From positions 127,844,818 through 127,908,817 of the forward strand of contig OZ020588.1 of assembly GCA_963971535.1 (NCBI GenBank): a DNA stretch of 64,000 nucleotides. The letters run 5' to 3'. Source of the stretch: Notolepis coatsorum (lineage: Eukaryota; Chordata; Actinopteri; Aulopiformes; Paralepididae). Below the pieces are notes generated by a model. The model ran no database searches, had not been told where the DNA came from, and worked only from the letters and a program-made list of their open reading frames with translations. The position numbers and the translations under genes are program-made. Each line of letters begins with the position of its first letter. Position 1 is the stretch's first letter. Below, piece by piece: positions 1 to 64,000 of the stretch.

Positions 1-74
1 TATACAAAATAAGCATATAAATTGTAAACATAAATAACTATATTAACCAACTGTTAACCATAGCTGCAGTTACA
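1..74 (-). mobile_element. BEL/Pao 3' LTR, partial (cut by window edge)
   Basis: This stretch is repeated at 5345-5389 plus 10442-10478, at the other end of the same element, so it is an LTR. On the minus strand it starts TGTAACTGCAG, and the purine tract GGTGGGAG lies directly before it (75-82), as expected for second-strand priming. The rest of the LTR lies left of the window. From 83 to 318 there is only 3' untranslated retrotransposon sequence; no feature was seen there. Confidence 0.75.
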
Positions 75-318
75 CTCCCACCAATTACACATACCAATAA
101 ATGTGGAATGTCTTATTGCACATACTTATAGAATGTGGAATTTCTTATTGTGGATACTTCAAAGAATATGTCTCTAGGATCAATTGGATTCAACCAGGTA
201 AGTATCTCTTTTTAGTGTAAAACAAAAACAAAAAACAAAACTCCTATTTTTAGAGTAAAAGCAAGCATAAAATGGGTAAGTGCCAAAACAACTTAATGTT
301 AAATGACTCACTAGTGCT

Positions 319-2868
319 CTAGTCTGCTTCTATCAATGTAATGATCTTGTGTATTGGTCCCTCCAAATACACCGTACTGGTTGTAGCCTTCCCTTTGCTA
401 TCGTATGTGGTGTGGCTTACTAGCAGCTTCAACTTTCTGACTCTACCATCTTGTCCTGGGTAGACTTCAGTGACTCTTGCTAGTCGCCATTCGTTGCGTG
501 GTGTCAATTCATCTTGGAGAAGGACGATATCGTTGACTTTGAAGTACCTTCTGGTTTTACACCACTTCTGTCTCTGTTGTAAGTTGAGAAGATATTCTTT
601 CCTCCATCTTGTCCAAAACTCGTTGGCCAAATACTGAACTCGGCGCCACCTCTTTTGTAGGTACAAATCTTCTTTGATGAATCGTCCAGGTGGGCTTAGC
701 CTTTGTAGCTTACTTCCTTTTGACTTGACAAGTCCCTGCTTTTGCTTGAGTTCTTTTATCTCAGCCAGGAAAACCTCTTCTTGAGCAAGCTTAATGATAG
801 CAAGCTCAGCTTCTTTTCTTTCTTCCATACTTGTATTTTCGTTGGTGCGTTCTTTCAGACCTTTATGTTCGTTGGCCATTAGTTTTAACCTTGCGACTGC
901 CTTTACAGCTCTTGTCCAGTCAGAGAACTTCTTCAGGTTGTCTAGTAAAGATCTCTCTTCTTTTGTCTCAGTGTTACACACGAGAGCCTTGCAAAGTTCT
1001 GGGTCATCTTCGTTGACCTCTCCCTTCTTGCATTCTCTGAGGAGTGGACCCTTTTGCCAAAGAAACTTTGGTCCGGTGAACCAGTTTGAGGACTTAAGTT
1101 GATCTGCAGTCAAACCTTGAGAAGCGTGATCCGCTGGGTTGTCCTCAGAAGCAACATAGAACCACTGTTCAGGTTTTGTACTTGACTTAATTCTTTCGAT
1201 GCGGTTGGCTACGAAGGTTTGAAATCTTCTAGCATCGTTGTTTATGTAGCCAAGAACAACTTGGGAATCCGTCCAGAAGGACTCTTGTAGATCTTGGATT
1301 TCGAGCTCATTCCGGAGCATGTCGCTGGTTCGAACGGCAACAACTGCTGCAGCGAGTTCGAGTCTTGGTATTGTTGTAACTTTCGTTGGAGTAACTCTTG
1401 CCTTTCCCATTACTAGACAGCAATGGACATCATCAGACTCGTTGATTGTTCGAAGGTAGGAACATCCGCCGTATCCTGTGACGCTTGCATCTGCAAAGTG
1501 GTGAAGTTCGTAGCCTTTGACATCGCCGAAATCTGGAGGTACGTAGCATCTTTGTACGTGTGTCTCGGACAAGTTGGGGAGGTCTCTGAGCCATGACTCC
1601 CACTGAGGTCTTAGGGCTTCTGGTAGTTCATCGTCCCAGTCGACTTTGTCTCTGCACATCTGCTGGAGAACTTGCTTCCCGAGGAGGACGAAGGGTGCCA
1701 CGAACCCCAGGGGGTCATATATGGAGGCTACGGTAGAGAGCACACCTCGTCTTGTCAGTGGATGGGGCTTTACTTGGACTCTGAACTGGAAGGTGTCGGA
1801 TGTAACACACCACTCTACTCCAAGAGCTCTTTCCACATGTAGTTCTCCTAAGTCCATGTCTTGTTCCTTAACTACAGCACATTCTTCTTCTGGGATGCTT
1901 GCCATGACGTTTTTGCTGTTAGAGACAAACTTGTGTAGTCTCAACCTCCCAGTGCTGCAGAGTTCTCTTGACTCTTGGACAAGTCTTATAGCCTTGTCTT
2001 CACGCTCCACGCTTGCCAGACCATCGTCCACGTAGAAATCCCTTTGGATGAAGCGTCTGGTTTCCTTGTTGAACTGGCCTTTTCCATGCGCTGCCAGATG
2101 TTTTAGGCCGAAGTTGGCACAGCCTGGGGACGAGGCTGCCCCAAACAGGTGGACATTCATTCTGTAGACTGATGGTGCTGTATCCATTTTGCCATTCTCC
2201 CACCATAAGAAGCGTAGATAATCTCGATCCTCTTTTCTTACTTTAAACTGGTGGAACATTTTCTTGATGTCGCACATGACTGCGACAGAGCCCTTTCGGA
2301 AGCGGCACAGGACACCAACCAGTGCATTTGTTAGGTCGGGACCAGTGAGCAGATGGTCGTTGAGGGAAGTCTCTCGGAAGCGGGCAGAACAGTCAAATAC
2401 GACGCGTATTCTTCCTGGTTTCTGCGGATGATATACCCTGTGATGAGGTATGTACCAGGCCGGGCTGTTGTCTATCTCTTCCTCAGGGACTCTTTCTGCG
2501 TCACCACGGGAGATGATATTCTCCATAAAGGTACAGTAGTCTTTGTAATAATTTCCATCTTTGTTCAGTCTTCTTTCGAGACATTTCAGGCGGTGAATCG
2601 CGCTGATCTTGTTGTTAGGTAACTCTGGGCGTTCTTTTTTAAACGGCAAGGGCATCTCAAAGTGACCGTTTTCCTTCTGTGTGATGTTTTCTTTCAGTTT
2701 TGATAAGAACTTCAGGTCATCTTGTGAGATGGGATTATCTTCCTTGAACCTTTCTGAGAAGTCGGACTCTAGGGCCTTTAGTATTTCTGTAGGGGTCACT
2801 TCTTTCACTTTGAGCCGATTTACATAGCGCTGCTGGCGGGACAAAACCTCATAACTCCAAAAACCCAA
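319..2868 (-). pseudogene. BEL/Pao Pol fragment: RT, RNase H and C-terminal domain, integrase core deleted
   Basis: This open frame of about 849 residues comes from a BEL/Pao retrotransposon. The reverse transcriptase runs from about residue 130 to 400, with HHRVYHPQKP, DIKKMFHQF (about 200) and the catalytic YVDD at 279-282. The Pao-type RNase H follows, with FADAS (458), LELAA (503), WTDS (532) and DNPAD (576). The tail from about 727 (PPGRFIKEDLY, WRRVQYLANEFW, NDIVLLQDE) is the DUF5641-type region that normally follows the integrase. Integrase zinc-binding and DDE domains should stand between LQRLSP (about 721-726) and that tail, but they are absent. The two halves are fused in frame near position 690. 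The N-terminus is damaged at the inverted repeat at 2828-3074. The frame is long, but the product could not integrate DNA. Confidence 0.9.
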
Positions 2869-3074
2869 CTTTTCAGCAGATGAAAAAAACGAACACAGAT
2901 TTGAGGGCGAATAGAGTTAGGAGGTTTAGACAGATGATCGGTTTAATGCTTTCCCATTGTTTAAACTTTGTAAAACCCACATACACATATAGAGGATGAT
3001 CTATGGAGTTGATTTATATAAAAAAATATATATAAATTTAAATGGAGTTATGAGGTTTTGTCCCGCCAGCAGCG
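2828..3074. repeat. 31 bp inverted repeat breaking the BEL Pol frame
   Basis: Positions 2828-2858 and 3044-3074 are exact reverse complements of each other (CGCTGCTGGCGGGAC...). They flank 185 bp of A/T-rich sequence with no coding capacity. The polyprotein frame runs out at this point on both sides: the upstream piece ends RCWRDKTS and the downstream piece opens with YEVLSRQQR, which is the same DNA read from the opposite strand. This looks like a local fold-back duplication or inversion that split the gene after insertion. Confidence 0.8.
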
Positions 3075-3505
3075 ATAGTGTACTTCTGTTCGAAGGTTGA
3101 TTGAAGACTCAACATCCGGTGTCACTTGTTTTACTTCTATATGATGACTCGTTCCGATGGCATCTCCGAAATCAACACAGGGACTTCCACATCCCACGAT
3201 GCTCCAACCTAGGTCCGTCCGTTGTGCGTAGGGCTGGTTCGATTTGCCGGATACAACTTCCCTTGGTAGAAGCGCTTGGGAGCAGTTGTACCCGATGAGC
3301 AGGCCTACTTCGCAGTCCAACAGAGGTGCTATGTCTTTCTGAAGGTGCTCCAGGTGGGACCAGGACTTTGCTTTTTCTCTCGTTGGAATGTGGGCTCTGG
3401 CTGAAAGTTGGGAAATGGCCATTCCGATCTTCCATTTCAACAGACTTTCTACTCCACCTGGCCATCAACCAGTCTGGAAGCTTGGAGATAATCTTCCTAT
3501 TCTCA
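3048..3505 (-). pseudogene. BEL/Pao Gag-protease junction fragment with internal deletion
   Basis: On the minus strand the frame NRKIISKLPDWLMARWSRK and then NGHFPTF is the C-terminal end of BEL/Pao Gag. It is followed closely by HIPTREKAKSWSHLEHLQK, DCEVGLLIGYNC and TDLGWSIVG, which belong to the end of the Pao aspartic protease and the linker to the reverse transcriptase. The zinc knuckles and the protease active site that should lie between them are missing, and the parts are in different frames. Both the deletion and the frame changes show a dead copy. Confidence 0.75.
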
Positions 3506-3996
3506 TTAGTCGTTCAGGATTTCCAGGGCCTTCATGTGAATCATAGCCGCCTCACAACTGCAGAGAAAATCAACGAAACTTCTGAGCTCGAGGCTGTCTT
3601 TGTGTCCGATCTTGGGCCACTCATTGAGCTTCTCTCTATAGGACTGTAGGAATGGGTTTCCATATCTCTCATTCAAAAGCTTCCATGCTGCAACATAAGC
3701 GTTCTCTGTGCCGAGTAGGAAATAGCCATCGATCGCCTTTCTTGCATCTCCATCTACATACTTGCGGAGATAGTAGATATTTTCGGTTTCCTTGATGTTC
3801 TTCTGATCTATCAAAGTTTGAAATGATAGTTTCCAGTCACTGTATAGTAATGGATCCCCTTTGAATACTACAGGTTCAGGAATGGGGATTCTGTTTGAAC
3901 TCACTGCGTCAGCTAGGATCCTGACGAGCTCTGAAGTACTTTCACCCAGGAGGGGGGCTACAGTTCTTGGTGCAGAGAGCACATACGGGGAAGGAT
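3506..3996 (-). pseudogene. BEL/Pao Gag fragment (DUF1759-like)
   Basis: The minus-strand frame contains EPVVFKGDPLLYSDWKLSF, YYLRKYVDGDARKAIDGY and WKLLNERYGNPFLQSYREKL, the conserved core of BEL/Pao Gag (DUF1759 family). It stays open without an ATG up to about 3996, where a TTGA-tailed repeat interrupts it, so the N-terminus of Gag is cut off. A stop at 3506 separates it from the downstream fragment. Confidence 0.8.
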
Positions 3997-4400
3997 TGAT
4001 TGATTGATTGAAAAGTTTATTAACAGATTGCAGAATGGGTACACTACAGTACAGCTCAATACATACAATTGTTAAGGGGATGCAGACCAGAGAAAGACTT
4101 TTGTCTTGTTTACATCAGGGTCCCCCATTTTTTATTCATCATAACATATATGACATACATGACATACAGATAGACAGTACAGCTACATCTATACATTTAT
4201 GACATATCAGATTTGCAAATACAGTACTGTTTGTGATACAAAAGTGTCCAGAAAAAGAGTGTATATACATTTGACGTAGAAACTGTACATAGGAGGAGGT
4301 TGGGTGGGTGGGGTGGGGTTGGGTGGGTGGGTGGGGGCTGTACATTGGAGGTGGGGGGGGGGGGTGGTTAGGGGGGGGGGACATTGTACTATTATGGGAT
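3995..4400 (-). repeat. TTGA-tailed interspersed repeat, copy 1, inserted in BEL Gag
   Basis: The copy starts with TTGATTGATTGA, then a segment with reverse-strand AATAAA character, then the block AATTGTTAAGGGGATGCAGA and GTTTACATCAGGGTCCCCCA, then many GACATA units, and ends in G-rich GGGTGGG runs. The same order recurs at 15381, 32204, 59893, 60320 (inverted) and 63556 (inverted). Read on the minus strand it resembles the 3' end of a non-LTR element with an (ATCA)n tail. The family is not recognised. Confidence 0.75.
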
Positions 4401-5227
4401 GTAGAAATGCCCGATCCATTTCCAGATTGTATAATAGTATATACGTCCAAATAACATTGTTTATTGAGTTAGGGCGAGCGATCTATTATCCAGTGTTTCA
4501 AGATGGAGTCGCGGGAGCTATAGCGAGTGGTCGGACCACATATGGAGTGAGCACTACCGGTTCAAAGGTTAATATCTGGTTGGCGATCTGCCGATCGGCC
4601 ACCAGATGGCGCTCTTGAACCGCTAGAGAGTTGAGAGGAGATCAGCAGTGTGTCTCAGGGCTCCGGAAAGGAAATATGATTTCGATGACAGATTTTTGAA
4701 ATATTGACATCAAAGACGAGTTACGGCGTCTTCGGCAGAATGAGCATGGCTCGGAATGACGTGAAAACTCGTCCGCGGCGATCATAGTGTTAAGATTTTA
4801 CTGTGACATCCTCGGGCACGACGCAAAACACAAGTTGATTTCTTGAACTGATTTTAATGAAGAAGCTTGATCCAACCTCATCCAAACATTCATCCAAACC
4901 TTCATCCAAACCGTAAAATCTGTATGAGTACAAATGCATACAAAAGATACCATTACTATCACAAGTCCATTACCAATGGTTGGAACGTCACTATACATAT
5001 ACCACAATTGTTATCTCCATCAATCAATACCTTATTGGCTGCGTGCCAGTACAGAACATTGATGCGTTACTGTAGTATGTCTTCTGTCAGTTTCTTGGAA
5101 GATTGTCTTGTTTCGTTGGCGTGATGGATTGTTCTTTACTTATTAGAACGGCAGGTAATTCCATTACCATTCAAGTTCATGGTCCAACGCAGAGAGAGAA
5201 GGCGGAAACACGTCACCGGATACCAGG
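4401..5227 (-). other. BEL/Pao 5' untranslated region and primer-binding site, no gene seen
   Basis: This is the part of the BEL internal region between the inserted TTGA repeat and the 5' LTR. No convincing reading frame was found. On the minus strand, TGGTATCCGG begins at 5225, two bases after the LTR, and is placed as a tRNA primer-binding site should be. The matching tRNA was not identified. Confidence 0.4.
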
Positions 5228-5389
5228 TGTCAACTCTCGTGAGATGTGGTAATTGCACAAATAAAATAAAAAACAGTGCGCCACTAATATATATCTTACA
5301 AAACAAATAAGAAATACATTGAAAAGCAATTGAGTGTATTATTACTATTATACAAAATAAGCATATAAATTGTAAACATAAATAACGTT

Positions 5390-5585
5390 AGGTTATGAAT
5401 ATAACCAAGTTCTAGTGGACGCTCTGCGTCTCTATGCATATATCTTGCTTCAGCATATATACACTGAATAATTTCAAAATGTACCTTTAAATGCCAGCAT
5501 TCATCTGGCCACACCCCCATCCGCTTACCTATATAAGCAGGGGTGGTGCCACACACTCATCTCCTTCCCAACAAATTTCACCACA
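5390..5585 (+). repeat. Left terminal inverted repeat with TATA box
   Basis: This is the reverse complement of 10258-10424 for about 165 bp. It opens with GTTAGGTTATGAATATAACC, which is itself partly palindromic and is not at the right end in the same form. It contains TATATAAG at about 5531, followed by a stretch ending CACAATG, so transcription could start in the repeat and run inward. Confidence 0.75.
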
Positions 5586-5611
5586 ATGAAAAATCAAGGG
5601 CCGCAGCGGCG

Positions 5612-5720
5612 TCTAGACGCAGAGCGTCCACTAGTGTTAACAGAACTTGGTTATATTCATAACCTAACGTTCTGTATCACTCTAGCTCCCGCTCTGCGTC
5701 TCTATGCATAATAGGAGCTG
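5612..5720. repeat. Internal copy of both element ends joined head to head
   Basis: Positions 5612-5668 are the reverse complement of the left end of this element (GACGCAGAGCGTCCACTAG, then GGTTATATTCATAACC). They are followed at 5669-5710 by the reverse complement of its right end (GTTCTGTATCACTCTAGC, then CTCTGCGTCTCTATGCAT). Left and right termini are therefore joined here at AAC/GTT, as in an excision circle or a tandem insertion. Confidence 0.65.
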
Positions 5721-6861
5721 AGCGGGAGCTAGAAGCTCGACAAATACACCCCGCTGAGGCCCCTCACAGCCATCAGATCAGGGAGGGCCGAGCCCCCCCG
5801 ACCCACCCTAATGGAGGGCACCCCCCCTATTGGTGGCTTCACGGGAGAGCGACGGACCCGACCGTGCGAAGAGGCACTCAAGCAACTCAACGCACAGGGT
5901 GAGCAGACCGTGGCTTGACCCCACGACTACACACACGCACAACCCGCATGCCACCCGGGAACGAACGGAGGAAACAACCTCGTTACTGCCCCCAGAATCA
6001 CGGGGTCAAGGGCAAACCCAACCCCGTGGCAAGGCCGTAGCAGCGGAGCGCGAAGGAAGACCCAGACCCACCAAAGGGACTGGACCCCCTGGAACGGGGG
6101 CCCGGAGAAGTCCATGATGCCAGCATCAAGACCTCACCAGGTGGGCACTTAGTGACCCCGCCCCACACATCGCCAGCGTATTCGGACAAAGGCCCCTCAG
6201 CCGAGCGGGCCCTGTCCCCCCAATAGTACACCGCCTGGCACACTGACCCTGCAGAACAGGCAGTCAGCATGGCCGTAAGCACACAAAAAAGGTTAACCAA
6301 CGGAAGCAGGCAGCGCACCGGGGAAAAACCAGGCAACAGGCTGTTAACCCTAGCCTGGAGACTGCGGACGAGACAGGCGCCAGAGGGGACAGCTGAACAC
6401 AGCCGCCCCGGCGGAAGGGGCATATGCTGGCGTTGTTGCATGACCAAGCCTCCATTTAAAAAACCCCACCCAGAGGGGTTGAGGCAGAGAAGGCTGACAC
6501 GATTGGCAGACGTCATGAACGTGCAGGGGCACCCTCAACCGGTGAACCCGGGAGTTGACACTGCTCCAACACACCAGGGAATCAACCACCTTGGTGTCAC
6601 CCAATGCGGTGGTTGTTCCTATAACCCTTCAAGAAAGACTCCAAAACACACCTGCGGGTATACACCGGCTATACTGCAGTACAAGTGTTTCAGTTTTCAA
6701 AAAAGGGTTAACCCAGGCCTACGGGTCGACGAAACATTACTTCGGACCGGGCCTGGCGATACGGGAAGCACAGGGTCACCAGAGGAGGTCAAAGACCACC
6801 CCAACAGGCCCCTCTTCGCCATGCGTGAGAGAAGAGCGAAAAAGAATGGAGAATCAGCCCC

Positions 6862-6980
6862 AAGCACACCGTACTAGGTATTCCCAGGCGGTCTCCCAAC
6901 CAAGTACTAACCAGGACCAACCTGTGTAGCGGCCGAGATCCGACGAGATCGAGCGTGTACAGGTTGGCATGGCCGTAAGC
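6862..6980 (-). pseudogene. 5S rRNA-like sequence
   Basis: The minus strand starts GCTTACGGCCATGCC and continues GATCTCGTCGGATCTCGG, CCTGGTTAGTACTTGG and GGGAGACCGCCTGGGAATAC, in the order and length (about 119 nt) of vertebrate 5S rRNA. The box C region of the internal promoter is well kept (one change). The box A region is altered (CGCTACACAGGTTGG). No T-run terminator follows, so it is a 5S-derived repeat or pseudogene, not an ordinary gene. A second fragment of the first ~15 nt lies at 6266-6280 on the same strand. Confidence 0.8.
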
Positions 6981-9900
6981 CATTACGACAGTGCTGAGTA
7001 AAAAAGTTACCCAACCAGGGTCCCCATAGCACTTAACCCTGTGACACCCGGACCGACCTGGCATTTTTCCCCCTGAAAAAAGCCCAAGTCCCTCAGGGTA
7101 CCAGAACAGCAGATCTGTATCCCCGGCGGACAACGGGTTCAACTGATCCGGACCAGCGTGACCAGAACCAGTCCCGTGCCCTAACCACACCGACATGCCT
7201 ACTCCAGGAGAAAGGGCAGATATGCGTGTTGATCTTAACATGAAAAGAAGGCGCCACCCAGACGTTCGGGCGAACCGCGCCCGGTGGCCCACCCCCAGGG
7301 CGTGAGACCCCTCTACATATGTTCAGATCCATTCCGTCATCATCCCCCAGACATGAACGAGAATCCGTCGATAACCAACCCAGGTCGTGGGATGTGGTCG
7401 TCGGAAGAGGAAAAACCTCCATCCCAGTTGCTTTATAAAAACGCTGTTTTAACCTCAAGCAACCAAGGCGTGCCAGTCAGTCGCCTGTTTACAGCGAGCT
7501 AGCACTATACGTGCGTCGGGACACACCCACATCAATGAACAGGCTATTTAGACCTGTCATTGAATCCCCAAGGCGCCCAGGGGAACGACAAGAGGGGTGT
7601 GACACTTCCTAACTCCAACTATTTTTTAATAGAAAAGAAGGAAGCACCAACAGTATGTATCCCAGTCTACACAGCCGGGGGTCAAATTTTTTCACATTTT
7701 TACATCCCACCACCCTCCCATAGGAAGGAGACGGGAATCCCCAGAGAGACTTCCCACGCGAGCTGTACAGATTGAAAAGAATATATTGCACCTTGAGCCA
7801 TGTAAAAAATAGGTTTTAGGGCTCTCCGGGGAAAAGGCACTGAACCCATACATACTCAATAATCGAATTGAATCGAATACATACACAATAGAATAGGACA
7901 CCTTCTAGAGGGTCCACTCACCTTGACAATCTGAGGAGGAGGCTCTGTACTCTGAAGGAGGCTCCCTCACATGGAAGGAGGAGTCCGAACTCACAGAAGG
8001 CCCGAATAGGTGCTTGGTGAGGAGGAGCCCTGACCACCCCCCGAAAACAGATCCATCACATGGACCTGAACAGCACACGGAAGTCCTACCAACAGAGACG
8101 CGCACGGTGACATACTCTATGGCGGGGGAATTTCTGCGGTGCACACGCCCAATATTCCAGGCCGTGGGACCAGGAAACTCCCCCCCCCCCCCCCCCCCAC
8201 CCCGTAACGTGCCGAACCGCAACGTGACAGGAACCTTGAAGGACAGGGGGTGTACCCCTGACCAACAGAAAAAAGGGGGAGAGGAAAGGTTACCGGTTCA
8301 CCGCTTTACGACCCCACACCCATGATACGATGTAATGACAAAAAGAGAGTATGACACAGTCATAGTCAGCTCTATGAAGCGTCTGACAGCTTCACACAGC
8401 GCATGAGCTAACCTGCTATCTGATTTTTACTAAGGAAAAAAACACAGAATAGAGAGGGCTCTTCAAGAGCCCCGGTACCAAACTTACACATGTGCTTCTG
8501 TGGCCAGTCCAACCCAGTTGTAGGTCACATGACACACACAACCCATCATCACCTACAAAAAATGGCAAAAACACTCTACAGAAGAACGCCGTTTTTCATA
8601 ATGAGAGAATACATAATTCTCGATTAGTATCGGCCACAGGCCTTGCTAAGCACACACGAAAGCGACCAAACAATCTTTTCTTTTAGGAAAATAAAGTTTC
8701 TCCAGCAGTCTTAGCACAACCTCAGCAATCAAGCTAAGGGTTACATCGCATCCCTACCACACAAAGACACAATGTAGTGCAACAACATGTCTGATAGGAG
8801 GATGAAGAAGTCCCCAGGGAACCGGGGGGAAACACAATCCTCCTACTTTACCCTTAATACGGCCAGTTAAAACAGGAAAACCTGTTAATATGTGAACACA
8901 CTGTTCATTGTCATTACAGGCTGAGAAAAGAATATTCTTTACTCATCTGTCACTAAGCATAGCTTCATAGGTTAGTTAACCCCCTTAGTTGTGAGTACAC
9001 GGTACATATAAACACACATGATGTTTCTCACACAACAACCAGATCATTTTCACATCTGTAACAACAACCCAATTTGCACGGAGAAGCTAATTACCAGTGA
9101 CAAGACAATTCACACATAACTCGCGTCGTATCCTAAATGTAGTGCAGTAACACACGTTTTTGGAAAACATCGTTATTTACAAAACATGTAGAAGGTAAAG
9201 CCAGAAGACGTGTATAAGGTCTGGCCAAACCTTGTCCTACCCGGAGCGTAGATCAACGAAGTGCAGTCTCAAGGCCCAGTAGTAAACACAGCCGTCCTGT
9301 GTTGTTCGATCTGGGCAGCGTCGCCGCTCCAACCCGTCGCTACGGTCCCCTTTGTTGATGCAGGCTTTGCCGTCCTGGCCCAGGGCAGGTTCAACGAACA
9401 TCCTCTGTCAAAGATGACGTCGTAGTCAAGAGTGTTTAAAACATGTTATAATCAAAGCACGTTCAACAGAGTAGCATTAAGCTAACGGCCGCTCCAACCG
9501 TCGGTCGCTACTGCCCCTGCCCGCGAGACGCCGAGCGAACGGCGCACGCGACCAGAGGGGAGCTCGCGGCGGAGCCAGCACAATACCGAACTGGCCTGTG
9601 TAGATGACTTGAACACAGATCTTCCGCTATCGAACATCTATGCCCATATCTCCTCGTGAAGGAATACTCTCATTTGGATATGAAAGAAGGGGCTACACGG
9701 TGACAGAGAGATATCCACTCGTCCAGAAAACACAGGGATCACCAGTGTTAATGGTCGCGGCCCACTAGTTAAAACTATAATGGGCTTCAGATCAAGGTCT
9801 TCCGCTGCTGCCCAAGAGGCTGAACCAAAAGACCTTAAACTGGGGCCGGTGTTCGTAAACATTGTCAGTTAGCCCCCATAGCACTAACAGTGGAGCCGCA

Positions 9901-10257
9901 AGCAAACAGTACTAACCCAACCTGAAACCCACCGCTTCTCACAACAGCGGCGCGTCCTACAGTTTCAGCTGTGTCCTGAAAGGTTTCACCCCAACCAACA
10001 CAACAAGGAACTGCAGTTGAGAGGCATGCAGCGGCGTGCTCCCAATACGAAAACCGGTGGAGGATTTTTAGAATGATCACCATCTTCCAGACACTCCAGT
10101 GACGAAGACAATATCGCCGTATTTTCTCGAAAATAGTGAGAGAGAAAATAAAGATATGATGTCAACGTATCTCCTTGTTCTTCCTTTCCTCGTAAACATT
10201 GCTTTTCCAGCTAATATTTTTCTCCACGTCAAGTGGGCATATAGCAACACGTTGCTT

Positions 10258-10441
10258 GTGATGAAATTTGAGAAGGAGATGAGTGTGTGGCACCACCCCT
10301 GCTTATATAGGTAAGCGGATGGGGGTGTGGCCAGATGAATGCTGGCATTTAAAGGTACATTTTGAAATTATTCAGTGTATATATGCTGAAGCGAGATATA
10401 TGCATATAGAGACGCAGAGCGGGAGCTAGAGTGATACAGAA
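10258..10441 (-). repeat. Right terminal inverted repeat with TATA box
   Basis: Its reverse complement matches 5425-5585 almost base for base, including CTATATAAGCAGGGG with the TATA box pointing into the element. The terminal ~35 bp (GTTCTGTATCACTCTAGC on the minus strand) differ from the left tip. Beyond the repeat the two ends have unrelated interior sequence. Confidence 0.75.
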
Positions 10442-10544
10442 CTATATTAACCAACTCTTAACCATAGCTGCAGTTACATTGCTTATTGCTTAGTGAATCG
10501 TTCCAGAAAAAGTAGGCTTCTATTATTCTAATGACTTGTTTTAT

Positions 10545-10735
10545 TAGGAGATTGTGGATATGTGCTGGCCCCCTGGTTGATGACCCCACTGACCAAGCCC
10601 CAGACGGAGCAGGAGCATGGTCTACAATGAGAGTCACGCGGGGCACTCGTTCCACCGTCGAACACATCATCAGACTGCTGAAAAGACGCTGGATGTGTTT
10701 GGATGCAGCAGCTGACACATCTCAGACAACCCTGA
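10545..10735 (+). pseudogene. PIF/Harbinger nuclease (HARBI1-like) C-terminal fragment
   Basis: One frame reads CGYVLAPWLMTPLTKPQTEQE. After a frame change near 10625 another reads TRSTVEHIIRLLKRRWMCLDA. Both match the last conserved blocks of Harbinger DDE nucleases (GY.L.PWLMTPL, then TRS.VER.IG.LK.RW.CLD). A TTTTATTAG acceptor-like sequence precedes the block. The rest of the transposase is absent, and the tail after LDAAADTS does not match. It is a fragment of a dead transposon. Confidence 0.75.
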
Positions 10736-10959
10736 ACCTGCTGTCCTCCAGTGGACAGCATCTCTCTCCTGTGTTTTGCAATTATTTTTCTTTTAACTTT
10801 CTTTTAGACATGAGCCCATTTCTTTTTAACTTCAGCTGTGCTCCTCTCCTGACACCACATTAAACTCACCTGTTTAACATTAACCCATTAACACTACTAA
10901 ATAAGATGTCATGTTCTACAGTATGACTTACTACTATAGGGGGTCTTTATACCTGTATC

Positions 10960-11185
10960 ACTGTACATATTAATACTACAACTCTGTACATGCATCTGAT
11001 GAGCACTATTACTCAGTAGTATTTATATATCTTATACCCAGTATAAAATGTACTTTTTACACCTGTGCATTGTATGTTACTATTGCACTTTACTGTTAGA
11101 TTTGTACTCTGGTTAGATGCCAAACGTATTTCGTATGTCTGTATAATGACAATAAATGTGAATCTAATCTAATCTCATTTTGATC
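10960..11185 (+). repeat. 3' tail of a retroposed repeat, family not identified
   Basis: This stretch ends ATAATGACAATAAATGTGAATCTAATCTAATCTC. An AATAAA-type signal followed by a short tandem tail (TCTAA)n is common at the 3' ends of fish SINE/LINE copies. The body has no recognised domain. The same kind of ending occurs near 61045 (GATGACAATACATTTGATTCC). Confidence 0.4.
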
Positions 11186-11302
11186 AGTCGCAAACGGATC
11201 AGTTTGATCAGTTTGCACACGGTCCTGTGCATGCCCTATAAGGAGCTGTCGTGGCATTTCTGTATGCAAATTCAGGTGTACGAGAACGCGCTTGCCGTTT
11301 AA

Positions 11303-11730
11303 CACATTGAGCGCCACGACCCTTCCGGGAAATTAGGCCTAGTACGCCAACGCTTTAATCAATGGGAGGACGGGGATCTTTGCGAGTGCTTAAAATACAT
11401 CTTAAATTATGGCTATGGGTCTAACACACCCGTCGCTTATCAATGACTTGCTTGCAGTAAACATGTATGAAACGGATTGTTTTTTCATCTGTATATTTCC
11501 ATTTTATACCGTTTTGAATACGATTATAGTTTTGGTGATTTCTAGTCATTCCAGAGAAAGACGCGATAATAGCCCTTTAGTGGAATACACAAAACACAGT
11601 CATTTTTCGGCTGATTTATGAATCGTTTTCAAATAAACGCTAGATTATCGATACTATATGTGTCCTTATGCACGATACAGAAGCGGGCTGAAAAATCGCT
11701 TATCCGCGCCTTGCTCAGCGCCAACGGCAT

Positions 11731-11828
<98 letters not shown>

Positions 11829-12321
11829 GCGCTCCGATGGCGGTGAAAGGAACATCTGATTAACCCAAGACTGGTAACATAGATTCCTTACCTCACATCT
11901 GATGTTCTGCAAAAAGATTAATCCAATTCCTGATCGCCATTCCAAATATTGATCGCGTTTATTGATCCAACGTTATATATCCAAAACACATAATCCACGC
12001 TGCTCTGAGTGTCCGCAGTCCATCTGTTATAACGATACTGCATGCCCGAAAAGGAAAACCTGGACCGGAGTTTTTTTTTTATGCACATCCCCAGCCGATC
12101 CAATCCAATGATGTGCAATACCCTCCGGGAGACGATAGGCGGCGGTATTTGCCCTTTTGCGAGCTCAGACCCATTCCCAACGATAACATCAGGTTAGATG
12201 GATGAAAATGAATGGATATCGCTAATAAAAGAAATAACAATTAAAACCTGACTATACTCGTGATTGGTGCTCAAGCGATGGCGAGTTAACCCGACTATAC
12301 TCGGGGTCGGCGCTGAATGTG
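11303..12321. mobile_element. piggyBac-like non-autonomous element, TTAA target duplication
   Basis: TTAA at 11299-11302 and 12322-12325 flank the terminal inverted repeats CACATTGAGCGCC and GGCGCTGAATGTG, followed by ACGACCC / GGGGTCGG. TTAA duplications with this style of end are typical of piggyBac. No transposase is encoded. The interior holds a long (CA)n run and, near the right end, two GACTATACTCG units. Confidence 0.8.
11731..11832 (+). repeat. (CA)n then (CG)n microsatellite
   Basis: About 40 CA units are followed by about nine CG units. ORFs reported through it are Thr-His or Cys-Val runs and carry no information. Confidence 0.98.
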
Positions 12322-12329
12322 TTAAGAAT

Positions 12330-13075
12330 GAGTAACGTTATTCATTCAAGGGATGGCAGCTGAGAACGCTTTGGCCATTTATGAACACCTTTTCACATGC
12401 TCAGGTATCCGGAAGTGATCTTTTGTAAGTTTCCTCTTAAAAACTTCTTACGAGGTAATTTACAAGGAAACTTACGAGAATGTTTGAGAATGAGGTCCAA
12501 TGTTTAAATAGTCTTACAGTACTTCTATTATATAGATAATATTGCTGACCATTTATCAATGGGTAAGTTAATTATACATTGATTTACCCAAGTTAATTAT
12601 CGATGGGTAAATATGGCTGTGCATGGTTCAGTTTACAGTAATAGTTACATTATGGTCTAAGGAAAACTGATGGTATATGGAAAATATATTTGTTCTAGGC
12701 TAAAGGATATGGGCAGTGTGATTAAAAACCTTTCTCATTATACAATATAGCCACGAAAAGTCAAAAATCTACAATGCAATTATAGCTCATATCCAGAAGT
12801 CATAGAACTCCATTGTTGTCAAAATACTGTAAAAACAAGACACAGAGCCGTGCTGTTTGCTTTGGTCAATATATACAGTAATTCATCATTGCAATGAACA
12901 CAGGCATTGTACTTTTTCCTGCAACTACTTCATGTGGTGACAGCAAATGCTTTCAGTCTGCTTGAACCGGAACTGCTTCTGAAGCAATTGCTTTCCCATC
13001 TATAATGTGATTCTACAGTTTTGCAATGGAGTTCTATGACTTCTGGATACTTCTGGAATGATTAAGCTGCTAGGG
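12330..13075. repeat. Intergenic region with an imperfect inverted repeat (12790-12831 / 13013-13050)
   Basis: ATCCAGAAGTCATAGAACTC at 12791 reappears as its reverse complement at 13030-13049, with the match extending over about 40 bp and a spacer of about 180 bp. It may be a small MITE or hairpin. A shorter snapback around 12430-12480 pairs GTAAGTTTCCTC with AGGAAACTTAC. No gene is visible. Confidence 0.6.
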
Positions 13076-13108
13076 CAGGGGTCACCAACCTGTCGATCGC
13101 GATCATTT
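13076..13108 (+). mobile_element. hAT element 5' terminus
   Basis: CAGGGGTCACCAACCTGTCG is a typical hAT terminal inverted repeat. It breaks off after 33 bp at the EnSpm-like insertion. The sequence directly right of that insertion (27105 on, AAGTAGATCTAACTAACCGG) is the likely continuation, and a hAT transposase remnant lies at 27559. Confidence 0.65.
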
Positions 13109-13461
13109 CCCAGATAGCAAAAGGTGTTAATTCAATGTTGATTTATGGTCAACATGCTTGATTTTTGGTTAAGGTCGACGATTGATGGTGAATCACCCAT
13201 TAACCGCTGAAGCAATTGACTAATGTTGAAAACATATCATTGAATCAATATTGTTTTGTGGTTGCATTTTAACGATTGAAATGCCAATATCTAATAAATG
13301 TTGAATCAACGTATGCTGTTCAACGTATGCTGTTTGTCGTCATTACGTTGGACCGATCCGAATTCCCCCCCCCCCAATTTAAACAGATATGGTATGTCCC
13401 AGCATGCAGCTGAGCACTCTCTCAATGTGAACTGCATGGCAACAGAACAGCACGTCTGGAT

Positions 13462-14473
13462 CAGCGTTTCCGTTAGCCGGTAATTACCGGTATTTGACCG
13501 GCAAAATCTGGTGAAGTCCGACATATCTAATCTCTCCGGTCATAATGTCCGGTGAAAATAATTCCCTCTAAACACAATTAGATTATTTGAATTGTATTAA
13601 AATAGGCTAAAATTAAATAGCCTATGCGATGAACGAAACAATCATTACATTTGTCGTTGCTTCACCAAGCAGCCGGTCAATGACATCCTGTGTCAGCAAG
13701 CTGGCAGCTGATATATTTACGTGAAGCATGGCTTGGCAGGGTGCAGTACTCCAATTCAGCCATTGGCAATTCAGCTGTTGGGTGGGGGCGCTGCTGACAC
13801 CGCTGCTCTGCTCTGTCTGCTCTGCTCCATGCTTCACGTAAATATATCAGCTGCCAGCTCGCTGACACAGGATGTCATTGACCGGCTGCTTGGTGAAGCA
13901 ACGACAAATGTAATGATTGTTTCGTTCATCGCATAGGCTATTTAATTTTAGCCTATTTTAATACAATTCAAATAATCAAATTGTGCTTAGAGGGAATTAT
14001 TTTCACCGGACATTATGAGCAGCAGCAACAAGTCGTTGGGAGGTGGAGATATACATCACGGCGCAAACCCACGATAATGTTGCCGTCTCTCTGCCAAATT
14101 TCTCAGTTCTTCGCTTGATATAATTAATACAAATGTCCAATATAACGGAATTCGTTAGCTCATAAAAATGTGATTATAACAGACTGCTGTTTATTAAGGT
14201 GGGCAGACTGCCCACCGACACCTCAAGTCGGCAGCAGCACGCAGTCTCGAGGGACTTATTTTATTTGGAATATATTAATGACTGTATATACGCAAAAGTA
14301 GTCTAGTTTTAAGTTAAAATATTATAAATGCCTTGATGATGTCATTCTTTATATAGGCCTATCAATTGTTTTTAAGCTCAATAAACTCTGACCGGAATTT
14401 ATCCCATTTGTCCGGTAGATTGAAATCTACCGGACACTCAGACCTGCAAAAAAAAATTCTAACGGAAACCCTG
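13462..14473. mobile_element. hAT non-autonomous element with 8 bp target duplication
   Basis: GTCTGGAT occurs at 13454-13461 and 14474-14481. Between them the element starts CAGCGTTTCCGTTAG and ends CTAACGGAAACCCTG, which are inverted repeats with one mismatch. Both an 8 bp duplication and a CAG...CTG border are hAT hallmarks. The middle is a large palindrome and no transposase is present. Confidence 0.9.
13541..14017. repeat. Large palindrome, 191 bp arms and 95 bp loop
   Basis: 13541-13731 and 13827-14017 are near-perfect reverse complements (left arm starts CATAATGTCCGGTGAAAATA, right arm ends with its complement). The small ORFs at 13622 and 13721 are the same sequence read from the two arms. 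Confidence 0.9.
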
Positions 14474-14481
14474 GTCTGGAT

Positions 14482-15380
14482 CCCCCGGATTTGATTCTAC
14501 TGAGTGCTTTACAGTAAGTTTTGGCTATATTACTTTTATCTTAACTGTGTTCTGTGAAAAATAACGTTATTGTGAGTGTGACCAGTGGATCTTGACGGCG
14601 TTGTGCATGTGCTTATGCTGCAGTTTGGTAGGTAAATATATATATATACGTCAACTAAGATAAATATTCATGAATATTCGTTAGCGTGTGCTTAATATAA
14701 CTCTGGAGAGTGTGCAAGTGGAATCGTACGGTTGTTTAAGTTATTTCGATGTAAATATTCTAGCGCCAAACGAATAGAAATTGCGTGGTCCAATTGCGTG
14801 CGTTGGTACTGAATGACGTTGTGCGACTCAGCCAATCAAAAGCATGCTTATTGGGTGAACAGGAAGTAGTCAAGGAAGCACGCGCTAGCTGGCCTAGTAA
14901 ACACGTGGATCCGTAAATGCAACGTTGCCTACCAGACAACGGGACCGCGTGTTTCTTTTTGTATTGCTCCTGGCTGTTCAAACTAATTTTACAGTTCTGC
15001 TAGCTACATGCAGTATTTAGCGAGCTGGGTTAGCCGGTTAGTTGGCTTTGAATCCCGGCTGCGGCTAGGTAGCCAGCTAGCTAAATGCACCGCGACGGTG
15101 ATGTCACCAAACAAAATGGCGGCGCCCATGTTGATAAAGCGCTTCACATAACAAATCGTTTTTTCTTAGAAACTGCTTATTTTTATAACGTGATTTTTTC
15201 TGTGGCTTATCTAAATACTAATTTGATGCTATGACTATGTTTATATCGCTATATGCTTCATCTCCCCTTTAAGCTTAGGCACTCTTTCTAAGTTGGTTAA
15301 GGTTAGAGTTTGTCTTAGAGCATGGCGATAGAACGCCAGGTAGTTTGCAGGCTGTTTGGCGTGCCACTGGTCCTGCTAAT
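14482..15380 (+). other. EnSpm-like element leader, no gene recognised
   Basis: This is the region between the nested hAT element and the transposase exons. It includes AACAAAATGGCGGCGCCC near 15110, the kind of CpG-rich, YY1-like motif seen in TATA-less promoters, so transcription of the transposase may begin here. No conserved reading frame was found. Confidence 0.35.
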
Positions 15381-15600
15381 GTTGAATGAATGAATGAAAA
15401 CTTTATTTAACAGATTGCAGAAGGGGTACAATACAATATGGCTCAATACACACAATTGTTAAGGGGATGCAGACCAGAGAAAGACGTTTTTGTCTCGTTT
15501 ACATCAGGGTCCCCCATTTTCAATTCATAGTGACATTTATGACATACACATGATGACATTTATGGCATAGGGAGGGACATGCATGACATACAGATAGTAT
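15381..15600 (-). repeat. TTGA-tailed interspersed repeat, copy 2
   Basis: It opens with GAATGAATGAATG and then follows the order of copy 1: ACAGATTGCAGAAGGGGTAC, CAATTGTTAAGGGGATGCAG, ACATCAGGGTCCCCCATTTT and GACATA units. It lies inside the EnSpm-like element just before the duplicated exon region. Confidence 0.75.
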
Positions 15601-16158
15601 ATAGTTAGACGTTTGGTTATATGCACGGTATTTTCTAATGAACAATATAACAATAATATAATAATGAACTCTCTTGATATTGATCAAAATGTAGAATTAT
15701 GCAAGCGTTTCACCCTGCACATTGCAATGCAGAACATTAATCAGGACCCTCCCCCCTTTTTTCTTTCTTTTTCCAGAATCACGTACCAGTTTCAAGAAGC
15801 CGCATGTTGCAGCAATTGAAGCAAAGACTTAATTGTTCTAGCCAAGTAAATACCACAATTTATGTACCATTACATTGACTATATAGTTAGACGTTTGGTT
15901 ATATACATGGTATTTTCTAATGAACAATATAACAATAATATAATAATGGACTCTCTTGATATTGATCAAAATGTAGAATTATGCAAGCGTTTCACCCTGC
16001 ACATTGCAATGCAGCACATTAATGTCGACCCTCCCCCCTTTTTTCTTTCTTTTTCCAGAATCACGTACCAGTTTCAAGAAGCCGCACGTTGCAGCAATTG
16101 AAGCAAAGACCTGTTCTAGCCAAGTAAATAGCACAATGTATGTACCATTACATTGACT
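15601..16158 (+). repeat. 282 bp tandem duplication carrying a splice acceptor
   Basis: Two copies, 15601-15882 and 15883-16158, start ATAGTTAGACGTTTGGTTAT and differ at few sites. Each holds a pyrimidine tract (CCCCTTTTTTCTTTCTTTTT) ending in CCAG, followed by AATCACGTACCAGTTTCAAG, a good 3' splice site plus exon start. This is probably a duplicated intron-exon unit of the transposase gene 5' region. Confidence 0.75.
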
Positions 16159-16174
16159 ACAGCACCTCATCACT

Positions 16175-18280
16175 ATGTCATCTTATTCTCGGGCTAAAAG
16201 ACGTAGAGTCAACAAATTAGTGAGAGAGACAGAGCAGGCTATCCTCACTGATTATAAGTTAATTGTTGCTGCTAATTCAAGGACAAACCATCACTCTTTA
16301 GAGAACACAGATCCTGTCACAGCCTATACTGAGTGCCTGCTCGATTTACCAAAGACAGACTTGCCACTAGATTTAACAACTAGATCAGACTTGCCACTAG
16401 ATTTATCAACTTCAGACTTGCCACTAAACAGACCACTAACTATCAGTGATCAAAGTGAAAATATTGACTCACCAGGTGAGTCAAATGCACATTTTGAAAG
16501 TATAGCTGGGGATGACGAAATTGAACCTGAACATGTCTTTGACAGTGATGAGCATAATGAAGATTTCCTCATGACAAGTTTAAAATATTGGGCAACATCC
16601 TATTCAGTCTCTCTGGTTGCATTATCATCTTTGCTGTCCTTTTTGAAGATGTTTCACCCCACCCTTCCTAAAGATGGAAGAACATTGCTAGGAACACAAA
16701 AACATGTGCCTACCACTAAGATTGAAGGGGGAGAATACTATCATTTTGGTTTAGTCAAAGGGGTGCTTTCACGGTTGGCATGTTTGATTTTACCGGCAAC
16801 TCTGACAACTCTTAATTTACAGTTTAATATAGATGGTTTACCTTTATTCAAAAGTTCTAAACTTCAGTTTTGGCCCATACTTGGAAGTCTCAAATGTGAC
16901 TACACAAAGTCCCCATTTGTTGTTGGCATTTTTTGTGGTCTAAGCAAGCCAAAGAGTGTTTTTGAGTACCTAGAGCAGTTTGTCAAAGATCTTCAGAATG
17001 TACTGTCTAATGGCATTATTTATAATGACAAGCAATTTGATGTACAGATTTCTTCTTTCATTTGTGATGCCCCGGCTAGAGCTTATATTAAGCAGACCAA
17101 GGCATTTAATGGCTATTCTGGTTGTGACAAGTGTTTTCAGGAGGGTGTATGGAGAAATAAAATGACATATCCTGAAACAAAAGTCAGACTTAGGACAGAC
17201 TCCAGTTTCTCAGACATGGTTGATGAGGCCCATCACAATGGGACGAGCCCTTTAACAGGTTTAGTTAAGATGGTTTCTATGTTTCCAACTGATTACATGC
17301 ATCTCTGTTGTCTCGGAGTTACAAGGAAACTGCTTAATATATGGTTAAAGGGGAAGAATTTGGCAACAAGGGTCCCTTCCAAAACTGTACAAGCCATTTC
17401 AGGTAAACTGCTAAAGCTACGTCCCTACATGCCTTGTGAATTTAACCGTAAACCAAGGGAACTGTCAGAGTTAGATCGCTGGAAAGCTACTGAGTTGCGA
17501 TCCTTCATGTTGTATTGGGGTCCTGTTGTTTTGAAGGATTCCCTCCCCAGTGAGCTGTATGACAACTTCATGTTGTTTTCTGTTGGAATGTACTTGTTGC
17601 TGTCCCCTAGTATTTCTGAGGAAATGTTGGCCTTTGCGCACAAGTTGATGGTTTCTTTTGTTGAACACTTTGGGACAGTGTATGGAAGAGGTGAAATTGT
17701 GTACAATGTACACCAGCTTATTCATTTGGCTGAGGAATACAGGAAGTTTGGCACTCTAGATAATATCTCAGGATTCCCTTTTGAGAACTATCTTGGACAA
17801 ATTAAGCATCTTCTACGCAAGCCACATCAGCCTCTACAACAGGTAGTGAAAAGGTTGTCTGAAATTCCACATGTTGGATCCCCATGTCCCACAGATGATC
17901 CAATTTTGCGTAATATTCACACTGATGGGCCTGTCCCCCCACAGTTTACTTCTTCACAACAGTACAGGAAGGTCTCCACTCATCGGTTTACTTTGTCCAC
18001 AAAGAAAGGAGACAATTGTATTGAGGTTGGAGATGGATTTGCATTAGTAGAGAATATTCTTAAATCAGAGGAAGAGGTATATATAATTTACAGAAAGTAC
18101 AGACACAAACAGCCATACTACATGTATCCCTGCGAATCATCATACATTGGTACATACAAGGTCAGTGGCTTGCAAGAAGATATAGGGATAGGTAAACTTC
18201 GCTATATCAAGCGCAAATGTCTTCTCTCTCCAGACGGAGATGGTGCCATTGCAATACCACTACTTCATTTAACAGCATAA
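16175..18280 (+). CDS. EnSpm/CACTA-like transposase, 701 aa
   Basis: A single uninterrupted frame. It should cut and join the ends of the surrounding transposon in the nucleus. The N-terminus is basic (RAKRRRVNKLVR), then comes a repeated DLPLDL segment (residues 61-86) and an acidic stretch (about 110-130). The catalytic region resembles the transposase family of animal EnSpm elements: FNIDGLPLF (about 218-226), ICDAPARAYI (296-305), SGCDKC with a CxxC pair (315-320), DYMHLCCLGVTRKLL (373-387), RWKATELR (near 435) and FPFENYLGQIKHLLRKP (near 535). D220, D298 and a later acidic residue are candidate metal ligands; the CxxC after the second Asp fits the CACTA group. The start ATG follows a duplicated splice-acceptor region, so upstream exons may exist. 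The lack of stops suggests recent activity. Confidence 0.85.
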   Translation: MSSYSRAKRRRVNKLVRETEQAILTDYKLIVAANSRTNHHSLENTDPVTAYTECLLDLPKTDLPLDLTTRSDLPLDLSTSDLPLNRPLTISDQSENIDSPGESNAHFESIAGDDEIEPEHVFDSDEHNEDFLMTSLKYWATSYSVSLVALSSLLSFLKMFHPTLPKDGRTLLGTQKHVPTTKIEGGEYYHFGLVKGVLSRLACLILPATLTTLNLQFNIDGLPLFKSSKLQFWPILGSLKCDYTKSPFVVGIFCGLSKPKSVFEYLEQFVKDLQNVLSNGIIYNDKQFDVQISSFICDAPARAYIKQTKAFNGYSGCDKCFQEGVWRNKMTYPETKVRLRTDSSFSDMVDEAHHNGTSPLTGLVKMVSMFPTDYMHLCCLGVTRKLLNIWLKGKNLATRVPSKTVQAISGKLLKLRPYMPCEFNRKPRELSELDRWKATELRSFMLYWGPVVLKDSLPSELYDNFMLFSVGMYLLLSPSISEEMLAFAHKLMVSFVEHFGTVYGRGEIVYNVHQLIHLAEEYRKFGTLDNISGFPFENYLGQIKHLLRKPHQPLQQVVKRLSEIPHVGSPCPTDDPILRNIHTDGPVPPQFTSSQQYRKVSTHRFTLSTKKGDNCIEVGDGFALVENILKSEEEVYIIYRKYRHKQPYYMYPCESSYIGTYKVSGLQEDIGIGKLRYIKRKCLLSPDGDGAIAIPLLHLTA

Positions 18281-18438
18281 CCATACTGCCCTACAAAGCT
18301 AAAGTGCAGTAACTATATTGACACACTGACTCTAACGTCGGATTTCGGGGCATAACTTACCTCATTAATAAATACACAATTAGTACAATATTACATGTAC
18401 ACAGATAACATGTTTGGCTGGCCAATTGAAACGCTTAA

Positions 18439-19812
18439 AGGAAAACTCCAACATTTTGTGAAATTAGCTTATTTAACATCTTCCCTGGAGTTGGACAAGA
18501 AGATGCATACCTTTTTCGTCTCTCTGCATGCTTTGGGCTTAGGGAACGCCTGGACCGTTAGCCTAGCTTAACTTCATCACTGGAAGTGGGGCAGACATCT
18601 AGCCTAGTTCACTACAGTCAGGAAATATACTCCAAATACAACTCCCAAACGTTCCTGTAAACATGTTGTGACCTGTGTGTTTACCCCGTCTCCCAGTCAC
18701 ACAAGTCACACGAGTCTCCCAGTCACATGAGTCTCGTGTGACTTGGAGACTTGTGTGACTTGTGTGACTTGGACTTGTGTGACTTGGAGACTTGTGTGAC
18801 TTGTGTGACTTGGAGACTTGTGTGACTTGTGTGACTTGTGTGACTTGGACTTGTGTGACTTGTGTGACTTGTGTGACTTGGAGACTTGTGTGACTTGTGT
18901 GACTTGGAGACTTGTGTGACTTGTGTGACTTGGAGACTTGTGTGACTTGGAGACTTGTGTGACTTGTGTGACTTGGAGACTTGTGTGACTTGTGTGACTT
19001 GTGTGACTTGGACTTGTGTGACTTGTGTGACTTGTGTGACTTGTGTGACTTGGAGACTTGTGTGATTCGTGTGACTTGGAGACTTGGACTTGTGTGACTT
19101 GTGTGACTTGGAGACTTGTGTGACTTGGAGACTTGTGTGACTCATGTGACTTGGAGACATGTGTGACTGGGAGACTTGTGTGACTTGGAGACTTGTGTGA
19201 CTCGTGTGACTCGTGTGACTTGGACTTGTGTGACTTGTGTGACTTGGAGACTTGTGTGACTCGTGTGACTTGGATACTTGGACGTGTGTGACTTGTGTGA
19301 CTTGGAGACTTGTGTGACTTGGAGACTTGTGTGACTCATGTGACTTGGAGACTTGTGTGACTGGGAGACTTGTGTGACTTGGAGACTTGTGTGACTCGTG
19401 TGACTTGGAGACTTGGGCTTGTGTGACTTGGAGACTTGTGTGACTCGTGTGACTTGGAGACTTGGGCTTGTGTGACTTGTGTGACTTGTGTGACTGGGAG
19501 ACTTGTGTGACTTGTGTGACTGGGAGACTTGTGTGACTTGTGTGACTGGGAGACGTGGTAAATACACAGGTCACAACATGTTTACGGGAACGTTTGGGAG
19601 TTGTATTTTGATTGTATTTGGAGTATATTTCCTGACTGTAGTGAACTAGGTTAGATGTCTGCCCCACTTCCAGTGATGAAGTTAAGCTAGGCTAACTGTC
19701 CAGGCGTTCCCTAAGCCCAATGCATGCAGAGAGACGAAAAAGGTATGTATCTTCTTATAACTCCAGGGAAGATGTCAAATAAGCTAATTTCACAAAATGT
19801 TGGAGTTTTCCT
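18439..19812. mobile_element. TTAA-flanked MITE (Kolobok/piggyBac type) with expanded minisatellite
   Basis: TTAA at 18435-18438 and 19813-19816 bound inverted repeats of about 270 bp that start AGGAAAACTCCAACATTTTG. The arms are 18439-18720 and 19545-19812. The core is a tandem repeat. No protein is encoded. It sits between the transposase and the DUF4806 gene of the EnSpm-like element. Confidence 0.85.
18722..19555 (+). repeat. Minisatellite of GTGTGACTTG and GAGACTTGTGTGACTTG units
   Basis: About 830 bp of alternating ten-base GTGTGACTTG units and longer units with a GAGACTTG insert. At its left edge (18695-18725) the unit orientation flips, because CCCAGTCACACAAGTCACAC is the reverse complement of the array. 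The unit therefore began as part of the palindrome and expanded on one side. The 314-residue and 141-residue ORFs across it (VTQVSQSHKSH repeats) are products of the repeat. Confidence 0.95.
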
Positions 19813-19816
19813 TTAA

Positions 19817-20562
19817 ATGCTTCAAAAATGCAATATGTGCGGACTAATTAGGAGGCGGCTGTTACAAAGGGTCAGATTAAACCGAATATATATATTTATT
19901 ACTTGAGATATATTGTATAGTATTTGTATATCGTCTGATATCCCTTGTATATTCTTTGTACATATACACGGAATATCCCTTTACCTAGTACAGGCCAGAC
20001 CATAATATTCGTTCTCCTATTGGACAGCGACCCCCCTAGGCGCCACGGCCATACCCCCAATGTCTAGTTCAAAGTCACCGCTAAGACGTATAAATACGTT
20101 GCAGGTGGATACAGCAGTTAGTTACCCCAATAAGTTGAAGCCTTCACCACGATACAACGTGCTGTGAAGTGGGCCCGTTTTGCCCCAAAATAGAGCCTTG
20201 AGACCGCGTGCAAATTGATAGCTGAAGTGTCAGAGTTTAACGCTGTATCGTTGAGTTCGACCTATTCTATTATTAAGTATTAGTCTATTATGTATAGTGT
20301 ATCGTGCGGCTACCGTTCTACAGTGACCAGCATTACCAACGTTTCATCGTACCGAGCTAGTGTGCTTATCCAGGCTGGGCGGCCTAACCTTGTGCCGCCA
20401 TCCGAGGAGCCCTAGACGAGAACCGTGTGGATATGTACACTGGATAACCTACACCGACGATTATATTGCTTTGGTCCTGTGGCTGGTTTAGGACGGTATG
20501 GGAATGGCTTGTAAGGAGAGATCATTATTAGTACCGTAAATTCTCATTTCAGCCCTTTGAAG
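19817..20562 (+). promoter_or_regulatory. Probable promoter and 5' leader of the DUF4806 gene
   Basis: TATAAATA lies at 20089-20096. A splice acceptor, TTCTCATTTCAG, ends at 20552, 10 bases before the first ATG of the coding sequence, so a non-coding first exon between about 20120 and 20500 is likely. TGTTACAAAGGG at 19869 resembles an LTR start, but no matching LTR end or target duplication was found. Confidence 0.45.
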
Positions 20563-24514
<3,952 letters not shown>

Positions 24515-24529
<15 letters not shown>

Positions 24530-24842
24530 GTCAAGCGAACCAGAGTCAAACTTAGGGTACCCCAGCACAGCACACACTGTTTCCCTGGTTCATACAGTAC
24601 AAGGAATTACCCTCATGGACACTGTTCTTCCATGGACGGCATCTACTTGAATGACTTGCTGCTTCAGCCTGTTCTTGGAACCGAAGTGACCCAAACTTAA
24701 TTGTCAAGCGAACCAGAGTCAAACTTGGGGTACCCCAGCACACTGTTTCCCTGGTTCATACAGTACAAGGAATTACCCTCATGGACACTGTTCTTCCATG
24801 GACGGCATCTACTTGAATGACTTGCTGCTTCAGCCTGTTCTT
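24515..24842 (+). repeat. Tandem duplication over the DUF4806 stop codon and 3' UTR
   Basis: 24515-24677 and 24678-24842 share TCAAGCGAACCAGAGTCAAA, CCCTGGTTCATACAGTACAA and CTTGAATGACTTGCTGCTTC in the same order. The first copy contains the final codons and the TAA; the second is altered there (GAACCGAAGTGACCC). Confidence 0.85.
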
Positions 24843-24864
24843 GCAGTGTTTATTTTTTTTATTT

Positions 24865-25450
24865 TTTATTTTAACCTTTATTTACCCAGGGTAGGTTCGC
24901 TGAGCACGGATGCTCTTTTTCAGCTACGCCCTGCTTCACATTCACAGAGTTACATTCACACCTGGGAGCTGCCCAGGCCTAACAAAATTAATAGTTGGTT
25001 TCAGGTTGCCGACCGACCATGCCGATTTAGGTGCGACCCAATATATTTTATGAGTTTTTAGAAAAAATTATAAAAAAAAAAAAAAGAAAAAAAAAAAAAA
25101 ATTTAATAAAGTTTCATAGAAATCTTAGTCAAACATTTAGTATTATGGATATTAAACATGCTGGCAGAGTACATGCATCCATGTTGTTGTGAACATTTTA
25201 ATTAAATAATGAAATTCCCTATCCATAGTCGCCGTGGGAAAGAATAAAATTAAAAAATAAAATAAAATAAATTCCCTACCTACCCATGGCCAAACTGACA
25301 ACCAACCTGAAACCAACTATTAATTTTGTTAGGCCCCAGTACAACCACAGTCTGACACTGTTGGCCACTGAGCAACTCCACTGGAGCAGTTGGGGGTTTA
25401 GTGCCTTGCTCAAGGGCACTTCAGCGGTTGGTGTTAAGGGTATGGGAGAG
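24865..25450 (+). repeat. Common fish interspersed repeat, split by a MITE
   Basis: The left part (TTTTAACCTTTATTTACCCAGG, ending AGCTGCCCAG at 24976) and the right part (25335 on: CCCAGTACAACCACAGTCTG, then GGTTTAGTGCCTTGCTCAAG) read as one sequence once 24977-25334 is removed. The motif of TTAACCTTTATTT and GCCTTGCTCAAGGGCACTTC is very common in fish genomes. Confidence 0.65.
24977..25334. mobile_element. 358 bp MITE with 33 bp perfect inverted repeats and 5 bp duplication
   Basis: CCCAG at 24972-24976 and 25335-25339 flank it. The ends GCCTAACAAAATTAATAGTT... and their reverse complement match over 33 bp. The interior is A-rich and non-coding. The superfamily is not clear from a 5 bp duplication. 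Confidence 0.85.
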
Positions 25451-25477
25451 AGTTATATGGGAGAGAGTTATAGAAAC

Positions 25478-25600
25478 ATTAGGGGTGTAACGGTACACAA
25501 AATCCACGGTTCGGTACGTACCTCGGTTTTGAAGACACGGTTCGGTATTATTTTCGGTACAGTGGGGGGATTTAAAGGGAATCCAAAAAAAATTGCTTTT
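25478..25600 (+). repeat. hAT-like terminal fragment
   Basis: TTAGGGGTGTAACGGTACAC, then CGGTTCGGTACGTACCTCGG, is the start of a widespread fish hAT-like repeat. No matching right end was seen, so it is a fragment. Confidence 0.5.
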
Positions 25601-25816
25601 CATTTATCTATTTATTTAACTGTATTAAACAATATAAAACGAATTGGCCATAATTGACTTAGCAAACTAATGCTTACTGCTGTAACCTACTAATAACACT
25701 TAAGTAAATCTGAAGATTATTATATAGCAGATGCCTTGGAGGATAAGTCGTGGACAACTGTAGATCATCTAAGCTCCACTGTGTTTAAATTCAAATCCTC
25801 TGCCATTGTTATTTAA

Positions 25817-26188
25817 CCCTTGTGTCTGAAAACTAAAGTATTATACTCTTATTAGGGGACTAAATTGAAAAACTCCATAAAAAGATTATGTTGAAATAAT
25901 TTCCCACTTTCTTTTCCATAAATATTTTATTCAACTTCAGCCCTGATCATAACCATTTTTTATATTATTTTTGTAATGAAATACTCCCACTTTTCTGAAA
26001 AGAGTTGTTAAATATGACAAAAAAAATAATATGTGGTGGTTATGATCGGGCTGAAGTGGAATAAACAATTTATGAAGAGTAAAAAAAAAATACAAGATAA
26101 TTAAAAGATTATGCCACATATTATGTTGGCTACAAACATAATCACTGCAAAGTTATCAAACAAATACGAATCTGATCAGACACAAGGG
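25817..26188. mobile_element. piggyBac-like MITE, 372 bp
   Basis: TTAA at 25813-25816 and 26189-26192 border CCCTTGTGTCTGA and TCAGACACAAGGG, perfect 13 bp inverted repeats. A second inverted pair lies inside (CAGCCCTGATCATAACC near 25939, GGTTATGATCGGGCTG near 26038). No ORF is present. Confidence 0.9.
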
Positions 26189-26754
26189 TTAAGTTGTTGT
26201 TCCCTTTCTAATTTCCTCAAAAACATCTAGTCTAGTTAATGTGATCAATATTATTTGACAATTGATGCTTTTTGTTGGACATTTCAGTCAGTGAGCTCAT
26301 ACTTTGAGCTCATAAATTTATAGTTAAAATGATTGAGACAACGCAATCTTGTCTTCGTTGTGCATGAATGCGTGTGCTCACCACACACAATATGTGTGTC
26401 ACTATTCTGGCAGTGGCTATATATGTATTGTTAATGAAAGCCTGTTATAAGGTCTGTTATTTTTTTTTGTGTAAAAGGTATGGTCACTGGAAGTATGATA
26501 CCCTAGAAAAAAATAAATTTTCATATTAAAGCCATGTTGTCATTTTTGTTCACACATTTTTGGAAATATGGTCATATAAGAATTTTATTATTATTTATTT
26601 AACAATAGTGTGTTTAACAGCAGGAAAAAAACATGTAATGTTATGATGTATACATATCAGCAGCAATATTTTAATGTAAAATGTACATTAATCAGTATTG
26701 ATTCCTTAACTTTACAAGTTACAAGTAGATGTACAAGTTACAAATGTACAAGTA

Positions 26755-26995
26755 GAGTACCATTTAGATTATGGTTGAATAAACATTGATGTCTAACATT
26801 GATTCAATATAAAATCAACTAAAATGTGCATGTAGATTACCATTTAGATTATGGTTGAATAAACATTGATGTCTAACATTGATTCAATATAAAATCAACT
26901 AAAATGTGCATGTAGATTACCATTTAGATGATGGTTGAATCAACATTGATATAGTATCAGTTATGGTTGACACCTAACGTTGATTCAACGTGTAA
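26755..26995 (+). repeat. EnSpm-like subterminal repeats, three 80 bp units
   Basis: CATTTAGATTATGGTTGAAT starts at 26761, 26841 and (with one change) 26921, a regular 80 bp period. Each unit holds AACATTGATTCAATATAAAATC-like sequence. The same TTGAATCAACG words occur near the left end (about 13240-13330). In CACTA elements such repeats bind the accessory protein. Confidence 0.75.
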
Positions 26996-27558
26996 GTCAT
27001 AGACAACGATCTGTATAATTTCAATGTCAGGCTTCAACATAGATTCAATATTTCTGCCGAACCCTATTTCAACGTTGATTCACTCATTTTTTGCTATCTG
27101 GGTTGGGACATTCCAAGTAGATCTAACTAACCGGCGGGCCGTCACGCACTCACGGGCACGTCGCGGCACTTTGTGCTCGTCTGCAGGCTCCAGGCTGCAT
27201 TTTTCACAGATCATCCAATACAACGTTCGAACGTTGAATTTGCCGCCTTTCGATCACCACCGCACTCAACCTATTGCATGCTTCGGGTCTCGAGTTACAA
27301 GACAAAATATCCGGCGACCGTCATTTGACAGGCCGCTCCGTCAAGTGACCACATCCGACTGTATACGGTCCCAAACTGACCAATCACCGCTGATGGCGAA
27401 AATGACTGACCACCGCTGTAGCCAAGGAGCGTCGCTGACAGCTGACGGTATGTCGCTACTTTGGAGAGCGGTGCAGTAGTCATGGCTGAGCCACATAAAA
27501 AAAGGGCAAAAAACTACAAATTGAGGAGGTGTTCAGTTTACCAGCTGGAGTTGACATG

Positions 27559-27790
27559 GAGATACTGGATCTTCAGAACGACATCGTACTGAAGGCAAGG
27601 TCAAAAGACAGTTACTTCTGGGGCCTTGTAAACAGTGAGACATTTACTCTTCTGTCATCCTGTGCACTGAAAGTGAGGGCCTAATTTGGGTCTACCTATC
27701 TTTGTGAAATGGCTTTTTCACAAATGAAGCTGATCAAATCCAAGCACAGGAGCCTCCTCAATGACTCACACGTCACACCTAACTGACTGC
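27559..27790 (+). pseudogene. hAT transposase C-terminal (dimerisation) remnant
   Basis: The plus-strand frame reads MEILDLQNDIVLKARSKD, then FGSTYLCEMAFSQMKLIKSK and HRSLLNDSHVTP. The FGSTYLCE..FS.MK..KSK..S.L.D.H block is the hAT C-terminal dimerisation region. A TAA stop stands before FGSTYLCE. Most of the transposase between the 5' terminus at 13076 and this block is missing, so the element was already deleted. Confidence 0.8.
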
Positions 27791-28215
27791 ATGAGTTTGG
27801 CCTTGTCATATTGCTATGTCTCAGCTATTATTGGCAGCTTAGCCGCGTGGAGAAGGAGGTGCTATGTGTACCCTTAAAGGCCTCTGCATGCTACAGAAAC
27901 TTCAAAGCAACTGCGACACAACATCGACAAAGCAACGGTGTTTTAGACACTCTGCCTTTATGCTTCTGCAACATCGACGCGCAAAGTTAGTTTAACTAAA
28001 GTTAGTTTAGGTTCGTGTTAACGTTAGATAATGTACAAAATAAACGTATTTCCGGTGATTTTAGACATCGCTCTTTTATTTTGAAATCCCCCGACCGGAA
28101 GTGTTATAGTGTCTGTTGCTAGCAGCTTAACTTTCTGTGCTTTTCGAGCTAACGTTACCGTAACGTCATTAGTTTCCAATGGAGAGGACCTCGGCTCACA
28201 TGCAGCTCAAACTAC

Positions 28216-29780
28216 TGTCGTATATTTCTAAATGAAAACATGAATAAATGCAAGTGAAATGTATAAGGAAAATGATTTGAAAAACAAAATGCTACTTGAT
28301 AGAAAGGTTATTTAGAACACCATGTGAAGGTATTCCTGAGACCCTAGGGTAGAGGCGGTTGACTCCCCAGAAAACAGATGGCTGACCTTAAAGACAATAA
28401 AACTGACCCCTACCCTAAGTAAGGACTTTCAAGTTACGACATGGCAGAATGGTTAGGGGACAGAGTAAAAGGAGTGGTAAAAAGAGCCTCTCAGATAGAC
28501 GAGTCAGCAGCACTCAAGTAAGGCCAAATGTTCAAAATGCATCAAGGATATAAAGAAAACTAATAAGGTTACATGTAGGCATAAACTCTTAGAAACTATT
28601 AGAATAACTTAGTCACAATAAAGAATAAGTATTGGTCAAATGTTCATCAGGAAAATAAAGTGTTCTATTAAAGGACGGGGAGATATGGTTTGTTGTCTGG
28701 ACACTGTCTGAAAAAGTGAGTCACTGGCTAGACAATAAAGAATTATCTTAGTATTCTAAAATGCAATCACAGAATGGTAAATAGTTTGTAGATGGAAATA
28801 GCTCATGTTTTATTATTTATGCATCAAAAGCCAGTCTGTCTCCCCATAGACTGTGAAAACCGTTGTCACCAGAACCAACTGGTTGTGTCAGCAGAAGAAA
28901 TTGTGTAACATGTGGTCACAGGACACCCTCAGACATGTTTCTACTGGAATGTGACCAAAAATAAGTGGACGTGAACAGGCAGGCAGGGTCTCCCCCCTCC
29001 CTCTCGCTCTCTGTCTCCCCCCCTCCCTCTCTCTCTCTCTCTCCCCGCTGATAAAAAGGGCGAATGGCGACTCACTAGACACGACTCACACCAGAAGGAA
29101 CCTGGAGAGACTCGCCACACACACCCGGTGACACTCAGAGGAGACGGAGAAGGATCCCTGCAGAGCCAAGCCGTGAGACAGAGGGACTGAGACCCGATGA
29201 CAGACGAAATCGCTTCGCATCAGGAGAAGCGCTGACACACCAGAAAGGACCTGAAGACCCAGAGACATGGGGACAGACGATGACAGAGATCGAATCGCAA
29301 CTGGAGCGCTGAAAACCTCCACCGACAAAGGGAGACTCGCGACTCGACTCGCCACTCAGGCTACTGAAGAGCCGATGACTCAGAGAGCCATTGAAACCAG
29401 ATGACCGAGCCGAGGTTCATAGCGGACTCCGCCGATACGAAATCAAGCACTCCCGGCCTGATCGACGAGGAGACCAGGTTGTCTTGACAACCAGACCAGC
29501 GAACCACAAGAGAGGACTCGGTGTTGGCCATGGACAACCTAAGACAGCGAACAGCACAGAGAGACGACAACAGCCAAATGAAAGAGACGATGTACTGTTT
29601 TAATTCCTAAAGCTGTTTTATTAATAAACACCGCCGCCCGTTGATTTTGACCATATCGTCAGTCTCCTCTTACTTGAAACCGAACATCTGAAAATACCTA
29701 AAACCATGCAGAGGGAAGGGTGAAATAGAACACTATACGATCAATGAACTTAGAGATACATGAATTAAAGAAGATACACT
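28216..29780 (+). repeat. Left LTR, 1565 bp
   Basis: It starts TGTCGTATATTTCTAAATG. A TATA-like GATAAAAAG lies at about 29050, and an AATAAA signal at about 29619 (TTATTAATAAACACCG), giving a long U3 (about 830 bp) and R region. The end is ACACT rather than the canonical CA if the CTAC duplication is right. The small ORFs inside recur at the same offsets in the right LTR and are not evidence for genes. Confidence 0.9.
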
Positions 29781-29785
29781 TCAAT

Positions 29786-29800
29786 TGGTGCCATGACCCG
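29786..29800 (-). other. Probable primer-binding site
   Basis: TGGTGCCATGACCCG starts six bases after the left LTR. Its TGG start and position fit pairing with a tRNA CCA end. The tRNA was not identified. Confidence 0.55.
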
Positions 29801-31587
29801 TCCTGCATTTGGCCAGTACCGGTTGAAAAACGACAGCAGCCACTTCTCAAGGACACGGAGAGGTTCTCTCCCCCTCATCGATGCTCTCTACGACTGAGGA
29901 CGGAGGATCGTCACCGTTGCGACCGAGGCCAGTGGGAATAGGTAAGTAGTACTAATGTGTTTAAAATTGGTAAATGGTCGAAGCAGTCTCGCTTTTTGGG
30001 GTTGCTATTGCATTAGGTAGAAATGTGTTGGAAATGGACCAGGATAATGTTGGTGTTGGAGGGGTACCGGGGTCCAGGTTTCACAACCTGGCTCTGGTCT
30101 CAGCCACACACCGGCGCTGCACTTAGAGATGTTCAGTTAAGATGCCTATAATTGGTACAAGGCCAAGTGAGGAGAGGAAATAGATGTCTGTATTTAGTTA
30201 TATCAGTTTAGGGGATAGGCTTGGGATTAGGTAAATTATTTGAGGGTACCGGCGTAGGAGCAGTAGAACGGAGATTAGTCACAGATAGCGGGAAGTGGGA
30301 CTGTGCGTGACGTAGTGGTTCATAAGAAGGGTAAAGAGGAGTAGTCAGATCTTAAAGAGTAGTATAGGATAACCGTGGTGAAGTTCAGGGATAGCCTGGT
30401 TCCGCGAAGAGAAATAGAGAAAAGGGAGGTAATTGGTTGCTTTTTTTCCGCGCCATCATTCGCGGACTTCACTCTTAGAATCGGCACGTATAACAGACGA
30501 GTTTAGAAAGACGTTTTCATACAGATCTGTTGTAGTGTGACCCGACGGAATCTGCTTAAAAAATTCGCCTTTGGTACGGATTTTTGAGAAGGTATTTGGT
30601 CGATTTGGGGGTGAGACAGGTAAAAGCTCCCCAAACGGCGCTGAATATGAAGATTGAGAGGCTGAGAAGAGGAATGATGGGGGGGGGGGAAAGTAACCTT
30701 TGGAGATAATGCACTTGTGGGAGAAATGCGTGGGGTAACTGCACAGGGGATTAGAACAATAGGAAGAATATTGTGTGAAATGAAGCAAGGAAATGCGTTT
30801 GGAAGGAATGTGTGCATAAATGAATGGTGTGCTTATGAATGAGACATTAATTTGTTAAGTATATGTGTTTGAATGGATGGATGTTAGGAGCTCTGAGTAA
30901 ATGTCAAGGTATTTTTTGTATTATTATGAACCAGCTGGTGGCCAAGGCTGCAACGGAGAAACCACACCCCTGTCCTGCCAGCATTAGCTGGCGCGACGGG
31001 ACTAGCGTGTGGACGCTGTGTTGCGTTTTCGAGTGAATTGAATGAATGACATGTGAGATGGAACCTGGGAGATGTGGAATGTGCGTTGAAATTTTTCAAA
31101 TCGGGGCTGTAGAAGTTTAAAAGTAATGTAGTAAAGATCAAAGAAAACGGGGATTTTAGAGCTGGTGACGTCATAGGGAGCGTCGGAGCTTGGGGTGCGT
31201 TAGATTTGGAATAACGGGGCTAGATCGGGAGCGTTAGATTAAAAATACGGGGTCAGGCGGGGCCAATCGGGCGAGCGTACTAAGATAAAGATAATAATAT
31301 ATGTTCTGTGAACGGGGGCTTAATAGGATTAAAGTTATGTTATGGGGGAAAGCAGGGGTTGTGTAAAAGTTGCGATGTGTTGTGCCGCTCGAGTCAACAG
31401 GACTGGGCCGTTTAGGAGGAGTGGTGTTGGATGCTAAGCTAAGCTAATAGGAGCTGGCGGCGCTGAGCTAACGAAGCTAAGATGCTAAGCTACCTGTGCT
31501 AACTATGTAGCATGGTTGGACTCTCGGGGAATCTCGCGTGTTGCTACTCTTTGCTAGTGCGGGATCTTAGAGAGGCGATGGACAGGT
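29801..31587 (+). other. Retroelement leader, first part, no gene seen
   Basis: This is non-coding sequence of the LTR element. It holds a consensus CRE, TGACGTCA, at 31166-31173. The ORFs on the opposite strand at 30456-31174 have no recognisable domain. Confidence 0.4.
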
Positions 31588-31623
31588 ACTTCCGGTGTAG
31601 AGGGTTCTGGGAATTGTAGTTTT
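31588..31623 (+). promoter_or_regulatory. ETS site next to a ZNF143/Staf-type site
   Basis: ACTTCCGG at 31588-31595 is followed by GGGTTCTGGGAATTGTAGTT at 31602-31621. The reverse complement of the latter, AACTACAATTCCCAGAACCC, matches the ZNF143/Staf motif (ACTACAATTCCCAGMATGC). This pair, in CpG-rich sequence (31640-31710), is typical of a housekeeping-type promoter, not of an LTR leader. Confidence 0.6.
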
Positions 31624-31989
31624 GTGGTTGAGGTAGAACGTCGAGTTGACGTCTTGGGGTGGTTTACGTGATGACGCACTTGCGGGGGAGGCGTGGGCGC
31701 CTCCTACGGGAAGTGGTGAGTGCTGTAGTGCGTTGGTGGTGATGAGCGTACGTTCCAGTGGAGGGCGCTGTTGCCTCTTTTATAGTTTCACCTTTACAGG
31801 TAAAACGGGGTGCAGTAGGCAGTAGAGAAGGGTTTGTGATTATTATAGGTTTTGAGTAGCGGCAATCTGTGGGGATTTATAAATTCTTTATGTTCGGTTT
31901 TTTCTGTTGTTGATGATGGGTGTGTTTACTGGTTTGATTATAGGTCTGTATTGGTTATGGGCCAGGTGTAATGGCGCTGGTGGGATTTG

Positions 31990-32150
31990 GCGTGAACAAC
32001 CCCCCCCCCCCCCTTTTTCCTCTGTCTCTTCCTCCCTCGTTCACGCTCTCTCCCTCCCTCCCTCCTTCCCTCCCTCCCTCCCTCCCTCCCTCCCTCCCTC
32101 TCCCCCCCCCCCCCGCCCCCCTCCGCTCCATCCCTGTCTCCCGGCTTAAC
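31990..32150 (+). repeat. Pyrimidine-rich (TCCC)n tract
   Basis: C runs at both edges surround repeated TCCC units. The Pro/Ser-rich ORFs and the Gly/Arg/Glu-rich reverse ORFs are products of the repeat. Confidence 0.95.
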
Positions 32151-32203
32151 TTTGTGAGGGGACAGGTGCACAAAGGGAGTTTTGTTTAGGATAGATTGCC
32201 TGG

Positions 32204-33263
32204 TTGATTGATTGATTGAAAATTTTTATTAACAGATTGTAGAATGGGTACAGTACGGCTCAATACACACAATTGTTAAGGGTATGCAGACCGGGGTAGG
32301 GAGGGGATTAGGCACCCCGAACCTCTACTCCGGAACAGGCGGCGGTGGAATCGGAAGATTCCCTGGGCACGTTAAATCGCATATATAGTGCTGGGGAGAG
32401 ACTGAAGGCCCTCGTGTCTGGCAAGGTGACCCAACATCTTACTGTGTTACCGTCTAGTCGGCCCAGATAACGTCGCATGTAATGTATATGTGGGCACTGG
32501 GTGGTAGGTGGACGACGGTCCAAACCTAGTAGTGGGGCAGTGCGCCGGGAGGGGCACAGCACCTGCTTTGAACAGGCCAGGCTGGTGAAAACGGTCAAAG
32601 TTTCCATACCCAAAGCAAGTGGGATGGGGAGCAGACCGTAGGTTTCGAAACTGAGTGGCTGGGAGGTACTACGGACCTCAGCTGCTTGGGGTCCTGACTT
32701 GATGATGGACTATGAGATCTCTATCGACTGCGTCACCGGTCGGTCCGATGAGCATTATGACCCTATTGGCATAAATGCGTCGGGCTCAATGTACAGTCAG
32801 GCCACAGTAAGCCGAAACCGAATGTGTTAGTAGGCGAGTTGTGCTTCTGTGATCAGCAGGTTTGAAAAGAACCACTGGGAAGCAGAAGGGTAAGGGGTGT
32901 CAATTCAGAGGAATCTGGATTGTCTCTCCTAAGATTGGAAAGGGACCCAGCCTTAAACTGCACCTGAAGGTAAAATAAGGGGACTTCTTCCGTTCATGTG
33001 AGGGGACCTTACCGCCGGAAGTGGAGACCTGCATCTCTGTTGGGGGAGAGGGGCCGACGTCGGACAAGGCAGTCCTAAGAAAGGAGCTGGTTGTTGCGTC
33101 GTAGCGGACTGCCTAAACCTTACGGGGAGAGGTGCATCTAAGTAGGGGAAGGAGTGCATCCGAACGGGAGGAGGGTACTCTTAACTGGAAGGAGGTTAAA
33201 AGGGTCAAAGCGAAAGACTTTCGTCTTGTTTACATCAGGGTCCCCCATTTTCAAATTCATCAT
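32204..33263 (-). repeat. TTGA-tailed repeat, copy 3, split by a 919 bp insertion
   Basis: The first half (32204-32292) ends at ATGCAGACC. The second half (33212-33263) resumes at GAAAGACTTTCGTC and runs to CCCCCATTTTCAAATTCATC. In other copies these are adjacent. The intervening 32293-33211 carries no recognised motif or protein and no clear target duplication. Confidence 0.75.
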
Positions 33264-34740
33264 GGGCGTGGAGTATTGGTTATATTAGAATAATGTTACT
33301 TGCTAAAATAGGATTACATAAGGATAAATAGAATATTCGTGGTCATTCTTTTGGTCTGATTAAAGTTAAGGTTGATTTAGACGGTTTTGGTAAATAGTTA
33401 ATGTTGCATTATGTGCCCCCCCCCCCCCCCCCTTTCCTCCCCTTAGTCCCTGTATCCCTGTATCCCTCCTTCCTTTTTCTTTTCCCTTCGCCCCCCCTCT
33501 GTCTATCCTTGTGCTTCGCCATCCCTAGGTTTGTGGCATGTTGTGGGGCATTTGGTTGTAGGTTTATTTGTACTGCGTTGGTATTATGTATGTGGAGTAG
33601 GTACCGGATGGGCGCTGGCCTGTCTAGGTGCAGGTGGTGGTAGGATGATTTGTAATATTCTTGGTGGAGTAAAGCTTGGGGTGGTTCCGTTCAGGTTCGA
33701 AACTGAAGGGAGGACGCTTTGGGCTGTGAGTTGACGGTTCTTTGTATATTCAGAGAACTGGGTGAATATTGCGGTAGCATAGTGCGGGTGTCCATGAAAT
33801 TATTAACGTGGCCAGCTGTACTATGTGTCGGTCAGGGTTTTAGTGATCTAAGTTGCTAAAAGTTTATTGTTTTCCCTGATTAGGTGGTTGGTGGCAGTAG
33901 CAACACTGATTAATTTTTATTAAGTGTTGTGGGGGGTAATGGTTGTGTGTAAGCGGAATGAAATGGATGTAGTATGAGAAGTGAAGCGAAAGCGAATAAT
34001 ACATTTAGTCGATACGCTAATTGGAATAATACATTTAGTCGATACGCTAATCGGGCATTTAAAAGTAAGAAATAAGGTTAGGATGAACAGATTCATCAAG
34101 CAAAGAGAGATTAGAATCAGATGAAGGACCAAGGTTACAAAGGATTATTAGACAATGGATAGGAAGGGGATTAATGATTATATTTCCCAGGAAATCAGGT
34201 GGAGCACACAGGGGATTGGAAAACCTCCAGTGTTCCTGTTGAAGGAACGGACAAAAAACAAGATAAGCTGTATCGTTATTTTTTCAAGCAAATCACACTG
34301 TGTCTCTTAAATATATTAGTATAGTGTTGCCCGACATTTCCAATGCATAACGAAGAGTGGAAATAATAAGGGAAATGCCACTGTATTAAGTCTGGATTTC
34401 TGCTTTCTTTCTATACAGATGCTCGGCCGGACAGGTGCTCTAACGACTTCCATAACCATCTTAGGGAAAACGGCTTTAATGCGCCTTGGTATAAGTATGA
34501 ATGATAAGCCAGTTATCAATCCTTGTCTGCACAGTAAAAATTTGACAGTGTGAGTGTTTTAACTCAAGTAAGTAGAAAATAGTGTAAGACGGAGAAATTT
34601 GTTTTTTCAAACGGTGATTACAAGAGAGTGTTGAAAGTGGAATGAATGACAGTAACATAGGAAGTTCACTTTAGTGGGACATTTGATAGGAACAACTGAA
34701 GCGTTAGATGCAATAACAATAGAATAACAACAACGACAAT
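33264..34740 (+). other. Retroelement leader, last part, no gene seen
   Basis: This is non-coding sequence up to the Gag-like ORF. It contains a C run near 33416 and a short direct repeat, AATAATACATTTAGTCGATACGC, in two copies at about 33995 and 34025. Confidence 0.4.
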
Positions 34741-35769
34741 ATGGAAGAGGGCCTTAGTGATCGGGCCATTGGGGGGAGTAGGCCGAGAGCCTCTGCAGAC
34801 ATTTCCCAGATAGACTATACCAGTGATGATCTGATTGATTTGAATATGGACTTCTCTCATGTGACCAGTACGACAGAAGGACTTGGAATGATGACTTTGA
34901 TTCCAACACAGGGGAGTGAACCAGTGACAACGGTGTTACTCCAACCAGAACCGATTCAAGCTGGAGTGTCCATTGCAGGAGACTGCGGTTTAACCAAGGG
35001 GCAGAAAAAGAGACTGAGGTTACAGCCGTCCCACGAAGTCCACTCTGGCCGGAGGGCTGGAACTGAGACCGACAGCAGGTATGGAATACACGAACAGTTT
35101 CTACAGCCCACCCAGGGACGGCAAGCCGCCCGTGCTGAGATGGGGGAAGAGGCAGCATACTATAGACAACAGAGAGCGTTTGTGACAGCGTTCGAACAAC
35201 ACGAGGCAGTTCATCGAGATCTGATGAAGATACAGCTGGAGATCGGTCAAGCCGCACACGAGACTCAGAGACTGGGACGAGAACTGGCGAGAAAGACTGT
35301 GCTACTAGAAGCGACAGCTGTTGAGATCATGCTTCGGGCGTCTGACCTAGGCCGCTGTGATCAAAGAATGCCCTGTGCTCTGTTGCCCGGACAGGGAACT
35401 GGGCCGCAACAGGGTGAACAGAACCGCAGGAGGGGTGAGTTTCCAGGCCCCTCCCAACAAGAGAAGGCCCGAGGAGAGGCAGCAGAAAAGGACAGGTATG
35501 CCCCTCTCTCCTCCAGGCAACAGGACATGCGACCAGAGGACAGGAGAGGGGTGGACCTGGAGAGGACGGTGGGAGGCCAGCCGAGAGACTGTGGGAGTCG
35601 TGGTAAACTGGGTGAACTGGAACCCCTGGGATGGCCGGCGTCGGCTGTGTGCTGGGGTTGTGGGGAGGTTGGCCATTTCGCTCGGTCATGTGACAAAGGG
35701 TGGAGGCCTCAGCGAACGTCCAGAAAGATGTGGAGAGTTGGGACATTGTCAGAGGGGGTGTCTGCATAG
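34741..35769 (+). CDS. Gag-like protein with one CCHC zinc knuckle, 342 aa
   Basis: This is the only sizeable ORF with a recognisable domain in the LTR element. Near the C-terminus it has CWGCGEVGHFARSC (about residues 308-321), a complete C-x2-C-x4-H-x4-C knuckle used by retroviral nucleocapsids to bind RNA. Before it lies a hydrophilic, Gln/Arg-rich region with a likely helical segment (EQHEAVHRDLMKIQLEIGQAAHE). The +2 frame just after the first knuckle reads RCGELGHCQRGC, a probable second knuckle now out of frame, so a small indel near 35720 is likely. No capsid homology could be recognised by eye. It probably packages the element's RNA. Confidence 0.65.
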   Translation: MEEGLSDRAIGGSRPRASADISQIDYTSDDLIDLNMDFSHVTSTTEGLGMMTLIPTQGSEPVTTVLLQPEPIQAGVSIAGDCGLTKGQKKRLRLQPSHEVHSGRRAGTETDSRYGIHEQFLQPTQGRQAARAEMGEEAAYYRQQRAFVTAFEQHEAVHRDLMKIQLEIGQAAHETQRLGRELARKTVLLEATAVEIMLRASDLGRCDQRMPCALLPGQGTGPQQGEQNRRRGEFPGPSQQEKARGEAAEKDRYAPLSSRQQDMRPEDRRGVDLERTVGGQPRDCGSRGKLGELEPLGWPASAVCWGCGEVGHFARSCDKGWRPQRTSRKMWRVGTLSEGVSA

Positions 35770-36351
35770 GTCATAGGTTAATTAAGAACGAGGCAGGAAT
35801 GCACAAGCGGAGCTAATAGTGCTCGGGAAAATAGAGTTATTAATAGGTTAAAATGGGAAGAAGGACTGATTGGAACAAGAAATAGAATAAAAAATATATA
35901 GAAGCGTTGGTACATTAGATTATGAGTGGAAGCGACTAAGATGGATGTGCAACTAACAGGGAGAGATGAAATGACTGACAGATGCATGAGCCAATCGTAC
36001 TAACAGTTAATTAATAGACAAATCATGGGTTTTCCTTTTTGCTACAGTGTGTCTGATCAACTCTTGCTGTGGCAGTGAGGAAAACATAAGGGAGAATGGT
36101 ATGGTGGACGATTTTTGGTATCTCCCACCTGTGCAGCCTGGCCCGGCTGCACAGATTGGAGAGAGAGAGAAAGATGGTCACCGCAATGGCTCTTGTGGTC
36201 ATGTGAACACTGAACCAGACGGTGTCAGAGAAGGGTTAAACAGTTGGGTTTTAGACAGGAACAATGGAACATATAATATTAGACAGAGTTAGAAACAAAG
36301 GACTATTTATAGTAGTGATTACAATACTTGATCAAAGGGTGGTCAAGGTGG

Positions 36352-36387
<36 letters not shown>

Positions 36388-37958
36388 AACAACAATATTA
36401 TTATTTCATTACTTATTTTATTTCTTTTTGGATTTCTAATTTTGCTGTCTTAGTTTTGCGGGGGTATTTATGCCTCTGGATGATAGTTTAATTCTGTTGG
36501 ATGGGTGTGTAGCATGTAGGCACTCACAGTTTTTTGTTTATTTTTAATTTTCTTTGTTTTTGGTTGACTATATTTTTTTTTAGGAACTGACTGGCTGAGG
36601 GGAGTTCTCTCGCCGGTCAGGGATGGCAGGTGGTGGTGACACAGCGGGACTGGTAGGAGGTCTGATATAATGAGCTGGAAACTGGAAAGGGACGGGAGCT
36701 GGTTCATGGTTTGTTTTCCGCTCATTGAGACTCCAGATGTAGAATCTGGAGGGTTGTGTCACTTTTTGGGTTATGATAAGTGTTGGGGAAACATATTTCT
36801 CTGTCTATAGGAAAGCTCTGTAGGTTGTTGGTCGCAATTTGGCCAGTTAGTGTTCGTGTAGGGTGCAGACATGTGAATTTGATGATTGACTTATGGAAGG
36901 CTCTGCACCGGCTTGTTGAAAGCTGGCGGAGTGTGTGTGATGTGTGTTTAAAGGGACTGTGGTTTGTTGACCATGCACATAGGTTCTGTTGGTGATTGGC
37001 CTCGTCTAGAGCTGACTGTCCGGACCGAGGAGCTGTCGGGAAACGAGGTATTTGGAAGTGAAATAATGGTTATTCCACTGTCAAGGGTGGAGGTAGTTGT
37101 GTTGATCTTGAGATATTGAATCTAGTAAAACAGTACAGCACAAAAAGAAATGAGACAAAGATGATTTGATTGAATGCTAACGTAAGAAGCTGTGAAATAC
37201 ATAGATAATGAATTGGAGAAAAATGTATTGTCAAAATGCAGAACAGTAAAGATGTATCTGTGAAAATAACTGTTTCCAATCTATTGTGTGTTTTGTAAAT
37301 AATAATCCAAAATGCAAAAAGGACAGAAGGAAAATCGGAGCAGTACCAGAGACCTGCATACAACGAAGAAAGAGGCGGTGGTTAGCACAAGATACAACAA
37401 GAAGAAAACGGTCAAAAACGAGTTAGCAGTAAAGGCCTTAGGAAGTTTAAACAGGGATAACTGACAGGGATGAAAGCAAAGGATAATTGAGGCCTCAGTG
37501 GTCTTTGTAAGGAGTAAAAATGATTTATGTTGCTTGTTTGAATTTCCCTCAAATGTTTAGAGTGTTAATATTTTAGTGGTGTGATGTATTAATCTTTTCT
37601 TGCAGAGTCCATTACACAAAATAGACATTTAAGCTAAGTACATGGATAAATATAGTCTTAAACGAAAAGAAGTTGAGAATGGTACGATCATCTCTTTGCA
37701 TAGAGAGACGGACCTAGACTGGATGTCATAATAATAACTGATAATGTATATAAACTGTGAAAGGAGGGAAAGGTAGGTGAAATGATGATTTTGTAACTGT
37801 ACAGATGGAAAGGGGTTTTGTAGTTTGATTTGGGTCAATTTTGGATTTTTTTGAAATTTTGAAAAATATTAGCAATAATTATGGATATGATTTTTAACAT
37901 GTTTTAATTTAGAATATTGATGTTGTATAGGAGGTTATTAAACCCCCTAAGGGTGGAT
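35770..37958 (+). other. Region after Gag: no polymerase or envelope recognised
   Basis: An acceptor-like TTTTTGCTACAG stands at about 36035-36047, followed by an 81-residue frame (36047-36292, CLINSCCGSEENIREN...) of unknown nature. An A run lies at 36357-36383. The rest is A/T-rich with only short frames and ends at the purine tract before the right LTR. If a pol gene was here, it has been lost. Confidence 0.45.
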
Positions 37959-39523
37959 TGTCGTATATTTCTAAATGAAAACATGAATAAATGCAAGTGA
38001 AATGTATAAGGAAAATGATTTGAAAAACAAAATGCTACTTGATAGAAAGGTTATTTAGAACACCATGTGAAGGTATTCCTGAGACCCTAGGGTAGAGGCG
38101 GTTGACTCCCCAGAAAACAGATGGCTGACCTTAAAGACAATAAAACTGACCCCTACCCTAAGTAAGGACTTTCAAGTTACGACATGGCAGAATGGTTAGG
38201 GGACAGAGTAAAAGGAGTGGTAAAAAGAGCCTCTCAGATAGACGAGTCAGCAGCACTCAAGTAAGGCCAAATGTTCAAAATGCATCAAGGATATAAAGAA
38301 AACTAATAAGGTTACATGTAGGCATAAACTCTTAGAAACTATTAGAATAACTTAGTCACAATAAAGAATAAGTATTGGTCAAATGTTCATCAGGAAAATA
38401 AAGTGTTCTATTAAAGGACGGGGAGATATGGTTTGTTGTCTGGACACTGTCTGAAAAAGTGAGTCACTGGCTAGACAATAAAGAATTATCTTAGTATTCT
38501 AAAATGCAATCACAGAATGGTAAATAGTTTGTAGATGGAAATAGCTCATGTTTTATTATTTATGCATCAAAAGCCAGTCTGTCTCCCCATAGACTGTGAA
38601 AACCGTTGTCACCAGAACCAACTGGTTGTGTCAGCAGAAGAAATTGTGTAACATGTGGTCACAGGACACCCTCAGACATGTTTCTACTGGAATGTGACCA
38701 AAAATAAGTGGACGTGAACAGGCAGGCAGGGTCTCCCCCCTCCCTCTCGCTCTCTGTCTCCCCCCCTCCCTCTCTCTCTCTCTCTCCCCGCTGATAAAAA
38801 GGGCGAATGGCGACTCACTAGACACGACTCACACCAGAAGGAACCTGGAGAGACTCGCCACACACACCCGGTGACACTCAGAGGAGACGGAGAAGGATCC
38901 CTGCAGAGCCAAGCCGTGAGACAGAGGGACTGAGACCCGATGACAGACGAAATCGCTTCGCATCAGGAGAAGCGCTGACACACCAGAAAGGACCTGAAGA
39001 CCCAGAGACATGGGGACAGACGATGACAGAGATCGAATCGCAACTGGAGCGCTGAAAACCTCCACCGACAAAGGGAGACTCGCGACTCGACTCGCCACTC
39101 AGGCTACTGAAGAGCCGATGACTCAGAGAGCCATTGAAACCAGATGACCGAGCCGAGGTTCATAGCGGACTCCGCCGATACGAAATCAAGCACTCCCGGC
39201 CTGATCGACGAGGAGACCAGGTTGTCTTGACAACCAGACCAGCGAACCACAAGAGAGGACTCGGTGTTGGCCATGGACAACCTAAGACAGCGAACAGCAC
39301 AGAGAGACGACAACAGCCAAATGAAAGAGACGATGTACTGTTTTAATTCCTAAAGCTGTTTTATTAATAAACACCGCCGCCCGTTGATTTTGACCATATC
39401 GTCAGTCTCCTCTTACTTGAAACCGAACATCTGAAAATACCTAAAACCATGCAGAGGGAAGGGTGAAATAGAACACTATACGATCAATGAACTTAGAGAT
39501 ACATGAATTAAAGAAGATACACT
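37959..39523 (+). repeat. Right LTR, 1565 bp
   Basis: It has the same length and order as the left LTR, at a constant offset of 9743 bp, and no difference was noticed on reading. Identical LTRs mean a recent insertion. CTAC follows at 39524-39527. Confidence 0.9.
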
Positions 39524-40226
39524 CTACTGGAATAAATTAATTGATTGATGTTTAACTTGTCCCTGTGTGTGTCCAGTCATTTCGACTAGCAAACGTTGTA
39601 TTTAACGTTAAAGTTACCTCAGGATACCATTGTATTTAGTTGGTTAGCTATGTAGCTAATGTGGATAGCATTTTGTATAGCACCAATGCTAGCTGGCTGG
39701 CTACAGCTTTATTTACTAAATTATGGAGGCTTTTTAATCGTCAAGGTAAGAGAGGATTTGTCATGATCAACTGAAGGCATATGCTATGGAACAATATGTG
39801 CTTGGGTTTTCAGAAAAAGGCCAGCTATGTGACGCTAATTATTTAGCATCAGCGCTGGCTGGCTACAACAATGGCGGATGGTATTCTCTGCGAGACCAAT
39901 ATTATTCTATGACAGCCCCGCCCCCATTCGCTAACCAACCAATCACTGCTACGCAATATCAACGCAACGGTTGTTTAGGTTAGATTTTGGAGACATGTAC
40001 GCAGCATCCTCGCAACACAGTCTACAAGACCCTAAACAACAACCGCGCTGAAATCGCGCTGATGTTGTGTTGAAGTTGCTTTGAAGTTGCTGTAGCATGT
40101 AGAGGCCTTAAGTGTTCAGTGCTGCTTGGCCCCGATATATTTGATTCCCTGTTCATGTAATATAATTTGTGGAACCAAATAAAGTATTCAAATGTGTTGT
40201 CAACAATAATTGTAAATGGTAAATAT

Positions 40227-40733
40227 TAGGGGTGGGGGGAAAAATCGATAGGCCTACTTAGTAGTATCGCAATACTTTGCGTGGTGATACTGTATCGATA
40301 CAGGAACGCCAAGTATAGATATTTAATAAAAAAAAAATGTAACTATTTTTTTGTATAAGGAAGTTGCATTGTTCATTTTAATACCTGTAATAGTACAGTA
40401 GTCCACACACACACACATGTGCATTCAGTTAAGTTGGAATATGACTGTAATACAAACAGTTCAGTTTGTCAGGTACATGCAACACAGATTACAGTGTTTA
40501 CATCTGTCTGCTTGAGAAAATACCATGTTCTGCAATACAAATTATTGAAGTGAGATGATCAGACTGAACTTTATTTTATTAGATAAAACATGTTGACAGT
40601 TTTACTTTGCAGTTGAAAAAATTATATATATATTTGATAAAAAAAAATATTAAAAAAAATATTGCAATAATCGCAATATATCGAGTATCGCGATAGTATC
40701 GTATCGCGAGGTCTCTGGCGATTCCCACCCCTA
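40227..40733. mobile_element. hAT MITE, 507 bp, 8 bp target duplication
   Basis: GTAAATAT at 40219-40226 and 40734-40741 border TAGGGGTGGG and CCCACCCCTA. The subterminal sequence is TATCGATAC/TATCGCGATA-rich, as in the common fish repeat of this type. It is non-coding. Confidence 0.9.
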
Positions 40734-40920
40734 GTAAATATTGTATTGTATATAAGTACAGACACTATTTTTGTTATGTGGATTTTAGAAAGACGGACCC
40801 AGTTTTGTAATCCACTGTTTTGACTCTGAGATTAGACAAGAGAGGACCCATTTTATGTTATGTACATGATTTTTTATACTTGCATACATTGTTCCGTTCT
40901 TACACTGGTGTTTAATTTAA

Positions 40921-41536
40921 CCCTCCAGTCACCCTTGTCGCAGTTCTGGTCAAAAAGCCCTTTTTTTAACTTGTGTTTGTCCTACTACTGCTGGACGATT
41001 AACTACTACAGAAAAACGCGAGTAACACGTTTTTCTACAACTCAAGTTCAGACCTATGTTACTCTATTTCATTTCATTTGTGGATAGTGTTGGCTAGATT
41101 TGATGTATATGCCAAAAAAGTAGCTCAGTATCACATCTTGGACTCACATTACAATAATCCATGTTTGTTTTTAAAAAAAATCACTATTAAGCGTGTGAAC
41201 AACAAGTGTCACACCCTAGTCGCAGAACTGGACAGGTTAGGGTTAGGGGGTTAGGGTTAGGGTAACCCTAGGGTAACCCTAACCCCCTAACCTTAACCCT
41301 AACCCCCTAACCCTAACCCTAACCCCAACCCTAACGCTAACCCTAATTTAAGAAATGGTTAAAATCCTGAAAATGAATAAATATTCGATATGTATGGTGA
41401 GGACTGAAGTTAATAATGATTTTCATGAAAGAAAATTGGAACAATACATGAAAAAGATATGTTTTTACTGAGATCGCCGTTTCTGTCACTCGGGAGACAG
41501 GTACTGTAGTGGGTTTTTTGAAGGTTGACTCGAGGG
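40921..41536. mobile_element. piggyBac-like element carrying telomere-like repeats
   Basis: TTAA at 40917-40920 and 41537-41540 border CCCTCCAGTCACCCTT and the complement of CCCTCGAGTCAACCTT (14 of 16 match). The interior holds the telomere-like block at 41229-41347 and two GTCGCAG..CTGG units. No transposase is present. Confidence 0.75.
41229..41347. repeat. Interstitial telomeric repeats, head to head
   Basis: TTAGGG units (with an AGGGGG variant) run rightward, then switch at GGGTAACCCTAGGGTAACCC to CCCTAA units with variants (CCCCTAA, ACGCTAA). The order TTAGGG then CCCTAA is that of fused chromosome ends, but the block lies wholly inside a TTAA-flanked element. Confidence 0.9.
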
Positions 41537-41540
41537 TTAA

Positions 41541-41784
41541 TGAAAGTCACTGGACCCATTGCATGCAACAGCCTTTTTTTTAAACATAACATAAAATTAG
41601 ACATACAAGCATTAACAGTACACATCCAATGAGATCACCATTTAAAAAATGTAGTATACGAGATATACACCTAATACTTGCTATCTAATACCCTACATAC
41701 ATATGCTCTTGCTCGTTCACCCCCCCCGGACCCCCACTTGGATAATCCATCCATTATCATTCGCTCCTAACCAGGCACTACAAT
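41541..41784 (-). other. Probable LINE 3' untranslated region
   Basis: This lies between the piggyBac-like element and the stop of the LINE frame. No feature is visible beyond an A-rich stretch near 41580. Confidence 0.3.
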
Positions 41785-44700
41785 TCATATGCTAGCTTTT
41801 ATTCTCTCCACCACTTCTAACCACATTGCAATTTTGGTTTCACTGACACATAAAATTCTTGCTGTAGATATTTCTAGATAAATCACATCGAGATATGTAA
41901 GAACCCATACCTTCCGACAATTTTTTTCCGGTTGAAACCATCGTGATGCTATCAGCTTTTTAGCCGCTGTGATACCAGATAAAACTAATCTCTTTAGCTG
42001 TATAGGGACTGCAAACTCAAAAACATCATTCAACAGCAATACAGAGGGGTGTACAGCCTATGTTCAGAAATAAGAAATTTGATAATTGCTGGGACACATC
42101 TTTCCAGAATATCTTAACTGGTGGGTAATCCCATACATGTGCATAAATGTACCCTCATCCCCATTTATACATAAGGAACATCTGGAGTCTTGTTTAAGTC
42201 CCATTCTGTTCAATTTTATAGGAGTCAGGTATGTCCTAGGAATATAGTTAAGATTAATTTGTTGGTGGTCCGGGTTACGTGACGCAATTCGAACGTTTGC
42301 CCAGACTTCTTGCCAATCAAAATTTATTTCCAAGTCTGGTATATCCCTCCTCCAGACTGAGTCTAGGGGGAGGATTCCATACGAGGATGTTAGTAATTGA
42401 TGATAAAAATCAGATACGAAACCTCTCGATGTCTCTCTTTCATAGAAGAATTTGTGATATCTGTGGTGCTCAATTGGTATCCTTAATGGGACTCCATGAG
42501 CCTTCAAACAGACCAATAACTGTGCGTAAAAATAATATGTGGAACTGGTGAGATACATTTTTTTATGTATGTCTTTATAGCTACAAAAACCCTGTTTGTG
42601 TGTATGCCCTGCTTTTCCCATTTAAGGTATCTTATAGGTTGTTTTCCAATCAGGAGTGCATTGTTATTGAATAGGGGAGTATGACTATGCCATTTATGTA
42701 GGTTAGAATATCTTTTTTGTGTTTTATGCCATATCCGGATCACATGAGTAATAAGGGGGCCAAATTTCAATTCGCATTGCTTAATTGATAATATGGTGTA
42801 TACTATGTCCTGCAGTCTATGTGGTGCTACTATATTTACTTCTAAGTTTCTCCAGGATACAGATGCTTGGGAATCAAACCAGGTTGTCAGTGGTCTTAAA
42901 GAGTACGCCTTAAAATAGTGGTAAAAATCTGGAAATGCCATACCTCCGTCGGCTTTTTTTCTCTGTGCGGTGGATCTTTTTATACGTGGAGGTTTGTTAT
43001 TCCAAATAAATTTGTATGCGGTGGAGTGTAATTTTTTCCAGTAACCATCTGGAGGGGGTAACGGTAGCATTGAGCTAATGAAGTTGATTCTAGGTAGAAC
43101 ATCCATCTTAACTATTGATACCCGTGCCTGTACTGAGTTTGGACCACCTGTCAAAATCGTATTTGATCTTATCTTGGATTTTTATGTAATTGTACTTCAC
43201 CGTTTGGCTTATAGTAGGGAATACTTCAACTCGTAAACATCTGAAGTGTTTAACCATTGGTATTTCTTCTGGGAGGAGTATATTCTTTGCAGGGGCATTA
43301 AGTGGAAGGAAAGCCGACTTTGGCCAATTTATCCTAAATCCTGATAGATTGCCAAAGTCATCAATCAACTTGAGAAGATGAGGCATTGAGGTCTTAGGGT
43401 TTTGCATGAACAATATTACGTCGTCCGCATATAAACTAATATGATGTTGTGTGCCCTTGATTGCGATTGGTTCTATGGATTGGGATTGTCTTATATATTG
43501 TGCTAAAGGCTCTAATGATAAAGCGAATAGTCCAGGACTAAGAGGGCAACCCTGTCTATAGGAGCGCGATACCGGAAATATTTAGGAGGTGATTATACCT
43601 GTTGTAATCATGGCCGATGGGTCTTTGTATAATACTTTAATCATATCAATGAATCCTTTTCCTAACCCCATCCTTTCTAATACTGCCCATAGATAAGACC
43701 ATTCCAACCTATCAAAGGCTTTCATCGCATCCAGGGACAGCATCGCCTTAGGTGTGGTGTCATCCTTGCTGGCATCTAGCACATGTAATAACCGTCTTAT
43801 ATTATCCGTGATCAAACGGCCTCTTATGAAGCCAGTCTGGTCAGGATGAACTAAAGACGTCATATGCTTTTGAAGTCTGATGGCTAATACCTTGGAGTAC
43901 AGCTTGATATCGGTCCGAGGAGGCTTAAGGGTCTATAACTACCGCAATCGTTGGGGTCTTTGTCTTTTTTAAGGAGGACTGTTATGAGTGCAATATTGTC
44001 GTTCTTATGGAAGTTCCCCTCCTTGATTGAATATAGAATCATATTACATCCCAACATGAGAGGTACATTTCTGGTGGGATACCGTCTCTTCCAGGAGCCC
44101 TACCACTTTGCATTTCAGATATGGCCTCCCTAAGTTCATCTAGTGTGATGGGTGTTGTTTAGGAAGGTTAATTTGATTAAGATATGTGTCCATTTTGTTT
44201 TGATCGAAGGCCGTTTCTGATTTGTACAAGTTGGAGTAGAACTCTTTGAATGTCTCGTTGATTTTTTTAGGGTCTGTAACAAGTCCTTGCTGTGCCTTAA
44301 TGGTAGTTATATCCGCAAATTTTGCGTTGGCTCTTAACTGCATAGCTAGTAGGTGACTTGGTTTAGAACCATGAAAGTAATGCTGTTGTCTTGTGCTACG
44401 TATTTGAACTTCAGATTGTTGTTTATAAATGGCATTAATCTCTTTTTTTAACACATTAATTTGAGTTTCCAGTTGAACGAGTAGTTGTATTGTAAAGAGG
44501 AAAATAACGTAGAGTAAAGCGTTTCCAGCTCTGCCAGTTTTGAACAACGATTCTTGCGTATTTTGGAGGAAAAGTACCCGGTAAAATCCTTGATCAATCC
44601 CTTTACCGACATCCATAATATTCTGGGGTCTTGTACCGATTTCGCATTCTCCAGTAGGAATACAGAAAGAGCTTCTTTGAGTTGTGTAATGAATTCCTTG

Positions 44701-45000
44701 TTTTTCAGCAATATCGAGTTAAATCGCCATCTTGGGGCTCGGGATGACAGTATACCAAATGATCCTTTTAGGAGTAAATAACAGTGATCTGACGTCATAG
44801 TTATCAAATAGTCTAGGGGATGCAAAAACATAATCTATTCTGGAAAGTGTGTTATGTCTTGCAGATTGACAAGAGTACTTTCGGGTCGTAGGGTTGAGTG
44901 ATCGCCATAGATCATTTACACCTGTATTCTTAGACCAATCCTTTAACGCATTAGACGATTTTTTCTGGTCGTTGGAAAAGGTGGGATAAGATTTATCCAT
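41785..45000 (-). pseudogene. L1-like LINE ORF2, reverse transcriptase and C-terminal part
   Basis: Read on the minus strand, the fragments join in LINE order with several frame changes. 44719-45000 holds the end of the endonuclease (LSRIDYVFAS), and 44140-44831 the linker. RT blocks are [19 protein letters not shown] and [18 protein letters not shown] (43582-43863), SRSYRQGCPLSPGLF (about 43530-43570) and SLYADDVILF (about 43405-43435). A thumb region follows, and the C-terminal LNRMGLKQDSRCSLC-type block is near 42170. The last part, 41785-42039, has LKRLVLSGITAAKKLI, a typical L1/Tx1 C-terminus. Stops and shifts make it inactive. Confidence 0.85.
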
Positions 45001-45359
45001 TAGTCAGGGGGCCAACACTGATATTGCAACTTAAGTAATCGCTTTTGGGTAGAAGCTGTCAACCTATCCAGTATTCATGTTTAACCCCTTGACATTATGG
45101 CCTAGCTATGTTGACATCTTTGAAAATGATTTTTTTTGTCATTTAATCATTCTATCATCGTAAGTGGTAAAATCGGAATTTTTTTCACAATGCTGCCAAA
45201 TTAGTGACAATTTGCTCTGTAATTTCTAACAACTTTGTAATATTATCCCTTAATATATCTCATGTGAAAGTATGATCTTAACTATTGATAATAAAAAAAT
45301 CAACCAATGGTAAAACAATATCATAGCGTACCACATGGGGTGCTGTGGGTTGATACAGC

Positions 45360-47907
45360 AAAAAACAGCAGCCATGTCAGTGAAGCAGAAGAGTTATACA
45401 CTTCAAACTAATGGGTGGTAGGAAGTGGAGGAATGGAAGCAGCTTCAGCATGCTATGAGGAACTTGTGCTGAAAGGTGGGGAGATTCAAGATCTCCTTGT
45501 ACAGTTTGACAAGGCCAATGAAGACAAGCCAACCTTTACCTTCTGGAGACAGTACATGGACATTGTGTCTATTCTCCTTGCGTTCACCCGGGCACTGAGA
45601 TGTGGTGATTGGAAACCTGTACATGTCAGCCTTCAAGAGCATGATGCCTTGGTTTGCTGCGTATGATCACACCCATTACACAAGATGGGGTGCTGTGTTC
45701 ATAGCAGACATGGAACAGCAGGCACAGACAGCACCAGAGGTCTACCATGGCTTCCTAGATGGTGATTTTGTAGCCAAGGAGACCAAACACAGCTTCAACG
45801 AGGTGCCTTTCGGCCTTCGCCTTGAACACATCAATAAAACGGGAAAGGTTGCTGGAGGATTGATAGGCATCACTAGAAATGATCCAGCAAGAAATCGTTG
45901 GTCCATCACCTATAATGAACGTGCATCCTTGGCAGAGGATACCAGATCCCTGTTTGGACTGACACGATGATGAGGAGACACACAAAGACTGCCTTCAATC
46001 AAGAATCAAGAGGGATAATGTCGATGTCATTCAACTTGTTGATCAGTTCCAGAGATACAACGTCTTCCAACAAGAGCATATGTATGATTTAGTGTGCCTG
46101 ACAACTGGTGATGTTGCCTCAGAAGAGATACTGAATGACCTTACACATGCTGCAGAGTCTGGCAATCACTGAGTTGGTAAAAAACCGACTGGGCACAACG
46201 AACACAGACTTCCACCCCAGTCTCACCAAGAGAAAACCGAAAACATTCTCAAGCCTATACAGCACAGATACCAAGCTTGAACAACTCAGATCCAAGTGTG
46301 TGAAGCCTGACAGGGATATATTTCGCTGCATCATTGTATCCATGGAGAGTGGCAGAGAGGTCAACATGGATGAGCTTCTCCAAAAAGAACTGTGTGCAGT
46401 CCCCCTGTCACTTGCCACAACAGATTCAGTGCTCAGGCCTACAAACAAAGCTGACTTAGCCACCATACTACAAGCTGGTGCAAAGGAAACAGAGCTCAGT
46501 CCATCTGTTATGAGAACATGCACCATCATTGATGGAATGGCCTTAGTAAGAGCCATGGCAAAACCTCAAAATGCATCAACTTTCGGGGAATATGCAGATG
46601 TGTTCACACAGAGAGTGGCATCTAATCTACATGGGAACGTCACCAGAGTGGATATAGTGTTTGATCTGTACCAAAAAAAACTCTATCAAGAGTGGAACAA
46701 GAACAAAACACAGCACTACTCAGCGAAAGGTTCACACAATTGTGAGTAGAGATGTAAAGCTACCTGCTAACTGGAATAGCTTCATTGAAATTGATGAAAA
46801 CAAAGCCAACCTTACCCATTTCCTATCAACTGAACTTGAGAATCATGTGCAGCTTTATGATGAGGAAATTGTTATCAGTGGAGGGTTTGAGGATCCTGAA
46901 AAAGTCACGTCAGCAGCTGGGATTGATGGATCTCCCCTACAAGCTACACATGAAGAAGCGGATACACACATACTACTACATGCAGCTAATGCAACAACGA
47001 AAGGGTTTCAGAGGCTCATCATTCAGTGCAGAGACACAGATGTGTTGCTGCTACTACTTGTATTTGCAAACCAACTAAGCCAAGAAGTTTGGATGAAAGC
47101 AGGAACAGCTAACAAACCACGCTACATCAAAGTCCATCAAATCACACTACCAAATGAGATGCTCAATGGTCTGTTGGCATTTCATGCCATCACTGGATGT
47201 GATACTACGAGCTAGTTCACCAGAATTGGAAAAAGGACAGCATGGAAAGTGTTCCAGCAGTACCCGCATCTTCTCCACAACTTTGGTGAGGATGAAGTAC
47301 CAAGTACCACTTCCCTATCTTTGGCAGAACAGTTCATATGTAAGCTCTATGACCTTAAGTCAACCAGCAACTTGATACAAGAAGTTTGCTGCACTCTCTT
47401 TCGAAAACTTAAAGCCAATGTTGATACATTACCACCAACAGAAGATGCATTGTCAATGCACCTCAAGAGGGCCCACTACCAAACGAGGGTTTGGAAACAG
47501 TCACTAGTGACACATCCACAACTGCCCTCACCAATTGTGGTTGGCAGATGATGAATGGTATGCTGGTCCCCATGCTTCTTACCAAGGAACCTGTACAATC
47601 CACATGCGTACAGCTGACAGTGTGTGGATGCAAGGAAAGTGGAAGTCAGTGCAGTACCAGACAGTGTCTCTGTCGCAGAAGAGGACTGTATTGCAGTGGG
47701 GCGTGTGGATGTGCTTGTGCAGCGTGGTGCATGAACTCCAATGTCATTCAAGAGACTAACGGTGAAAAAACTGATCTTGATCTGGATGTTGTGGTGCGGC
47801 CGCCAGAAAAAAGCACATCAACAACGAGATCTTCAGTGTGCGATGCTCAGCTCTCCACATCAGCATGTGCACTGAGGGCGCACGGGCGTACAGATCGCCG
47901 TCTGTAA
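45360..47907 (+). pseudogene. Academ-like transposon protein with PIN/XPG-like and CXC parts, frameshifted
   Basis: The frames follow each other along the plus strand with at least four breaks (near 45605, 45968, 46140-46170 and 46670-46680) and a TAG at about 47213. Parts in order: YMDIVSILLAFTRALRCGDW; YDHTHYTRWGAVFIADMEQ and PEVYHGFLDGDF; GGLIGITRNDPARNRW; RCIIVSMESGREVNMDELL; FGEYADVFTQRV, then DIVFDLYQK; THEEADTHILLHA with CRDTDVLLLLL (acidic residues as in PIN/XPG nucleases); LLAFHAITGCDTTS; FTRIGKRTAWKVF; and last a Cys-rich CGCKESGSQCSTRQCLCRR...CSGACGC block (47620-47720), a CXC-type domain. The same architecture is widespread in uncharacterised fish and cnidarian proteins. The break near 46672 is at an A8 run. 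Confidence 0.75.
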
Positions 47908-47939
47908 CCAGCAAACCTTGAGTCTGAAGAGCCTTCTAG

Positions 47940-48520
47940 GTCCTAACGGTATGTACCTGAGATTCTAGACTTACCAAGTTTATTATCTTGCTATGCATCC
48001 AGTTGTTGTGCCATTCTGACCTTGTGTCTCTTTCCTCCTCAGTGTCTCCTGTGCCCCATTGGATTCCTGGGCCTGTCCTCATCCTCATAGACACCAGGAT
48101 TCTAGTGCCCCATGCTGCCTTGACTACACCTTGTCTCACGCCATAGCCTACACGCACACTAACAACACTTCCAACATTCCCATTCTGCACACAATATGCA
48201 CTACACACGCTTTGCACTCATACACATGGTCAGGGACACATTTCATATCCAGAATTCCAGTTGCACCATACACGTCCCAGAAATGTCCCTCCCTCTTCCA
48301 AATAAACACGCATTTTGGCTTGAACATGCCTAACCCCTGAGTTGCTCTGGTTCCTTCCGACCCTAACACTGGATACATTTTATTGTTTTAGTTTTTATTT
48401 ATGTTGTATGTAATATTTTGTATACATACAATGGTTCCATTACTGGGAAGATGATCCTCAGTAATCCACAAAAATATTTTGTCTTATCATGGTATCCAAG
48501 TGTATTGTCAAAATACAACA
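47940..48520 (+). other. Transposon sequence after the CXC block, no gene seen
   Basis: A T-rich, low-complexity region inside the Academ-like element. An AATAAA at about 48299 (CCAAATAAACACGC) could end the transposase transcript. Confidence 0.35.
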
Positions 48521-48537
48521 TTAAAAAGTCAAAAAGC

Positions 48538-49007
48538 GGTGCGGCTGGGTGGCGCAGCGGTCTAAGCGCTCGTCACCAACGCGCGAGACACCGGTATCAA
48601 ATCCGGCTGTCAGCGTTGCCTCCGGCTTGGTCCGGCCGTCATACTGACTCAATTGGCAGAGTCAGTGGGAGGGGAGTCGATGGGTGGTAATCTGGTCGTT
48701 GTAAACAGTGACTCCTACAGGTCGGTCAGGGCGCCTGCACAGCAAGGACAGGAGATGTCGAAGGTAGTGTGAGCCTCCCACATGTTACACCTCGCTAATG
48801 AGAGTCCGCTCTGGCAGGTGAAAAGAAGTGGCTGGCTGACTGCATGTATCGGAGGGGACATGCAATAGATTTTTCAACCCTCCCTATGACCGACCAGTGG
48901 GGGGTACAGGCGAGCAACGATCAGGACATGGGAGGGGGTAATTGGCACGACTAAATTGGGTTGGGAGAAAAACAGAAAAAAGAAGGAGAAAAAGTGGATC
49001 AAGAAAA
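48538..49007 (+). mobile_element. tRNA-derived SINE, about 470 bp, 15 bp target duplication
   Basis: AAAAAGTCAAAAAGC stands at 48523-48537 and 49008-49022. The head has tRNA-like pol III promoter boxes, TGGCGCAGCGG (48550-48560, box A) and GGTATCAAATCC (48593-48604, box B). The 3' end is A-rich. It is inserted in the Academ-like transposon. Confidence 0.9.
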
Positions 49008-49022
49008 AAAAAGTCAAAAAGC

Positions 49023-49609
49023 ATTAGCACGAAAGGTCACTTCGAGAATCATATAGATTTCCGCTTGGACATAACCTGTGTAGTATTGCACTGTATCAAA
49101 TTACTGTGCTCTAACTTGGCAAAAGTACCTAGCATACATTGGAGTCATGATTCCTTAATTATTTGGGCTACTATCTCATGTTTCCAAGCTGATATTCACT
49201 CTAAAAACATGTTTTCTTTTAGGCGGAAATAGAATTTTGGACTTTTTTTCAATGGTCTAGCTCTATTTTCTCTGACACAGTAACATCCATTTACATTCTG
49301 ACACTTCTGCAGCCATCCCACTGCTGTCACCTTTCTTTTGATACCAGGATTATCTATATGGCCCTTCTATATGGTGATTGGGGAGATATTCTATATTTAT
49401 TGTGGGCATGTCATTTCGGGCAGGCAATCTGAAAAATTGGCCTGAAATGTCCTCTAAAAGTCACAAAATAATTTTTCAAACTTGTCAACCACCCTAGAAC
49501 ATCTTACATAGGTCCCCTCTTACCAAAAAAATATGTTGACAGCTTCTACCCAAACATGGCAGCAAAAGTGTTAACGGAAGCACTTTTCAGGATTGGCCCC
49601 CTGACTACA
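49023..49609 (+). other. 3' part of the Academ-like transposon, no gene seen
   Basis: Non-coding sequence up to the right terminal inverted repeat. The subterminal GTTGACAGCTTCTACCC lies at about 49536. Confidence 0.5.
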
Positions 49610-50057
49610 TCCCGGGATCCCAAATGGCATTAAAATCCGCGGCAATTATAAATGAGTATTCAAGAAGGTTTAGCATCGTTCTGGTAAGTGTAGCGTAGAA
49701 GTTAGCTTCGTACAAATTTGGGGCATATACCGCTACCAATGCTATTTTCCTATTCCTGTATACAATTTTAGCTATGGTTATCCGACCATCTGTATCAGAC
49801 CATACTTCCTTCAATTCAATATTCAACTTCCGTTTCACGACTATAGCAACTCCACGGGATCTCGTTCCAAAGGAAGAGTGACTAATGTTATGATATATGT
49901 TGTCCGCTAGCGTAGCTTTGTCTTCCACTAAAATGTGCGTTTCGCTTAGAAGAGCCACGTCAACCTGTTTGTTTTTCATCAGTGTGAGCACGCTTTTGCG
50001 TTTATGTTGATTATTTATTCCCCCAGTATTCCAGATCATTATATTCAAACTAGCCAT
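49610..50057 (-). pseudogene. L1-like LINE ORF2, endonuclease N-terminal part
   Basis: The minus-strand frame of about 149 residues starts MASLNIMIWNTGGINNQHKR and holds LLSETH (catalytic Glu), VAVYAPN and AADFNAIWDPG, the ordered motifs of an apurinic-type LINE endonuclease. It ends at the Academ-like insertion and continues on the other side at 45000. The ATG is probably the true ORF2 start. Confidence 0.85.
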
Positions 50058-50464
50058 AATCTATACATGTTGTTGTGTAATTGTTGGTAATGCTTCTGGA
50101 GTACGAATTCACAATGGATATACATCCAACTATTGAGGTCCCGTTGAGAGCCGAGCTTAAAAACAACGTCTAATTGGGACAGGGAAAAAATCTAAAAAAT
50201 CTAAAAAAAAAGAAAAAAGGACAACTTTGTTAGAGCGATGCTCTGTTGTATTTTAGAACTTTGTAGAGAAACTCAAAGTATTAAGAGCGATACACAACTC
50301 TGTTGTTATATATTTTTTTATTGAACAATTGTATCACACTTTTTACTGTCCGTTCTATTTGATTATTTTTAGCCTATTTTAAACTGAATCAAACCGCACT
50401 TTTTTACACTATCTAATCTATTCTATTTTATTATTTGTATTACTGAAAAACTGTGATTTACCTT
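50058..50464 (-). other. LINE 5' region, no gene seen
   Basis: Sequence upstream of ORF2. The phrase TTAGAGCGATGCTCTGTTGT at 50230 recurs at 58126, so a repeat is shared between the two places. Confidence 0.35.
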
Positions 50465-50597
50465 ATCTTGCTACATCTTTTTGTATTTAATTTTTTATGC
50501 TTGCTTATGCCTCCATGTATTTTTTACTGTTGTGAAGCACTTTGAACTGCAATTTCTGTATGAAAAGTGCTATACAAATAAAGTTATTATTAAAGGT
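50465..50597 (+). repeat. Fish retroposon 3' tail
   Basis: GTGAAGCACTTTGAACTGCA, then AAAAGTGCTATACAAATAAAGTTATTATTA, is a tail found at the end of many fish interspersed repeats. The body is not identified. Confidence 0.5.
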
Positions 50598-50668
50598 CTG
50601 TCCTCATACGCACACACTCACACACAGTTGTTTTATGATCTGTGCCAGAGGGGAGAGACGGAGCCTTA

Positions 50669-51427
50669 GGCCCCGTTTAGACGAGCGTTTTGTGAACAGA
50701 AACCGCAAAAGTCATCTTGCGGTTTCACTTTTAATTTTACGTTTAGACGAGCGTTTTGGGATGGAATTCTGCGTGCAGACGACGCTGTAACGACTCGAGA
50801 CGACGGAGCCCCACTGTCACACGATTGGCGCATATGTCACATGACGTGCTGTGAAGACCCGCCCTACTCTGCCTCTGATTCGCAGACTGTGGATGGGGAA
50901 TGTGATTGCACCAAAGCAGAGTCACTCACAGACAGTGGGTCCACTCACAGACAGTGGGTCCACTCACGCCGCGGGACAGATTCTTGTGTATTTAACCCTT
51001 TCACTGCCACACGACAGCCGGTTGTGTGATAGTAAAGGGTTAACCTTCTGTCGTGTGACTCGTGTGGCAGTGAAAGGGTTAAAAGTACTGCCAATGTAGC
51101 CTTCAGGTGATCTCCGTTGATATAAGTCAGACATACTTGCTTTGTTTACGTCTCGGCTACTGGCGCATACCTGCTACCTGTGACGTAAGCAGTACGCGCG
51201 ACCACAGCCGTGACAACCCTTTCGTCATCGTTTTAACAGATTTATACGTTTTGATAGTTTAGACGAGATCGCAAAGCTTTTGCGTTTCTAGGAATTCCAC
51301 CCTGGAAGGTAGTCTCACTTTTTTGCGGTTTCACCCCGTAAAAACGCAGTTTCCGTATAAACGAAAGGCACATCCGCAAAAATATTTTTGCGGATTCACC
51401 TGCTAGCGTTTCCGTCTAAACGGGGCC
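50669..51427. mobile_element. PIF/Harbinger MITE, 759 bp, TTA duplication
   Basis: TTA at 50666-50668 and 51428-51430 border GGCCCCGTTTAGACG and its reverse complement. Harbinger elements target TWA and often start GGSCC..TT. Subterminal words GAGCGTTTTG and GCGGTTTCAC recur on both sides. An 83 bp mini-element lies inside, as does a duplicated CAGACAGTGGGTCCACTCA. Confidence 0.85.
50996..51078. mobile_element. 83 bp piggyBac-like mini-element inside the Harbinger MITE
   Basis: TTAA at 50992-50995 and 51079-51082 border CCCTTTCACTGCCACACGA and its reverse complement (19 bp perfect). A third TTAA with AAAGGG stands in the middle (51040-51046). Confidence 0.7.
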
Positions 51428-51430
51428 TTA

Positions 51431-52708
51431 GTGTACAACTTGTTCTTGTTCTCACTACAGGTCGGACATTATATTAAGTGGTATTATGAATAGTATAGGC
51501 GATGGCTGCCTGGATATGAACATAACTGCTGAAACAGTGTAGGGGTGCACATGTATACTCACACTCCTCTTTACATAGGCCTACATGACCCCACCCACTC
51601 AAATCTTCATAGAGTCATGTATAGACTAAACGGTGTAAGGATGATTCTGAGAGCACTTCTAAATAGTTTTCCGCATGTAATGTTAGCGCTATTGAATCAC
51701 AACCATTTATGATTAGAACAGCTGTTTTGTCAATCACATTTATATCAGACCACGGAGCGTTATAGCTTGTTTTGTTCAGAAGGAGGGATTTTACCGAATT
51801 GGGAGGTTTCCTGGGGAAACAAACTTCACATTGCGCTCCGTTGAACTTGCATTTAGTTGTTATCTTTACGTGTCCAGACATGCCTGGCTTTCTCCTCTTC
51901 TCCCTTGCCCGCAAGAGGAATAATGAATATATAGCACGCACACATCCACACACATTTACTTTATACTGCCAGACACCACTGATGAAAGAAGAATCACGGC
52001 TTATGTAACAGTAATTCAGTCCGTTAAGCTAACAACCTCAATATATTTACGTTAATAATCCCCAAATTTAAGTTCATGTTAATTTCCGACTGTCAACTGT
52101 TGTCAGTTTTAGATTGAAATGTGGTTTGTTAATAGTACATCTGCTAGTTTATGTTAATGTTTGCTTGCTAAATGACGTTGCACATGCTTTGCTTTCGTTC
52201 GAAAGTGAATTGTTGGTAGAATGAACTTCACTAGCTAACCTATGTAAAATCTACTTTCACCCATTCATATCATATTATCAATTAGCTAGCTATATATAAA
52301 ATCAATTGAGTTATCAATTAGGTTGACTTACCTGTCTTGGTGCACGTCATGGTTTGATGAACATAAAATGGCGGGCTCACAGCAAGGGAGTATGCCAGCA
52401 CTGTCAATTTCAGAATTCCAGATGTGGGCCAGGATCATCAAGCTGGTATTGGCCCGCTGTCCTCCCTGCAACATTAAACCTAGTCCTGCACTATCAAAGT
52501 TGGCCCAATATTGGCTGAATTTCAGCCAGCTAATGACAGCTGACCTAAAGTAGTATTGGCATGATTCCTAATGTTATTGTTACAGTCAAACCAAGTGGTC
52601 CTAACAGGGCCTAAGTGGGGGACGTGTGTGCCAGCTGGGAACATGTGAATGAGGTGTGTAATACAGAATAACCTATGTGTGTGAATGCGTGTGTCTAACA
52701 TGTACAAC
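51431..52708. other. Intergenic, nothing recognised
   Basis: The ORF at 51615-51953 on the minus strand (112 aa) and the one at 52323-52553 have no recognisable domain, and no supporting splice or promoter structure was seen. The sequence is A/T-rich with a GCTAGC-rich patch near 52280. Confidence 0.4.
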
Positions 52709-53045
52709 TGTTGAGCTTTGCAGGTTCCCTTGCGTTGCATATAGAAGAAAAGACACGTTGTCCAAGGAGATATCTTTAGCTTGTAGCTTATTTATTGGTA
52801 GCACAGCCTCACCGCATCACACGGTGAGACAGGTATAAAACATGTGGAGACATGTACCTGCACACACACCTAAAGAACACACTTCCGCTCACACGGTCAT
52901 ATATATGTGATACGATGACGTCATACGTGCATCCTTTCAGTATAGCGCTTCTGCGCTTCCCAGTGGTATAAATGAGTACTGCATATATATATATACATTC
53001 AGTAATGCACATTCACCTGAGTACATATATACATATCTCGTAACA
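52709..53045 (-). repeat. Copia 3' LTR, 337 bp
   Basis: On the minus strand it starts TGTTACGAGATATG and ends CTCAACA. It holds TGACGTCA at 52916-52923, a CREB/ATF site, and the ETS-like CGGAAGTG. The purine tract AGTGGGGG (53046-53053) lies just inside. Confidence 0.9.
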
Positions 53046-53249
53046 CCCCCACTTGAACTCAGGTTGCTACAATCTTAAGCTAAATAAAGACACAAAATTA
53101 AATAAATGTGGACCTCTGTCTAAACACATTTCAAGTTCCAAAAATGATCTTTCCAAACTTCTCCAGTTTCATCTTCGTTACAGTTTTTTTTTAAATATCA
53201 GCAACCATTTCGTCAGTAGGACAATATATCAGAGTTACTCTCCCCTCAT

Positions 53250-55301
53250 TTACCGTAGACCTGATAAAATGGTATTTAATATCAACATGCTTGCACCTCT
53301 GTCTGTGTACAGGGTTTCTGGCAAGAGCAATTGTTCCCTGGTTGTCCTCATGTACCACTGCCTGTGTGTACTTGTAATCTGGTGGAGGACTAAGTCCTCC
53401 TTTGCTGCTTTCTGAAGCACTACTCTGACACTTGTCAAGTTTGCTGTGGGTGAAAACGTTTCCCCGTAATCTATTCCTATTTTCTGGCTGTAACCCTTAG
53501 CCACAAAACGTGCTTTGTATTTGTCTCTTCCATTTACATCACTCTTGATGGCGTAGACCCATCTACCCCCCACTACCTTTTTGTCTTTTGGCAGGGTTGT
53601 CAATGTAAACGTTTTGTTCTCGTTTAACGAGTGGATCTCCTCATCCATGGCTTTCACCCACTCGCCTGAGTTAACTGATCCCATAGCTTCCCCAAACGTC
53701 TGTGGTACACCACATACTGCTCTGTAGCAATAGTCTATGGTGGCATGAGCCCCATCACTATCACTGTCTCTGTTACTTACGAAGTCCTCTAAACTACTAG
53801 GTTTCTTCCTGTCTCTGTTTGGATACCTTCTATACTCGGGTTCCTCATCTGTCACACTTTGTGTTGGGTTTTGGTCTCTAGACCTTATCACTGCCCTTGG
53901 ACTGTCACTCTGTACACTTGGTCCTTGAGCATCCTCTATGCTCTGATTGGCCTCCTGTGTATCCTCACTGGTCCTAGGCTGTCTCACACTGCCATAGCTA
54001 TCGTTTGGGTCTGGCTCACCTGTTTGTGTCTGTTTCTCCACAGCTGCCTTACTCACAAACTTCACTAATCTGTGTTTGAGTATCCTGTTTGTATCTGGGT
54101 TGTAAACCAAATACGGAGGGCTGTTTTTGTCGTAGCCTACAAAACGTCCCTCGTCACACCTGGAGTCAAGTTTACCCTTGTCCTGTTTGTACGAGTAACA
54201 TACAGAGCCAAACGTCTGCATTTTGGCTACATTTGGCTTTTTGCCTGTCAGCATCTGGTAAGGGGTCTTCCCTGTGCGCCTGCTAAAACATCTGTTTCGT
54301 ACCATAGCTGCTGTTTGTACTGCATAGTGCCATAACTGTTTTGGTAACCTGTTCTCAGCTATCATGCATCTACCCATCTCAAAAAGTGATCGCCAATTTC
54401 GCTCCGCGGTTCCGTTTTGAAACGGGGAGTATGGAGCGGACGTTTGATGTCTAATTTTTTCCCCCCTCATCAGCGTCTGAAAATCACCACTAGTGAATTC
54501 TGTTCCGTTGTCGGACCTGATGCACTTTACTGTCCCGTATGGGGATGTATCTGCTAGGAACTTTTCCGTAGCCTGTACTGTGTCACTTTTCTTTTTAAGA
54601 AAATATACAAACACTGCGCTCGAGTAGTCATCGGTGAACGACTGTACATATTTGTAACCATCGATTGACTCTGTTGATACAGGACCTGCTAGGTCTGTGT
54701 GCACCATCTGTAAGGGAGCCTCTGCTCTTGTATCAGGTTTTCGGTTTCTGGTTTGTGCAAACTTTCCCTGTATACACACCTCACACTCTTGCTCGGGCCT
54801 ACATGTCTTGCCCTTGAACTCCATACCCTCTACTACATTCTGCAGCTTCAACACATCGTCATAGTTACAGTGGCCCAATATCTCATGCCATGTCTGTATG
54901 GTGTGACATCTATTACACTTATTATTAGACTCACCTAGAGTATGCAAGTAATAAAATTTACCGTAAACATGAATGTGAAATTTGGTACCATCTCTGGTTA
55001 TCAGAGCATCTTTCTTCTCCTTGAACACGACCGTGGCCCCACTGGTCGTTGCTGCTTTCACGGAGAAAATGTTCTGCGGATATGAAGGAATGAACAAAGC
55101 GTCTCTCAATGTCGCTGTACGCCATTGTCCTCCGCTGTCCATCAGGGATACCTCTGCAGTCCCCCTCCGCTGTGCGACTCCGCTGCACCGGGTGCCGTCC
55201 GCCAACTCGACACTGTGCGCTTCTGGCCTGAACGCGCTGTCGAAGTCTTTAAACATATTCATGTCCGTGATGATATGGGAGGTGGCCCCTGTGTCCACCA
55301 T
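53250..55301 (-). pseudogene. Copia Pol: protease, integrase, start of RT, then deletion
   Basis: The 683-residue frame opens with MVDTGATSHII (aspartic protease). It continues with the GAG-pre-integrase zinc region (TWHEILGHCNYDD, CEVCIQGK), the integrase core (HTDLAGPVSTESIDGYKYV, SDNGTEFTS, PYSPFQNGTAERNWRSLFEM) and the first RT block (WVKAMDEEIHSL, VGGRWVYAIK, ARFVAKGYSQKIGIDYGETFSP). After VLQKAAKEDLVLHQ, near 53410, the frame jumps to ITSTHRQWYMRTTREQ. Another frame there reads EDNQGTIALARNPV, which is late RNase H. The RT palm with its catalytic Asp residues and most of RNase H are missing. Integrase looks complete. Confidence 0.9.
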
Positions 55302-55857
55302 CAGTCCCCTCTCCTGGGTGCTGAATGCCGCCTGGCGCTGGGTTTCCGGTTGCGACGTCCCTCAGCTTGAACGCGTAGTCAGCGCCGCCATCTTCTGAGA
55401 CTTTACTCGCGCCATCTTTGTCCTTGCGCCTGCACGTGGCGTCTTTGTGCGAGTCACTCCTGCAATGACCGCACCATGTCTTCTGTCGACATGCTCTCGC
55501 TCTGTGGCCTTTGGTACTGCACTTGAAGCACACCATATCTCTGTCCTCTTTCCGGTTACAACCGTCACCACGTGCGTTTGTCTTGGTGGGCCGTCGTCCG
55601 AATTTTCCTTGGGTTTTCATCACACTGACGCTTGACTCAGCTGAGTTTATCTTCTCAGTTTCTTCAAAACTTCTCAGCCTAGTCTTGAAATCGGCAAATG
55701 TGATGTTTTCCTCCATATGTGCCATGTGTATGGCGAATGGCTTAAACCCCTCAGGCAGTCCCTTCAAGTTCATTGCCACGAGTAATCCATCTCCCAGTGT
55801 CACGCCTGCGTTGCGCAGTGCTGTAATGGCGGTTTCTGCTCGGATTATGTAATCCAT
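55249..55857 (-). pseudogene. Copia Gag, C-terminal part with zinc knuckle
   Basis: The frame has a UBN2/copia-type Gag segment (MDYIIRAETAITALRNAG, LPEGFKPFAIHM, ADFKTRLRSFEE), then CFKCSTKGHRARAC, a CCHC knuckle, and CGHCRSDSHKDATC, a second Cys/His cluster. It overlaps the protease frame by about 50 bp in a +1 relation, so Pol was perhaps reached by frameshifting or the two were once one frame. Confidence 0.85.
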
Positions 55858-55910
55858 TACGTTTTCCCTGCTTGCCTTCTGAAGCGACGTTAGCTGGGTG
55901 TACAGGTTAA

Positions 55911-56204
55911 TTATACGGGGTCTCTCAATATTTTCAGGGCTCTTCTTCCATTTTCAGATGCATCCCTCATTATTAACGAGAGGCTTTTATCGTCCAAACG
56001 AAGAATCAGTTCTGCATATGCATCAGCATTTTTCTTTCCATCGGCATCAATCTCAGCTTGAGACCTCGGTTCTCCCAGGACTGTGGCTTTTAGTCCTAGT
56101 AAATGGAACTGTCCCAACATTTTAGTCTCCCAAAGTTCATATTTGGTCTCATCTCCGTCGAATAACAGTCGAGGCAACCTGCTTGTTCCTCGATGGTCAT
56201 CCAT
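55911..56204 (-). pseudogene. Copia Gag, N-terminal part
   Basis: It starts MDDHRGTSRLPRLLFDGDET and holds YELWETKMLGQF and LSLIMRDASENGRRALKIL, a typical copia Gag N-terminus (DUF4219 to UBN2). It stops at 55911; a frame change restores PRIINLYTQLTSLQKASREN leading into the next piece, so one indel near 55915 breaks the gene. Confidence 0.85.
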
Positions 56205-56310
56205 GATGCTTGGCTTGCTTTGTTCTTGCTAGCTAGCAATCCGTTTGCAGCGCGCGGTCCGTTGCAACTTTCCACGCGGTGGAGCAACTGTTCTTTTCTT
56301 CCGACGACTC

Positions 56311-56324
56311 CTGGGCCCATAACC
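56311..56324 (-). other. Primer-binding site for the initiator tRNA anticodon loop
   Basis: Plus-strand CTGGGCCCATAACC directly abuts the LTR. It equals the anticodon stem-loop of eukaryotic initiator tRNA-Met, so the minus-strand RNA would pair with the middle of that tRNA, as in copia-type half-tRNA priming. Confidence 0.8.
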
Positions 56325-56659
56325 TGTTGAGCTTTGCAGGTTCCCTTGCGTTGCATATAGAAGAAAAGACACGTTGTTCAAGGAGATATCTTTAGCCTGT
56401 AGCTTATTTATTGGTAGCACAGCCTCACCGCATCACACGGTGAGACAGTTATAAAACATGTGGAGACATGTACCTGCACACACACCTAAAGAACACACTT
56501 CCGCTCACGCGGTCATATATATGTGATACGATGACGTCATACGTGCATCCTTTCAGTATAGCACTTCGGCGCTTCCCAGTGGTATAAATGAGTACTGCAT
56601 ATATATATACATTCAGTAATGCACATTCACCTGAGTACATATATACATATCTCGTAACA
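56325..56659 (-). repeat. Copia 5' LTR, 335 bp
   Basis: It is the same as 52709-53045 apart from a few substitutions and a TA count. TGACGTCA lies at 56532-56539. Confidence 0.9.
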
Positions 56660-57236
56660 AAAACTAATGTGGTGTAAAATGTAAATGTGTCAGGCTGTTG
56701 TTCGTTTGCGTGTACTAACCAGTCCGGTAACAGAGTGGGGAAATGTCCGAGTACAAAGTCCATTTGTGCGTCCCGAGACGCCAGTTGGAGAGTGAGTGCA
56801 CGCAGGAAGCGAAATGGTGTTAATCCGAGGACAGGGGGTATCCTTGAAGGAGAGAGGAGAAGACAATGCCGGTTAGCAAATGATAAAGATGAAACAAAAC
56901 ACTGGGGGGAAAACCAAGTAATAAAACCGGGTTATTCCAAGACACAAGGAATACTAATGCAATTATTTGAAAATAGGCTTCTTGGTAAAACTAACCACAA
57001 GTGATCAGTACGAACAAGCACTGAACAACGGGCTGTCAGGCTCTTTATGCTTCTCCCTCTGTGTGCGCCCAGCTGCTCCCAATCACGTCTGATTAGACAC
57101 GATGAGTTGGGACGAGGTGGGAGTTACAACAGTTATCTGGGTATTAGAGAACAGGTTACAGAGGCCTCTACACTGTGACTTGTCCACCTTTGAGGATGTC
57201 CCGTAATATAATGAAAATATACTGTACCTAATAAAC
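56660..57236. other. Intergenic, nothing recognised
   Basis: Unique-looking sequence with no conserved frame. The TGTCAGGCTCTTTATGC region near 57036 has no partner in the window. Confidence 0.35.
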
Positions 57237-57420
57237 TTAGGGCACTTTCACATATAGTTTTGGTGGACTCGGTGCAGACTCGGTGCGGTTCGTGGGGTGA
57301 AGTTACAACATTGTTGCATTCTTCATTTGGTTTGTCTGCATTCACACTGCAACAGTGGTTCGTCCACTAGGGGCGCTTGTCCGCCGCCCCCCTGGTAAAG
57401 AGAGCAGAAGAAGAAGAAAA
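57237..57420 (+). repeat. Harbinger-like left end
   Basis: TTA is followed by GGGCACTTTCACATATAG, then GGACTCGGTGCAGACTCGG. A similar end in the opposite orientation (GTGTGAAAGCACCC, then TTA) stands at 62396-62412. They may be ends of one 5.2 kb element or of two related ones. Confidence 0.5.
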
Positions 57421-57789
57421 TATTAAATCTTTATTTTAATTTTAGACCCTAGAAATAAAATAAACATGTTTAAAATGAATAATATTTACTCATTTTAAGT
57501 ATGTTTGTGTTTCCAAAGCCAATGAAATAGGTCAAGCAAATATATTTCGCCTATCAGTGTGTAACGCATTGTGCGTTGAAATATGATGTAATATGATGGA
57601 AGCCGGTCGCGTTTTCTAGCGACCGGCTAGAAAAAAAGCATGATCGGGCGGTCGGAATTAGGCACAACACCGGTGTTGCAGTCCGGATGTTTTGCTACCT
57701 TGACTCTGGTAGCTGGATGCAGCACGACGGTATGGACTGTGGAGTTTCTTTTTGAGTGGATTTAAAAGAAGTGGATTATGGCTTGTGTT

Positions 57790-57790
57790 C

Positions 57791-57849
<59 letters not shown>
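57790..57849 (+). repeat. (CAA)n microsatellite
   Basis: About 20 CAA units. Poly-Asn and poly-Leu ORFs over it are not genes. A shorter AACAACAAAAACAACAACAA lies at 57921. Confidence 0.97.
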
Positions 57850-57850
<1 letters not shown>

Positions 57851-58071
57851 TCAACCCCATTCAACTCTTGTGATGGTAAGTCTATGTTAAGGCTATACTC
57901 TGTCTTAGCTGGTTCGGTAAGAACAACAAAAACAACAACAACAAGCTATATGGCTATAGCTGGATGCAGTCTGGACAGTGGACATATACATCAACAGTCT
58001 GGACACTACAGTGGACATATACAATTTATCAAGCCCTGCTGGACCGCGTTTCAACTAAACAAGTGAGTCGC

Positions 58072-58073
<2 letters not shown>

Positions 58074-58124
<51 letters not shown>
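58074..58124 (+). repeat. (CT)n microsatellite
   Basis: About 25 CT units, followed by TTAGAGCGATGCTCTGTTGT, which is also at 50230. Confidence 0.97.
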
Positions 58125-58127
<3 letters not shown>

Positions 58128-58254
58128 AGAGCGATGCTCTGTTGTTGTGAGGGGGAAATAACTAAGTAATTTCGCCGCGGGCGGGGGCATAATCGCCCGG
58201 ACAATGAATGGTAACTTGTTTAAAATGACAAGATATACATCTGTGATTATTATT

Positions 58255-59466
<1,212 letters not shown>

Positions 59467-59862
59467 TTGTTACGTTTTGGTTACTGACTACGGTCGGGAA
59501 CCACCCACCATTTCTGTCACCTGTCATCTGACTACTGTCACTTGTTTTCCCTGTCATTTAGTGCTGTCACTTAGGGGTTGGCTTCTGATTGGCTGTCACT
59601 GGGGTGTGTGTGGAATGTTGGTATTTGGTGTCTATTTAACATTCCTTCCTTCTGCTTGTTATTCGTCAGGTCTTCACTATAGGCGTTCGGAGATAACGTG
59701 GCCGGTTCCAGTTCTGGACCACCACTAAGCTCCATTATCTTATTCTCTCTTACCTTTGCCCTCGGCATAGTATCCTAGTATTACTCTTTGTGTTCTTTAC
59801 TATTAAAGTCGAACCTGTTCAAGAGTATACCATCTCCGTCTCTGTGATTGCCTACAACAATT
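59467..59862 (+). mobile_element. Possible Ty3/gypsy-type solo LTR
   Basis: It starts TGTTACGTTTTGGTTACTG and could end GCCTACAACA. A TATTTAAC box lies near 59632 and a TATTAAAG near 59802. No second LTR and no clear target duplication were found, so this rests on shape only. Confidence 0.35.
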
Positions 59863-59892
59863 GGAACTCACCTACCTCCATCCTGACAGCCA

Positions 59893-60130
59893 TTGATTGA
59901 TTGAAGATTTTATTAACAGATTGCAGAATGGGTACAATACAGTAGGGCTCAATACACACAATTGTTAAGGGGTTGCAGACCAGAGAAAGACTTTCGTCTT
60001 GTTTACATCAGGGTCCCCCATTTTCAATTCATAATGACATACACAACATACAGATATACAGATATATATCATGACATTTATGACATGACATACAGATATG
60101 CAGTACTGTATACGTAGCATAGAACGCATA
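59893..60130 (-). repeat. TTGA-tailed repeat, copy 4
   Basis: TTGATTGATTGAAG, then AACAGATTGCAGAATGGGTA, AATTGTTAAGGGGTTGCAGA, ACATCAGGGTCCCCCATTTT and GACATA/CAGATA units, as in copy 1. Confidence 0.8.
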
Positions 60131-60148
60131 TTTAGAGATCGTCTATAT

Positions 60149-60300
60149 CAGTGGTTCCCAAACTTCTGTTTTATACGGACCACTAGACTGTTATCAAGAA
60201 CATTTGCGGACCACCTCGTATGCAAACAGTAAAACATAAATAAATAAACAACTGACTTAAACCCAGTAATACACAAGACCCTCTTCTTGGACCAAGTAAG
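60149..60300 (+). repeat. hAT-like terminal fragment
   Basis: CAGTGGTTCCCAAACTTCTG is a standard hAT/Charlie-type start. It lies between two opposite TTGA-tailed repeats and has no visible right end. Confidence 0.5.
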
Positions 60301-60319
60301 GTTAAGTTGATAATCCAAT

Positions 60320-60700
60320 GTACAGTTCCCCCCACCCCACCCCACCCACCCAACCACCTCCAATGTACAGTTCCCCCCCACACCCCCCCCCCACCTACCC
60401 AACCCCCCCCCCCACCTCCTCCAATGTACAGTTTCTTCGTCAAATGTATATACTCTCTTTTTTTTTTACTCTTTTTGTATCACAAACAGTACTGTATTTG
60501 TAAATCTGGTATGTCATAAATGTATAGATGTAGCAGTACTGTCTATCTCTATGTCATGTATGTCATATATGTTATGATTAATTGAAAATGGGGGATCCTG
60601 ATGTAAACAAGACGAAAGTCTTTCTCTGGTTATTGAGCTGTACTGTATTGTACCCATTCTGCAATCTGTTAATACAATTTTCAATCAATCAATCAATCAA
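60320..60700 (+). repeat. TTGA-tailed repeat, copy 5 (inverted)
   Basis: It includes the C-rich CCAATGTACAGTTCCCCCC block (complement of the G-rich end of copy 1), GACATAC-type units, AACAAGACGAAAGTCTTTCT, and ends ATCAATCAATCAATCAA. Copies 4 and 5 form a large inverted pair. Confidence 0.8.
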
Positions 60701-60905
60701 GACCCGCGTCACGGGCACTGCATTCCGTTCTCAGAATGGATTTGAGAGAGATGTGTCAGTCATCAGGCTATACTGTATATGCGGAGATATTCAGACTCTA
60801 GATATATTTGCAGAGCCAGATGAGATGAGGCAACCTGTGCGATTGGCTCTTGACAACGCACAGTCGTTCAGTATTGACAAAGCCTACATTACTTTGCTGG
60901 AATGA
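60701..60905 (+). pseudogene. Unidentified coding-like stretch
   Basis: The frame TRVTGTAFRSQNGFERDVSV to DNAQSFSIDKAYITLLE is open for 68 codons after the TTGA repeat and ends at a TGA. Its composition is protein-like, but no family was recognised. It may be an exon remnant cut by the repeat. Confidence 0.25.
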
Positions 60906-61379
60906 TTCATTTTGCACGTACTGTATACAGTACGTGTGTATGGGCGCACTGCGGGAGGTGGCCAGAAGCGTGCAACTAGCCAACTACTATTATATTACTA
61001 CTATATTAATACAGTCTATTCCACTATATAGCTATAGGTGCTGTATGATGACAATACATTTGATTCCTATCTAATTTTGATCCATCGCAAAGCGCTCCAG
61101 CGCTTGAATACGGCCGGGGGATCCGCTCATATACAATGCAGACCCACGGCTCTCGTATTATAATGAGCCCGCGAGGCGTGTCTCTGTATACAAATGACTT
61201 GCGCGAGAACGCGCATCCAGTTTAGAATGAGTGGGATTCACCATTCAAAAAACCTGGGTAAAAACAGATTTGGACTTTAAGAACGGCTTGATGAATGTGG
61301 CGGTGGCTTTTCTTATTGTTCTCTTAACAGACAGGTAAGCAAGAATATAAGAAAAATAATAAGAGAGTATTGTTGAATG

Positions 61380-61642
61380 ATGAGTCTATCGAGAGAGAGA
61401 TAGACCGGTCTATAGAGAGAGAGCACAACTCATTGACTGCCTTAGCCCCTTTCATGACTGTGATGCAAGGCTTGCATCACAGTCACGAAAGGGGCTATGA
61501 CTGCCTTAAATTAGCACACACAAATCATCTCCAACTAACATTATTTATTTAAATTGTTCCTGTTAATTAATTATTTTTTTATTATTATCTCTCTCTTGAT
61601 AGACCGGTCGATCCCACATTACAAGCAACCAATGAGTCTATC
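61380..61642. mobile_element. Short insertion with 11 bp target duplication
   Basis: ATGAGTCTATC stands at 61380-61390 and 61632-61642, followed by TGACAGCCACGGATAATAAA, which matches 58956 without the insert. The inserted 241 bp holds a hairpin (GCCCCTTTCATGACTGTGAT with its complement, 61445-61496) and GATAGACCGGTC in both halves. Confidence 0.6.
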
Positions 61643-62154
61643 TGACAGCCACGGATAATAAACTATAGATTTAGATTCAATGTCAACGCCTTTTAAATAT
61701 AATCAAAACGTTCCCGCATTTCTGTCCGCTTTATCGTTTTATGACATCAGATAGAGTGTATGTGCCAATAATAACGATAATAATGTGTTTAGCCTATATT
61801 AAATAGTCTAATTGTTTTTTCAGTCTGTTTATTCGGTTTCACTTTCAGTCTGTTAATAAATATGTTGTTAATTCAGTATTTAACTTCTTGAATTCATATT
61901 TATTTAGGCTATGCTAATTAAAACCACAAATGTTATGGACATCTAATTTAATTCTCTGCTTATTTATTAATATATTGCTGATGCAGTTTGTGGCATTGAT
62001 CCATTGTTCTATTGAAGCCCATTACCACTATCCTCTACTTGTACACCGCGTTGTTTTTATGAGTGCCCACAAGTAGCTGTTTAATTTGGTCTTATGCCCA
62101 TATTTCTATCAGGGCTTTCTTTCACCTCGTCATTCGCCCACGTCTGTCCACGAG

Positions 62155-62412
62155 ACATGTTTACCGCAGTGTTTGTTTTTTTCCTTCTACCCAAGATGCA
62201 CAGTTTATCAGGTGACTTCCTGTATTTGGTCCGCGTTTGGTCCGATGAAGCGAACCGAGACCTACGTTTTCGGGCAGACCAGAGTTTGCGAGTTTGGTCC
62301 GCACCAGAGTTCGACTGAGCATTCACACCACCCCAAAAAAGCGGACTATCCGAGAAAACGAATTCTGGTCCGATAGTCCGGACCAAACAGCTCTGGTGTG
62401 AAAGCACCCTTA
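62155..62412 (-). repeat. Harbinger-like right end
   Basis: On the minus strand it starts TTAAGGGTGCTTTCACACCA and continues with several TTTGGTCCG words. This is the usual end of a fish Harbinger-type MITE with a TTA target. Confidence 0.6.
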
Positions 62413-63140
62413 ATTTAGACTATTGAGGGTGGACGCTCATTTTCAATAATGCAGAGGTAACAATATGCAAAACAAATACAAAGATAAATTAGACAATAAG
62501 ACAAAAATATGAACATAGTTTAAAACAAGTCCTACCTTGCCCACTGAGTGGTTCCCCTGCCCCGCGGGGCAATAGGCCCTGAGCCATCTTCTTGTATCGC
62601 ATCTAGGGCTGTCTTAAATACTTCGAAGCTTCGAAGCTTCGTTCGATAGCACAAGCTTCGAACATAAAAAAAAATTGAAGTAAAAAAATTATAATAATAA
62701 TAAAAGTACTATTTTTTTTGCCTCCAAAATCTTGCGCCTCCATTCCAATGAAACGAAAGTAAGCGGCGCCCAGACCCGGCGCCATGGGCGGGCTTTAGGG
62801 GGCCTGGCCCGCCCACTGAGTCAGCTGTGCCCGCCCTGGCGAAATGACTAACCTCGTTCCCAGTTTTATCTCCTCCGTGAGATAAAGCCTGGTAAAGAAC
62901 TCCGTATGGGGCTGCGGCACTGCAGATATACCCTACTCAAAGAACTACGAAATTACCCGCCCTACTCTGCCTGTGATTGGCTTACACTGATTCCTAGTTT
63001 CCTACTACCCAGTCGGAGCTCTGCTACTACCTAGCCAATGTAACGTACTAGCCAATCACAGGCAGAGTAGTGTGTACTGTACTCATACCGGCGTCACCAT
63101 CTTTGAAAAGTTAGCGTAGCTAAATATAATGAATAATTAT
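62413..63140. other. Repeat fragments and an inverted repeat, no gene
   Basis: CTTCGAAGCTTCGAAGCTTCG near 62622 follows TAGGGCTGTCTT, resembling a hAT-type repeat end. CTACTCTGCCTGTGATTGGCTT (62964-62985) pairs with AGCCAATCACAGGCAGAGTAG (63052-63072), an inverted repeat with a 66 bp spacer. Confidence 0.5.
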
Positions 63141-63149
63141 GGACATCAG

Positions 63150-63556
63150 ACGTTTTTTACAGTACAACAGCTGGGTCGGAGAATCGTGAGAAAAGGGGCA
63201 GCGCGGGAGGATGTGCCAGTTCGGGCCACAGCAGCACTGTCATTGATCTGATCATCTGAATAATAACACGACTACAAGCAGTGCCACTCCCCCTAGTAGC
63301 GTGGGCTCTGATGTCAACAACAACACTGCTAGCATTCATGCTAGGAGCAGCTACGGGCCATTGCAGGCTACTACAGCGCCAAGAGATCTTGGTACTGAGA
63401 AGCCCAACAACAGAATAAAACAAGACATTTCCTACACACCTTTTCTCTGGGAAAAAATATCATTCTGCAGTGCACTCTGCAGCTCCTGGTATGGAAGATT
63501 TGACTGGCTGGAATACTCAATTCAGGCAGATGCTGCATTTTGCTTCCCATGCAGGT
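63150..63556 (+). pseudogene. hAT transposase exon with TTF-type zinc finger start
   Basis: The plus frame has low-complexity Ser/Asn-rich sequence, then PRDLGTEKPNNRIKQ, SSWYGRFDWLEYSIQADAAF and CFPCR. The W(Y)..F.WLEYS...DA.FCFPCR block is the N-terminal TTF-type zinc finger of ZMYM-like hAT transposases. It ends at CAG/GTACAG, a good splice donor, and the rest is not in the window or has been lost. A repeat starts at that point. Confidence 0.75.
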
Positions 63557-63740
63557 ACAGTACTGTATATCTGTATGTTGTGTATGTCATAAATGTCATG
63601 ATGAATTGAAAATGGGGGACCCTGATGTAAACAAGACGAAAGTCTTTCTCTGGTCTGCATCCCCTTAAGAATTGTGTGTATTGAGCTGTACTGTACTGTA
63701 CCCATTCTGCAATCTGTTAATAACGTTTTCAATCAATCAG
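63556..63740 (+). repeat. TTGA-tailed repeat, copy 6 (inverted)
   Basis: ACAGTACTGTATATCTGTAT and GACATA-type units, then GACCCTGATGTAAACAAGAC, CTTAAGAATTGTGTG and CAATCTGTTAATAACG, end with TTTTCAATCAATCAG. It lies directly after the hAT exon. Confidence 0.8.
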
Positions 63741-63747
63741 GATGTTT

Positions 63748-64000
63748 CAGCACATACAGTAGGTGTTTAGTCTCAGCAGCACATACAGTAGGTGTTTAGT
63801 CTCAGCAGCACAAACAGTAGGTGTTTAGTTTCAGCAGCACATACAGTAGGTGTTTAGTTTCAGCAGCACATACAGACAGTAGGTGTTTAGTTTCAGCAGC
63901 ACATACAGTAGGTGTTTAGTTTCAGCAGCACATACAGTAGGTGTTTAGTCTCAGCATCACATACAGTAGGTGTTTAGTTTCAGCAGCACATACAGTAGGT
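63748..64000 (+). repeat. 29 bp minisatellite running off the window
   Basis: Units of CAGCAGCACATACAGTAGG followed by TGTTTAGTCT or TGTTTAGTTT repeat about nine times, with one unit carrying an extra CAGA. The array continues beyond the right edge. Confidence 0.97.

Follow-up and report, generated by a model that had tools for sequence, protein, structure and literature searches.

The window, a stretch of 64,000 nucleotides of the Notolepis coatsorum genome, contains a DNA transposon at positions 13109-27102, the boundaries of which are precise (Table 1). The element carries a transposase gene and, downstream on the same strand, a second gene. The 14-bp terminal inverted repeat CCCAGATAGCAAAA was found at only two sites in the window when up to two mismatches were allowed, and the exact 14-bp end is present in 1112 + 1121 copies in the 3.42-Gb genome, versus 2 + 2 for a control. 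Related copies of the repeat that the element interrupts were also found without the insert: 40 matches to the joined flanks were scored, 15 of which span the joint by their coordinates, and all eight fetched sites read from the left flank into the right with neither an insert nor a second TT. The matching 14-bp ends with a TT flank, noticed in a previous reading of the DNA letters (hereafter the sequence-only reading), are thus confirmed. That reading had looked to empty sites with duplications of 2-3 bp. A 2-bp target duplication is present at 32 of the 33 elements checked (13% in mismatched pairs) and a 3-bp duplication at none of the 33, so that only the shorter length holds. The proposed CACTA-type ends had to be abandoned: the terminal repeats of the window element start with CCC and have no CACTA core, and the duplication is 2 bp, not 3.

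Table 1. Features of the transposon in the window and of its flanks.
Feature	Position	Strand	Basis or remark
Left TT of 2-bp target site duplication	13107-13108		Flank comparison, empty sites
Left 14-bp terminal inverted repeat, CCCAGATAGCAAAA	13109-13122	+	Sequence match
Left subterminal region	13123-13344		Motif sites at 13132, 13240, 13301
Later insertion, ~1 kb	~13463-14473		192-bp inverted repeats, 9-bp flank repeat GTCTGGATC; boundaries approximate
Two tandem 282-bp units upstream of transposase	15598-16159	+	Each with splice-acceptor-like sequence, read by eye
Transposase ORF, family A	16175-18280	+	701 codons (701 aa), no stop
Insertion between the two genes	18426-19825		Inverted repeats; ~320-bp arms, GTGTGACTT tandem core
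Second gene, 12 exons, 460 aa	20563-24529	+	Frame and splice sites
Second-gene exons 1-6	20563-20767, 20909-21020, 21220-21314, 21662-21745, 21839-21904, 22141-22185	+	
Second-gene exons 7-12	22391-22483, 22929-22994, 23083-23163, 23252-23493, 23819-23996, 24414-24529	+	
Exons 10-12, residues 283-460, DUF4806 (BEN type)	23252-24529	+	Pfam match
Right subterminal array of 80-bp units	26742-26981		
Right-end motif sites	26799, 26879, 26935, 26940, 26980, 27069		
Right 14-bp terminal inverted repeat	27089-27102	-	Sequence match
Right TT of 2-bp target site duplication	27103-27104		Flank comparison, empty sites

Both ends carry the motif TTGAWTCAA/TCAAYRTTGA. Nine palindromic sites lie within 400 bp of the ends, where 0.06 are expected from a Markov model, and none lies in the intervening 13.2 kb, in agreement with the subterminal repeats described earlier on both sides. 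The segment 13109-13344 was kept in all ten other copies of this type (hereafter family A) that were examined.

The transposase frame could be read through without a stop, as had been proposed, and near-identical copies lie elsewhere in the genome. A 26-base core of the gene occurs in 185 + 175 exact genome copies (control, 0 + 0). The best 64 of 1218 candidates were scored; all 64 have identities of 99% or more, and 62 of them are free of stops. The window copy and five fetched copies encoding the identical protein show only 1-7 differences per 2103 bases. Judged by this near-identity, family A is young and has recently multiplied. The number of the 282-bp units differs from element to element.

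In the model of the second gene all phases are in register, and the 11 introns comprise ten of the GT-AG and one of the GC-AG type. Since the splice sites are also preserved in other copies wherever these are readable, the 12-exon gene with agreeing phases stands as first described. Its product was correctly recognised as a DUF4806 protein: PF16064 was matched at residues 336-424 (E = 3.7e-9, 37.2 bits against a cut-off of 25) when the C-terminal 178 aa were searched alone, while the whole 460-aa protein gave no match. A six-frame Pfam search of the whole genome likewise returned no DUF4806, although the domain is present, split by introns. In the PDB the DUF4806 part gave three weak matches, the best with E 0.18, which were not counted as relatives. 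No cDNA-like support for the exon model was found; an open frame of 579 aa at C23, considered as a spliced copy of this kind, is actually a deleted copy with introns. DUF4806 is described as a subtype of the BEN DNA-binding domain in the pertinent passage of PMC11075544, and LIN-14 as a BEN protein in that of PMC10080584.

The second gene of the window copy has the substitution R446C at position 24482, where arginine is found in all nine other copies read and in a second family described below. A further change is a 10-bp deletion near its end; eight of those nine copies have these bases. Because of these two changes the autonomy of the window copy is doubtful, and its helper protein may no longer be fully functional. 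The suggestion that the transposon is possibly still autonomous is therefore plausible for the family, with its near-identical and mostly stop-free transposases, but doubtful for the copy in the window. At least six later insertions had been counted in this copy. Two were substantiated, namely that near the left end, which is missing from copy E05, and that between the genes, which is also present in E05; the others are putative.

On C1, 39 pairs of exact ends were found, which span 4.4-36 kb. The window element, at 14 kb, is not exceptional among them, contrary to the view that so large an element with both genes is unusual. Exact patterns, which miss mutated cores, detected the A core in nine of the 39 pairs, the core of the second family (family B) in seven, a fusion junction in seven and nothing in 16. 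On these counts, not every copy is a two-gene element, and the view that they all are was rejected. As to the question, raised in the sequence-only reading, of whether copies with these ends lack either gene as a rule, 16 of the 39 pairs have an exact A or B transposase core and most have none. The lack of an exact transposase core in most copies is usual for a transposon family.

A transposon family with the same ends and with the two genes together does exist, as was anticipated. Of the best 64 transposases, 21 are followed on their own strand, within 30 kb, by a second-gene exon among the matches listed, and no other arrangement was seen. Conversely, 23 of the 27 second-gene matches listed on C1, C4 and C6 are preceded, in the same orientation and at a distance of 2.3-6.6 kb, by an exact transposase core; the core was found in no other orientation, and four matches have no exact core nearby. 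On C1 up to 174.6 Mb, nine of the 13 A cores lie within a pair of ends and the other four have a single exact end no more than 14 kb away. In this range, over which the ends were checked, no case of the two genes together outside these ends was encountered. Twelve fetched elements were also inspected for captured host genes. None was accepted: by eye, the foreign long frames, contained in E07, E09 and E11, resemble nested retrotransposons. One short piece of the larger copies gave no match to Pfam.

Family B was found in the same genome. Its transposase is 63% identical to that of family A, and the ends, the gene order and the subterminal motif are as in A. The boundaries of exons 10-12, read by eye, are common to both families. 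Since A and B are of common ancestry, these shared features represent the history of one lineage and not independent inventions. In family B, 74 bp separate the transposase stop from the splice acceptor before the second-gene ATG, and in both families this ATG lies no more than 10 bases from an acceptor. Between the families dN/dS is 0.19 for the transposase (dS 1.42) and 0.25 for the second gene (dS 1.37; 232 cleanly aligned codons, compared exon by exon), with dS close to saturation. As judged from these ratios, both genes are under purifying selection between families A and B. The two fetched copies of family B are both broken in the transposase. Within family A, the second gene of the window copy shows synonymous/non-synonymous differences of 1/6 against E05 and 2/6 against E12; there is no sign of constraint in these small numbers, but some copies are decaying.

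The affiliation of the transposase was analysed with profile searches. No match to Transposase_21 (PF02992) was obtained for the A or B protein or for four A fragments at E up to 10. The search of the genome for this Pfam family yielded a single protein, at C6, and comparison of the window transposase with it, using a two-sequence query profile, gave no significant result (probability 0.8%, E 0.07). The PDB sequence search gave no match for the transposase or for the A1 profile, and no relatives were found in the viral and prokaryote contigs searched. An AlphaFold2 model of the transposase alone, made without an alignment, had a pLDDT of 35 and was set aside. In plant CACTA transposases, DUF4218 adjoins the catalytic domain. 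Below the cut-off, DUF4218 was matched at the same place in A (E 0.24) and B (E 0.014), and with E 0.044 in an A fragment.

The CCC ends and the 2-bp duplication give the element a likeness to the animal CACTA-related (TRC) elements and not to plant En/Spm. Because Transposase_21 was not matched, only this likeness is claimed and not TRC membership. The lack of this match, the profile comparison and the missing CACTA termini and 3-bp duplication would also fit an element from a different superfamily that has CCC ends and 2-bp duplications, the resemblance to CACTA elements then being superficial. We consider this improbable, since CCC ends and 2-bp duplications are the features given for TRC elements in the pertinent parts of PMC1636069, which also report transposase relatives across nearly the whole length in several animals, including Danio, and since the weak DUF4218 match recurs at one place in both families. 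As described there, SmTRC1 (DeMarco et al. 2006, PMC1636069) is about 4.5 kb long with a 54-bp inverted repeat and alternative splicing, and the portions of its protein beyond the transposase domain are not detectably conserved. The window element shares with SmTRC1 and other TRC elements the ends, the duplication, one large transposase ORF and a downstream coding region, but differs from SmTRC1 in its length, its 14-bp ends, its 12-exon second gene with DUF4806 and the lack of a Transposase_21 match. Maize En/Spm likewise has a transposase frame ahead of a second gene with many exons, as well as motif clusters near the ends and deletion derivatives, in part as given in PMC1636069. The window element differs from En/Spm in its ends, which are not CACTA, and in a duplication of 2 bp instead of 3, homology to TnpA and TnpD being hypothetical.

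We consider it likely that the element belongs to a young cut-and-paste family which resembles, and probably works like, the animal TRC elements, with the DUF4806 protein as the end-binding partner. In maize En/Spm there is a division of labour between TnpA and TnpD. The transposase and the DUF4806 protein would split the work as TnpD and TnpA do. Probably acting as a dimer, the DUF4806 protein would bind the subterminal TTGAWTCAA and TCAAYRTTGA sites and bring the two element ends together, and the transposase would cut at the CCC ends. The helper role and the DNA binding of the DUF4806 protein are inferred; the reader of the motif could be either of the two proteins. We further propose that one upstream promoter gives both messages through alternative splicing, as the 74-bp gap in family B and the acceptors just before the second-gene ATG suggest. 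Many copies are deletion derivatives, presumably mobilised in trans.

There is another possible interpretation, in which the second gene encodes a regulator, either a repressor or an antagonist of silencing, that would control the promoter or the chromatin by binding at the subterminal sites. BEN domains are predicted to recruit chromatin factors, according to a passage of PMC11075544. Moreover, in an amplified deletion derivative just the later portion of the second gene, with DUF4806, is left, joined in frame to 44 N-terminal residues of the transposase. The junction is present in 128 exact copies in the genome, and three of the four copies fetched keep an open frame of 256 aa that includes the DUF4806 part. 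An in-frame fusion, however, arises by chance one time in three. The motif sites lie at both ends and not just at one promoter end, and a role in the transposition machinery fits at least equally well the retention of the second gene in A and B with a dS near that of the transposase. A purely regulatory role thus seems rather unlikely. KP-type repressors of the P element arise by internal deletion. The fusion derivative resembles them: it too is a deletion copy, has been amplified and keeps an open frame with a likely DNA-binding part, repression here being hypothetical.

That the second gene is passive cargo or a captured host gene is disfavoured and appears very improbable. The elements are indeed large, and the retrotransposon-like frames seen by eye in three of them suggest that foreign DNA is tolerated. 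On the other hand, the gene, its order and its strand are identical in family B despite the divergence of the transposases, the exon 10-12 boundaries are conserved, the dN/dS of the gene is about 0.25, and the two genes were co-located in one orientation only.

The reading of the DUF4806 protein as an end-binding partner bears on a question that these elements make accessible. CACTA-like elements of animals are already known, and it is the function of their second gene that can be approached here: the partner has a recognisable domain of DNA-binding type and is present in both families, which have diverged but share the end motif, and family A is young enough for working copies possibly to exist. 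Together, these features make the function of the second gene directly testable.

DUF4806 genes, which share the Pfam domain of the window second gene, are reported in passages of PMC11075544 and PMC7642931, with four in a region of zebrafish chromosome 4 and dozens in Hydra. These passages make no link to a transposase, and no link was found in the parts of the literature covered by a search on BEN domain, transposase and CACTA. Tentatively, DUF4806 might have originated in the end-binders of animal CACTA-like transposases; the orphan genes of fish and Hydra might then be remnants or domesticated descendants, and the fusion a dominant regulator that spread itself. The DUF4806 genes of animals, otherwise unexplained, could derive from elements of this kind.

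The 14-base end CCCAGATAGCAAAA was found in the window only as the two facing sites predicted by the sequence-only reading, with up to two mismatches allowed. Exact copies in the genome (3.42 Gb) numbered 1112 forward and 1121 reverse, whereas a reversed-letter control gave 2 and 2. The first 100 places listed, all on contig C1, were assigned by eye to 39 facing pairs (spacing 4.4-36 kb, median 13.0 kb) and 22 single ends. An exact 2-bp target duplication flanked 32 of 33 elements, namely the twelve fetched whole, the window element and, among the 27 remaining pairs, 20 examined at their ends; mispaired flanks agreed in 13%. Longer flank matches were of 3 bp in none of the 33 and of 6 bp in one. 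The window copy was inserted within a repeat, and a query made of its joined flanks gave 127 candidates, 40 of them scored and 15 spanning the joint by coordinates. All eight joint-spanning matches fetched were without insert and carried TTTGGGACATT (seven) or TTTGAGACTTT (one) at the joint. Flanks and empty sites bear out a 2-bp duplication, but not the 3-bp one also envisaged. The boundaries are settled, and the element is real and precisely bounded.

Features of the window (positions in the window)
Feature	Position	Remarks
Apparent part of BEL/Pao-type polyprotein	1-2850	Minus strand; read by eye
Left end	13109-13122	CCCAGATAGCAAAA
Insertion, about 1 kb	13463-14473	192-bp inverted repeats, 9-bp flank repeat; presumably Mutator-like by duplication length; missing from E05, an element fetched whole
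282-bp units upstream of transposase	15598-16159	Each with splice-acceptor-like sequence; copy number differs among elements
Transposase ORF	16175-18280	701 aa
Deletion in other copies	16306 to 23108	Short filler
Insertion	18426-19825	Arms about 320 bp, core about 96 units of 9-base repeat GTGTGACTT; also in E05
Possible solo LTR	19841-20460	78-83% identity to two spaced copies in E11, another fetched element
Second gene	20563-24529	Twelve exons, 460 aa
Right end, inverted	27089-27102	CCCAGATAGCAAAA

The transposase had 1218 candidate matches in the genome. The best 64 were all at least 99% identical, and 62 of them were stop-free. An exact 26-base core of the transposase of this family (family A) occurred in 185+175 copies (control 0+0). 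The window and five fetched copies encoding the identical protein differed pairwise at 1-7 of 2103 bases, although these five were picked by top score and represent the young end of the divergence range. On these identities, the family is young and spread recently. By analogy with CACTA transposases, D220, D298 and E537 are candidate catalytic residues.

At least 21 of the 64 scored transposases were followed within 30 kb by a second-gene exon of like strand, a lower bound since scores covered just the best 92 of 4339 candidates for that gene; other arrangements numbered zero. Conversely, among 27 second-gene rows (those on contigs C1, C4 and C6 among 93 listed), 23 were preceded at 2.3-6.6 kb by an exact transposase core of like strand, and four had none nearby. 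On C1 up to 174.6 Mb, all 13 family A cores lay at these ends, nine inside an exact pair and four within 14 kb of a single end, while exact pairs cover 0.3% of that stretch. The two-gene plan is not unusual within this genome. Not every pair of ends carries it, however: by exact pattern, 16 of the 39 C1 pairs held a transposase core (nine A, seven of the second family, B) and 23 did not, seven with the fusion junction described below and 16 with none of these.

Family B, with 14-bp ends identical to those of A, was represented by E03 and E10 among the twelve elements fetched whole, and its exact transposase core occurred in 64+56 copies (control 0+0). The A and B transposases were 63% identical; the second genes shared four stretches of 43-66% identity in conserved order and strand, with exon 10-12 boundaries alike as read by eye. 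The A-B dN/dS was 0.19 for the transposase (0.13 without the variable N-terminus; dS 1.42) and 0.25 for the second gene (232 cleanly aligned codons; dS 1.37), both dS values being close to saturation. Transposase frames were broken in both fetched B copies. Judging from these ratios, both genes are kept by selection between A and B. Their divergence seems to have gone in parallel.

The proposed model of the second gene proved sound. All phases were in register, splice sites were retained in other copies wherever readable, and the C-terminal part matched DUF4806 (PF16064) as named (E=3.7e-9), a domain that PMC11075544 describes as a subtype of the DNA-binding BEN domain. Compared with all other copies read, the window protein alone carried Y167 (S in three copies) and C446 (R in nine); the latter change is at a conserved place, since both family B copies also have R. 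In addition, 10 bp near the end of exon 12, present in eight of nine other copies, were missing, and an early stop replaces the family's last residues. The family, young and with largely stop-free transposases, fits the suggested autonomy, but these changes in the second gene make that of the window copy itself doubtful.

The predicted subterminal repeats were confirmed: TTGAWTCAA / TCAAYRTTGA occurred at nine sites within 400 bp of the ends (0.06 expected by a Markov model of the ends) and at none in the 13.2 kb between. E10 had seven sites and none inside, and just about 70 bp of its left end could be aligned with A. The alternating orientation of the TTGA half-sites would fit a dimeric protein. 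We infer that the DUF4806 protein recognises these arrays and brings the ends together, and that the transposase would cleave at CCC. In family B, 74 bases separate the transposase stop from the acceptor ahead of the second gene's ATG, leaving little room for a promoter; the second message thus probably arises by splicing of an exon further upstream past the transposase frame. Family A elements have insertions between the two genes. Such a scheme would match that of En/Spm and of SmTRC1, the latter with alternative splicing demonstrated in PMC1636069.

The CCC ends and 2-bp duplication are common to the element and animal CACTA-related TRC elements as described there (PMC1636069), whereas the CACTA core and 3-bp duplication of plant CACTA were both absent; in these features the likeness is to the animal elements and not to plant En/Spm. 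The Transposase_21 match reported for SmTRC1 in that paper (PMC1636069) was not found in the window transposase, for which Pfam gave just DUF4218 below the cut-off, the rest being at chance level. The element therefore resembles, and probably works like, a TRC element, a likeness rather than formal membership. The sole Transposase_21 match from the genome family search was at C6:153134200-153136700 (E 3.2e-18), and no relation of this protein to the window transposase was demonstrable. Parts outside the transposase domain of TRC elements are reported in the same paper to lack detectable conservation (PMC1636069). No link between DUF4806 and a transposase was found in the mainly open-access literature searched, although a second protein may already be recorded for fish EnSpm elements in Repbase. 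What is new is the nature of the partner protein and the motif common to both families, which make the second component of a young element testable.

Four of the twelve fetched elements shared one deletion, which fuses 44 transposase residues in frame to second-gene exon 9. Three of them retained an open frame of 256 aa that includes the DUF4806 part; the fourth was frame-shifted. The exact junction occurred in 73+55 copies (control 0+0). A regulatory role of the fusion is speculation, since in-frame joining has a chance of one in three. Three of the fetched elements, E07, E09 and E11, contained long ORFs (570, 845 and 1638 aa) resembling nested retrotransposons, which may account for much of their large size.
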